Source: Chloroflexota bacterium | Lineage (GTDB): Bacteria > Chloroflexota > Limnocylindria > QHBO01 | NCBI GenBank assembly: GCA_013816405.1 | Contig: JACDEL010000011.1 | Span: 1 to 46,805, forward strand | DNA: 46,805 nucleotides | Reading direction: 5' to 3' | In this document: positions 1 to 46,805 of the stretch, piece after piece | How the letters are laid out: each line of letters starts with the position of its first letter | How positions within the stretch are numbered: the stretch's first letter is position 1 | Position numbers and translations under genes: made by a program | Notes under the pieces: generated by a model | Database searches by the model: none | Seen by the model: only the letters and a program-made list of their open reading frames with translations | Told to the model about the DNA's origin: nothing

Positions 1-2
1 GG

Positions 3-1160
3 CCCACTCGGGGCAAGGATGCAGGCGCGCCGCCGGCCGGTGCGCCTCCGGTGCTGCCCGGCGTCGAGTTCCGCGCCTTCCTCGATACCCTTGGAGTGGC
101 TGTCTACACGACCGACGCCGACGGCGGGATCACGTACTTCAACGAGGCCGCCGTGACGCTGTGGGGTCGCCGGCCTGAGCTTGGGGAGCCGTGGTGCGGC
201 TCGTGGCGGCTGTACTGGCCCGATGGGCGGCCCATGCCCCACGACGAATGTCCGATGGCCATGGCATTGAAGGAGGACAGGCCGATCCGCGGAGTCGAGG
301 CCGAGCTCGAGCGTCTCGACGGCACGCGCGCCGTGTTCATGGCCTACCCCACTCCCATGCATGACACCTCACGGCGCCTCGTCGGCGCCGTGAACGTGCT
401 GGTCGACGTGACCGAGCGCCGAAAGGCGGAGGAGGCGCTGCGCGCTGCCGCCGAGGCGCTCGCCGCATCGAACACCGTCAAGGACGAATTCCTGGGCCTG
501 GTATCGCACGAGCTCCGAACCCCGGTGACCACGATCTTCGGTAATGCGCACCTCCTCCGCGGCCGGGCCGGGCTGCTCGGGACTGAGGAGGCCGACTCCA
601 TGCTGACCGACATCGCCGATGAATCGAATCGCCTCCTTGGCATCATCGAGAACCTCCTCCTCCTGACGCGGCTCGGATCGGGGACGCCGCCCGAGCAGGA
701 GCCGCAGCTGATCGCGCACGTGGCACGCAACGCTGTGGAGGGCTACCGGAAACACCATCCGGAGCGCTCCATCTCACTCGAGGTTGTACCGGGTCAGATG
801 GTCGTCGAGGCCGATCGGGGCCACCTGGAGATGCTCCTCGACAACCTCCTGACCAACGCGACGAAGTACAGTCCCGCGTCCACCGAGATCGAGGTGAAGG
901 TCTCCTCCGACGAGCAGGAAGCCTGCGTCGCCGTCCTCGATCGCGGGATCGGCATCGGCGATGCGGACCCGAGTCAGCTGTTCACCGCCTTCTATCGGAC
1001 CGAAGCGGCCAAGATGCGCACCGCCGGCCTCGGCATCGGCCTGGCCGTCTGCCAGCGGATCGTCGACTCGCTGGGTGGTCGACTCTGGGCCGGGCCGCGA
1101 GAAGGTGGCGGCACCGAGGCCGGATTCGCGCTCCCGCTGGCGGTGGTCTCGCCCGACTGA
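3..1160 (+). CDS. PAS-domain sensor histidine kinase (5' end probably outside window)
   Basis: Sensor kinase of a two-component system that autophosphorylates on histidine. Counting from the first in-frame GTG (51), a PAS-like fold covers about residues 5-120, followed by a short coiled helix. The H-box SHELRTP has its phospho-acceptor at H153. The HATPase domain shows an N-box with N265 and N269, a G1 box DRGIG near 297, an F-box LFTAFYR and a G2 box GLGIGLA near 326. No transmembrane segment is visible, so this part is cytosolic. The frame stays open upstream to the window edge and GTG 51 has no ribosome binding site, so the true start probably lies outside and more sensory domains may be missing. 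No response regulator is adjacent on the visible side. The kinase call is firm; the signal is unknown. Confidence 0.85.
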   Translation, partial: PTRGKDAGAPPAGAPPVLPGVEFRAFLDTLGVAVYTTDADGGITYFNEAAVTLWGRRPELGEPWCGSWRLYWPDGRPMPHDECPMAMALKEDRPIRGVEAELERLDGTRAVFMAYPTPMHDTSRRLVGAVNVLVDVTERRKAEEALRAAAEALAASNTVKDEFLGLVSHELRTPVTTIFGNAHLLRGRAGLLGTEEADSMLTDIADESNRLLGIIENLLLLTRLGSGTPPEQEPQLIAHVARNAVEGYRKHHPERSISLEVVPGQMVVEADRGHLEMLLDNLLTNATKYSPASTEIEVKVSSDEQEACVAVLDRGIGIGDADPSQLFTAFYRTEAAKMRTAGLGIGLAVCQRIVDSLGGRLWAGPREGGGTEAGFALPLAVVSPD

Positions 1161-1210
1161 CAGAATGCTCCGATCTTCGCGCGCGCGAAGACGTGATGGG
1201 AGGCAGGTCG

Positions 1211-1900
1211 ATGATCCAGGATCGCACCGCGGCAGCACTCGTCGCAGAGGCGTTCGGAACGTTCCTCTTCTTCTTCGTGGGCGCCGGCTCCGTGGTCCTG
1301 GGCGACTACCTCGTCGCCAATGGCGGAACCAGCCCGGGCCTCGTTGGCGTGGCGCTGGCGCACGGGTTGGCGCTCGCGGTCCTCGCCTCGGCTCTGGGCG
1401 CGGTCTCAGGCGCGCACTTCAACCCGGCAGTCACGCTGGGGGTGTGGATCATGGGCCGGATCACGGCCACCGGTGCGGCCCTCTACCTGGTCGCGCAGCT
1501 GGTCGGCGGACTCGCCGCGGGCCTTGCGCTCAAGGCGGCATTCGCCGATTCCTGGCAGGCGTCGAAGATCGGCACCCCGGCACTCGGAGCCGGGATCACG
1601 CCGATCCTCGGGATCGGGATCGAGGCCGTGCTTACGGCGCTGTTGCTGCTGGTTGTCATCGGGACCACGGTCGACCCGCGGGCGCCCAAGCTCGGAGGCC
1701 TTGCCGTTGGGCTGGCCGTAGCGGCGGACATCCTGGTCGGTGGGCCGTTGACGGGCGCCGCCATGAATCCCGCGCGCTGGTTCGGTCCGGCCATCGCGGC
1801 GGGCGCCTATGCAGACTGGTACGTGTGGTGGATCGGCCCGGCCATCGGCGCTGCGGTCGCCGCGCTGATCTACCGGACCACCCTGGCGGAAGCGACCTAG
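1211..1900 (+). CDS. Aquaporin (MIP family channel)
   Basis: Water-selective or small-solute channel of the inner membrane. The 229-residue product has six hydrophobic segments and both hallmark NPA loops (residues 71-73 in HFNPAVT and 186-188 in MNPARWFGPA), with the pore arginine R189. The residue after NPAR is W rather than the D usual in glycerol facilitators, which favours an AqpZ-like water channel, although the substrate cannot be fixed by eye. An earlier in-frame GTG (1193) and ATG (1196) exist. I chose ATG 1211 because GGAGG at 1199-1203 sits 7 bases upstream. It follows the kinase on the same strand after a 50-base gap and converges on rplL across a hairpin terminator. Confidence 0.88.
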   Translation: MIQDRTAAALVAEAFGTFLFFFVGAGSVVLGDYLVANGGTSPGLVGVALAHGLALAVLASALGAVSGAHFNPAVTLGVWIMGRITATGAALYLVAQLVGGLAAGLALKAAFADSWQASKIGTPALGAGITPILGIGIEAVLTALLLLVVIGTTVDPRAPKLGGLAVGLAVAADILVGGPLTGAAMNPARWFGPAIAAGAYADWYVWWIGPAIGAAVAALIYRTTLAEAT

Positions 1901-1914
1901 CCGGGCGAGTCGAA

Positions 1915-1950
1915 AGGGCCGGTCCCGCAGCCGGGTCCGGCCCTCAGTTT
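1915..1950. terminator. Bidirectional hairpin terminator between aquaporin gene and rplL
   Basis: Arms 1915-1926 and 1933-1944 pair over 12 positions with one T-T mismatch around a 6-base loop. A short CAGTTT tail follows on the plus strand. It lies between the stops of two converging genes, so it can end both transcripts. The T-run is short, so efficiency is uncertain. Confidence 0.6.
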
Positions 1951-1963
1951 GAACGTGGCGTGG

Positions 1964-2365
1964 CTAGCGAACGTCGACCGAGGCCCCGGCCTCGGCGAGC
2001 TTCTCCTTGACCGCCTCGGCCTCCTCCTTGGCGACTCCCTCCTTGACGGCCTTCGGGGCCGCGTCAACGAGGTCCTTGGCCTCCTTGAGACCCAGGCCGG
2101 TCAGCTCGCGCACCGCCTTGATGACCAGGATCTTGTTCGGGCCGACCTCGGTCAGCACCGCGTCGAACTCGGTCTGCTCTTCCACGACCGCCGGCGCACC
2201 AGCGCCGTCACCGCCCGCCGCCGGCGCCGCAGCCGCTGCGACCGGGGCAGCCGCCGTGACGCCGTAGCGCTCCTCGAATGCCTTGACCAGCTCGGAGAGC
2301 TCGAGGACGGTCATGCCGTCGATCGCCTCCAGGATCTGGTCCTTGCTCGTCGCCTTGGTAGCCAT
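1964..2365 (-). CDS. rplL: 50S ribosomal protein L7/L12
   Basis: Stalk protein that recruits translation GTPases to the ribosome; multiple dimers bind the C-terminal helix of L10. The 133-residue product has the N-terminal dimerisation domain (about 1-35), an alanine- and glycine-rich flexible hinge (about 38-65) and the C-terminal domain with the conserved [20 protein letters not shown] stretch. Length and domain order are standard. It is the last gene of the rpmG-to-rplL run, 24 bases after rplJ, and is followed by the hairpin at 1915-1944. Expression is probably governed jointly with rplJ by the L10 leader upstream. Confidence 0.97.
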
Positions 2366-2389
2366 GATCGTGTGCCTTCCCTTTCCTCG

Positions 2390-2932
2390 TCAGGCGGCGC
2401 TGCCGCCCTCGCTTGCTCGCTTCTGGTCGGCCACTGCACTGAGCACGCCGACGAGATTTCGAAGATTTGCGGCCAGGACCCCGGCCATCCCCGCGATCGG
2501 GGAGGCCATGGCTCCGGCCATGCGACCGAGCAGCACTTCGCGCCTCGGCAGGCTTGCCAGCTGCTGGAACACGGCGGCGTCGACGGCGACCCCGCCCAGC
2601 AGGCCACCCCGCAGGGCGACCACCTTGGAATATGGACGGAGGGCATCCTGCAATGCCTTCGCCAGGGCCGTCTCGTCGCCAGAGCTCGCGGCGACGGCGG
2701 TGGGACCTTCGAGCAACGAGGTCAGCTCGGCGCGGCCCGCCTCCGCGGCGGCGATCTTCAGGAGGCGATTCTTGGCGACGTGCAGCTCCACGCCGTTGGC
2801 GCGCAGCGACCTCCGTACCGACTGCATCTCGGAGACCTTCAGGCCCCGGTAATCGGCCACGGCCAGCGAGGAGCTGGAGCGGAGCATCTCCGTCAGCTCG
2901 GCGATCGCCTGGCGTTTCGCGTCGTTCGGCAT
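2390..2932 (-). CDS. rplJ: 50S ribosomal protein L10
   Basis: Stalk base protein that binds 23S rRNA and anchors L7/L12 dimers; also the autogenous repressor of its operon in many bacteria. The 180-residue product begins MPNDAKRQAIAEL and has the usual N-terminal RNA-binding domain, with conserved VADYRGL and AKNRLLKIA stretches, and a C-terminal helix for L7/L12. The frame extends further upstream, but ATG 2932 is preceded by GAGAGGA at good spacing and the extra 49 residues would run through the leader RNA, so I reject the longer form. The next gene is rplL. A structured leader with an intrinsic terminator lies directly upstream. Confidence 0.96.
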   Translation of the reverse strand: MPNDAKRQAIAELTEMLRSSSSLAVADYRGLKVSEMQSVRRSLRANGVELHVAKNRLLKIAAAEAGRAELTSLLEGPTAVAASSGDETALAKALQDALRPYSKVVALRGGLLGGVAVDAAVFQQLASLPRREVLLGRMAGAMASPIAGMAGVLAANLRNLVGVLSAVADQKRASEGGSAA

Positions 2933-2962
2933 GGTGTTGTCCTCTCGAACCTCCGTGGCATC

Positions 2963-2999
2963 AAAAAAAGGTCCTCGCGCACGCATCGGCACGAGGACC
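2963..2999 (-). terminator. Intrinsic terminator (attenuator) in the rplJ leader
   Basis: On the minus strand GGTCCTCG (2999-2992) pairs perfectly with CGAGGACC (2977-2970) over 8 bp, followed at once by seven U residues (2969-2963). It lies only 30 bases before the rplJ start, inside the operon, which fits conditional termination rather than an operon end. Confidence 0.8.
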
Positions 3000-3105
3000 G
3001 TCTCCGGTCGTCTCATTGCCTCGGCGTGCCGCCGGCTCTCTTCGGCCGGCGATTGGCCCGGGGCTTGCACCCGGTGCACAACGCTGTCTGTGGCTTCTCT
3101 TCGGC
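2963..3105 (-). promoter_or_regulatory. Ribosomal protein L10 leader RNA
   Basis: The 202-base gap between rplA and rplJ holds elements typical of the L10 leader: a CCACAGACAGC segment (complement of 3083-3093) and a GCCGAGGC segment (complement of 3018-3025) flanking GC-rich stems. The attenuator terminator follows. In known cases the L10(L12)4 complex binds this RNA; in Bacillus subtilis, binding promotes termination. Here the same logic is inferred from the leader plus terminator arrangement. Confidence 0.72.
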
Positions 3106-3134
3106 TGTCCCGATGAGTCTGGTCGGTTGACCTC

Positions 3135-3839
3135 CTAGGCGCTGGCCGCTGCCAGGGCGGACGGGATGTCGATCCGCAATCCGGGGCCCATGGTAGGGGC
3201 TACGGTCAGCGTTCGCATGTAGGTGCCCTTGGCCCCGCTCGGCTTCGCCCGCTGCACGGCATCCACGAGCGTCGCGATGTTGGCCGACAGCTGGTCCGGC
3301 GTGAAGCTGGCCTTGCCGACCGGAGCATGGACAATGCCGGCGCGGTCGACCTTGAACTCGATGCGGCCAGACTTGATCTCGCTGACCGCCCGCTCGATAT
3401 CGAAGGTGACGGTGCCTGCCTTCGGGTTCGGCATCAGGCCGCGCGGGCCCAGCTTCTTTCCCAGCCGGCCGACCGTTCCCATCATGTCGGGCGTCGCGAT
3501 CGCCACGTCGAACTCGAACCAGCCATCGTCGATCTTCTTGACGAGGTCGTCGCCGCCCACCTCATCGGCTCCCGCGCGCAGGGCGTCCTGCGCCTTCTCG
3601 CCCTGGGCGAAGACGATCACGCGCGTGATGCGGCCCGTGCCATGCGGCAGGACGACGGTGCCGCGCACCAGCTGGTCGGCATGCCTCGGGTCGATCCCCA
3701 GGCGCAGGTGCAGCTCCATGGTGGCGTCGAACTTCGAGATCGAGACGCGCGGCAGCAGCTCACAGGCCTCGTCGATGAGGTAGCGACGGTCCGGCTCGAG
3801 CAGCTTGGCCGCGTCCATGTACTTCTTGCCGTGCGGCAT
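3135..3839 (-). CDS. rplA: 50S ribosomal protein L1
   Basis: L1 stalk protein that guides deacylated tRNA out of the E site. The 234-residue product has the family signature [20 protein letters not shown] near residues 121-140 and the two-domain layout with [13 protein letters not shown] in domain I. Start and stop are standard. The ATG overlaps the stop of rplK by one base (TGATG), so the two are translationally coupled. The gap after it, before rplJ, carries the L10 leader. Confidence 0.97.
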
Positions 3840-4264
3840 CAGTCGCTCACCTCGATGCCCATGCTGCGCGCCGTTCCCGCCACGATGCGCATGGCGTGCT
3901 CGACGTCGTTGGCGTTAAGGTCGGCCATCTTGGTCTCGGCGATCTCGCGCAGCTGCCGCTGCGACACCTTCCCGACCTTGGTGCGATTCGGCTCGGCCGA
4001 GCCGCTCTCCACCCCGGCGGCGCGCTTCAGGAGCGCGGCGGCCAGCGGCGCCTTGGTGACGAAGGTGAACGACCGGTCCTCGAAGACGGTGATCTCGGCC
4101 GGCACCACGTAGCCCGACTGGCTGGCGGTGCGCTCGTTGAAGGCCTTGATGAACTCCATGATGTTGATCCCGTGCTGGCCAAGCGCCGGCCCAACCGGGG
4201 CGGCTGCGGTGGCACGGCCGGCAGGCGCCTGGATCTTGAGGATGGCGCGAATCTTCTTTGCCAT
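3839..4264 (-). CDS. rplK: 50S ribosomal protein L11
   Basis: Binds the GTPase-associated centre of 23S rRNA. The 141-residue product starts [16 protein letters not shown] and shows the N-terminal proline-rich region ([16 protein letters not shown]) and the C-terminal RNA-binding domain with [19 protein letters not shown]. Length is exactly typical. It lies 2 bases after nusG and its stop overlaps the rplA start. Confidence 0.97.
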
Positions 4265-4266
4265 GG

Positions 4267-4899
4267 CTACAGCTTGTCGATCTGCAGGAAGTCGAGCTCG
4301 ACCGGCGTCTCGCGACCGAAGATGCTGACCAGCACCTTGACCTTGTTGCGCTCCGGATTGACCTCGTCGACGGTCCCGATGAACTCGGCGAACGGCCCGT
4401 CCTTGACGCGCACGCTCTGGCCCTTGGTGAACTGGAGCTTGAACTTGGGCGCCTCGACCCCCATCTGCTTGAGGATCTTCTTGACCTCGCCCTCCATCAG
4501 GGGCGTGGGCCGGTTGCCGGATCCCACGAAGCTGGTCACCCCCGGTGTGTTGCGCACGACGTACCAGGACTCATCGGTCATGACCATCTCGACCAGCACG
4601 TAGCCGGGGAACACCTTCTTGTTGACGGTCTGCCGCTGGCCGTTCTTGATCTCGATCTCCTCCTCCATCGGCACCAGCACCTGGAAGATCTGGTCCTCCA
4701 CGCCCATGGACTCGATGCGGTGCTCGAGGTTGGCCTTGACCTTGTTCTCGTAGCCCGAGTAGGTGTGGATCACGTACCACTGCTTCGTGGTCCGCTCGGC
4801 TGCATACGGATCGTCGGGCTGCGGCGCCTCGCGAGAAAGGCGTGCAGCCTGGCGCGCCTCGTTGCGCGCCTCGGTCTCGGTCGCCTGCTCGTCGTTCAT
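4267..4899 (-). CDS. nusG: Transcription termination/antitermination factor NusG
   Basis: Processivity factor that binds the RNA polymerase clamp and links transcription to Rho or ribosomes. In the 210-residue product an acidic, low-complexity N-terminal extension of about 38 residues precedes the NGN domain ([15 protein letters not shown] from about 41; FPGYVLVEM near 97). The KOW domain starts near residue 158 ([17 protein letters not shown]). The start overlaps the secE stop as TGATG, and rplK follows after 2 bases. NusG is expected to act in rRNA antitermination as well, which is relevant to the boxA-like elements in the rRNA leaders of this window. Confidence 0.96.
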
Positions 4900-5081
4900 C
4901 AGAGCACCTGATCGATCAGCGCGTGGAAGGCGGTGTCGAGCACAGCGATGTAGGCCCCGACCGCGATCGAAACGGCGACCACGATGAGGGTCAGGTTGAT
5001 GACCGTCTGGCGCGTGGGCCAGGCGACCTTCTTCAGCTCGGACCAGGCCCCGGTGAGGTATTGGCGAATGCCGCGGAACAC
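4899..5081 (-). CDS. secE: Preprotein translocase subunit SecE
   Basis: Single-span subunit that clamps SecY in the translocon. The core is typical: an amphipathic helix ([20 protein letters not shown]) followed by one transmembrane segment ([21 protein letters not shown]). The open frame runs back into tRNA-Trp, so the start must lie inside it. The only standard start codon after the tRNA in this frame is GTG 5081, giving 60 residues, the minimal SecE size. A GGAG lies 15 bases upstream, farther than usual, so the start is uncertain. It lies between tRNA-Trp and nusG. Confidence 0.85.
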
Positions 5082-5132
5082 GATGGCTTCAGCTTGCTCC
5101 TGCTGTGATGGTTCTGAATTGACCGATGAAGC

Positions 5133-5209
5133 TGGCAGGGGCGACAGGACTTGAACCTGCAACCGCTGGTTTTGGAGACCAGTGCTCTACCAAATTGAGC
5201 TACACCCCT
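5133..5209 (-). tRNA. trnW: tRNA-Trp (CCA)
   Basis: Cloverleaf with acceptor AGGGGUG/CGCCCCU, anticodon loop CUCCAAA (anticodon CCA), T-loop GTTCAAG, discriminator G73 and an encoded CCA end. It sits between rpmG and secE, a common bacterial arrangement, so it must be cut out of the operon transcript. Confidence 0.96.
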
Positions 5210-5224
5210 ACCGACGCGCTCTGC

Positions 5225-5389
5225 CTACTTCGTCTCCCGATGCAGCGTGTGCTGCCGGCATCGCGGGCAGAACTTGTTGAGCTCCATCCGGCCGGGGTCG
5301 TTTCGCTTGTTCTTGCGGGTGCTGTACGTGCGCTCCTTGCAGGTCGTGCACGCCAGCGAGATGACAGGTCGATTTTCGGTCTTGGCCAC
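5225..5389 (-). CDS. rpmG: 50S ribosomal protein L33 (zinc-type)
   Basis: A 54-residue product reading [20 protein letters not shown] at its start, with two CxxC pairs (C14/C17 and C41/C44) that make it the zinc-binding form of L33. It ends in LHRETK. GTG 5389 is preceded by GAGGA at 9 bases. It is the first gene of the rpmG-trnW-secE-nusG-rplKAJL run and lies directly below a consensus promoter. It is too short for most open-frame filters, but the similarity to L33 is clear along its whole length. Confidence 0.95.
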
Positions 5390-5463
5390 GGTGCGATGTC
5401 CTCGTCAGTCGCCCGTCGCCGCCCACGCCAAAGAAGGGCTGGTCACCGGGGGAAAGCGCCGTG

Positions 5464-5493
5464 ATTCTAGGCTGGCTGCGAGGCCGATGTCAA
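5464..5493 (-). promoter_or_regulatory. Housekeeping sigma promoter of the rpmG operon
   Basis: On the minus strand TTGACA (5493-5488), an 18-base spacer and TAGAAT (5469-5464). The -35 is perfect and the -10 has five of six consensus bases. It leaves a leader of about 65-70 bases before rpmG and is the best promoter match in the window. Confidence 0.85.
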
Positions 5494-5500
5494 CGCGACC

Positions 5501-5984
5501 ATGCTGGCCGGAGCCCATGACCCTCACTACACTGGCGCCTGGAGGGCCCCAGACCTCACCGGCCAGTACATGGACGCCGCGTACCTGCGCGAGCTGTTCG
5601 ACGAGCCCGCCGCGCTGCTGTACCTGGTGTGGTCGCTGGTTCGCACCATCGACGACGCGGTCAACCCCGATGAGCCGACCACGATGCGAGAGGCCTGCAC
5701 CCAGGCCGATGCATTGATCACCGAGGTGGCGACCGTGCTGGACGGGGCGGAAGAGACGGAGATCGTCCGAACGCTGGTCCGGCTCCGCGGGCATCTCGAG
5801 AACGACGAGCACGGGACCGCCCTGAGCACCGACGCTGAGGCGGCGCGGAGCCTCCTCAAGAACCTGGTCAACACCTTCTTCCACGACCGCCTCGTCGCGT
5901 TGCCCACCATCGGGCGCCTACATCGGGCGCCTGCAGGCCGAGTTCGCGCAGGACGCCGCCGCGTTGGACGCGGCAGCGCGCTGA
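5501..5984 (+). CDS. Hypothetical helical protein, frameshifted near its 3' end
   Basis: I do not recognise this protein. It is acidic and predicted mostly alpha-helical (for example AAYLRELFDEPAALLYLVWSL and TEIVRTLVRLRGHL). In the uninterrupted frame it runs to 6028 and ends in an arginine-rich tail unlike the rest, overlapping the convergent neighbour by 44 bases. A near-perfect 13-base tandem repeat (5908-5920 and 5921-5933, 12 of 13 identical) shifts the frame. Removing one copy restores a helical ending (RLQAEFAQDAAALDAAAR) that stops at 5984, directly abutting the neighbour's stop. The start is uncertain: ATG 5501 or ATG 5570 (residue 24), neither with a clear ribosome binding site. 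The promoter of the divergent rpmG operon abuts its 5' end. Confidence 0.55.
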
Positions 5985-7055
5985 TCAGGCTGGCGCGTCG
6001 TCGGGCGGTTCTGGCTCCTTGCGCTTGACCAGGACCACGTGCGTGAAGGGCAGCCGGATGTCGCTGAAGACCTCGATGCTGACCAGGAAGCCGACGAAGA
6101 TGAACACGATTCCCAGCAGCTCACCGAGGAAGAAGCTCCAGGTGATGCCGAAGCGGTTGAGGCCGCTGGTCAGGCCGGGAACGAAGCCACCGAGCGCGAT
6201 CAGCAGCGTGGCCAGGACGCGCGAATTGAGCGTTCCGGCTCGCAAGGAACGAACCGCGCCGGGGATCGAGGCAAAGAAGTTGACCACCACGGCGGCTACA
6301 CGGCCAAGGACTCCGATGACTGGCGGCCCGCCCTCGACGCGCAGCAGACGCCGCTTGGGCATGAAGATGTAGGCCGAGTAGATCGCGCCGAAGACCAGTG
6401 CGAATGCGCCGGTGATGTTGAATGGCGGTGTCAGGATCCGCAGATCGCTCGGGAAGGCGGTCCCCACCGGAACGCCGGTCGTTGGATCGAGCGCGTATCC
6501 CGGGGGCGGCAGCGGCGCCGAGAGCACCAGGACGACGACGATCGCGGAGGCGACGGCCAGGATCCCCGCCGCCAGGGGCGCCACCAGCCGCCGATCGAAG
6601 CGCGTCGCGATCGCAAGCGCAAGCGCCCCGAACGTCGAGAACGCGACCACGGCCAGGACTGCGCCGCCTGACGCGGGCACCCCCTCCTTGGCGCGAGCCG
6701 CCGCGGCCAGGATGCTGAACAGGCCCCCGGCGAAGAGGCTGAACGCCACGAAGTAGCCGAATCGGGTGCGGTTGAGAAGGAAGACGGTGCCCAAGCCCAG
6801 GTAGGCGGCGACCCCGAATGCGCCGATGAGGTACCAGGCCCGGTACAGGGGTTCGGTCCAGCCGAAGGCGCTGCCGAGGAACTCGGTCCCCGCGCTGATC
6901 CCGTACCAGAGGAGGCCGATCGTCCATACCAGCTGGTACGGCTGGCGGCGGCGCAGCCATTGGTCGCCGACCATGGCCGCAAAGATGAACGACAGGGCCG
7001 ACGACAGGAGCGGCAGCGCAATGTTCACCGCGAATCCGACCTCCTGAGCAGACAT
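5985..7055 (-). CDS. Polytopic membrane protein of unknown function
   Basis: A 356-residue protein with about ten hydrophobic segments spread over its length and a charged C-terminal tail (KRKEPEPPDDAPA). Between segments near residues 190-225 there is a proline-rich outer loop. I see no catalytic motif, transporter signature or nucleotide-binding site. ATG 7055 has only a weak upstream GGGG. Its stop abuts the restored stop of the convergent gene at 5984. The tRNA-Thr(GGT) ends 28 bases upstream on the same strand, so the gene may be co-transcribed with the tRNAs. Confidence 0.6.
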   Translation of the reverse strand: MSAQEVGFAVNIALPLLSSALSFIFAAMVGDQWLRRRQPYQLVWTIGLLWYGISAGTEFLGSAFGWTEPLYRAWYLIGAFGVAAYLGLGTVFLLNRTRFGYFVAFSLFAGGLFSILAAAARAKEGVPASGGAVLAVVAFSTFGALALAIATRFDRRLVAPLAAGILAVASAIVVVLVLSAPLPPPGYALDPTTGVPVGTAFPSDLRILTPPFNITGAFALVFGAIYSAYIFMPKRRLLRVEGGPPVIGVLGRVAAVVVNFFASIPGAVRSLRAGTLNSRVLATLLIALGGFVPGLTSGLNRFGITWSFFLGELLGIVFIFVGFLVSIEVFSDIRLPFTHVVLVKRKEPEPPDDAPA

Positions 7056-7083
7056 CTGTTGCGATTGGCCCCACCCCGATGGA

Positions 7084-7159
7084 TGGAGCCCACGTCCGGG
7101 CTCGAACCGGAGACCTCGTCCTTACCAAGGACGTGCTCTGCCAACTGAGCTACGTGGGC
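7084..7159 (-). tRNA. trnT: tRNA-Thr (GGT)
   Basis: Cloverleaf with acceptor GCCCACG/CGUGGGC, anticodon loop UUGGUAA between a CGUCC/GGACG stem, standard T-loop GTTCGAG and encoded CCA. It is downstream of tRNA-Tyr on the same strand, 89 bases apart. Confidence 0.95.
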
Positions 7160-7248
7160 GCGCGCAGATTCTGCGGGAAGGACGAGATGACAGGCAACCA
7201 TCAGCCTATCTTGGTAAATCTCGGTATCGGATCTCCCCGGACGGACGA

Positions 7249-7333
7249 TGGTGGGCAGGGAGGGAATCGAACCCCCACAGTCGAAGACGGCTGATCTACA
7301 GTCAGCGGAGCTCACCACCTGCTCAACCTACCC
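7249..7333 (-). tRNA. trnY: tRNA-Tyr (GTA)
   Basis: Type II tRNA with a long variable arm. Acceptor GGGUAGG/CCUGCCC, D-stem GAGC/GCUC, anticodon loop CUGUAGA in a GCUGA/UCAGC stem, A73 and encoded CCA. A shifted acceptor pairing one helix turn earlier was considered, but it leaves no valid CCA end. Confidence 0.94.
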
Positions 7334-7416
7334 ACGCCTTCGATCGGCAGGTGGTGCGCTGCCGACCGAGCGGGAGTATAGCGAACGACCGATCGCGGCC
7401 TCAACAGGCGCAGGGA

Positions 7417-7491
7417 TGGAGCCGACGGAGGGAGTCGAACCCACAACCGGTGGTTTACAAAACCACTGCTCTACCGTTGAGCTACGTCGGC
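7417..7491 (-). tRNA. trnT: tRNA-Thr (TGT)
   Basis: Acceptor GCCGACG/CGUCGGC, anticodon loop UUUGUAA in a GUGGU/ACCAC stem, encoded CCA. The rlmB stop codon lies inside its 5' end (7482-7484). A TAGAAT -10-like box at 7507-7502, inside the rlmB tail, could start this tRNA transcript, but no matching -35 is visible. Confidence 0.95.
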
Positions 7492-8252
7492 GTCGCGCCC
7501 GATTCTAGTCGAGCCCCTGCCGCTCGCTGACGAACCGCCTCGAAGAGCAGCAGCGCGCCCGCCGTGGCGGCGTTGAGGCTCGCAATTCTGCCGGCCATCG
7601 GGAAGCGGACCAGCAGGTCGCAGCGTCGTCGCATGGCGCCCGATACGCCGCTCCCTTCGCTGCCCACCACGATCGCGATCGGTCCGGTCAGATCCGCGTC
7701 CCATGCGGTCGTCGGCGCATCCTGGTCAGCGGCGATCAGCCGGATGCTTCGATCCTGGAGCTCGTGCGCCGTCTCCCCCAGGCCATCGACGCGCGCCAAG
7801 AGGAGATGCTCGCTGGCACCGGCCGATGCCTTGACCGCGGCAGCCGACAGGGGCGCGGCTCCCCGCTCGGGGAAGATGACCCCGTCCACGCCAGCCGCCT
7901 CGGCCGATCGCAGCAGCGTCCCGAAGTTGGTCGGGTCCTGCAGGTGCTCGAGGATGAGCAGCAGCGGGTCGTGCCCGCGCCTGGTGGCTGCAGCAAGGAG
8001 GTCGGCAAGGTCGGCGAACCGGCGCTCCGCGACCTCCAGCAGCACCCCCTGGTGCCCTTCGAAGCCGGCGAGCTGCCGCACGCGATGCGCATCCACCGTC
8101 TCCACCGGCACCGATGCAGCGCGCGCAGCCGCCAGGACCTCGTTGAGCTCGGGGCCTGGACGTGCGCTGTGAGCAACCAGCAGCCGGGTGGCCGACCGTC
8201 CGGCGGCGAGCGCCTCGACCACCGGCCTGCGGCCGCCGATCCACTCGCTCAT
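7482..8252 (-). CDS. rlmB: 23S rRNA/tRNA 2'-O-ribose methyltransferase, TrmH (SpoU) family, RlmB-like
   Basis: S-adenosylmethionine-dependent RNA ribose methylase with a trefoil-knot fold. The 256-residue product shows motif 1 (DPTNFGTLLRSAEAAGV, catalytic-region N109), motif 2 (VVGSEGSGVS, 195-204) and motif 3 (FPMAGRIASLNAATAGAL, 217-234). The N-terminal substrate-binding domain starts WIGGRRPVVEAL. ATG 8252 overlaps the ispDF stop as ATGA, so the upstream in-frame extension is rejected. The last residues run about 10 bases into the tRNA-Thr gene. The RlmB assignment rests on family resemblance and its place in a yacL-ispDF-rlmB order; other TrmH-family substrates remain possible. Confidence 0.88.
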   Translation of the reverse strand: MSEWIGGRRPVVEALAAGRSATRLLVAHSARPGPELNEVLAAARAASVPVETVDAHRVRQLAGFEGHQGVLLEVAERRFADLADLLAAATRRGHDPLLLILEHLQDPTNFGTLLRSAEAAGVDGVIFPERGAAPLSAAAVKASAGASEHLLLARVDGLGETAHELQDRSIRLIAADQDAPTTAWDADLTGPIAIVVGSEGSGVSGAMRRRCDLLVRFPMAGRIASLNAATAGALLLFEAVRQRAAGARLESGATPT

Positions 8253-9439
8253 GCGTGGGCGATGACGGCCACCGCGAACGCAGCGATCCCCTCGGCGCCC
8301 GTGAAGCCGAGGCCGTCCGAGGTCGTGCCCTTGACCCCGACAGCATTCACCTCCACGCCGCAAAGCTCGGCGAGGCGGGCCGCCATCTCGTCATGCCGTG
8401 GCCCGATCCCCGGGTGTGCGGCGACGATCGTCAGGTCCACCGAGACCGGGCGCCAGCCTGCTTCGTGCAGCGTCGAGACCGCGCCGCGCACCAGCTCGCC
8501 GGAGTCGGCGTCTGCCCAGCGCGCATCGTCCGACGGATAGAGGCTGCCGATGTCGCCCGCAGCGGCCGCTCCGAGCAGCGCATCGATGACGGCGTGCAGG
8601 GCGACGTCACCGTCGGAGTGCCCCGCCAGGCGCGGGTCGCCAACAAACTCCAGGCCGCCCAGGCGCATCGCCCCTCCCTCCCCGAACCGGTGGGCGTCGA
8701 AGCCGATCCCCGCTCGCTGGCGCTCGCCGACCTTGGGGGGCACAAGCGGCATCGAGCGGGCGGCAAGCACCCCCGCCACGAGCGCCTCGTCGCCGGGCTG
8801 GGTCAGCTTCTGGTTGCCGGGCTCCCCCGCCACCGAATGCACCACCACGCCACCCGCGGCCAGCGCCGCCGCTTCATCGGTCATCTTGCGCCCCCAGGCC
8901 TGGGCCTCCTCGAGTGCGGCGCGCAGGACCACCAGCGTCGCCGCCTGGGGCGTCTGCGCCAGCGCCAGGCCCTCGCGATCGAAGGCGGCGATGACCCTGC
9001 CCGAGGTATCCACGTGCTTCAGCGAATCGTGGAGTGGGACCACCGGCACCGCTCCATCGGTCGGGGTCACGGCCGCCACGATGCGCGCCATCAGCTCGCT
9101 CGACGCTGCCGGTCGCGCCGCGTCGTGGATGAGGACGGGAGCATCCTCTGGGAAGCCAGTCCGCGTCAGTGCGGCGATGCCGGCCAGGGCAGAATCGGCT
9201 CGCTCCTCGCCCCCCGCAACGACCTCGCACCGGCCGCGAGCGGACTCCGGGATCGCGTCGCGGAATCTCTCGAGTGCGTCAGGTGGCGCCACGACCACAA
9301 CCCAGCTCATTCCCGGCACCACCATGAGCGTGTCCAGCGCCCAGCGCCAGGCGGGCCTGCCGGAGAACTCGATCCAGAGCTTGTCGCTCCCCATGCGGCG
9401 ACCGCTGCCTGCGGCGACCAGCACCGCACCGATCAGCAC
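8249..9439 (-). CDS. ispDF: Bifunctional IspD/IspF isoprenoid enzyme (MEP pathway)
   Basis: Fusion of 2-C-methyl-D-erythritol 4-phosphate cytidylyltransferase (about 1-225) and 2-C-methyl-D-erythritol 2,4-cyclodiphosphate synthase (about 240-396), two non-consecutive steps of isoprenoid precursor synthesis. IspD shows the nucleotide-binding AAGSGRRMGSDK (9-20) and HDAARP (105-110). IspF shows the metal ligands D248, H250 and H282 in GIGFDAH and LHAV, plus GHSDGD and the C-terminal GTTSDGLGFTG. The start is GTG 9439 with GTGAGG 5 bases upstream. It follows yacL by 7 bases and overlaps rlmB by 4. Confidence 0.95.
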   Translation of the reverse strand: MLIGAVLVAAGSGRRMGSDKLWIEFSGRPAWRWALDTLMVVPGMSWVVVVAPPDALERFRDAIPESARGRCEVVAGGEERADSALAGIAALTRTGFPEDAPVLIHDAARPAASSELMARIVAAVTPTDGAVPVVPLHDSLKHVDTSGRVIAAFDREGLALAQTPQAATLVVLRAALEEAQAWGRKMTDEAAALAAGGVVVHSVAGEPGNQKLTQPGDEALVAGVLAARSMPLVPPKVGERQRAGIGFDAHRFGEGGAMRLGGLEFVGDPRLAGHSDGDVALHAVIDALLGAAAAGDIGSLYPSDDARWADADSGELVRGAVSTLHEAGWRPVSVDLTIVAAHPGIGPRHDEMAARLAELCGVEVNAVGVKGTTSDGLGFTGAEGIAAFAVAVIAHA

Positions 9440-9446
9440 GGCGGCC

Positions 9447-10505
9447 TCACCCCGCGGCTGGGGTGTCGCGGGGCTGGGCGAAGATCATCCGACCCGCCAC
9501 CGTCTGCAGCACGCGGGTCACGGTAACGCCGACTTCCTCATTCATCGATCGGCTGCCGCCTTCGACCACGATCATGGTCCCGTCGTCCAGGTAGCCGACG
9601 CCCTGCCCAGGCTCCTTGCCCTCCTGGATGATCTTCACTGTCATCTCCTCGCCGGGGTGCACGACCGCCTTGACCGCGTTGGCCAGCTCGTTGATGTTCA
9701 GCACGCGGATCCCCTGGAGCTCGGCCACACGATTCAGGTTGAAGTCGTTGGTCAGGATCGCTGCTCCGTGGTCGCGAGCGAAGGCGACGAGCTTGGCGTC
9801 GACCTCGCCGATCTCCGGGTAGGTCTCGTCCGTCACCTCCACCGGCGAGATGGAGTCCTTCTGGAGCGCGGTGAGCATCTCGAGCCCGCGTCGACCGCGG
9901 TTGCTCCGGATCGCATCGGGCGAATCGGCGATGCGCTGGAGCTCGTCGAGGACGAAGCGTGGCACCACCAGCGTGCCCAGGATGAAGCCGGTGCGGCCGA
10001 CGTCCACGATGCGGCCATCGATCACCGAGCTGGTGTCGATCACGATCTGGGAGAAGCCGCCCCGCCGACGAGCGCCGGGCAGGATGCCGGAGACGGCAGG
10101 GAGCAGGACGTCCCGCTTGTACATCGTGGCCCACAGGAGAAGGAGCGCCAGGACGACGGCGACCACCGGCGGCAGGACCGACCCGGCCCAGCCCCCGATC
10201 GCGATCAGCGGCAGCCCCGCCAGCACCCCAACCAGCAGGCCAACCACGATCGCCGCCACGCCGAGCGCGAACTCGCCCGCGCCCGCATGCGCTAAGCGGT
10301 CAACCGCCCAGCGGGCGGGTCGGGTGGTGACGTACGGGATCGCCAGGTAGCCGAACAGCAGGGTTGCGGCGACCATCGCCATCAGGAAGGCTGGCCGATT
10401 CGGCGCATCGATGACGGTGTCCGCATTTGTCAGGATGAGCAGCCCGAGCGCGAAACCCAGCAAGGTCCCAAGCAGGGCGCCGACGAGCCGGATGAGTGTG
10501 GTCAT
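9447..10505 (-). CDS. PIN/TRAM-domain membrane protein (YacL family)
   Basis: Four hydrophobic segments (about 8-26, 38-56, 78-100, 106-126) anchor the 352-residue protein. A cytosolic PIN nuclease-like domain follows, with acidic residues D157 (IDTSSVIDGR), E188, D236 and D254 (TNDFNLNRV), so the metal site looks intact. A TRAM RNA-binding domain covers about 283-345. The family is an inferred membrane-tethered RNase of unclear target. An upstream in-frame extension is rejected because ATG 10505 opens the first membrane helix directly. Order radA-yacL-ispDF-rlmB resembles the Bacillus clpC-radA-disA-yacL-ispD-ispF region, here without disA. Confidence 0.85.
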   Translation of the reverse strand: MTTLIRLVGALLGTLLGFALGLLILTNADTVIDAPNRPAFLMAMVAATLLFGYLAIPYVTTRPARWAVDRLAHAGAGEFALGVAAIVVGLLVGVLAGLPLIAIGGWAGSVLPPVVAVVLALLLLWATMYKRDVLLPAVSGILPGARRRGGFSQIVIDTSSVIDGRIVDVGRTGFILGTLVVPRFVLDELQRIADSPDAIRSNRGRRGLEMLTALQKDSISPVEVTDETYPEIGEVDAKLVAFARDHGAAILTNDFNLNRVAELQGIRVLNINELANAVKAVVHPGEEMTVKIIQEGKEPGQGVGYLDDGTMIVVEGGSRSMNEEVGVTVTRVLQTVAGRMIFAQPRDTPAAG

Positions 10506-10644
10506 GAGCCGATGAGTCCGTGATGAATCGATGCGCGGGCACATGAAGGGATGAATCCGATGAGGCCAATCCCGCGCCCGCCAGCGGCGGGCGGCCACCT
10601 TAGCACCTGCCGTACGGCATAACAACGGGTCTGCGAGGTGCCGA

Positions 10645-12048
10645 TCAGTCCTTGACCAGGGCCTCCCGCAGTGCATCCCGCAGGTCGGCAGCCGCCACCA
10701 ACTGGCCGGCTGGTGGCCGGGCACCGGATGAGCCGCGCTCGGGTCCGGTCACCATGCGATCGAAGCCAAGCCGCGCCGCCTCGGCCATCCGACGCTCGGC
10801 ACGAGCGGCGGGCCGCAGCCGTCCCGACAGCGAGAGCTCACCCGCCAGGACCGTTCCCTCCCGCACCGGGCGCTCGCGCAGCGACGAGGCGAGCGCGGTT
10901 GCCACCGCCAGGTCGGCGGCCGGCTCCTCGATGCGGAGCCCGCCGGCGACGTTCACGTACACGTCGTGGCCCGTGAGGTTCAGGCCGGCGTGGCGAGCCA
11001 GCACGGCGATCAGCATCAGCACCCGGTTGACGTCGATCCCGGTCGTCGCGCGGCGTGGCGAGCCGTAGCCGGCGGGCGCGACGAGTGCCTGGATCTCGAC
11101 GGCCAGTGGCCGCGTCCCCTCCAGAGCGATCGTGATCGCACTGCCTGCGACCGGTGGCTGGTCGGATTCCAGGAAGAAGCGGCTGGCATCGGCGACCTCG
11201 ACCAGGCCGTCGCTGCGCATCTCCATGACACCGACCTCATCGGTCGATCCGTATCGGTTCTTGGCGGCGCGAAGGAGGCGGGTCGTGCCCATCCGCTCCC
11301 CCTCGAGGTAGATGACCGCGTCCACCAGGTGTTCAAGGGTTCGCGGTCCCGCGACCGTCCCCTCCTTGGTGACATGCCCGATCAGCGCCACGCAGGTGGC
11401 GCCGGCCTTGGCCACCTCCGCCAGGCGCGTGGCGACCTCGCGGACCTGGCCGACACTGCCGGCGGGGCCCCCCAGCTCCGCGCTGGCAAAGGTCTGGACG
11501 CTGTCGACCACGGCGAGCGCCGGGGCGGATGCCTCGATCGCACCCACGGCTGTTGCCAGGTCGGTGCTCGCCACCAGCCCGACGCCGTCGACAACCGCCC
11601 CGACTCGCTCAGCGCGGCCACGAACTTGGGACGCCGACTCCTCGCCGGTCAGGTAGAGGGTCGCGTGACCCGCGGCCGCCAGCCGCCCCGCCAGCTGGAG
11701 CAGGAGCGTGCTCTTGCCGATTCCCGGGTCGCCCCCGAAGAGGACGATCGATCCGGGAACGAGGCCGCCGCCGAGCACGCGGTCGAGCTCGCCGATCCCG
11801 CTAGGCAGACGCGACGCCTCAGCGCTGCTGACGCCCCCGATCGGCGAGATCGCTGCCGAACCGGCAGATGCCGCTCGCTCGCGCGCCCGCGCGGATCGTG
11901 CCCCCGCATTGGCCCCCGCATTGGCGGCGCGACTCACGACCGTCTCGACGAGGGTGTTCCACGCCTCGCACGAGGCGCATTGGCCCGACCAGCGCGGCGA
12001 GCTGGCGCCGCATTGTTGGCAGACGTAGACGGAGCGGGTGGCTGGCAC
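10645..12048 (-). CDS. radA: DNA repair protein RadA
   Basis: RecA-related branch-migration helicase that processes recombination intermediates. The 467-residue product has an N-terminal C4 zinc finger (C10, C13, C24, C27), an ATPase core with Walker A GGDPGIGKST (105-114), the RadA-specific KNRYGSTDE motif (263-271) and a Lon-protease-like C-terminal domain. A glycine/alanine- and arginine-rich linker (about 40-65) is longer than usual. The start is GTG 12048, only 50 bases after the clpC stop, so the two are likely co-transcribed. The 139-base gap after it holds only a GC-rich hairpin (10575-10593). Confidence 0.95.
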   Translation of the reverse strand: MPATRSVYVCQQCGASSPRWSGQCASCEAWNTLVETVVSRAANAGANAGARSARARERAASAGSAAISPIGGVSSAEASRLPSGIGELDRVLGGGLVPGSIVLFGGDPGIGKSTLLLQLAGRLAAAGHATLYLTGEESASQVRGRAERVGAVVDGVGLVASTDLATAVGAIEASAPALAVVDSVQTFASAELGGPAGSVGQVREVATRLAEVAKAGATCVALIGHVTKEGTVAGPRTLEHLVDAVIYLEGERMGTTRLLRAAKNRYGSTDEVGVMEMRSDGLVEVADASRFFLESDQPPVAGSAITIALEGTRPLAVEIQALVAPAGYGSPRRATTGIDVNRVLMLIAVLARHAGLNLTGHDVYVNVAGGLRIEEPAADLAVATALASSLRERPVREGTVLAGELSLSGRLRPAARAERRMAEAARLGFDRMVTGPERGSSGARPPAGQLVAAADLRDALREALVKD

Positions 12049-12098
12049 GGGTCACGCCATCTTGCCACGCCCGCCACTACCGCCGCGTTATCGGGCGG

Positions 12099-14576
12099 TC
12101 AGCGCGCCTTGACGGGCTGTCGCTGGCGCGTCTTGCGCTCGATCACGAGGCCGTCGGGAGTGGCGTCTACCACGATGGTGTCGCCGGCCTCGAAGGCCGC
12201 CTGCAGCATCCGCTCGGCAAGCGGGTCCTCGATCTGCTGCTGGATCTCGCGACGCAGCGGTCGCGCCCCGAAGGCGAGGTCGTATCCCTTCACGATGATC
12301 GCGTCCTTGGCGGCATCGGTCACAATCAGCTCCATCTGCTGCCCCGCCAGCTGGGACTTCACGCGCTCCAGCAACAGGTCCACGATCTCGCGGATCTCGG
12401 CGCGGGTCAGCTCGCGGAAGACGACCGTCGCGTCGATGCGGTTGAGGAACTCGGGACGGAAGACGTTCTTCAGCTCGCCGAGCACCTTCTCCTTCATGCG
12501 CTCGTAGTCGGCCGTGGCCTCGATCGCGGAGCCGGCCTCGCCCTCGGCGCGGAAGCCGATGCGCGAGTCCTTCTGGAGCAGCTGGGCGCCGACGTTGCTG
12601 GTCATGATGATGATCGTGTTGCGGAAGTCGACGCGGCGGCCCTTGGCATCGGTCAGGTGCCCGTCCTCCAGGATCTGGAGGAGGATGTTGAAGACCTCCG
12701 GGTGCGCCTTCTCGATCTCGTCGAGAAGGACCACGCTGTAGCTCTTGCGACGGACCGCCTCAGTCAGCTGGCCGCCTTCGTCGTAGCCGACGTAGCCGGG
12801 AGGGGCGCCGACCAACCGCGAGACGTTATGGCGCTCCATGAACTCGCTCATGTCGATCTTCACCAGGGCGTCCTCGGAGCCGAACATGAACTCGGCCAGG
12901 GCCCGGGCCAGCTCGGTCTTGCCGACGCCGGTGGGGCCCATGAAGATGAATGAGCCAATCGGCCGCTTGGGATCCTTCAATCCCGCACGCGCACGCCGGA
13001 CCGCCTTGGAGATGATGTCGATCGCCTCCTGCTGTCCGATCACGCGGTTGTGGATCGCGTCCTCCATGTGGAGCAGCCGCTCGGACTCCTCGGCGCTGAT
13101 GCGGATCACCGGGATCCCGGTCCACATGCTGACGACCTGGGCGATCTCCTCCTCGGTGACGACCGGCACGTCCTTGGCGGCCTCCTCGTGCCAGGCGGTA
13201 CGCAGCGCCTCGATCGCCTCCTTGCCCTGTGCCTCCTCGTCGCGGAGTCGCGCGGCGGCCTCATAGTCCTGGGCGGCGATCGCCTCGTCCTTCTGGCGCG
13301 TCACGTCCTCGAGCTCGTGCTGCGCCTCCTTGATCTTCGGCGGCGCCTTCGACTCGCGCAGACGCACGCGGGACCCGGCCTCGTCCATCAGGTCGATCGC
13401 CTTGTCCGGCAGCGCGCGGTCGGCCACGTAGCGGACGGATAGGTCCACGGCGGCGCGAACTGCCTCGTCACTGATCTTGACGTGGTGATGATCCTCGTAG
13501 CGCGATCGGATCCCGAAGAGGATCGCGACCGCCTCGTCGACCGTCGGCTCCTCGACCATCACCGGCTGGAAGCGGCGCTCCAGGGCTGCGTCCTTCTCGA
13601 TGTACTTGCGGTATTCGTCAAGCGTGGTGGCGCCGATGCACTGCAGCTCGCCGCGCGACAGTGGCGGCTTCAGGATGTTGGCGGCGTCGATCGCTCCCTC
13701 CGCGGCACCTGCTCCCACCAACGTGTGCAGCTCATCGATGAACAGAACGCTGTCGCTGCTGCTGCGCAGCTCCTCGATGATCTTCTTGAGACGCTCCTCG
13801 AACTCGCCGCGGTACTTGGTGCCGGCCACCAGTGAGCCGATGTCGAGGGTCAACACGCGCTTATCGGCGAGCGTCTCCGGAACGTCGCCGCTCACGATGC
13901 GATGCGCCAGCCCCTCGGCGATCGCGGTCTTGCCGACACCCGGCTCGCCAATAAGGGCAGGGTTGTTCTTGGTGCGCCGGCTCAGGATCTGGATGACGCG
14001 CTCGATCTCCTTCTCGCGCCCGATCACCGGATCGAGCTTGCCGGAGCGGGCAGCCTCGGTCAGGTTGATCCCCAGCTGGTCGAGGGTCGGAGTCTTCGAA
14101 GGGCGCTTCGTCTCCTGCGCCGGCGACACGCTGGTGCTCTGGCTCAGGACGTGGATCACCTGGTGGCGGACCTTGTCCAGGTTGACGCCCAGGCTCTCGA
14201 GGACGCCGGCGGCGATTCCCTCGCCCTCGCGGACCAGGCCGAGCAGCAGGTGCTCGGTGCCGATGTAGTTGTGGCCGAGGCGGCGTGCCTCGTCGATCGC
14301 CAGCTCGATTACTCGCTTGGCGCGCGGCGTCAAGCCGACCTCGCCGACCACCGGCCGATCCCCTCGGCCGATGATGAACTCGACCGCGGTCCGTACCTTC
14401 GAGAGCTCGACGTTCATGTTCTCGAGGACGCGCGCCGCGACTCCCTCGCCCTCGCGGACCAGGCCGAGCAGCAGGTGCTCGGTGCCGATGTAGTTGTGGT
14501 TGAAGCGCTGCGCCTCGTCCTGGGCAAGGGTCAGTACCTTGCGTGCCCGATCCGTGAACTTGTCGAAGCGATCCAT
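12099..14576 (-). CDS. clpC: AAA+ unfoldase ClpC
   Basis: Hsp100 unfoldase that feeds substrates to ClpP. Two Clp-N repeats sit in the first 150 residues. D1 has Walker A GEPGVGKT and Walker B FIDE near 210-285, a UVR-type coiled middle domain lies at about 405-470, and D2 has Walker A GPTGVGKT near 547 and LLDE near 617. About 825 residues is the usual size. I chose ATG 14576 over ATG 14582 because GGATGG lies 6 bases upstream. No ctsR, mcsA or mcsB lies upstream; rpsA is there instead, 210 bases away. That gap has a TACACT -10-like box near 14630 but no clear -35, and no CtsR-type operator was recognised. Confidence 0.96.
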
Positions 14577-14786
14577 TTGCATCCATCCGTGACTGCCCGG
14601 CGGCCCAGGCTGGACCCCCGAACGTGGCCAGAGTGTAGAGCACCACTCCCGCGCGATGCCTTCAATAGGTACTACGGACTACGGTGACGGTTCGCTCGTG
14701 GAAATGCCCGTCCAGCGCGGCAGACCAACAGACCAACCCGGTCAGGCGCGAGCGGGTGCGAACTCCAAACCGGAGCGACGGTCGAT

Positions 14787-16763
14787 CTACGAAGCCTCGG
14801 AGTCAGCCTCGGGGGCCGGCTCTTCGGGAGCAGCCTCGGCGACGGGCTCTTCAGCCTCGGGCTCGGGGGCCGGCTCTTCGGGAGCAGCCTCGGCGACGGG
14901 CTCTTCAGCCTCGGGCTGGGGGGCTCCAGCTTCGGCCACCGGCTCTTCCGCCTCCGGGGCGGCCGCGACTGCCTCCGGCTCGGCGGCCGCCTCAGGCTCC
15001 GCAGTTGCCTTGGAGGCCTTCTTCGGCTTCGCGGGCCGCAGCTGGTCGAGGAGTCCGGATTCGGCGAACGCGGCGGCCATGGTGTTGTCGATCCCCTCAT
15101 CAGGCTCGCTGATCGCATCCTCGGGCTGGTAGTCGCGGTCGCGACGGTTTCCTCGCTCGCGGCGTGCCGGCCGCTCCTCGAATCGGGCTGGGGCGGACGG
15201 GCTCGAACCGATGGTGGCCGCGGCCGGGGTGGGCGTTGGCTCGGTCGAGCTCCGCTCGTCGGCCTGCTTCAGCGAAAGGCCGAGGCGATGACGCTCGGAG
15301 TCGAGGCTGATGATCCTGAGGTCCAGGGTATCCCCCTCCTTGACCACGTCCCCGGGGTGCGCGACCCGCTGGTTCGACAGCTCGCTGATGTGGATCAGTC
15401 CCTCCAGGCCTTCCTCGACACGGACGAAGGCGCCGAAGTTCACCAGCTTGGTGACGGTGCCCGAGATGACGTCGCCGATCTTGTACTTGGCGACCGACTC
15501 TTGCCACGGATCGGGCTGGAGTCGCCGGATCGAGAGGCTGATTCGGCCGCGCTCGTGATTGATGTCGATCACTTCGGCCTCCACCTCGTCGCCGATGGCG
15601 TACGCGGTCTCCGGGTTGTTGACCTTGTTCCACGAGAGCTCGCTCTTGTGCACCAGGCCATCGATCCCGCCGAGGTCGATGAAGACGCCGAACGGCGCGA
15701 TGCTGCGCACAGTCCCCTGCACCCGCTGCCCAACCTGCAGGCTGCTGAAGAGCTCGTCGCGCTTCTCGCGTCGCTCCTCGTACAGGGCCACCTTCTCGGA
15801 GAGGATGAGCCGATTCGCCTTGCGGTTGACCTCCAGGATCTTGAGCCGCAGGGTCCGTCCGACGAATGGCTGGAGCTTCTCCGCAATCTCCTGGGCGGCG
15901 TCGCGCGGCTGCTCGTCGCGCGGTCGGCGGGGGAAGTCGACGATCTGGCTGATCGGTACGAAACCACGGACGCCCAGGTCGACGATCAGGCCGCCCTTGT
16001 TGTGGTCGATGACTCGGGCCTCGACGATCTCCCCGGCATCAAAGCGCTCTTGCATGGCACGCCACTTGCGCTCGAGTCCGGCGCGGCGTAGAGAGAGGAC
16101 CGCATGGCCCTCTGGCGACTCGGGCTGAAGGACGTAGACGAGCACCTCGTTCCCGACCTTGAGCTCCTGCCGGGCCTCCTCGCCATCTCGCGGCCCGCGA
16201 CGGCTCATCAGCTCCCGGTTCGAAACGACTCCCTCGCTCTTGCCACCGAAGTCGACGAGGATCTCGTCTGCATCGATGCGGACCACGGTGCCCTCCACGA
16301 CATCCCCGTGCTTGAGGCTCTTGACCTCGTTCGACGGGTCGTCAAGAAGCTGAGCCATGGTCATCGGCTCGGAATCGTCGTCTTCGGGTGCGGCGGCCTC
16401 CGGCTCCGCAGCGGCCTCCGGCTCAGCAGCGGCCTCCGGCTCAGACCCGGTGGCCTCGGCCGACTCAGGAGCGGCTTCAGCCGCGGCGGCCATCGGCTCC
16501 TGCTCGGGAGCAGCGTCTGGCTCAGCAGCGACCTCGGCGGCCATCGGCTCCTGCTCGGGAGCAGCGTCTGGCTCAGCAGCGACTTCAGCCTCGGCAGCGA
16601 TCGGCTCTGGCTCTGACTCATCAACGACGGCGTCAGCCGGATCGTCGGCCTGCGGGGTGGTGGCGGTCATCTCCGCCGTCTGGTCCGCGGCGTGCGTCTC
16701 CTCGGCCGCAGCGGGGATGGAATCCTCGGACGGCGGCTCAGGCTGATTCGTTTCGTCGGTCAA
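14787..16763 (-). CDS. rpsA: Ribosomal protein S1 with long acidic N- and C-terminal tails
   Basis: RNA-binding translation protein with four S1 domains (about 152-227, 243-326, 343-414, 428-500). The last two have the classic forms APFGVFIDLGGIDGLVHKSEL and VNFGAFVRVEEGLEGLIHISEL. Roughly 130 residues before and 150 after are Ala/Glu/Pro-rich and strongly acidic, partly built from in-frame tandem repeats. The frame is open above, but I chose TTG 16763: AAGGAG lies 11 bases upstream, and longer forms would cross a perfect hairpin in the leader. Four domains rather than six is common outside Proteobacteria. The S1 call is firm; the start is moderately sure. Confidence 0.9.
   Translation of the reverse strand: MTDETNQPEPPSEDSIPAAAEETHAADQTAEMTATTPQADDPADAVVDESEPEPIAAEAEVAAEPDAAPEQEPMAAEVAAEPDAAPEQEPMAAAAEAAPESAEATGSEPEAAAEPEAAAEPEAAAPEDDDSEPMTMAQLLDDPSNEVKSLKHGDVVEGTVVRIDADEILVDFGGKSEGVVSNRELMSRRGPRDGEEARQELKVGNEVLVYVLQPESPEGHAVLSLRRAGLERKWRAMQERFDAGEIVEARVIDHNKGGLIVDLGVRGFVPISQIVDFPRRPRDEQPRDAAQEIAEKLQPFVGRTLRLKILEVNRKANRLILSEKVALYEERREKRDELFSSLQVGQRVQGTVRSIAPFGVFIDLGGIDGLVHKSELSWNKVNNPETAYAIGDEVEAEVIDINHERGRISLSIRRLQPDPWQESVAKYKIGDVISGTVTKLVNFGAFVRVEEGLEGLIHISELSNQRVAHPGDVVKEGDTLDLRIISLDSERHRLGLSLKQADERSSTEPTPTPAAATIGSSPSAPARFEERPARRERGNRRDRDYQPEDAISEPDEGIDNTMAAAFAESGLLDQLRPAKPKKASKATAEPEAAAEPEAVAAAPEAEEPVAEAGAPQPEAEEPVAEAAPEEPAPEPEAEEPVAEAAPEEPAPEADSEAS
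14809..14916 (-). repeat. rpsA: Two 54-base tandem repeats in the rpsA 3' end
   Basis: Copies 14809-14862 and 14863-14916 are almost identical and encode an 18-residue unit (PEAEEPVAEAAPEEPAPE type) in the acidic tail. The length is a multiple of three, so copy-number change keeps the frame. Confidence 0.85.
16485..16586 (-). repeat. rpsA: Two 51-base tandem repeats in the rpsA 5' part
   Basis: Copies 16485-16535 and 16536-16586 differ by one base near the end and encode a 17-residue unit (EVAAEPDAAPEQEPMAA). Independent of the C-terminal repeats in sequence. Confidence 0.85.
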
Positions 16764-16804
16764 GTGCGTGTACGCTCCTTGGGTGCGATGTCCCCGCAGC
16801 AACA

Positions 16805-16828
16805 ACGCCCTCCGCGTGCGGAGGGCGT
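16805..16828 (-). promoter_or_regulatory. Perfect hairpin in the rpsA leader
   Basis: Arms 16805-16815 and 16818-16828 pair over 11 bp around 2 bases. It lies about 40 bases before the chosen rpsA start. On the minus strand it is followed by TGTTG rather than a U-run, so it is not a clean terminator; a regulatory or stabilising role is possible. Confidence 0.5.
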
Positions 16829-16984
16829 CTCATTCATCAGAGGTGGAAGCTTCCTTCATGGTCGATCGACGACTCGGTTGCTCCTCCGTAGCGGCCGATG
16901 GGAGAGGCGCGCATCCGCGCGTGGCTATGCGGTTGTTTGCTCCAGAGCCGCAGGAGCATACCACACAGCCAAGCGTGCTCGGCC

Positions 16985-17806
16985 ATGCCTGAACTGCCCG
17001 ATCTGACGATCGTTGCCGAGGAGCTCCAGGCACGCGCCACCGGTCGCACAGTGCTCGAGGCAACGGCTCCAATGCCGATCCTGGTGCGTGCCACCCCGCC
17101 AGAACTCGCTCGCCTCGCGGGTACAGCCATCACGAGTGCCCGGCGGCGCGGCAAGTTCCTCCTCATCACCTTCGCGCGCGATGGCGTTGACGAGCTGGTG
17201 CTGGCCGCCAACCCCATGCTGGCCGGCCGCTTTTGGCTGCTCGACGATGCCAAGCAGAAGGTCCGCGCACGCACCGGCCTGCGGCTCCGCTTTTCCGACG
17301 GTGGCGAGCTGCGCTATGTGGATCGGGAGATGCTCGGCAAGCTGTACCTCGTGGCGCCTGACGGTCTGGAGGCCATCCCCGGCTGGACCGACATGGGCCC
17401 CGATGCCGACGACCCGGACCTCACCCTCGAGCGGTTCCGCGAGCGCATCCGGCGGCATCCGGGCGAGTTGAAGTCCTTGTTGCGGAACAGCCGCTTCGTG
17501 GCCGGCATCGGGAACGCCTACAGCGACGAGATCCTGTGGCAGGCTCAGCTGGCTCCCCTGCGCCGTCGAAGCACGCTCAAGCCAGAGGAGGTCGACCGAC
17601 TCTACGCGGCGATGCGCTCCGTGCTGGCTGAGGCGACCAGCCGCGTCCGAACACTCGTTCCGCCCGATATCCACCTGCAGCACCGCGAGTTTCTGAAGGT
17701 GCACCTGCGGGGCGGTGAGCCATGTCCACGCTGTGGGCGCGTCCTGCGCCAGATCGGCGGGGACGAGGCGACCACCTTCTGCCGGAGCTGCCAGCCTCCG
17801 TTCTGA
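16985..17806 (+). CDS. mutM: Formamidopyrimidine-DNA glycosylase family protein (Fpg/Nei)
   Basis: Base-excision repair glycosylase/AP lyase for oxidised bases. The 273-residue product starts MPELPD, giving the catalytic proline and glutamate, and has K57, the H2TH region GIGNAYSDEILW and a C-terminal zinc finger (C247, C250, C266, C269). The zinc-finger arginine that contacts DNA phosphate in E. coli Fpg (in its QRATFYC stretch) is replaced: the matching stretch here is DEATTFC, glutamate for arginine, and the finger is one residue shorter. The activity or lesion range may therefore differ. ATG 16985 must be the start because the proline after it is catalytic. It is divergent from rpsA and converges on the LysM gene with a 19-base gap. 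Confidence 0.85.
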   Translation: MPELPDLTIVAEELQARATGRTVLEATAPMPILVRATPPELARLAGTAITSARRRGKFLLITFARDGVDELVLAANPMLAGRFWLLDDAKQKVRARTGLRLRFSDGGELRYVDREMLGKLYLVAPDGLEAIPGWTDMGPDADDPDLTLERFRERIRRHPGELKSLLRNSRFVAGIGNAYSDEILWQAQLAPLRRRSTLKPEEVDRLYAAMRSVLAEATSRVRTLVPPDIHLQHREFLKVHLRGGEPCPRCGRVLRQIGGDEATTFCRSCQPPF

Positions 17807-17825
17807 AGATCGATCGCCGGCGCGC

Positions 17826-18539
17826 TCAGGGGATGACCAGGACCTGCCCGACGTTGATGGTATCGCCAGTCAGGCCATTTGCTGCCCTGATCGCCGCCGC
17901 TGTTGTGCCGAAGCGCTGGGCAAGCTCATTGAGGGTGTCACCCTGCTGGACCACATAGGTCCGCTGCGGAGTGGGACCCGGCGTCGCGACGGGCGGCGTG
18001 CTTGGGGTGGCGACAGTTGACGTCGATGCCGCAATGGATGCAGCCGGGGACGATGCCAGAGGCGATTCGCTGACTGACGGAGATGGGCTCGGCGTCTGGC
18101 TGGCCGTCGGCGGCGCATCATTCAACAGGCCGAAGAGGCTGCTCAGCAGCAAGAGACCGACCACCGCCAGTGCGACCGCCGCGACCAGCCCGGCGGGACG
18201 GCTGATGCGCCTCGCCGGCGAGCTCGCAAGGCTGCGCCATGCGGCCTCGGGCTCGAGGACGAGTCTAGTCCGTCCGAAATCCACGTCGGGCGCCACGCGC
18301 GGGAGCCCGCTGGAGGCGGCAAGCCACGCGGTCCGAGCAGCAGCGAAGCGCTCGCAGCGGGCATGGGCCTCGGTCAGGCAGAGCTGCACCTGGCGTGAGC
18401 GCTCCAGCGGGGCCGGAGGCGACAGTGCGTGGCATCGGTGCTCGGGGTCGAAGCCGTCCGCCACGGTGCGGCCATCGTCGGCCAGGGCGAGATACGGGCA
18501 GATTCGATCCACCGGCCGAGGATAGCGTGGTGCCGGCAC
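17826..18539 (-). CDS. LysM-domain membrane protein with N-terminal four-cysteine module
   Basis: Three parts are visible in 237 residues. An N-terminal region has four cysteines (C14 in ICPYLALADD, C36, C54, C62), resembling metal or Fe-S ligation. One transmembrane helix lies at about 113-137. A long Ser/Pro/Thr linker leads to a C-terminal LysM domain (about 193-237, TYVVQQGDTLNELAQRFG). The topology implied is cysteine module inside, LysM outside on glycan. I recall similar CPYLGL-type modules in Chloroflexota proteins but no function. GTG 18539 is preceded by GAGGAG at 8-10 bases. It begins 37 bases after the 5S gene, with no promoter seen in the gap, so rRNA read-through may express it. 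Confidence 0.75.
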   Translation of the reverse strand: MPAPRYPRPVDRICPYLALADDGRTVADGFDPEHRCHALSPPAPLERSRQVQLCLTEAHARCERFAAARTAWLAASSGLPRVAPDVDFGRTRLVLEPEAAWRSLASSPARRISRPAGLVAAVALAVVGLLLLSSLFGLLNDAPPTASQTPSPSPSVSESPLASSPAASIAASTSTVATPSTPPVATPGPTPQRTYVVQQGDTLNELAQRFGTTAAAIRAANGLTGDTINVGQVLVIP

Positions 18540-18575
18540 GGCGGCAGCACTCCTCGGAAGCCAGAAAATGAACTA

Positions 18576-18694
<119 letters not shown>

Positions 18695-18826
18695 AGATCT
18701 TCAATTGGCGCGACCGCCATCTGCACAGATGGCGAGCGAACCTTCGACTGGAAGCGTCGATTTGCCGAGGCGCCGGTCGAGCCGGCGTCCGAACGCGGTC
18801 CAGCAGCGTGCTAGACGCGTGAAATT

Positions 18827-21893
<3,067 letters not shown>

Positions 21894-21902
<9 letters not shown>

Positions 21903-21928
21903 AACGCTCACGCGGCTAGCACGGTGCT
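21894..21928 (-). other. Pre-23S processing stem, upstream arm
   Basis: This 35-base arm pairs with the downstream arm 18802-18835 across the whole 23S gene. About 30 of 34 positions match, in perfect blocks (GCUUGACCUAA, CACGCG, CUAGCACG). Such stems are RNase III substrates. Confidence 0.75.
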
Positions 21929-21945
21929 GGCCGATGGCGTCGGTT

Positions 21946-21970
21946 CTCGCACGGCTCTTCACCGTGCGAG
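21946..21970 (-). other. Hairpin in the 23S leader
   Basis: Perfect 9-bp stem CTCGCACGG/CCGTGCGAG around a 7-base loop, just outside the processing stem. No T-run follows on the minus strand, so it is not a terminator. Confidence 0.5.
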
Positions 21971-22009
21971 GCGTTCGGATTTCATCCTCGACGAAATCGA
22001 TGCTTCCAG

Positions 22010-22030
22010 TCTTCGGTTCTTAAGGTCGCG
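22010..22030 (-). promoter_or_regulatory. boxA-like element in the 23S leader
   Basis: Minus-strand CGCGACCTTAAGAACCGAAG closely matches a segment of the 16S leader (GTGACCTTAACAGCTGAAGA). The shared GACCTTAA core recalls boxA antitermination sites. It is the only clear sequence shared by the two leaders apart from the promoters. Confidence 0.5.
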
Positions 22031-22178
22031 TCCGTCTCTCGTCGAGACGAAGCCTCAGCGTTATCCGCTGACCGATGGGCACGACGCGCGTCGCGCGCAG
22101 CGATCAGGGGGTACGGCAGATGGGGCTTTTCACAACGATCGCGGGCCGGCCACACCGGCCTTCCCGCGAAGGGGCGCA

Positions 22179-22208
22179 ACTGTAGCACTGACGCCCGACC
22201 ATGGTCAA
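22179..22208 (-). promoter_or_regulatory. Promoter of the 23S-5S transcription unit
   Basis: Minus strand TTGACC (22208-22203), 18-base spacer, TACAGT (22184-22179). The 358-base gap between 23S and the next gene (21903-22260) holds this promoter, a GC-rich hairpin near the start site, the boxA-like element, the hairpin at 21946-21970 and the processing arm; no gene is seen in it. Confidence 0.8.
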
Positions 22209-22260
22209 GGCGACCGTGGCGTCGACACGCCCTGGCGTTTGCAACTTCAAACAGCGTTCC

Positions 22261-23784
22261 TCACGGCGCAACGACCCACACCGTCGGCTTGCCGGCGGGG
22301 TCCCGTGCCACGGGCACCGCACGTTGAGCCGCATCGGACCCCAACGCTGCCCGCAGGTCGTCGCGAGAGAGGGCGAACACGCGTCCCCACGAGGGAGCGA
22401 TCGGCGTCTGAGGCGCCACGATTTCGGGCAGGTGTTCTGCATCCAGGAAGCGGATCACGGTCGCGGTGTAACCGTCGACGATGACGGTGTCCTCGGGCCT
22501 GGCGGCCTCCGCCATTGCCACGAGATCGAAGCGGAAGGCGTCGTATCGGTCGGCGACGGAGCGCTCGAGGTACGCCCTGGCGCTGCCGGCCGCGAGGATC
22601 ACCATGCCGGCCGCTGCCATCAGGAGCAGGACGCGTGCCCAGCCGCTTCCCCACCGCTCCTGGACCTCGTCGCGCAGCTCGTTGACTCCGAGCCCGATCG
22701 TCACCGCGAGTGGAGCCGCCAAGCCGAGGGCGCGCAGAAAATGGGGTGCTCCGCCCTCGGTTGCAATGAGGGGTGGCAGCAGGAAGACCGGCAGGCTCCA
22801 CAGCACGAGGGCGTGGGCCGGGTCGCGGGAGTTGCGCAACAGCCGTCGGACGCCGAACGCCGCCACCACGAAGAGCGGCCAGCTGAGCAGGGGGAGCCCT
22901 GCGACGTCGTGTCGGGGATTCGGATCACCGGTGACGGCAAACATGCCCAATGTCCGGAGCACGTGACCGACGAGGTCGGTCACGGCTTCCGGACCGAACG
23001 CGACGCCGGCGGCACGTCCGAAATAGCTGACCGGATCAGATGCGGCGGCGGCGATCATCGGTATCGCGACGATCACGAAGGCCGCTGCGAAGGGCACGAG
23101 GCTCGCACGCATCGATGCATAGGCGGGCTGGTTGACGCGCCGCAGCCACACCAGCCAGAGGACCAGCAGAAGGGAAATCAGCTTCAAGGGCTGGTAGGTG
23201 TACAGGGTCGCCGCGGAGGCGATCGCGCCAGCAAGGATTGCGGTCGTCCGGCCGGGCCGGTCGTGCCATGCCAGGACTGAGGCGAGGGCGAGGGCGGTGA
23301 ACAGCGGCACAAGCGTGTTGCGCATGCCATCGCGGCTGACGCAGATCAGCCAGAGCGAGCCTGCGGCCCATGCGCTCGCGATGAGGCCGGGAACGACGCC
23401 GAACCGGCGGGCCAGCATCCAGATTGCGACGACGGCGACGACGCCGATCCCGGCGGCGGTGGCGCGCAGGGCGAGCGTCGTCTCGCCGGCGAACCGAAAT
23501 ACCCCGGCCACGAGGTAGGCGAACAGGGCTTCCCGCCCTCCCCCATCGGCGATAAAGATCGGGCGGTAGCTCGGCTCGTGGAGGATGCGCTGCGCGCCCA
23601 GCCCCTCGAACGCTTCGTCCATATAGAGGCCGCCCGGGTTGAGGGCGAGGTCGACGAAGCGGAGGAAGGTCGCTGCGGCAACGATGAGAAGCAGGCACGC
23701 CGCGATCAGCACCCATCGCGGGCTGCCGTCATCATGGGAAGCCCGTGAGCCAGATGCGAATCCGAACCGGTCAAATCGCCCCAC
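22261..23784 (-). CDS. Membrane glycosyltransferase, GT39/ArnT-like (GT-C fold)
   Basis: A 507-residue protein with about eleven hydrophobic segments. The first outer loop carries the acidic catalytic motif of GT-C enzymes (YMDEAFEGLGAQ, D56/E57), and a soluble C-terminal region (from about 420) reads VIVDGYTATVIRFLDAEHL. Such enzymes move sugars from polyprenyl-phosphate donors to proteins or lipids outside the membrane; the acceptor is unknown. It lies inside the 16S-23S spacer, on the rRNA strand, and its stop is 53 bases upstream of the 23S promoter -35. GTG 23784 has GAGGA at 9 bases; this start makes its 5' end overlap the divergent glycosyltransferase gene. A shorter form from GTG 23712 is possible. 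Confidence 0.75.
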   Translation of the reverse strand: MGRFDRFGFASGSRASHDDGSPRWVLIAACLLLIVAAATFLRFVDLALNPGGLYMDEAFEGLGAQRILHEPSYRPIFIADGGGREALFAYLVAGVFRFAGETTLALRATAAGIGVVAVVAIWMLARRFGVVPGLIASAWAAGSLWLICVSRDGMRNTLVPLFTALALASVLAWHDRPGRTTAILAGAIASAATLYTYQPLKLISLLLVLWLVWLRRVNQPAYASMRASLVPFAAAFVIVAIPMIAAAASDPVSYFGRAAGVAFGPEAVTDLVGHVLRTLGMFAVTGDPNPRHDVAGLPLLSWPLFVVAAFGVRRLLRNSRDPAHALVLWSLPVFLLPPLIATEGGAPHFLRALGLAAPLAVTIGLGVNELRDEVQERWGSGWARVLLLMAAAGMVILAAGSARAYLERSVADRYDAFRFDLVAMAEAARPEDTVIVDGYTATVIRFLDAEHLPEIVAPQTPIAPSWGRVFALSRDDLRAALGSDAAQRAVPVARDPAGKPTVWVVAP

Positions 23785-25280
23785 TGCTCATCATCCTCGC
23801 AGGCGCCGCCGCGCTGCGTTTCGTGCTCCTCGACACCCGCGAGCTGTTCCGCGACGAAGCGGCATCATGGCTCCTGGCGCGGTCGGCGTGGGGGGAGATG
23901 ATCACGCGCTCCGCCAGCGAGCCGTATGCGCCTCTCTATGCCTTCCTGCTCAAGGCGTGGATTGGAATGCTCGGCGATGCGCCGGCTTCCCTGCGGGCGC
24001 TCTCGGCTGTTGCCGGCGTTGCGAGCGTCGGCGTGACATGGGCCTGGACGCGCCAGGCGATCGGGCCGAGAGCGGCGGCGCTGGCTGCCCTCCTCGTGGC
24101 GCTCTCGCCGCTCGCGATCGCAAACGCCCGAGAGGCTCGCATGTACGCGCTCGAGTCGCTCTTCGCGGTGCTCGCCTGGTGGCTGATCTGGCGATTGCTG
24201 ACGAGCAGGACACCCGGGGCTGGTAGCCCTCTCGCGATCGCAGCCGCTGCGCTTGCGGTCGCCGGCGAGCTGTGGATGTTGCCCACGGGCGTTGCGGCCT
24301 TCGCCCTGCAGGCCACGGTCGTGGCCGTCGTGGCCTGGCGCCGGCGAGCGGGAACGCGCGCCGCGGGCATTGCCCTCGTCCTGGGCCTGGCGGCGTTCGT
24401 GCCCTGGCTCCCGCGGCTCCTTTCGGTCGCAGGAGGCGGCCAGCCCTTCTGGACACCCACCCCCGACCTCACAGCGCTGCTGCAAACGTTGGGGGGTGCC
24501 TTCGGTGGCTGGCAACCGTCGCCCGGTTGGGTCGCTGTGCTTCCGCTCGCGGTCCTCGGGGCTTTCGGGTTCGGCGCCCTCTTCCGCCGCGGCTTTGCTG
24601 ACCCGACCGCACTGACCGTGTCCGCAGGCGCTGCTCTCGTGCTGGCGTGGTGGATTGCATCACTCTGGCGCGCGGCGTACGACTCCCGCTACCTGGGGTC
24701 CGCCGTTCCGCCGCTGGCCATTGCGATTGCCGCCGGCGCCGAGAGCCTGGCAACACGGCTCCAGCGAACGCCACAGGCACTGTGGGGGGCGGCAGCTGTT
24801 GTACTCGTCCTGGTTGGCACCGGTACTGCTGCCTTCGAGGCGAACTGGGTAAGCGGCCAGGGGCAAGCGCCAGCACAGGCGGCCTCGGTCGTTCTCCAGA
24901 CGCGCGTCCGGACGGGCGACGTCGTGCTCGTGGCGGATGCGCAGAGCTACTTCCCGCTGGCGTACCTGCTGGAGCGCGAACGGGAGCCGATCGAGGTGCC
25001 GGCACCGATTCGTTACTGGCGCTCAGGGCTCGAGCCCGCCTATACCGGCGGAGACCTCATTCGGCGCGACGCGACGATCCCGCGCGATGCCGGGCTGAAG
25101 CCCGGCGAGCTACCCGGTCTCGCGACTAGCGGCAGCATCTGGCTCGTTGCACTCACGGATCCGGTCGCTGAGATTCGCGGCTTCGCGCCGCTCGCAGATG
25201 GTCGAGTCGCCGAGATGGAACGTCTCGAAGTGACTGACCATGGGGATGGCGGCCTCATCCTCAGGCTTCGACCCACCTGA
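23745..25280 (+). CDS. Membrane glycosyltransferase, GT39/PMT_2-like (GT-C fold)
   Basis: A 511-residue protein with about eleven hydrophobic segments, the GT-C acidic motif LFRDEAASW (D37/E38) in the first loop and PYAPLYAFLLKAW, resembling the second conserved loop of the family. The C-terminal region after residue 380 is soluble and probably extracellular. It is the only protein gene inside the 16S-23S spacer that opposes the rRNA direction. Start GTG 23745 or ATG 23754 (MRIRTGQIAPLL). Both starts fall within the 5' end of the divergent glycosyltransferase, so their translation starts overlap by about 31-40 bases. The stop lies 6 bases before tRNA-Ala on the other strand. Confidence 0.75.
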   Translation: MSQMRIRTGQIAPLLIILAGAAALRFVLLDTRELFRDEAASWLLARSAWGEMITRSASEPYAPLYAFLLKAWIGMLGDAPASLRALSAVAGVASVGVTWAWTRQAIGPRAAALAALLVALSPLAIANAREARMYALESLFAVLAWWLIWRLLTSRTPGAGSPLAIAAAALAVAGELWMLPTGVAAFALQATVVAVVAWRRRAGTRAAGIALVLGLAAFVPWLPRLLSVAGGGQPFWTPTPDLTALLQTLGGAFGGWQPSPGWVAVLPLAVLGAFGFGALFRRGFADPTALTVSAGAALVLAWWIASLWRAAYDSRYLGSAVPPLAIAIAAGAESLATRLQRTPQALWGAAAVVLVLVGTGTAAFEANWVSGQGQAPAQAASVVLQTRVRTGDVVLVADAQSYFPLAYLLEREREPIEVPAPIRYWRSGLEPAYTGGDLIRRDATIPRDAGLKPGELPGLATSGSIWLVALTDPVAEIRGFAPLADGRVAEMERLEVTDHGDGGLILRLRPT

Positions 25281-25286
25281 CTGATG

Positions 25287-25362
25287 TGGTGGAGATGAGG
25301 GGACTCGAACCCCTGACCCCCTCCTTGCAAAGGAGGTGCTCTCCCAACTGAGCTACATCCCC
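25287..25362 (-). tRNA. trnA: tRNA-Ala (TGC)
   Basis: Acceptor GGGGAUG/CAUCUCC with the G3:U70 identity pair, anticodon loop UUUGCAA, A73 and encoded CCA. It normally sits directly after tRNA-Ile in the 16S-23S spacer; here a protein gene separates the two. Confidence 0.96.
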
Positions 25363-25400
25363 ATCGCCGCCGGCATCGTACCGTCCCGGGCGGACCGCCG

Positions 25401-26192
25401 CTATGGCGGCGTCAAGCGACGCTTTGGCTCGGCGGGCAGCGCCTCGCCCTGCGGCCAGGGGACGCGCAGGACGATGCAGATGGGCGTCTGCTCGCCGGCC
25501 TGTCCGAGGGGATTGTCGGCGAAGAGGCGCTCTACGAATCTCCGATCCAGGCCAGGTGACAGGCCCAGGGCATTGCAACCCGCGTCGTTGGCATCGATGA
25601 CCGCAACCGGGAAGCCGATCCCTCGCGAGAGCTCGCCTGCGGCGCGGTCCGGATGCTTGGGGCCTAGCGTCGCGGCCTGGTTGTACGGCGCGATGGTGTA
25701 CGACGTGGGGCCATCGATCGCCGCGGCCTGGCGCCCTGCGATCCGATAGAAGAGGCCGTGCAACCCGAACGGCTTGGTGAGGCCGCTGACAATCGCCGCC
25801 AGCAGGATGCGCGGCGCACCGACCTCGCCGATCGCCAGCTGCATGGTCTCGGCGGTCCCGAGCCCGATGCCATATCCCGGACGCGTCACGAACCGCACCA
25901 GGAAGCGCGCGAGCCGACCCGGGCGAATGCTGCTCATCGGGTAGGAGCGGCCCTCGGTGATGGCGATCATCCGCTCGCTGACCGCCACCCCGACAGTGTC
26001 AGGGGCGAGGGGTGTTGCATAGCGGCGGACCACCTCCAGCGGGTTGTCGGCATCGGTCACCAGATGGGTGCGAACCGGGTGGCGGGCGTAGACCGTGCCG
26101 TCCAGGGTCGCATGGAGGCTGCGGTCGGGGTTCGGCTCCGCCAGGATCCCCATCGGGCGGTCGGCCGGCTCCGGCACGGGCATGGGCTCCAT
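25401..26192 (-). CDS. Coenzyme F420-0:L-glutamate ligase-like protein (CofE/FbiB superfamily)
   Basis: A 263-residue soluble protein whose central part resembles the CofE fold: EVVRRYATPLAPDTVGVAVSE, AITEGRSYP, then SYTIAPYNQAATLGPKHPD and FPVAVIDANDAGCNALG. CofE adds glutamates to the deazaflavin cofactor F420, but several relatives do not belong to F420 pathways, and no F420 genes are visible here, so the function is open. The start could be ATG 26192 or ATG 26183; the gene lies 16 bases below tRNA-Ile and 38 bases above tRNA-Ala on the same strand, so it is probably transcribed with them. Recognition is from remembered family patterns, not a search. Confidence 0.55.
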   Translation of the reverse strand: MEPMPVPEPADRPMGILAEPNPDRSLHATLDGTVYARHPVRTHLVTDADNPLEVVRRYATPLAPDTVGVAVSERMIAITEGRSYPMSSIRPGRLARFLVRFVTRPGYGIGLGTAETMQLAIGEVGAPRILLAAIVSGLTKPFGLHGLFYRIAGRQAAAIDGPTSYTIAPYNQAATLGPKHPDRAAGELSRGIGFPVAVIDANDAGCNALGLSPGLDRRFVERLFADNPLGQAGEQTPICIVLRVPWPQGEALPAEPKRRLTPP

Positions 26193-26208
26193 CGGTCTCG
26201 GAGGTGGG

Positions 26209-26285
26209 TGGTGGGCGTTTCTGGACTCGAACCAGAGACCTCTGCCTTATCAGGGCAGTGCTCTAACCAGCTGAGCTAAACGCCC
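26209..26285 (-). tRNA. trnI: tRNA-Ile (GAT)
   Basis: Acceptor GGGCGUU/AACGCCC, anticodon loop CUGAUAA, D-loop AGCUGGUUA, A73 and encoded CCA. It lies 288 bases below the 16S 3' end. Confidence 0.96.
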
Positions 26286-26298
26286 CTCGCGGGGCGGC

Positions 26299-26328
26299 AT
26301 GGTACCCGTACCTCGCCTGAAGACGCAA
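26299..26328 (-). promoter_or_regulatory. Candidate promoter of tRNA-Ile
   Basis: Minus strand TTGCGT (26328-26323), 18-base spacer, TACCAT (26304-26299). The predicted start lies about 6-8 bases before the tRNA. The -35 is weaker than at the rRNA genes, but the -10 equals that of the SRP RNA promoter. Confidence 0.5.
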
Positions 26329-26392
26329 GGTGACGCGCTCCCCACAAGCGAACAGCCGCCCCGGTCAGCGGGACGGCCGTGGTGCCTCGGCG

Positions 26393-26413
26393 GCTGAAGA
26401 GTGACAGGAACCC
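26393..26413 (-). other. Pre-16S processing stem, downstream arm
   Basis: 21 bases that are perfectly complementary to 28145-28165 in the 16S leader, so they can close a stem around the 16S RNA and separate it from tRNA-Ile. The rest of the 16S-tRNA-Ile gap holds a GC-rich hairpin (about 26353-26380) without a clear U-run. Confidence 0.85.
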
Positions 26414-26570
26414 GCGTTGTCGACGGGAGGTCTGTAGGTTCGAGGGCGGCCAACTCGTCCCGCTTGCGCGGGCGCCCGATCCCCCTCGTGGGAGCGGACC
26501 ATTGCGATGAGCTGGTCGATCGACCTGGAAGATCTTGATCCTCCGGCGAACCGGCGGATCGGGCTCTCCC

Positions 26571-28077
<1,507 letters not shown>

Positions 28078-28144
28078 AACAGTGGTCTTGCCCAAGGGCT
28101 CCACCACCGTTCACAGTTCAGACGTTTGTCCCGTTGACTCGTGT

Positions 28145-28177
28145 GGGTTCCTGTCACTCTTCAGCTGTTAAGGTCAC
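28145..28177 (-). promoter_or_regulatory. 16S leader: boxA-like element and upstream processing arm
   Basis: 28145-28165 is the perfect partner of 26393-26413. Overlapping and just upstream, minus-strand GTGACCTTAACAGCTGAAGA (28177-28158) is the boxA-like element shared with the 23S leader. Confidence 0.6.
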
Positions 28178-28303
28178 GTTACCGATCGGATCGGTCTCGC
28201 TCGATTCTTGGCCTCCGTGAGCGGGAAGCTTGGCGCGGAGCGTGCAACCCCGTGGGTCGCCGTTCTCCCATCGCCTGCCGACATCCTGCCGGCGCGATCT
28301 CGG

Positions 28304-28332
28304 AGTCTACGCGGCGGTCGCTCGCAGGTCAA
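28304..28332 (-). promoter_or_regulatory. Promoter of the 16S transcription unit
   Basis: Minus strand TTGACC (28332-28327), 17-base spacer, TAGACT (28309-28304). The leader is about 220 bases. The -35 begins 14 bases after the stop of the upstream aldose epimerase gene. Confidence 0.82.
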
Positions 28333-28345
28333 GCGACGCGCAGGG

Positions 28346-29212
28346 CTAGGGCACCTCGAATGCGAGCTCGGTGGTCAGCCCCATCGTTGCGCCCGGCTCG
28401 AGTGCCTGGAGCGCGCCTGGCTCACCTCTCAGGAATCGGCGCAATCCCTGCGGTGCGTGGGTCTGCGGCTCGACCGCCACCGCGTCCAGCGAGCTCGGGC
28501 TGGCGACGACGATGCACGCGCCTGCAGCGGATCGGACTCTCATCCTGGCCGTGACGCCGATCTCGGGCCAGCGCAGCTGCACTGCGGGATTCCGCGGGGC
28601 GAGCCACGTCGCATCGAGGTCGTCAGGGACCGAGTGAATGGCGCGCAGGTCGAAGGATCCCGAGACGGTCTCGACCGATGCGTCGGGATCGAGGTTCGAG
28701 GGCAGCACCGCATCGGCGTGGAGGGCGAGATCGAGTGGTCGCCGGAACCACGGGTGAAGTCCCAGCCCCGACGGCATCGCCGTGTCGGCCAGATTGGTGA
28801 GCGACTGGTCGACGGTGAGGACAGCGTCGACGACCGTAACGCGCAGCGAGCAGCGATACCGCCACGGCCACCCGTCGCCCCCCGCCGTGATCGCGAGAGC
28901 GTCGTCCGATTCGACAGCCCATCGCGCGTCGTAGACCTGGCCATGGATCGCCGTCCCGTCGGGGAAGTTGGATGGGACACTGACCGTCTTGCCGCGCACG
29001 TTGGTGCGGGTCGCGGCGATGCGGTTGCACCAGGGCGCCATCAGGTAGGCCCCCCAGCGGAAGGGATCGCGGGCATGCTCGCCCGGATCCTCAGGGGTGC
29101 GCAGCAGATCGTGACCGAAGGCTCGGAGCCGATGGAGCCGCGCACCGACCGCCGGCAGCAGCTCGACCTCGATCGGTCCTTCCGCGATAGTGAGGAGCGG
29201 GTCAGCCGACAA
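28346..29212 (-). CDS. Aldose 1-epimerase family protein (galactose mutarotase-like)
   Basis: Interconverts alpha and beta anomers of hexoses or pentoses. The 288-residue product has the family landmarks PWCNRI (about 60-65), AIHGQVYDARW (about 87-97), GLGLHPWF with the conserved histidine (about 148-155) and VEPQTHAPQG (about 251-260) with the catalytic-base region glutamate. The start is TTG 29212, inside the end of the upstream broken gene (11-base overlap). Sugar specificity cannot be read; a role with the nearby xylose genes is possible but they lie 4-12 kb away. Confidence 0.82.
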   Translation of the reverse strand: MSADPLLTIAEGPIEVELLPAVGARLHRLRAFGHDLLRTPEDPGEHARDPFRWGAYLMAPWCNRIAATRTNVRGKTVSVPSNFPDGTAIHGQVYDARWAVESDDALAITAGGDGWPWRYRCSLRVTVVDAVLTVDQSLTNLADTAMPSGLGLHPWFRRPLDLALHADAVLPSNLDPDASVETVSGSFDLRAIHSVPDDLDATWLAPRNPAVQLRWPEIGVTARMRVRSAAGACIVVASPSSLDAVAVEPQTHAPQGLRRFLRGEPGALQALEPGATMGLTTELAFEVP

Positions 29213-29760
29213 GCGTCATCGCGAGATCGGGTCGAAGCAGGAAGGGCGGCAGGAATGCAGGCAGGTTGGACAGCGGCAGCACGTCCGGGTGCAGGTCGAT
29301 CCCCAGGGTCTCGCGCATGAACCCGCGACGTCGTTCGACACGATCCCAGAGGTCAGGGAAGCCCCGAACCAGGGAATTCCGGAGCGGCGCGTCGGCCAGG
29401 GCGACTCCATCTTCAATGTTCGTCGTGAAGTAGGGTCCCCCGGTGGCCGGGATGATGTCGACCTGCATCACCATCCCGGACCGAAGCTCGGTCGCACTGT
29501 CGCGAGCAACTGGCGAGTTCACCCATTCGTCGAGGTGGAGCTGGTGGCCGGGATTCAGGAAGATCCCAAAGAACGGGTCGCCGAGCCTGCGATCGATGAT
29601 CTCCTGAGACGAGGTGGTCGTATCCTGGCTGGTCCGACCGTTCCCGGAGTCGCTCGACGCGAGCGGGGTAGATCGAGATGGGCAGCTCGGGTGCGACCTC
29701 CGATCGCGGGAAGGTCGGCAGGTCCACGCCAGCCAGGCGGGCCCGGGGCTTCGAGTTCAT
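29202..29760 (-). pseudogene. M24-type (aminopeptidase P-like) peptidase remnant, internally deleted and frameshifted
   Basis: The first 51 codons from ATG 29760 (ISIYPARVERLRER, then GYDHLV) resemble the start of Xaa-Pro/M24-type peptidases. From about 29620 a different frame reads TTSSQEIIDRRLGDPFFGIF, HLDEWVNSP and MVMQVDIIPATGGPYFTTN, like the C-terminal half of the same family, and stops at 29202. The middle, which would carry much of the catalytic domain, is absent. Its ATG overlaps the stop of the upstream gene (ATGA), so the original gene was part of this operon. An assembly error at the junction is the main alternative. Confidence 0.6.
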
Positions 29761-31406
29761 CCCTTCGGGCTCCACGGAACGATCTTGGGCGGGTCGCGCT
29801 GGATCAGCCAGAACCCGTCGGCCGCGGCCTTTAGCCATGGACCGACCTCGCCGTCGGGCCAGGTGACGCGCACGCTCGCCTCGTCGGCCGGCCCGAGGCC
29901 GACATGCATCCAGCCGAGCTGGCCGCCGACGTGTCCCCCGCCGATCGTGCGCTCGCGGGTCATCCGCAGGTCACCTATGCGCATTTCCACCTGTGCGCCG
30001 ATCGCGTCGATGTTGGGGCCGGGCTGCTCCAGGTCGAGCATGACCCAGTGGCCCATCGCTGCTGGCGAGGTTGGCGTGCCAGTACCGACATTGCGCCACA
30101 CAACCGCATCGGTGCCGTAGTTGACGACCACCAGGTCGAGCAGTCCGTCGAGGTTGAGGTCGGCCAGTGAGGCCCCCCGGCCCCGGTCGTAGCGCAGGAT
30201 TCCAGCGGTGTCCGCCGCATTCACGAAGGTGCCGTCCGGCTGGCCGATGAATAGGTCATTCGGGTCGAGGGTCGCGTAATCGACCTGTGCGCCCACATTC
30301 CCCTTCGTGACCAGCAGATCCATGAACCCGTCGTTATTGACATCCGCGAATTCGGGGTGCCATGCGGTGGACGGCAGATGCTGGCCACCGGCGAAGGGCT
30401 GAGCAGAGGTCACGCCGCGCCGCAGGGCGATGTCACGGTAGGTCGGCTGGGCAGCGCCGGCGGTCAGGGTCTGGAGCTTGTTGTCGGCCTGGCTGGTGAG
30501 GTACACCTCGGGGAGTCGGTCGCCGGTGAGGTCCTGGCTCGCGATCCCCATCCCCCAGATCTGCAGCGACACCCAGCCGTCGTCGGCCGTGTATAGGCTC
30601 GGTGGCTCATCGGCTGCCATGCGCCAGAGCTGCTCCATGCCATCGGTGTACCACTCGCGATCGTTGCTCACGCGGAGATCGCGACGCCCCGAGCCGTCCC
30701 AGTCGCTGAAGAGCATCGACAGCGCGCAATAACCCGGCGCCAGCGAGATCGCCGGCCCGTAGGCCGATCGCTGCGGCCCCGGCCGCAGCAGCTCGCTGAC
30801 GTCGCAAGTCGAGCTGCGGACACCGGACGCATCCAGCTCCAGATAGCGTCCGATCGCAAGAGTCGGCAGGCCGGCCGATCCCTCCCAGGTCGCGCTGAAG
30901 GCGGTCGTCAGGCCCTCGTCGGCCGCGAAGCCGAACGCCTCGTTGCTTCGCTCGAAGGAGCAGCCACCGGTTCCGCGCAGCAGCACGTTCTCCCCGGCGC
31001 GCAGGACGGCGAGATCAACCCTGGCATCGCCGTCGATATCGATCGGGTACGCGCCGTTCACGCGATCAAGGTCAGTCGCGGGAGAACTCACGCGCTCGAA
31101 CCGAAGTGGGCCGCCGGTGGCTGAGACATTCCGGAACAGGGCGGCCGGACGCGCACCGCCGGCAAGGTAGAGGTCCGGACGCCGATCCCCATTGCAATCG
31201 AAGACCGCCAAGCCGCCACCGACCTGGAACGTGTCAGGCCCGTCGTACCGATGCGCGAGGCCGGACGCGACCGTATCGTCGACGAATAACGGCGCGCCGC
31301 CCGCCGTCGTCGGGGTGGCGGGGCGAAGAACGACGATCCCGACGACGGCCACGACCGCCACGAGGGCGAGCGCGGCGACCACCAGCAGGGCGGACCGGCG
31401 CCGCAC
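29757..31406 (-). CDS. Exported FG-GAP/VCBS repeat protein with UnbV (ASPIC) domain, CRTAC1-like
   Basis: An N-terminal hydrophobic segment (about 6-28) exports or anchors this 549-residue protein. The body is a beta-propeller of FG-GAP repeats with calcium-loop motifs (DCNGDRRPDLY, DIDGDARVDL, DVNNDGFMDLL, DLNLDGLLDLV). The C-terminal part (about 440-545: GAQVEMRIGDLRMTRE to RVTWPDGE) matches the UnbV/ASPIC domain. Function is unknown; proteins of this class bind surface ligands or partners. GTG 31406 lies 10 bases after the haloperoxidase-like gene, so the two are made together. Confidence 0.85.
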   Translation of the reverse strand: MRRRSALLVVAALALVAVVAVVGIVVLRPATPTTAGGAPLFVDDTVASGLAHRYDGPDTFQVGGGLAVFDCNGDRRPDLYLAGGARPAALFRNVSATGGPLRFERVSSPATDLDRVNGAYPIDIDGDARVDLAVLRAGENVLLRGTGGCSFERSNEAFGFAADEGLTTAFSATWEGSAGLPTLAIGRYLELDASGVRSSTCDVSELLRPGPQRSAYGPAISLAPGYCALSMLFSDWDGSGRRDLRVSNDREWYTDGMEQLWRMAADEPPSLYTADDGWVSLQIWGMGIASQDLTGDRLPEVYLTSQADNKLQTLTAGAAQPTYRDIALRRGVTSAQPFAGGQHLPSTAWHPEFADVNNDGFMDLLVTKGNVGAQVDYATLDPNDLFIGQPDGTFVNAADTAGILRYDRGRGASLADLNLDGLLDLVVVNYGTDAVVWRNVGTGTPTSPAAMGHWVMLDLEQPGPNIDAIGAQVEMRIGDLRMTRERTIGGGHVGGQLGWMHVGLGPADEASVRVTWPDGEVGPWLKAAADGFWLIQRDPPKIVPWSPKG

Positions 31407-31416
31407 CCGCGGGCGG

Positions 31417-33300
31417 TCAGGGGGTGGCGGAGCCGTCGTAGTACTTCTCCGCCAGCGCCCACGCCTCCTTGCCGCATTGAGCGCCGAGCACCCGGCCGTT
31501 GAAGTCGTCGGCCGGGATGTGGATCCCGCCGAAGAGCCGGGAGATTCCCGCCTGGTCGGCTGCGTCGTAGTAGGTCGCCCATTCCAGGGTTACGTCCTCG
31601 GTCGGTCCAGCCTCGACCTTGAGCGCTCCTGCCGAAGTCGTCCAGGACGAGGAGCCGCCGGGGAAGTACTCACTGCCGGTGAGGCCGGTGAGCACCTCGG
31701 CGGCGGCGCGGCTGAAGGTGCTGTGCCCCGAGGTGTACCCCGGGAAGGACGGCGTCACGAAGGTCGGGACCTGGTACGGGATCCAGTCCACCGCAAGGAT
31801 CCAGCCGACGCCCGAGGTTTCGGTCTTGGGATCGGCCGGGTTCCCCTGCCACCCCCGAATCGCGAGCTCGCCCTCGTGGCCGGCGAGGGACGCGTGGCGG
31901 CCACCCGGCGCGGTCGTCTCTGCGGTCACCAGCTCGACCAGGCCCGGCACCAGCGGCAGGCCCTCGCCGTTGTAGGCAGATCCTGTCGGGTCGCTCGACT
32001 GCCCCAGGCCACCGAGATAGCGGATCATCGAGATCGGGCGAACGGAGTCGTAATGGCCCTTCAGTCCCCAGGCGGCGATCGCGGCGTCGTGGACCGCGCC
32101 ATTCAGCGCGAGGTAGAGCTTGACGTCCCACTGCAGCCGGTCCAGCCGCGGGCCGGCTCCGCCGAGCCGCAGGTCCGGGTCGAGCTCGTCGCTGACCGAG
32201 TTGGCGATGACGTTCCAATGGCCGGGAGGCGTCTCGGACTTCGGTCCATCGGCCCAGAACTCCGTCAAGGCCCGCGCGAAGTCGCCCGTCTTGACCACCT
32301 CGGCCGGATACGGTTCGCCGGTCACTGGGTTGACCGGATGCCCCTTCCCGTCATTGGTGCCCAGGTCGTTTCGGCCGAAGGCGCCCGGGGAGATGTCGAT
32401 CCTTTCTCCCGACGAGGGGTCGAGTGCGCTGCTGTAGCGGATGATGTCGACGGCGGCATCCTTGTAGGCCTGGTCGGTGGCCGTGCCGAGCATGGGTGGC
32501 GGGCCTAGATCGATCGGCACACCCTCGCCGCTGGCCGGCGGAAGCGCGAAGCTCGTCACATGGCCCCAGTGCGGAGCGATCGCCTGCTGCACGCCATTTT
32601 CGATCGGGATGCCGTTCTGCGAGACCATGTGCGCGAGCTGGAGGGGCTGCCAGCGGTTCGGGTCCGTCATCGTCGTTCCGGACTCAGCCACCACCAGCGG
32701 CGGGTTGACCGGTGCGTAGTCCGTCGCCGCGTAGCCATTCGCCTGGTTCGAGCCGTCCTTCAGCGCGGTCTCCGTGATCGCCTTTGCGATCCGATTCCCG
32801 ATCGCCGCCGGCGAGTCGCCCGCGGTCGTCGTGACCTCCAGCGGGTAGCAGAGGCTGTCCATCACGTCGGCGAACTCGGAGAGCGAGTCCGAACCGTTGA
32901 CTGCCTTGATGTAACGGGACGACAGGATCCGATACGCCGCGTAGCTGATCGATTCGTTCCGTGCCGCGCTGACGTCGGGTGAGTTGTGCTTCTCCTTGAC
33001 GAAGTAGCCGTCGGCGGTCCGGTCGTAGGTCGCCCAGGCATCCCACATGGCGGTGGACAGATGGAAGAGGTTCCGCGCGTGAACCGCGGGATTGGGTAGC
33101 GCGCGTCGGACGGCGTCGAGGAGCGCCTCGTCCCAGCGACGGGCGACGCTCCACTCCGGGTGATTCGCCGCCGGGGGGCAATCGGGCGTCGCGTCCCACG
33201 GCCGCACGACGGCCGAGTAGCCGGCGACACTCAGGACCGCGCCGATGGCCACGACGACCGCCACGACGCGGTAGCGCGACGGCATCGGCCTCTCTTCCAT
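31417..33300 (-). CDS. Exported vanadium-dependent haloperoxidase / PAP2-type protein
   Basis: From ATG 33300 the product has 627 residues with an N-terminal signal or anchor (VVAVVVAIGAVLSVAGYSA). All three vanadate/phosphate-binding motifs of the superfamily are present: K-x6-RP (K414, R421-P422), TSGH with H526, and SR-x5-H-x3-D (R588, H594, D598). It could oxidise halides with peroxide or act as an acid phosphatase; sequence alone does not decide. A -10 box ends 8 bases above ATG 33300, implying an almost leaderless mRNA; ATG 33285 with AGAGG upstream is the alternative start. Two-gene unit with the FG-GAP protein. Confidence 0.85.
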   Translation of the reverse strand: MEERPMPSRYRVVAVVVAIGAVLSVAGYSAVVRPWDATPDCPPAANHPEWSVARRWDEALLDAVRRALPNPAVHARNLFHLSTAMWDAWATYDRTADGYFVKEKHNSPDVSAARNESISYAAYRILSSRYIKAVNGSDSLSEFADVMDSLCYPLEVTTTAGDSPAAIGNRIAKAITETALKDGSNQANGYAATDYAPVNPPLVVAESGTTMTDPNRWQPLQLAHMVSQNGIPIENGVQQAIAPHWGHVTSFALPPASGEGVPIDLGPPPMLGTATDQAYKDAAVDIIRYSSALDPSSGERIDISPGAFGRNDLGTNDGKGHPVNPVTGEPYPAEVVKTGDFARALTEFWADGPKSETPPGHWNVIANSVSDELDPDLRLGGAGPRLDRLQWDVKLYLALNGAVHDAAIAAWGLKGHYDSVRPISMIRYLGGLGQSSDPTGSAYNGEGLPLVPGLVELVTAETTAPGGRHASLAGHEGELAIRGWQGNPADPKTETSGVGWILAVDWIPYQVPTFVTPSFPGYTSGHSTFSRAAAEVLTGLTGSEYFPGGSSSWTTSAGALKVEAGPTEDVTLEWATYYDAADQAGISRLFGGIHIPADDFNGRVLGAQCGKEAWALAEKYYDGSATP

Positions 33301-33307
33301 CCGCGGG

Positions 33308-33313
33308 AGTCTA
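33308..33313 (-). promoter_or_regulatory. -10 box of the haloperoxidase gene (leaderless start)
   Basis: TAGACT on the minus strand, 7 bases before ATG 33300. It overlaps the last codons of the upstream oxidoreductase gene. No clear -35 is visible. Confidence 0.45.
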
Positions 33314-34315
33314 GCCGCGCTGCGACGATCGGCGAGCATCGGCCTCGACCAGTCGCTCCATCACACGCAGGTTGGCGACTGCATCGGCAGGGGGAACCGG
33401 CGGTGGCCCACCCGCCAGCACCGCCGCGGCAAAGTGCTCGGCCTCGACGCTGTAGGGATCCGCCGGATCGAAGGTGAGGCGCTCGGTCGCGGGATTGACC
33501 GGCGGGTCACCTCCGCTCGTCAGGAAGACGTGCGTCGGCCGATCCGGGGGGATGTTGAAGGGGATCTCGATCGAAATGCGGCCCTCGGTCCCATAGATGT
33601 CGACGCGCTGGTCATCCTCCGCGCGCGTCGAGCAGGTGAAGGTCGATACCCCGTCATCGAACTCCAGGATGCCAGTGGTGAGGATATCGACGCCGGTCTC
33701 CGGATCGCGGACGAGGGAGCCCTGAACGCCCACCGGCTCGCGGCCGAACAGGAGCCGCGACAGGTTGACGCAGTAGCAGCCGACGTCGAAGAGGGCCCCG
33801 CCCCCGTAGTCGCGGATGTTGCGGATGTTGGTCGGGTCGTCATTGAAATAGGAGAACCAGCTCTGCACGGCCACCAGGCGGCCGACCCGGCCAGACCCCA
33901 CCAGGTCACGAACCGCGACCCATGAGGGGTGGAGCCGATACATGAACGCCTCCATCAGCAGGACCTGACTGGCTTCGGCGGCGGCGACCATCACTTCAGC
34001 GTCTCTCGACGTGAGGGCGAGCGGCTTCTCGCACAGGACGTGCTTGCCGGCGCGGACGGCAGCGATCGTCCACTCGGCGTGCAGGTGGTTCGGGAGCGGG
34101 ATGTAGATCGCGTCGACGTCGGGATCGGCAAGCAGCGCCTCGTATGAGCCGTGCGCCTGCGGGATGTCCAGTTCGGCCGCCACGTCCCGCGCGTTGTCCA
34201 GGTCGCGGGATGCAATCGCAACCACGCTGCATCCCCGTGCGCCCTGGATCCCGGGGATCACCTTGGTACGGGCGATGTTCGCTGTCGACAGGATTCCCCA
34301 TCGAAGGTCGGTCAT
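33311..34315 (-). CDS. Gfo/Idh/MocA family NAD(P)-dependent sugar dehydrogenase
   Basis: A 334-residue oxidoreductase with an N-terminal Rossmann fold (WGILSTANIARTKVIPGI) and the family EKP motif with its catalytic-region lysine (E96-K97-P98). The C-terminal beta-sheet domain includes GGGALFDVGCYCVNLSRLLFG. The overall pattern resembles D-xylose 1-dehydrogenase (NADP) and related aldose dehydrogenases, and the xylose operon next door fits that, but this is inference. It follows the SDR gene by 8 bases on the same strand. Confidence 0.8.
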   Translation of the reverse strand: MTDLRWGILSTANIARTKVIPGIQGARGCSVVAIASRDLDNARDVAAELDIPQAHGSYEALLADPDVDAIYIPLPNHLHAEWTIAAVRAGKHVLCEKPLALTSRDAEVMVAAAEASQVLLMEAFMYRLHPSWVAVRDLVGSGRVGRLVAVQSWFSYFNDDPTNIRNIRDYGGGALFDVGCYCVNLSRLLFGREPVGVQGSLVRDPETGVDILTTGILEFDDGVSTFTCSTRAEDDQRVDIYGTEGRISIEIPFNIPPDRPTHVFLTSGGDPPVNPATERLTFDPADPYSVEAEHFAAAVLAGGPPPVPPADAVANLRVMERLVEADARRSSQRG

Positions 34316-34323
34316 CGGCCGAT

Positions 34324-35031
34324 TCAGCCCCAGGACGGTTCGCTGACCGGGCGGAATGCGATCTCCAGGATCCGATGATTCCGAGGACGGGTGACGACGA
34401 AGATGACCGCCTGGGCGACGTCGTCGGGCGACATCATGCCGGCGAGCTGTGGCATGTCAGGGCTGCGCCCGTGTCCCATCGCGAAGTCCGTCGCAACGCC
34501 TCCGGGGCAGATGCTGGTGCATCGCACACCCTGCTCCCGCAACTCGTGGTCGAGCGCACTGGTCATGCCGACCTGAGCGAACTTCGAGGCGCAGTAGGCA
34601 ACCTCGTAGGGGAGGCCGCGCCGGCCCGCCTCGCTGGCGATAGTCACGATGTCGGCGGCATCGCTCTTGAGCAGCTCCGGCAGGGCGGCCCGCACCGCGT
34701 ACAGCGCGCCCTTCACGTTGACCTCGATCATCTCCTCGAGGTCTTCGGCCGGCAGGTCGAGGAATGGCCCGTAGGCGCCGACCCCGGCATTGACCACCAG
34801 GATGTCGAGCTTTCCGAAGCGCTGCACCGTGGCGCGGACCATCGCCTCCAGGGACGATGGATCACGGACGTCGCACGCCTGAGCGAGCGCGCCCTCGATG
34901 CCGGGGTTGTCACCGGTGCGGGATGCCAGCGCGACATGTGCCCCCGCCTCGGCCAGCCCGCGCCCCGTCGCGGCGCCGATTCCTCGGCTCGCGCCGGTGA
35001 CCAGGGCGACCCTGCCCTGCAGCATGCTCAT
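34324..35031 (-). CDS. Short-chain dehydrogenase/reductase
   Basis: A 235-residue classical SDR: cofactor motif TGASRGIG (12-19), NAG near 81-83 and catalytic S133, Y146, K150 (YCASK). The substrate is unknown. ATG 35031 has GAGGT 7 bases upstream, which rules out the longer in-frame form beginning at 35127. It is divergent from xylF and pairs with the Gfo/Idh gene in a probable two-gene unit, possibly for oxidising sugars or alcohols. Confidence 0.85.
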   Translation of the reverse strand: MSMLQGRVALVTGASRGIGAATGRGLAEAGAHVALASRTGDNPGIEGALAQACDVRDPSSLEAMVRATVQRFGKLDILVVNAGVGAYGPFLDLPAEDLEEMIEVNVKGALYAVRAALPELLKSDAADIVTIASEAGRRGLPYEVAYCASKFAQVGMTSALDHELREQGVRCTSICPGGVATDFAMGHGRSPDMPQLAGMMSPDDVAQAVIFVVTRPRNHRILEIAFRPVSEPSWG

Positions 35032-35099
35032 GTGAGACACCTCGAGTGGCCGCCAGGCTGTCCGTGAGTTCTGTCTTGACGTCACGGCGCCGATGCACG

Positions 35100-35127
35100 A
35101 GCCTAGCACAGGCATTTCCCCCCTCAA
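35100..35127 (-). promoter_or_regulatory. Candidate promoter of the SDR-Gfo/Idh unit
   Basis: Minus strand TTGAGG (35127-35122), 16-base spacer, TAGGCT (35105-35100), about 60 bases before the SDR start. The divergent xylF promoter in the same gap could not be recognised. Confidence 0.45.
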
Positions 35128-35227
35128 TTCCCGGCGGGCTGAGCCGCGCCATCAGTCGAGGGGGTGGTAGCCTACGTCGATTCAACCCGAGCGACCTTGG
35201 GACCTGCTGAAGGAGGAGTAGACCTAC

Positions 35228-36364
35228 ATGCTATTGCGCAGAATGGCGGCAATCACCGCCGTGGCCGCGGTGATCCTCGCGGCCTGTTCCACCCCTGGGA
35301 CGAGCGGCTCGGCCAGTGGCTCGTCCGGCGCCAGCGCCGGCGGCGAGGGTTGCGTCGTGGGAGTCTCGTGGAACGACTACGACCAGGAGCGCTGGAAGAA
35401 GGCCGACGAGCCCGCGATCAAGGGCGCGGTCGAGGCCGCCGGCGGGTCCTATATCAAGACCGATGCGCGTGACAGCTCCGAGCAGCAGATTACCGACATC
35501 GACTCGCTCATCAACCAGGGCGCCGGAGCGCTGATCATCCTGGCCAAGGACGCCGATGCGATCAAGCCAGCGGTGACCAAGGCGCTCGACGAGGGCATCC
35601 CGGTCATCGCCTACGACCGCCTGATCGAGGACTCCGGGACCTTCTACATCACTTTCGACAACAAGAAGGTCGGCTTCATCATCGCCCAGACGATCATGGG
35701 CTTGGTCCCCGAGGGCAACTACGCGATCATCAAGGGTGACGCCGGCGACGCCAATGCGCAGTTCCTGCGAGACGGCATGACCGAGGCCGGCATCCCCGCG
35801 CTCGACGACACCAGCGGCAAGATCCACGTCGTCTTCGAGCAGAACACCGCCAGCTGGGACACCGAGGGTGCCAAGAACAACATGGAGGCGGCGCTCAACT
35901 CGACGACCCCGGTCAATGACATCCAGGCGGTCCTCTCCGAGAACGACGGGATGGCGACCGGTGCCGTCCAGGCCCTCGAGGCGGTTGGCGTCGATGCCGC
36001 GGTCGGCGGCCAGGACGGCGACGCAGCCGCCCTGAACCGTGTGGCCCTCGGCACGCAGGCCGTCTCCGTCTGGAAGAACGCGTTCGCCCTCGGCCAGACC
36101 GCGGGCGACATTGCCACGCAGCTGTGCGGCGGCACTGCCCTCAAGGACGCGAAGGCACCGGCCGATCTTCCTGAAGGTGCGGCGCCCGCCAGCGTGGACG
36201 CAGTTGACTTCACGACGCCGGGTGGCAACACCGTCTCCTCCATCACCCTCGCCCCGACCCCGATCACCAAGGACAACCTGGACGTGGTGATCGACTCCGG
36301 CTGGGTGACCAAGGATGTCGTCTGCGCCGGCGTGACTGCAGGCAGCGTTACCGCCTGCCCCTGA
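35228..36364 (+). CDS. xylF: D-xylose ABC transporter substrate-binding lipoprotein
   Basis: Extracytoplasmic sugar receptor of the periplasmic-binding-protein type I class. The 378-residue precursor has a lipoprotein signal with lipobox LAAC (C20), then a Ser/Gly-rich linker and a binding fold with VVGVSWNDYDQERWKKADEP, DSLINQGAGALIILAKDADA and VIAYDRLIED, characteristic of XylF-type proteins. AAGGAGGAG lies 9 bases upstream of the ATG. It is first in xylF-xylH-xylG, separated from xylH by a strong stem-loop. XylF is preferred over other pentose receptors because xylA and xylB are adjacent. Confidence 0.9.
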   Translation: MLLRRMAAITAVAAVILAACSTPGTSGSASGSSGASAGGEGCVVGVSWNDYDQERWKKADEPAIKGAVEAAGGSYIKTDARDSSEQQITDIDSLINQGAGALIILAKDADAIKPAVTKALDEGIPVIAYDRLIEDSGTFYITFDNKKVGFIIAQTIMGLVPEGNYAIIKGDAGDANAQFLRDGMTEAGIPALDDTSGKIHVVFEQNTASWDTEGAKNNMEAALNSTTPVNDIQAVLSENDGMATGAVQALEAVGVDAAVGGQDGDAAALNRVALGTQAVSVWKNAFALGQTAGDIATQLCGGTALKDAKAPADLPEGAAPASVDAVDFTTPGGNTVSSITLAPTPITKDNLDVVIDSGWVTKDVVCAGVTAGSVTACP

Positions 36365-36397
36365 TCGCCGATCGGTCTAGTTTCGGAACATAGTTCG

Positions 36398-36427
36398 ACT
36401 GGCGGTCCCGTCCTCGGGGCCGCCAGT
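36398..36427 (+). promoter_or_regulatory. Intercistronic stem-loop between xylF and xylH
   Basis: 13-bp stem (36398-36410 with 36415-36427, one G-U pair) around UCCU. No U-run follows (CGCTATC), so it is unlikely to be a full terminator. It may protect the 3' end of xylF mRNA, as seen in other transporter operons where the binding protein is made in excess. Confidence 0.6.
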
Positions 36428-36456
36428 CGCTATCTGACGGAAGGGAGTCGGCGCTG

Positions 36457-37788
36457 ATGGCTGGAACAGCCGGGACGGCGACCGGTCAGGCCGCGGGATC
36501 CCCTCTCGGGATGCCGGCGCGGGCCTGGACGAAGATCACCGATGGCATCCGCGCGACGGAGGTCGATGTCCGCCTGTTCGGCATGGTCCTCGCCCTGGCG
36601 GCCATCCTCCTCGGCTTCGGCGTCGCCACCGGCGGCAAGTTCCTTGAGCCGGTCAACCTGCTGACGCTGTCCGTGCAGGCAGCATCGGTGGCCGTCATCG
36701 CCACCGGCATGGTCTTGGTGATCGTCTCTCGCAACATCGACCTCTCGGTCGGCTCGGTGGTCGGCCTGATCGCCATGGTCTACGCCGTGCTGATGCACGA
36801 GGTGTATCCCGGGACGATCGGGGTGGACACGGCTTACGGCTGGATCCTGGCCCTCGCCGCAGGGCTGACCCTTGGCGCCATCATCGGTGCGCTCCAGGGA
36901 TTCATCATCGCGTACATCGGCGTCCCGTCATTCATCGTGACGCTGGGAGGGCTGCTCGCCTTCCGCGGGCTCGTGTGGGTCGTCAGCGGGGGCTCGACCC
37001 AGGCCCCTGATGACAAGCAGTTCGTGGTCCTGGGGGGTGGTCCGCAGGGCTCGCTGGGCGGCCCGCTGAGCTGGGCCTTCGGCATCGCCATCTGCGTGGT
37101 GGTCGTCGGCCTCCTGGTTTACGCCCGCCGCCAACGACATCGGTTCGGGTTCCCCGTCCGACCGCTGTGGGCCGAGGGGCTGATCGGCGCCGTCATCATC
37201 TTCGTCACGCTCGGCGGGGTGGCGATCGCCAACAGCTACAAATGGCCGAAGGGCCTGGCCAACCGGTATGCGATCGAGCACGGCATCAATGCCCCGCCGG
37301 GTGGCCTGGTGATCGACTCGGGCATCCCGATCCCGGTCGTGATCGTGATGGGGGTCACCATCGTCCTGACCTTCCTGGCCACGCGACGCCGGTTCGGCCG
37401 CTACGTCTTCGCCATCGGCGGTAATCCCGAGGCAGCCGAGCTGGGTGGCATCAACACCCGCTGGATCATCATGAAGACGTACATCCTGATGGGGGTCCTG
37501 TGCGCCATCAGCGCCGCAATTGCATCGGCCCGCATCAACGGTGCGACGCTGGACATCGGCGAGGGCTACGAGCTGTACGTCATCGCGGCCGCCGTGATCG
37601 GGGGAACCTCGTTCGCCGGCGGCATCGGCAGCGTCTCCGGGGCCGTCCTCGGCGCCCTGGTCATGTATTCCCTCAAGTACGGCCTCAGCTTCCTGGGGCT
37701 GAACTCGCCGATCCAGAACATCGTGGCCGGCATCGTCTTGGTCGTCGCGGTCGGGTTCGACACCTACAACCGGAGGCGTGCGCGATGA
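36457..37788 (+). CDS. xylH: D-xylose ABC transporter permease
   Basis: Inner-membrane channel subunit of the CUT2 class, 443 residues with about ten membrane segments. Family features: [12 protein letters not shown], the EAA-like region with [16 protein letters not shown] and [20 protein letters not shown] near the C-terminus. It is longer than E. coli XylH, with an insertion between segments near residues 225-295. GGGAG lies 9 bases upstream of the ATG. Its stop overlaps the xylG start (ATGA). Confidence 0.9.
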
Positions 37789-38585
37789 CAACCGAGACAC
37801 GATCCGACACGGGAGCCACGCTGGTCGAGATGCGGGACATCTCGGTCGCCTTCGGCGGCGTCCACGCCGTCGAGAAGGTGACCGTCACCCTCCACGCGGG
37901 TGAGGTGCTCGGCATCGTCGGAGGCAACGGCGCCGGCAAATCCACGCTGATGCGGTCCCTCTCCGGCGCCCGCCCGCCCGACTCGGGCGAGATCCTGATC
38001 GCCGGCCAGAAGGTCAGCATCACCAACCCGCGCGACGCCAAGGCGCTCGGGATCGAGACGATCTATCAGACCCTGGCGCTGGCCGACAACATCGACGCGC
38101 CGGCGAACCTCTTCCTGGGCCGCGAGCTAACGACCGGCCTGGGCATCCTCGACGACTCGGCGATGGAGGATGCCACACGCAAGGTGATGGGCCGCCTGAA
38201 CCCCAACTTCAAGCGCTTCAAGGCGCCCGTCAGAAACCTCTCAGGTGGGCAGCGGCAGTCGGTGGCAATCGCTCGAGCGGTCCACTTCAACGCCCGGATC
38301 CTGATCATGGACGAGCCCACCGCGGCACTCGGCCCGGCCGAAACCAACCAGGTTCGGGACCTGATTCGTCAGCTTCGTAGCGACGGACTCGGCATCTTCC
38401 TGATCAGCCACGACATCCACGACGTTTTCGACCTGTCCGACCGGATCAGCGTCATGTACCACGGCAAGGTCGTGGACACCGTCGCCCGCGAAGAGACGAG
38501 CGTCGACGACGTGCTGGCCATGATCATCCTGGGCAAGACGCCCGCTGACGCCAGCAAGGACGAGCTCAAGCCGCTCATCCGCTAG
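37785..38585 (+). CDS. xylG: D-xylose ABC transporter ATP-binding protein (single domain)
   Basis: ATPase driving the transporter. 266 residues hold one complete nucleotide-binding domain: Walker [10 protein letters not shown] (46-54), Q95, signature LSGGQ (152-156), Walker B ILIMDEP (172-178) and the switch H209. E. coli XylG carries two such domains in one chain; here one domain is encoded, so a homodimer is expected. GGAGG lies 8 bases upstream. It converges on xylB with a 17-base gap and no clear terminator. Confidence 0.92.
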
Positions 38586-38602
38586 CCTCGAGGGCAGCGC
38601 CT

Positions 38603-40087
38603 CTACCGGCGGTGGAAGGAAGGCGCCAGCGCGGGGTAAAGCTCTCGAAACGCTGCGTGCGCCTCGGCGTAGGCCGGAACGGCGGCACCCGGCTCGGCGA
38701 CAGGGGTCGTCCGGACCAGCGCGGCCGTCGCCTCGGGCACGTCCCTGAACCAGGACCTCCCGACAGCAGCAAGGATCGCCGCCCCGTACGCCGCGCCCTC
38801 GGCGGTGGAGGTCGTGGCCAGCTCGGCATCCAGGATGTCGGCCTGGACCTGCCGCCAGACCGGGCTTGCGAGGCCTCCCCCCGAGGCGCGGATCTGGTGG
38901 GGGCGAGGGACGCCGGCGCCGACCATCAGGTCGAGGCCGTCTCTGAGTCCGAATGCGACACCCTCCAGCACGGCACGGACCAGGTGGCGACGGTCATGCC
39001 GCAGGGTGAGGCCCACGAAGGCGCCTCGAGCCAACGGATCGGGGTAGGGGCTCCGTTCCCCCGACAGGTAGGGAAGGAAGAAGAGCCCGTCTGTCGCCGC
39101 TTCCACGTCCGCGGCCGAGCTGGCAAGCTCACCGAAGTCCTCCCCCGGGGCCAGCGCATCGCGGAACCAGCGTAAGCTGCCCGCGGCCGAGAGCATCACC
39201 GACATGAGATGCCAGCGACCCGGGACCGCATGGCAGAAGGCATGCACCCGGCCATCAGGCTCGTGGATCGGCGTCTCGGTGGCCGCGAAGATGACGCCCG
39301 ATGTCCCGAGCGAGAGGGCCACCGAGCCCTCGGACACGACACCAACGCCGATGGCGTTCGCCGACTGATCGCCGCCCCCTGCCACCACGGGCGTGCCAGC
39401 GCGCAGGCCGGTTTCCTCGGAGGCATCGCGCGTCAGCGATCCGGTCACCTCGGGACCCTCGAAGGTGACTGGGAACCAATCGGGCTCCAGGCCGAGTTCC
39501 GAGAGGAGATCTGGCGACCAGCCGCGTGACGCGAGGTCAAAGAGGAGGGTCCCGGACCCATCGGCCTTGTCCGTGGCGAAGCCTCCGGTCAGGCGAAAGC
39601 GGAGGTAGTCCTTGGGGAGGAGCACGTGCGCAAGCCGAGACCAGACCTCCGGCTCGTGATGACGGACCCAGAGCAGCTTGGGGGCGGTCAGACCAGTGAT
39701 CGCGTCGTTGCCGGTGATGGCGATCAACCGCTCGCGCCCGATTAGCGAGCGGATCTCATCGCATTCCGCTGCGGTGCGCTGGTCGTTCCACAGGATCGCG
39801 GGTCGAAGTACGGCGCTGCCGGCGTCGAGCAGGACCGCGCCGTGCATCTGACCGGTGAGGCCAACCGCCTCGATATCGGCGCCGGATGCGTCAGCGGAAG
39901 CCAGCGCCTCCCCGATCGCTAATCCCGCGGCTGACCACCAGTCGGCCGGATCCTGCTCGCTCCACAGCGGCTGCGGCATCGAGACGCGAAGGTCGACGCT
40001 GCCGGTCCCCCGCACCGCGCCGTCACGGTCGATCAGGATGGCCTTCGTCGCCGTCGTCGAGACGTCGATGCCCAGGACGAAGCCCAT
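38603..40087 (-). CDS. xylB: Xylulokinase
   Basis: FGGY-family kinase that makes D-xylulose 5-phosphate for the pentose phosphate pathway. The 494-residue product shows GIDVSTTATKAILID at the N-terminus, GLTGQMHGAVLLD, AILWNDQRT, the catalytic-region GGGDQSANAIG (about 237-247) and the C-terminal ASGGGLASPVWRQVQADIL. Start ATG 40087 lies 5 bases after the xylA stop, so both come from one transcript. Confidence 0.93.
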   Translation of the reverse strand: MGFVLGIDVSTTATKAILIDRDGAVRGTGSVDLRVSMPQPLWSEQDPADWWSAAGLAIGEALASADASGADIEAVGLTGQMHGAVLLDAGSAVLRPAILWNDQRTAAECDEIRSLIGRERLIAITGNDAITGLTAPKLLWVRHHEPEVWSRLAHVLLPKDYLRFRLTGGFATDKADGSGTLLFDLASRGWSPDLLSELGLEPDWFPVTFEGPEVTGSLTRDASEETGLRAGTPVVAGGGDQSANAIGVGVVSEGSVALSLGTSGVIFAATETPIHEPDGRVHAFCHAVPGRWHLMSVMLSAAGSLRWFRDALAPGEDFGELASSAADVEAATDGLFFLPYLSGERSPYPDPLARGAFVGLTLRHDRRHLVRAVLEGVAFGLRDGLDLMVGAGVPRPHQIRASGGGLASPVWRQVQADILDAELATTSTAEGAAYGAAILAAVGRSWFRDVPEATAALVRTTPVAEPGAAVPAYAEAHAAFRELYPALAPSFHRR

Positions 40088-40092
40088 TCGGC

Positions 40093-41454
40093 TCAGTCCG
40101 TGTCGCCATGGTCGGTTGCCGAGTCCACCTCCCAGATCGCACGGTTCACCAGGTTCTCGAGCAGCTCCTGGCGACCCGAGCGTGGGCTCGGGTCGATCTC
40201 GCCGGTCGCGACCCGCCCCGCCAGCAGCTCGAGCAGCGTGTCCTTGGCGAGGATGGATTTGCCGAGATCCCCCGCCCAGCCGGCATAGCGTTGCTCGCGG
40301 AGTCGCTCGATCTCGCCCTGCTCGACCATGGTGGCGGCCGCGAGGAGCGCCCTGGCAAGGGTGTCCATCCCGCCAATGTGCGCGTGGAAGAGGTCGGTCC
40401 TGTCGACACTCTGCCGCCGCAGCTTTGCGTCGAAGTTGAAGCCGCCGTCGGTCAGCCCGCCGGCGCGCAGGATCTCGTACACGGCCAGCGACAGCTCGTC
40501 GACCGAGTTCGGAAACTGGTCGGTGTCCCAGCCGTTCTGGTAGTCGCCGCGGTTCACGTCCACGCTGCCGAAGATGCCCAGGGCGACGGCCTGCGCGACC
40601 TCGTGGTGGAAGCTATGGCCGGCGAGCGTGGCGTGATTGGCCTCCAGGTTGACGCGGTACTCGCCCTCGAGATCGTGGCGAGCGAGGAAGCCGTACACCG
40701 TCGCGGCGTCGTAGTCGTACTGGTGCTTCGTCGGCTCCTGTGGCTTCGGCTCGATGAGCAGGGTTCCCTTGAAGCCGATGCGCCGCTTGTGCTCGGCCAC
40801 CAGCCCCAGGAAGCGGGCGAGCTGCCGCTCCTCGCGCACCAGGTCCGTGTTCAGGAGCGTCTCGTAGCCCTCCCGACCGCCCCACATGACGTAGCTTGAT
40901 CCACCAAGCCGATGGGTCACCTCGAGCATCGTCTTGACCTGGGCCGCGGCGTAGGCGAAGACCTCCGGATCCGGGTTGGTCGCGGCTCCCGCGGCGTAGC
41001 GCGGGTGGCTGAAGAGGTTCGCCGTCCCCCACAGCAGGCGGACGCCGGTCCGCTGCATGTGGGCCTCCAGCTCGTCGACCATCGTCAGGAGGTTCGTCGT
41101 CGATTCGGCGAAGGTCCTGCCTTCCGGCGCGACGTCCCGATCGTGGAAGCAGAAGAAAGGGACTCCGAGCTTGTCGAAGAACTCGAACGCCGCCTCAGCC
41201 TTGGCCCGGGCTGCGATCAGGGGGTCGAGGCGAGGGTCGAGCCACGGGCGGTCGAAGGTCCCCATTCCGAAGACGTCGGAGCCCGGCCAGTTGAAGGAGT
41301 GCCAGCAGCAGACCGCGATGCGGAGGTGATCTTCCATCGGCTTGCCGAGGACGAATCGGTCCGGCTGGTAGACCTTGAAGGCGAGCGGATCGTCCGAGCC
41401 GATGCCGCCGAACGGGATCCGGCCCTGCACATCGGGGAAGAAGTCCTGGCTCAT
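40093..41454 (-). CDS. xylA: Xylose isomerase (class II)
   Basis: Converts D-xylose to D-xylulose. The 453-residue length and insert pattern are those of class II enzymes. Active-site landmarks: [12 protein letters not shown] (H104, D107), [28 protein letters not shown] (E235, K237), [17 protein letters not shown] (E271, H274) and [17 protein letters not shown] (D299, D309, D311). Metal ligands appear complete. A promoter lies within the end of recR, so expression can be separate from that housekeeping unit. No XylR-type operator was recognised. Confidence 0.95.
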
Positions 41455-41480
41455 CTGGAGAATCTCGGGCGGGGAGGTCG

Positions 41481-41510
41481 AGCGTAGACGACCACCTCAG
41501 GACAGGTCAA
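41481..41510 (-). promoter_or_regulatory. Promoter of xylA-xylB
   Basis: Minus strand TTGACC (41510-41505), 18-base spacer, TACGCT (41486-41481). The -35 overlaps the recR stop region. The leader is about 20-25 bases. Confidence 0.7.
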
Positions 41511-42111
41511 CCTGCCGGCGACCCTGGAGGGACCGGATGAGCGTGACGTCGTCGGCGTACTCCAGGTCGCCGCCGACCGGCAGACCGCGCGCGATGCGCG
41601 ACACCATCGGGACATGCGGCGCCAGCAGGTCGGCCAGGTACATGGCGGTGGCCTCGCCCTCGAGGTTGGGATTGGTCGCCAGGATCACCTCCTCGACCCC
41701 GCCCGCCGCCACGCGAGCCACCAGCTCGCGGGCACGGATCTGATCAGGACCGATGCCGTCGATCGGGCTGATCGCCCCGTGCAGGACGTGATAGCGGCCG
41801 CGGTACTCCCCCGTCCGATCGATGGCCAGCACGTCGAGCGGCTCCTCCACCACGCAGATGCGCGTCGCGTCGCGTCGGTCATCGGCGCAGAAGGCGCACG
41901 GGTCGACCCCGCGGTCGGTGATGTTGCAGCAGGTCGAGCAGTAGGCGACCTCCTCCTTTACGGCGACAAGCGCGGAGGCCAGGCCACGGGCCTCGTCCGC
42001 CGGAGCGCGCAGCATGTGATAGGTGAGGCGCTGGGCCGTCTTGCGCCCGACCCCAGGAAGCTTGCTGAACTCCTCGATCAGGCGCGCGACCGGCGCGATC
42101 AGGCCGCTCAC
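41497..42111 (-). CDS. recR: Recombination mediator RecR
   Basis: Clamp-forming RecFOR pathway protein. The 204-residue product has the N-terminal helix-hairpin-helix (FSKLPGVGRKTAQRLTYHML), a zinc finger (YCSTCCNITDRGVDPCAFC), a Toprim domain with VVEEPLDVLAIDRTGEYRGRY and the C-terminal RIARGLPVGGDLEYADDVTL. The start is GTG 42111, 10 bases after ebfC. Order dnaX-ebfC-recR is conserved in bacteria. Confidence 0.96.
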   Translation of the reverse strand: MSGLIAPVARLIEEFSKLPGVGRKTAQRLTYHMLRAPADEARGLASALVAVKEEVAYCSTCCNITDRGVDPCAFCADDRRDATRICVVEEPLDVLAIDRTGEYRGRYHVLHGAISPIDGIGPDQIRARELVARVAAGGVEEVILATNPNLEGEATAMYLADLLAPHVPMVSRIARGLPVGGDLEYADDVTLIRSLQGRRQVDLS

Positions 42112-42121
42112 GCCGGCCGAT

Positions 42122-42439
42122 TCAAGGCAGCCCCGGCAAGCCGGGGAGGCCCATCCCGCCGGCCAGCGACGCCATCCGCTCGCGCTCGAGCTCCTTGCTC
42201 CGCGCGATCGCGTCGTTGACCGCCGCCATGACCAGGTCCTGCAGCATCTCCACCTCGGCCGGGTCGACCGCGGCCGGATCGATCTCGATCAGGCGAATCT
42301 CCTGCGCCCCAGTCACGACCACGCGCACGGCGCCGCCGCCCGCGGTGGCCTCCAGCGTCGTCTCCCGCAGCTCCGACTGGGCCTGGGCCATCTGGGTCTG
42401 CATCTGCTGTGCCATCTTGGCGATCTGGCCGATATTCAC
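42122..42439 (-). CDS. ebfC: YbaB/EbfC family nucleoid-associated protein
   Basis: Small DNA-binding dimer, 105 residues: an N-terminal coiled helix (IAKMAQQMQTQMAQAQSEL), a beta region with GGGAVRVVVTGAQEIRLIEIDP and a C-terminal helix. A glycine/proline-rich end (GGMGLPGLPGLP) is typical of the family. The GTG start overlaps the dnaX stop (GTGA). Confidence 0.94.
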   Translation of the reverse strand: MNIGQIAKMAQQMQTQMAQAQSELRETTLEATAGGGAVRVVVTGAQEIRLIEIDPAAVDPAEVEMLQDLVMAAVNDAIARSKELERERMASLAGGMGLPGLPGLP

Positions 42440-44043
42440 GATCTGACCTCGGGAGCGTCCACCAGCTCGCCGCCAGTGATGCGCAGGACCCCCTCCAACA
42501 GCGCCAGGCCTTCACTGTCGCCGGGGCTGGCGACGATCGCCTCGGCAATCGTCAGCGGCTCGAGCTCCACGTTGCTGGCGACGCACTCGATCGCCCAGCT
42601 CCCGCCGAGCACGGCTGTGAGCAGCTGCTCGATCGCCGGAGCCCGTGTCGCAGCCTTGGCGCGCATGAAGGAGCGCTCTTCGGGAAATGCCAGCGTGACC
42701 CGCACGCCGTCGACCGCGATCGGCCGGCACTCGCGCAGGAGCGGCTTGATGGCGGGGGCCGCATGTTCGACGACATCGCCCCAGCGCGATCGAAGGCCCA
42801 TCAGTTCGGTGGGTGGTGCGTCCCCGTTGGCAGCATGCGGCTGGGCCGGCGGCGTGTCGACGGCTAGGGTCGCCTCGACGAGCGCCGGGCGAGGAGCTGG
42901 CTGGTCCCGCTCCGGCTCTACTACCGGCGCCGGCGCCGGCGGTGGCGATGCGGCCGCGACGGTTAGCGCCACCGGAGCTGAGACGGTGGCAGCGGGGCGG
43001 GGCGCCTCGACCGCCAGCAGCTCGAGAGCCAGGCGCGAGCGCCCCTCCCGAGCGCCCACGGTCGCGGCCTCGGCGAGAGTGCGCAGCATGCCTGCCAGGC
43101 GCCGCGCCAGGGGTGGATCAGACGCCGATCGCAGCAGCCGCCGCCGCGCCTCTCCCTCGGCCTGGGCGGCGACCTGCCCCATGTCGCGGCCGACGTCGGC
43201 CAGCGCCTCGATCCGGTCGAGGGCGGCCCCGGCATCGCCCGCCAGGTAGGCGTCGATCAAGAGGCTGATCTCGCCCTCGTCGGCCAGTCCGACGGCCTCG
43301 CGCACGCCGTCAGCGGTGACCCGATCACCAGCGTAGGCCAGCACCTGGTCGAGCAGCGACTCGGCATCCCGCATCCCGCCGTCCGCGAGCTGGGCGATCA
43401 CCTCGAGCGCATCGGGATCGGCCTGGGCGCCGTCCGCCTCTACGATCCGCGTGAGCTTGGCCACGATCAGCGGCACCGAGATGCGCCGGAAGTCGAAGCG
43501 CTGCGTGCGGCTGATGACCGTGGCCGGCACCTTGTGCGTGTCGGTGGTGGCCAGGATAAAGACGACGTGTGGCGGCGGCTCCTCGACCAGCTTCAGCAGC
43601 GCGTTGAAGGCGTGCGCGCTGAGCATATGCACCTCGTCGATGATGTAGACCCGTCGCCGCAGCTCCGCCGGTGCGGTCAGGGCCCGCATCACGAGGTCGC
43701 GGGCATCCTCGACCAGGCCGTGGCTGGCGGCGTCGATCTCGATCACGTCCATCGCACGGCCCTCGCGAATGGAGACGCAGGCCGGGCAACGGTCACACGG
43801 CTCACCGTCGGCTTCCCGGTTGGTGCAGTTGATTGCCTTGGCCAGGATGCGTGCCATCGAGGTCTTGCCGGTGCCACGCGGGCCCACGAACAGGTAGGCG
43901 TGCGCGATCCTGTCGGCCGCCACCGCATTACGCAGGGTGGTGACGATCGGCTCCTGCCCGATCAGCTCCTCGAAGCGCTGCGAGCGCCATCGGCGATAGA
44001 TGGCGGATGGCTCAGGAGATGCGGCGGCTGCGGGTTCGACCAT
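42436..44043 (-). CDS. dnaX: DNA polymerase III subunit tau/gamma
   Basis: Clamp-loader ATPase. 535 residues with Walker A GPRGTGKT (54-61), a zinc module (C73, C83, C86, C89), Walker B IIDEVH (134-139) and the SRT sensor (178-180). An Ala/Pro-rich linker follows (about 345-410), then a C-terminal domain that could bind polymerase. No slippery A-run suitable for gamma production was seen. ATG 44043 has AGGA 4 bases upstream. It lies 59 bases below the SRP RNA gene. Confidence 0.95.
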   Translation of the reverse strand: MVEPAAAASPEPSAIYRRWRSQRFEELIGQEPIVTTLRNAVAADRIAHAYLFVGPRGTGKTSMARILAKAINCTNREADGEPCDRCPACVSIREGRAMDVIEIDAASHGLVEDARDLVMRALTAPAELRRRVYIIDEVHMLSAHAFNALLKLVEEPPPHVVFILATTDTHKVPATVISRTQRFDFRRISVPLIVAKLTRIVEADGAQADPDALEVIAQLADGGMRDAESLLDQVLAYAGDRVTADGVREAVGLADEGEISLLIDAYLAGDAGAALDRIEALADVGRDMGQVAAQAEGEARRRLLRSASDPPLARRLAGMLRTLAEAATVGAREGRSRLALELLAVEAPRPAATVSAPVALTVAAASPPPAPAPVVEPERDQPAPRPALVEATLAVDTPPAQPHAANGDAPPTELMGLRSRWGDVVEHAAPAIKPLLRECRPIAVDGVRVTLAFPEERSFMRAKAATRAPAIEQLLTAVLGGSWAIECVASNVELEPLTIAEAIVASPGDSEGLALLEGVLRITGGELVDAPEVRS

Positions 44044-44102
44044 GGCGTCCTAACCGTACACCGAACCGCGGCTCGGTCGCGGTCGCCGTGGAGCAGATGA
44101 AT

Positions 44103-44372
44103 GGCCGTGCACCCGGCGTCGATCGATCCCTTCCGCCCACACGTCCATCGACCGGGTCCAGCCAGGTCGTCCCACGGCACCCGAGGGCGATCGCTTACCG
44201 CTGCTTCCTTCCGGACCTGACGGGGTTCACGGACTCTCGCTGCGTGGGACCCGACTCTCAACGTCGGTCGATGTCGTGGGAGACGAAGGCGGATCGGCCT
44301 CGGCCGGGGATTCAGTCCCGCTGTAGCGGATTGCGGGTGCAGGGCACCGCTAGTTCCCCACCTAGCACGGCC
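44103..44372 (-). ncRNA. ffs: Signal recognition particle RNA, long form with Alu-type domain
   Basis: About 270 bases. The S-domain tetraloop hairpin GGUCCGGAAGGAAGC (complement of the 44200-44215 region) binds Ffh. The 5' part (GGGGAACUAGCGGUGCCCUG, then CCGCAAUCCGCUA) matches the Alu-domain pattern of Gram-positive scRNA. Ends GGCCGUGC (44372-44365) and GCACGGCC (44110-44103) pair to close the molecule. The promoter at 44379-44408 places transcription start at the 5' end. Order tadA-scr-dnaX matches Bacillus. Confidence 0.92.
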
Positions 44373-44378
44373 GCCGCG

Positions 44379-44408
44379 ATGGTAGCCGCGCACGGAGAGA
44401 TCGGTCAA
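44379..44408 (-). promoter_or_regulatory. Promoter of the SRP RNA
   Basis: Minus strand TTGACC (44408-44403), 18-base spacer, TACCAT (44384-44379); predicted start 6-7 bases later coincides with the SRP RNA 5' end. Confidence 0.8.
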
Positions 44409-44416
44409 TCGAGTGG

Positions 44417-44504
44417 TGGCGGAGAGGGGGGGATTCGAACCCCCGACGGGTTGCCCCGAACCGCATTTCCAATGCGGCGCCATAGGCCACTAGGCGACCT
44501 CTCC
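44417..44504 (-). tRNA. trnS: tRNA-Ser (GGA)
   Basis: Type II tRNA, acceptor GGAGAGG/CCUCUCC, anticodon loop UUGGAAA in CCGCA/UGCGG, long variable arm, G73, encoded CCA. Confidence 0.95.
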
Positions 44505-44518
44505 GGGGGCGTTGCGCG

Positions 44519-44605
<87 letters not shown>

Positions 44606-44630
44606 GGCTGGGGAGTCTAGCAGCGGAGGG

Positions 44631-45074
44631 TCAGGCTGGAGCCCGGGCGGTGGCCATCAGGCGCCGCGCCTCGTCCTCGCGCACGCCGGAGATAATGGAG
44701 ATCTGATGCGGCATGCCGGGGGCGCGCGCCAGCTGCATGGCACCGCCGGCGGCGCCTTGCTTCTCATCCGGAACGGCGTACACCAGCGTGCGGACTTGAG
44801 CCTCGAGGAGCGCGCCGACGCACATGGCGCAGGGCTCATGGGTGGTGAAGACGGTCACCTCGGGGAGGCGCTTGGCATCCAGCTTGCGCGCCGCGGCCTG
44901 CAGGGTGAGGAGCACGGCGTGGGCGGTCGGGTCGCGCTGCAGGAGGATGCGCCGGTGGTCGCGAGCAATCATGGCGTCGTCCAGGACCGCCACCGCGCCG
45001 ATCGGCGTCTCCCCCTCCTCGGCGCCGCGCCGAGCTTCGGCGATCGCCTCGGCCATGTACAGCTCGTAGTTCAC
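44631..45074 (-). CDS. TadA-like tRNA adenosine deaminase with altered active site (HAV for HAE)
   Basis: Zinc deaminase fold by position and sequence: TPIGAVAVLDD near the start, DPTAHAVLLTLQ and PCAMCVGALL with zinc ligands H52, C82 and C85, then GAAGGAMQL. TadA makes inosine at tRNA-Arg(ACG) position 34. Here the proton-shuttling glutamate of HAE is valine (codon GTG, one base from GAG), and the active-site asparagine found upstream in E. coli TadA (GWNRPIG) is not conserved (ARDHRRILL). The start is GTG 45074, placed 7 bases after a TAGACT box, giving 147 residues. It precedes the tRNA-Ser pair and SRP RNA, the usual tadA location. Confidence 0.8.
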   Translation of the reverse strand: MNYELYMAEAIAEARRGAEEGETPIGAVAVLDDAMIARDHRRILLQRDPTAHAVLLTLQAAARKLDAKRLPEVTVFTTHEPCAMCVGALLEAQVRTLVYAVPDEKQGAAGGAMQLARAPGMPHQISIISGVREDEARRLMATARAPA

Positions 45075-45081
45075 GGTCCCG

Positions 45082-45087
45082 AGTCTA
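45082..45087 (-). promoter_or_regulatory. -10 box of the tadA-like gene (leaderless start)
   Basis: TAGACT on the minus strand followed by 7 bases and GTG 45074, the same spacing as at the haloperoxidase gene. No -35 seen. Confidence 0.45.
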
Positions 45088-45116
45088 GCAGCCCCTCGGC
45101 GGCCCTCCGTGCCCGC

Positions 45117-45122
45117 TAGCAT
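45117..45122 (+). promoter_or_regulatory. -10 box of the protein mannosyltransferase gene
   Basis: TAGCAT followed by 5 bases and GTG 45128, so the mRNA would begin at or within a few bases of the start codon. Confidence 0.4.
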
Positions 45123-45127
45123 GGAGC

Positions 45128-46672
45128 GTGGCCACAGATGGGGGAGCTTTCCCTTGGCAGCGCGAAAGGGGTCCAGCCATCCAGCAATTGCCGGCCTGGG
45201 CTCGCCGCGATTGGATTGCCTTGGCGGTGGTCACGCTCGGCGCTGCCGCGGTCCGGCTGGCCGGCTTGACGACTCCGGCGGGACTCGTCTTTGACGAGAT
45301 CTTCTATGCGCGCAATGCTTGCCGATTCGTGATCGACACGGCCCAGTGTGGGATCAATGACCTGGTGAGCGGCGCCCACCCACCGCTCGGCAACTGGCTG
45401 ATCGGGACCGGCATCCGGCTCTTCGGCTATGACGAGTTCGGCTGGCGCATCGCGTCAGCCGTAGCGGGCACGCTGGGCGCGGTGCTGCTGTACGTGCTCG
45501 TGCGCAGGCTGCTGGCGGGCCAGCTGTCTGCCACGGCGGCGACCGTTGGAGCCGCCACCGCTGCGGGGCTGCTGGCGACGGACTTCCTGGACCTGGTGCA
45601 GTCGCGTGTCGCGATGCTCGACTCATTCGTGACCATGCTGGTCATCGCGGTCGTCCTGTTCGTGGTCCTGGACAGCGCCCGCCGGCGCGGGCCGCGCGGC
45701 GAGGACCTCGACGCACCCGCCTGGCTGCGGCGCCTGTCGATTGGCCGACCCTGGAGGCTGGCAGCGAGCCTGGCGCTCGGATCGGCAGTGGCCGTGAAGT
45801 GGTCCGGCGGGTACGTGGCATTCGGCCTCATCGCCCTGCTGGTCGCCCGGGAGATCGCGGCCTCCGCATCGCGGCCGGGCGACGATTCGCCCATCGGCTG
45901 GCGGGCGGCCGTCGCCGACGCCTTCCGGCGCGAGATTGTCCCGTCGTTGGTGCTCCTGGGGGTCGTGCCCCTGGTCGTCTACCTCGCCTCGTACGCGGGA
46001 CGTGTGGAGGGCGACCTGCTCGCGCTGCCCTGGCGCGAGGGATCTGTCTGGCGCGGGATCCTGGAGCATCAGCTGGCGATGCTTCGCTTCCACCTCGGCC
46101 TGGCGGGCAACCATCCGTACGAGTCGGCGGCGTGGTCGTGGATCGTGCTCAAGCGCCCGGTCGCGTACTCGTTTGCGTCCTCCGCCGGCGCCTACCGCGA
46201 GGTCCTGGCGATCGGCAACCCGCTGACATGGTGGCCGGGAGCTTTCGCGCTCGGGGTGGCCGCTGTGCGCTGGGTGCGATCGGGTGGCAGCCTGGCTCGT
46301 CCAGAGGTGGTCCTGCTGTTGGCCGCGCTCTCGACCTACCTGCCCTGGCTGGTCCTCTCGGGGTCACGATCACAGGTCTTCATCTGGTACCTGCTGCCGA
46401 CGATCCCGTTCCTCTATGCCGCGCTCGGCCTGTGGGCTGCGCTGGCGTGGGGCTCGCTGCCGGGGCGGGTCGCCATCGGCCTGGCGGCGTTCGCCGTCGC
46501 CGTGTCGTTCGCCTTCTTCTACCCGATCCTGACGGCCGCTCCACTGACTCCAGACGAGTGGCGTTCGCACATCTGGTTCGCCGATTGCCGCCGTCCGGGC
46601 GCGCCGACCCTGGTAGTCCCCGACGACGAGATCAACCGGGGGCCGCCCCCGGCGGGATGGTGCTGGATCTAG
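45128..46672 (+). CDS. Protein O-mannosyltransferase (PMT, GT39)
   Basis: Membrane enzyme that transfers mannose from polyprenyl-phosphate-mannose to exported proteins. 514 residues, about eleven membrane segments. The first outer loop holds LVFDEIFYARNA (D56/E57), followed by GAHPPLGNWLIG (84-92). Further landmarks are GSAVAVKWSGGYVAFG, and the C-terminal HPYESAAWSWIVLKRPVAYSF, typical of the PMT C-terminal membrane domain. It resembles the actinobacterial PMT more than the two GT39-like enzymes in the rRNA spacer. Start GTG 45128. The remaining 133 bases to the window end hold no feature I can support. Confidence 0.88.
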   Translation: MATDGGAFPWQRERGPAIQQLPAWARRDWIALAVVTLGAAAVRLAGLTTPAGLVFDEIFYARNACRFVIDTAQCGINDLVSGAHPPLGNWLIGTGIRLFGYDEFGWRIASAVAGTLGAVLLYVLVRRLLAGQLSATAATVGAATAAGLLATDFLDLVQSRVAMLDSFVTMLVIAVVLFVVLDSARRRGPRGEDLDAPAWLRRLSIGRPWRLAASLALGSAVAVKWSGGYVAFGLIALLVAREIAASASRPGDDSPIGWRAAVADAFRREIVPSLVLLGVVPLVVYLASYAGRVEGDLLALPWREGSVWRGILEHQLAMLRFHLGLAGNHPYESAAWSWIVLKRPVAYSFASSAGAYREVLAIGNPLTWWPGAFALGVAAVRWVRSGGSLARPEVVLLLAALSTYLPWLVLSGSRSQVFIWYLLPTIPFLYAALGLWAALAWGSLPGRVAIGLAAFAVAVSFAFFYPILTAAPLTPDEWRSHIWFADCRRPGAPTLVVPDDEINRGPPPAGWCWI

Positions 46673-46805
46673 CGGTGGGTTCGCTCGCCGGGGAGACTGA
46701 CCCACGAACCGCCGCGCTGGCCGGACCACGACCCGTTCGGTCGACCCTGTGGACGCCGGCCGGGACGCGGCCGCCAGTCGTTCGCCGATGCGGCGGGGCC
46801 GGGAC

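Follow-up and report, generated by a model that had tools for sequence, protein, structure and literature searches.

TadA is usually considered close to essential in bacteria, and any 'tadA' match in a genome is taken as a sign of inosine at tRNA-Arg. ADAT3 is functional only in combination with ADAT2 and carries an N-terminal domain that binds tRNA. In ADAT3, a C-terminal acidic residue serves as a fourth zinc ligand and caps the pocket.

Bacterial TadA (S. aureus, 2B3J; B. subtilis YaaJ, 7CPH; E. coli, 1Z3A) is the A34 deaminase of tRNA-Arg(ACG). Its catalytic Glu shuttles a proton from the zinc-bound water, and an active-site Asn and the C-terminal helix help in binding the anticodon loop (PMC8216470). 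In ADAT3, the Glu is exchanged for Val, the C-terminal helix is shortened and tRNA determinants are lost (PMC8216470). In Mollicutes, a change from ACG to GCG, together with TCG, makes A-to-I editing unnecessary; TadA is degenerate or deleted there, and the degenerate form was proposed to be an intermediate (PMC3711424). That is, loss of TadA with an ACG-to-GCG change is already known in Mollicutes. Our searches of the openly licensed literature did not turn up any bacterial pseudo-TadA (a TadA fixed in an inactive form), which is weak evidence of novelty.

We analyzed a stretch of 46,805 nucleotides from a Chloroflexota bacterium (the window). With modest confidence, we favor the view that a lineage of mostly uncultured bacteria, comprising two families within a single Chloroflexota class (probably Limnocylindria), has turned its tadA into the gene of a pseudo-deaminase that stands alone and is under selection for a new role other than editing.

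The gene and its locus

The window gene (Table 1) encodes a 147-residue protein with the motifs DPTAHAV54 and EPC82AMC85. An earlier note on this DNA, made from the letters alone, had described a TadA-type deaminase that keeps its three zinc ligands and lacks both the catalytic Glu and the upstream active-site Asn. This description was borne out. H52, C82 and C85 are present, HAE is replaced by HAV with GTG as the codon for Val54 (44915-44913, minus strand), and Arg41 is found at the position of S. aureus N42. A longer frame could start at an ATG at 45122. The GTG start is supported, since all relatives start exactly at M(N/H)YE.

The protein matched PF14437 (5e-25) and PF00383 (8e-18). It also matched the NCBIfam TadA model NF008113 (1.4e-36, 125.9 bits), under the curated cut-off of 150 bits; undoubted HAE TadAs from another family of the same class (f2) score slightly under this cut-off too. 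An AlphaFold model (mean pLDDT 92.3) has a short last helix (133-144). In Foldseek, the model aligned to 7CPH, 2B3J and 3OCQ with TM scores of 0.87-0.90, that is, it has the cytidine-deaminase-like TadA fold. The protein starts at the first deaminase helix and is without an N-terminal tRNA-binding domain of the ADAT3 type.

Table 1. Features of the window, with coordinates in the window
Feature	Position	Strand	Basis or remark
tadA-derived pseudo-deaminase gene, 147 aa	44631..45074	-	GTG start at 45074, stop 44631-44633
tRNA-Ser(CGA)	44519..44605	-	directly downstream of pseudo-deaminase gene
tRNA-Ser(GGA)	44417..44504	-	tRNA search
large bacterial SRP RNA (scr)	44105..44370	-	RF01854, 170.7 bits
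dnaX (DNA polymerase III tau/gamma)	42436..44043	-	sequence and family knowledge
ybaB/yaaK-type nucleoid protein gene	42122..42439	-	sequence and family knowledge
recR	41497..42111	-	sequence and family knowledge
16S rRNA	26574-28075		interrupted rRNA operon
ORF between tRNA-Ile and tRNA-Ala	25401-26192	-	
membrane-protein-like ORF in rRNA operon spacer	23745-25280	+	
membrane-protein-like ORF in rRNA operon spacer	22261-23784	-	
23S rRNA	18826-21901		interrupted rRNA operon

The order at the window locus is tadA-tRNA-Ser-tRNA-Ser-SRP RNA-dnaX-ybaB-recR, where we take the last three genes to be dnaX, ybaB/yaaK and recR from sequence and family knowledge. This matches the order yaaJ(tadA)-scr-dnaX-yaaK-recR of B. 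subtilis (PMC10454642). In addition, the canonical HAE TadAs of family f2 are encoded at the same locus as the HAV gene. Based on this shared place and the B. subtilis-like order, the window protein is a direct descendant of tadA. dnaX is a conserved neighbor of tadA in both HAV and HAE relatives. In a quick tree, the deep order of which is without resolution, the HAV proteins fell among TadAs and away from nucleoside deaminases, on one long branch (stem of 0.93 changes per column, SH-aLRT 100). We conclude that the window gene goes back to the tadA of its lineage by vertical descent and has turned into a pseudo-deaminase gene.

Clustering of ORFs from 92 loci revealed no operon partner that hints at function, just dnaX, recR and patchy, lineage-limited upstream neighbors. 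tRNA-Ser(CGA) adjoins the HAV gene (within 4 kb) in 73 of the best 80 loci from a genome scan (see below). This arrangement fits the notion that the ORF is kept merely as the upstream co-transcribed neighbor of tRNA-Ser(CGA), tRNA-Ser(GGA), the SRP RNA and dnaX. We consider this extremely unlikely. There is selection on the protein sequence, and the low dN/dS (see below) already refutes the notion. Furthermore, in family f5 (genome G075) other ORFs, and no tadA remnant, lie between the tRNA pairs Ser(GCT)-Arg(GCG) and Ser(CGA)-Ser(GGA), indicating that the gene is dispensable for the layout.

Elsewhere in the window (18576-28075) there is an interrupted rRNA operon with 16S, tRNA-Ile, tRNA-Ala and 23S and long spacers between them. 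The spacers seem to hold protein genes (Table 1).

Conservation in relatives

We scanned 84,980 species genomes and took the best 80 loci. All were from Chloroflexota MAGs, including one Candidatus Limnocylindrales and one Thermomicrobiales. The catalytic position was V in 74 of these best 80 loci, I in 6 and E in none, and H, C and C of the zinc site were kept in all. HPV, the motif of human ADAT3, was present instead of HAV in 4 of them (L160, L183, L184 and L190).

The HAV clade consists of families f1 and f3 of one Chloroflexota class; f2 and f5 are other families of that class. We aligned 99 distinct sequences from the two families of the clade and numbered positions as in S. aureus TadA, whose sequence we checked against 2B3J. 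The catalytic position was V in 93 and I in 6, never E, and all three zinc ligands were found in 99/99. Across family f3 (107 genomes, 27 genera), the codon matched V or I in recognizable tadA places, and GA-type matches at known f3 places were separate nucleoside deaminases. The closest relative, a congener (G002), has a protein that is 93% identical and also has V54. The assemblies are metagenomic and 59-99% complete.

The earlier note had asked if V54 is fixed among orthologues and had held that relatives all carrying HAE would point to a sequencing error or a recent mutation. V or I is fixed across the HAV clade: all 99 distinct relatives had one or the other. Error and recent mutation at codon 54 are both ruled out, since the exchange is found in the congener with 93% identity and throughout the clade.

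One HAV gene (L090, G051:C6) is without the usual N-terminal third in frame, and its match starts at residue 34. This may be a truncation, a frameshift or an assembly error. DPTAHAV-like pattern matches also turned up in Chloroflexota of other families (e.g., G176, G182, G215). We treated these as chance because they did not overlap TadA profile matches.

Decoding of CGN codons

To account for the missing Glu, the earlier note had offered decoding of CGN without A-to-I editing, a second active TadA (possibly in a heterodimer), or another function for the protein. The first of these was supported. Typing of all Infernal tRNA matches in the window genome (95% complete) gave Arg tRNAs with GCG, TCG, CCG, TCT and CCT anticodons and no tRNA-Arg(ACG). 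CGN codons are covered by the GCG, TCG and CCG tRNAs. Thus, in the comparison of ACG with GCG that the note had proposed, GCG is present and ACG is absent.

The absence of ACG is complete only for the window genome and elsewhere rests on a consensus tRNA-Arg pattern, with which GCG was found in 16 f1, 41 f3 and 2 f5 genomes among 101 relatives, ACG was found in 8 f2 genomes, and no ACG was found in f1 or f3. That is, HAV and GCG occur together across the class, as do HAE and ACG. ARAGORN confirmed tRNA-Arg(ACG) in f2 and tRNA-Arg(GCG) both in f5 and in one f2 genome, G022. Arg(GCG) was within 4 kb of the HAV gene in 30 of the best 80 loci, and ACG in none.

No TadA was found in family f5, which has genomes of 1.0-1.2 Mb with GCG. 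The same was seen in G022 (97% complete): GCG was present and no TadA was found. Its tRNA-Arg(GCG) (L292:1683-1757) is 89% identical to that of the window genome; the rest of f2 has ACG. It is possible that this combination is due to transfer or to independent loss. GCG tRNAs were 87-89% identical to that of the window genome, in contrast to 63-73% for the ACG tRNAs of f2. These are two types, and the origin of GCG as a point-mutated anticodon of the f2 ACG tRNA is not supported.

A genome from another Chloroflexota class (G270; e.g., L195, L270, L272) has an HAE TadA together with Arg ACG, GCG, TCG and CCG tRNAs. It is plausible that this is an intermediate, with inosine already redundant for CGN. 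Among 251 sampled Chloroflexota genomes, no more than 104 had a TadA-model match (E<1e-12), and many of these matches were RibD or other deaminases; it seems that TadA has been lost widely in the phylum. Among the tRNA matches listed for the wider phylum, Arg tRNAs of the GCG type are common. We infer the direction and order of the tRNA switch and the TadA change across the class.

The tRNA matches of the window genome also included an 85-nt class-II tRNA-like gene with an ACC anticodon, called tRNA-Gly(acc) (G000:C5:23172-23255; L072:272-356; minus strand). It is near an XRE-like HTH ORF, and normal Gly GCC, TCC and CCC tRNAs are also in the genome. It may be a degenerate, mobile-element or otherwise unusual tRNA.

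Search for a second deaminase

The window genome (2.50 Mb, 95% complete) has a single PF00383/TadA match, which is the window gene. Profile searches found no second TadA and no other PF00383 match in this genome, and the single match also means that no RibD-type deaminase domain was found. HAE/HGE nucleoside-deaminase-like proteins are patchy in relatives and absent from the window genome. The earlier note's second active TadA or heterodimer is thus not supported, and we rejected it for the window genome.

If there were such a heterodimer, the HAV protein would be its inactive, tRNA-positioning half, like ADAT3, and the active deaminase would be encoded elsewhere. The HAV protein does resemble mouse ADAT3 (PMC8216470) in the E-to-V exchange, the retained zinc ligands, the short C-terminal helix and the lost anticodon contacts, and some relatives have a second HAE/HGE deaminase. 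However, these second deaminases are scattered among relatives and belong to several kinds (guanine-, cytosine- and nucleoside-deaminase-like), the ADAT3 N-terminal domain is missing from the 147 residues, and there is no A34 tRNA-Arg as substrate. With a single PF00383/TadA match in the window genome, we give this arrangement next to no chance of being right.

Selection and loss of RNA contacts

The HAV gene had a dN/dS of 0.05-0.21 (15 pairs). Such purifying selection indicates that the HAV protein does something. Since several RNA-contact residues are lost along with the catalytic one (see below), this selection also lends indirect support to the other function that the earlier note had considered.

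We compared the clade with the anticodon-loop contact residues of S. aureus TadA (PMC3711424). N42 was retained in 7/99 sequences, E45 in 7/99 and R94 in 11/99 (D in 70). W69, N123 and the C-terminal FF of the aromatic helix are lost, and conservation of K106 is gone. Nearly all of the residues lost in the HAV clade are still there in 38 Chloroflexota HAE TadAs. H53, C83, C86, P50, T51 and E81 (S. aureus numbering) are kept in 99/99 HAV-clade sequences and the R70 position in 79/99. In the HAV protein, the purine-pocket residues P49, T50, A53 and H52 are retained. Together with the R70 position, these make some nucleotide binding possible. The clade also has residues of its own: N2, Y3, L5, M35, F76 and A116 are newly fixed, and the N-terminus is an invariant MNYEL[YF]M. 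The mean net charge is -5.3 for the HAV clade, -1.2 for f2 and +1.9 for other Chloroflexota TadAs; that of the window protein is -2.

These patterns bear on two other readings. In one, the gene is a relic, a TadA without a substrate that is decaying with nothing selected. The substrate tRNA is gone, TadA is missing from many Chloroflexota, and family f5 and G022 have GCG without TadA. Decay is nonetheless disfavored by the dN/dS. Furthermore, fixation of V or I and of the zinc site is not expected of decay; the zinc ligands are invariant and six residues newly fixed in 99 sequences from two families, and f3 alone spans 27 genera. We regard a relic as very unlikely.

In the other reading, the protein still catalyzes a reaction, either of a different kind or with a different residue as the general base at the zinc site. 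No variation is seen in the three zinc ligands or in the DPTAHA pocket, and Asp is present at the active-site Asn position in 71/99. We rejected this Asp as a replacement base because the position varies (R, Q, H, C, N or E in the others) and is Arg in the window protein. By alignment, there is no other newly clade-fixed acidic residue at the pocket, and V or I faces the zinc in every member. Continued enzyme activity is therefore unlikely.

Discussion

One ancestor of the HAV clade swapped the catalytic Glu for Val, which later became Ile in some members. The cell has no tRNA-Arg(ACG) to edit, with CGN read by the GCG, TCG and CCG tRNAs. The active-site Asn, most of the checked anticodon-loop contacts and the aromatic C-terminal helix have been lost, and the protein has become more acidic. 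The fold and the zinc ligands have been retained, an invariant N-terminus of its own has been gained, and purifying selection acts on the protein. Zinc may now have a structural role. We propose that the HAV protein is a zinc-stabilized binding protein, probably a TadA-like dimer, whose role would be to bind another protein or a small ligand and not to edit RNA.

With the Glu, the Asn, the C-terminal helix and the ACG tRNA gone, deamination of A34 appears very unlikely. Judging from sequence, the HAV protein is very probably dead as an A34 deaminase, and it is likely to have a selected, non-editing function. Non-catalytic binding is the most likely present role. Overall, we are rather confident that an ancestral tadA became a pseudo-deaminase without A34 editing that now serves in binding rather than RNA editing.

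An annotation of inosine based on a 'tadA' match would be wrong for the whole HAV clade. The class is a natural experiment: its members have an active TadA with ACG, a dead but kept TadA with GCG, or GCG without TadA. With these three family states, the order of the switch in codon reading, the inactivation of the enzyme and its reuse should be traceable.

The HAV protein shares with bacterial TadA the orthologous locus, the fold (TM about 0.9), the zinc ligands and the DPTAHA pocket, with 30-38% identity. It differs in that the catalytic Glu and the active-site Asn are missing, as are the C-terminal aromatic helix and several of the anticodon contacts, in that it scores under the curated TadA cut-off, and in that its genome has no ACG tRNA. 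Like Mollicutes, the window genome reads CGN without ACG, using GCG plus TCG. In contrast to the situation in Mollicutes, the HAV protein is retained; the inactivating change is at its catalytic residue, and its sequence is under constraint in both families. The same exchange is found in the same superfamily in engineered yeast cytosine deaminase E64V (8VLM, according to the entry title), but that is a laboratory mutant of a pyrimidine deaminase.

The likeness to ADAT3/Tad3 that the earlier note had drawn holds for the Glu-to-Val exchange (HAV, or HPV in four relatives), the retained zinc ligands, the shortened C-terminal helix and the lost tRNA contacts. It does not extend to an active partner or to the N-terminal domain: the HAV protein is bacterial and single-domain, and has no ADAT2-like partner, no N-terminal tRNA-binding domain and no A34 tRNA-Arg. 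The E-to-V exchange would be a second, independent inactivation besides that of ADAT3, with recurring losses of the Glu, the Asn, the anticodon contacts and the C-terminal helix. On balance, we lean toward viewing it as a bacterial counterpart of the ADAT3 inactivation with the active partner absent. The HAV protein is a conserved pseudo-deaminase, without an active partner, that is convergent with ADAT3 and not a member of the ADAT3 family.
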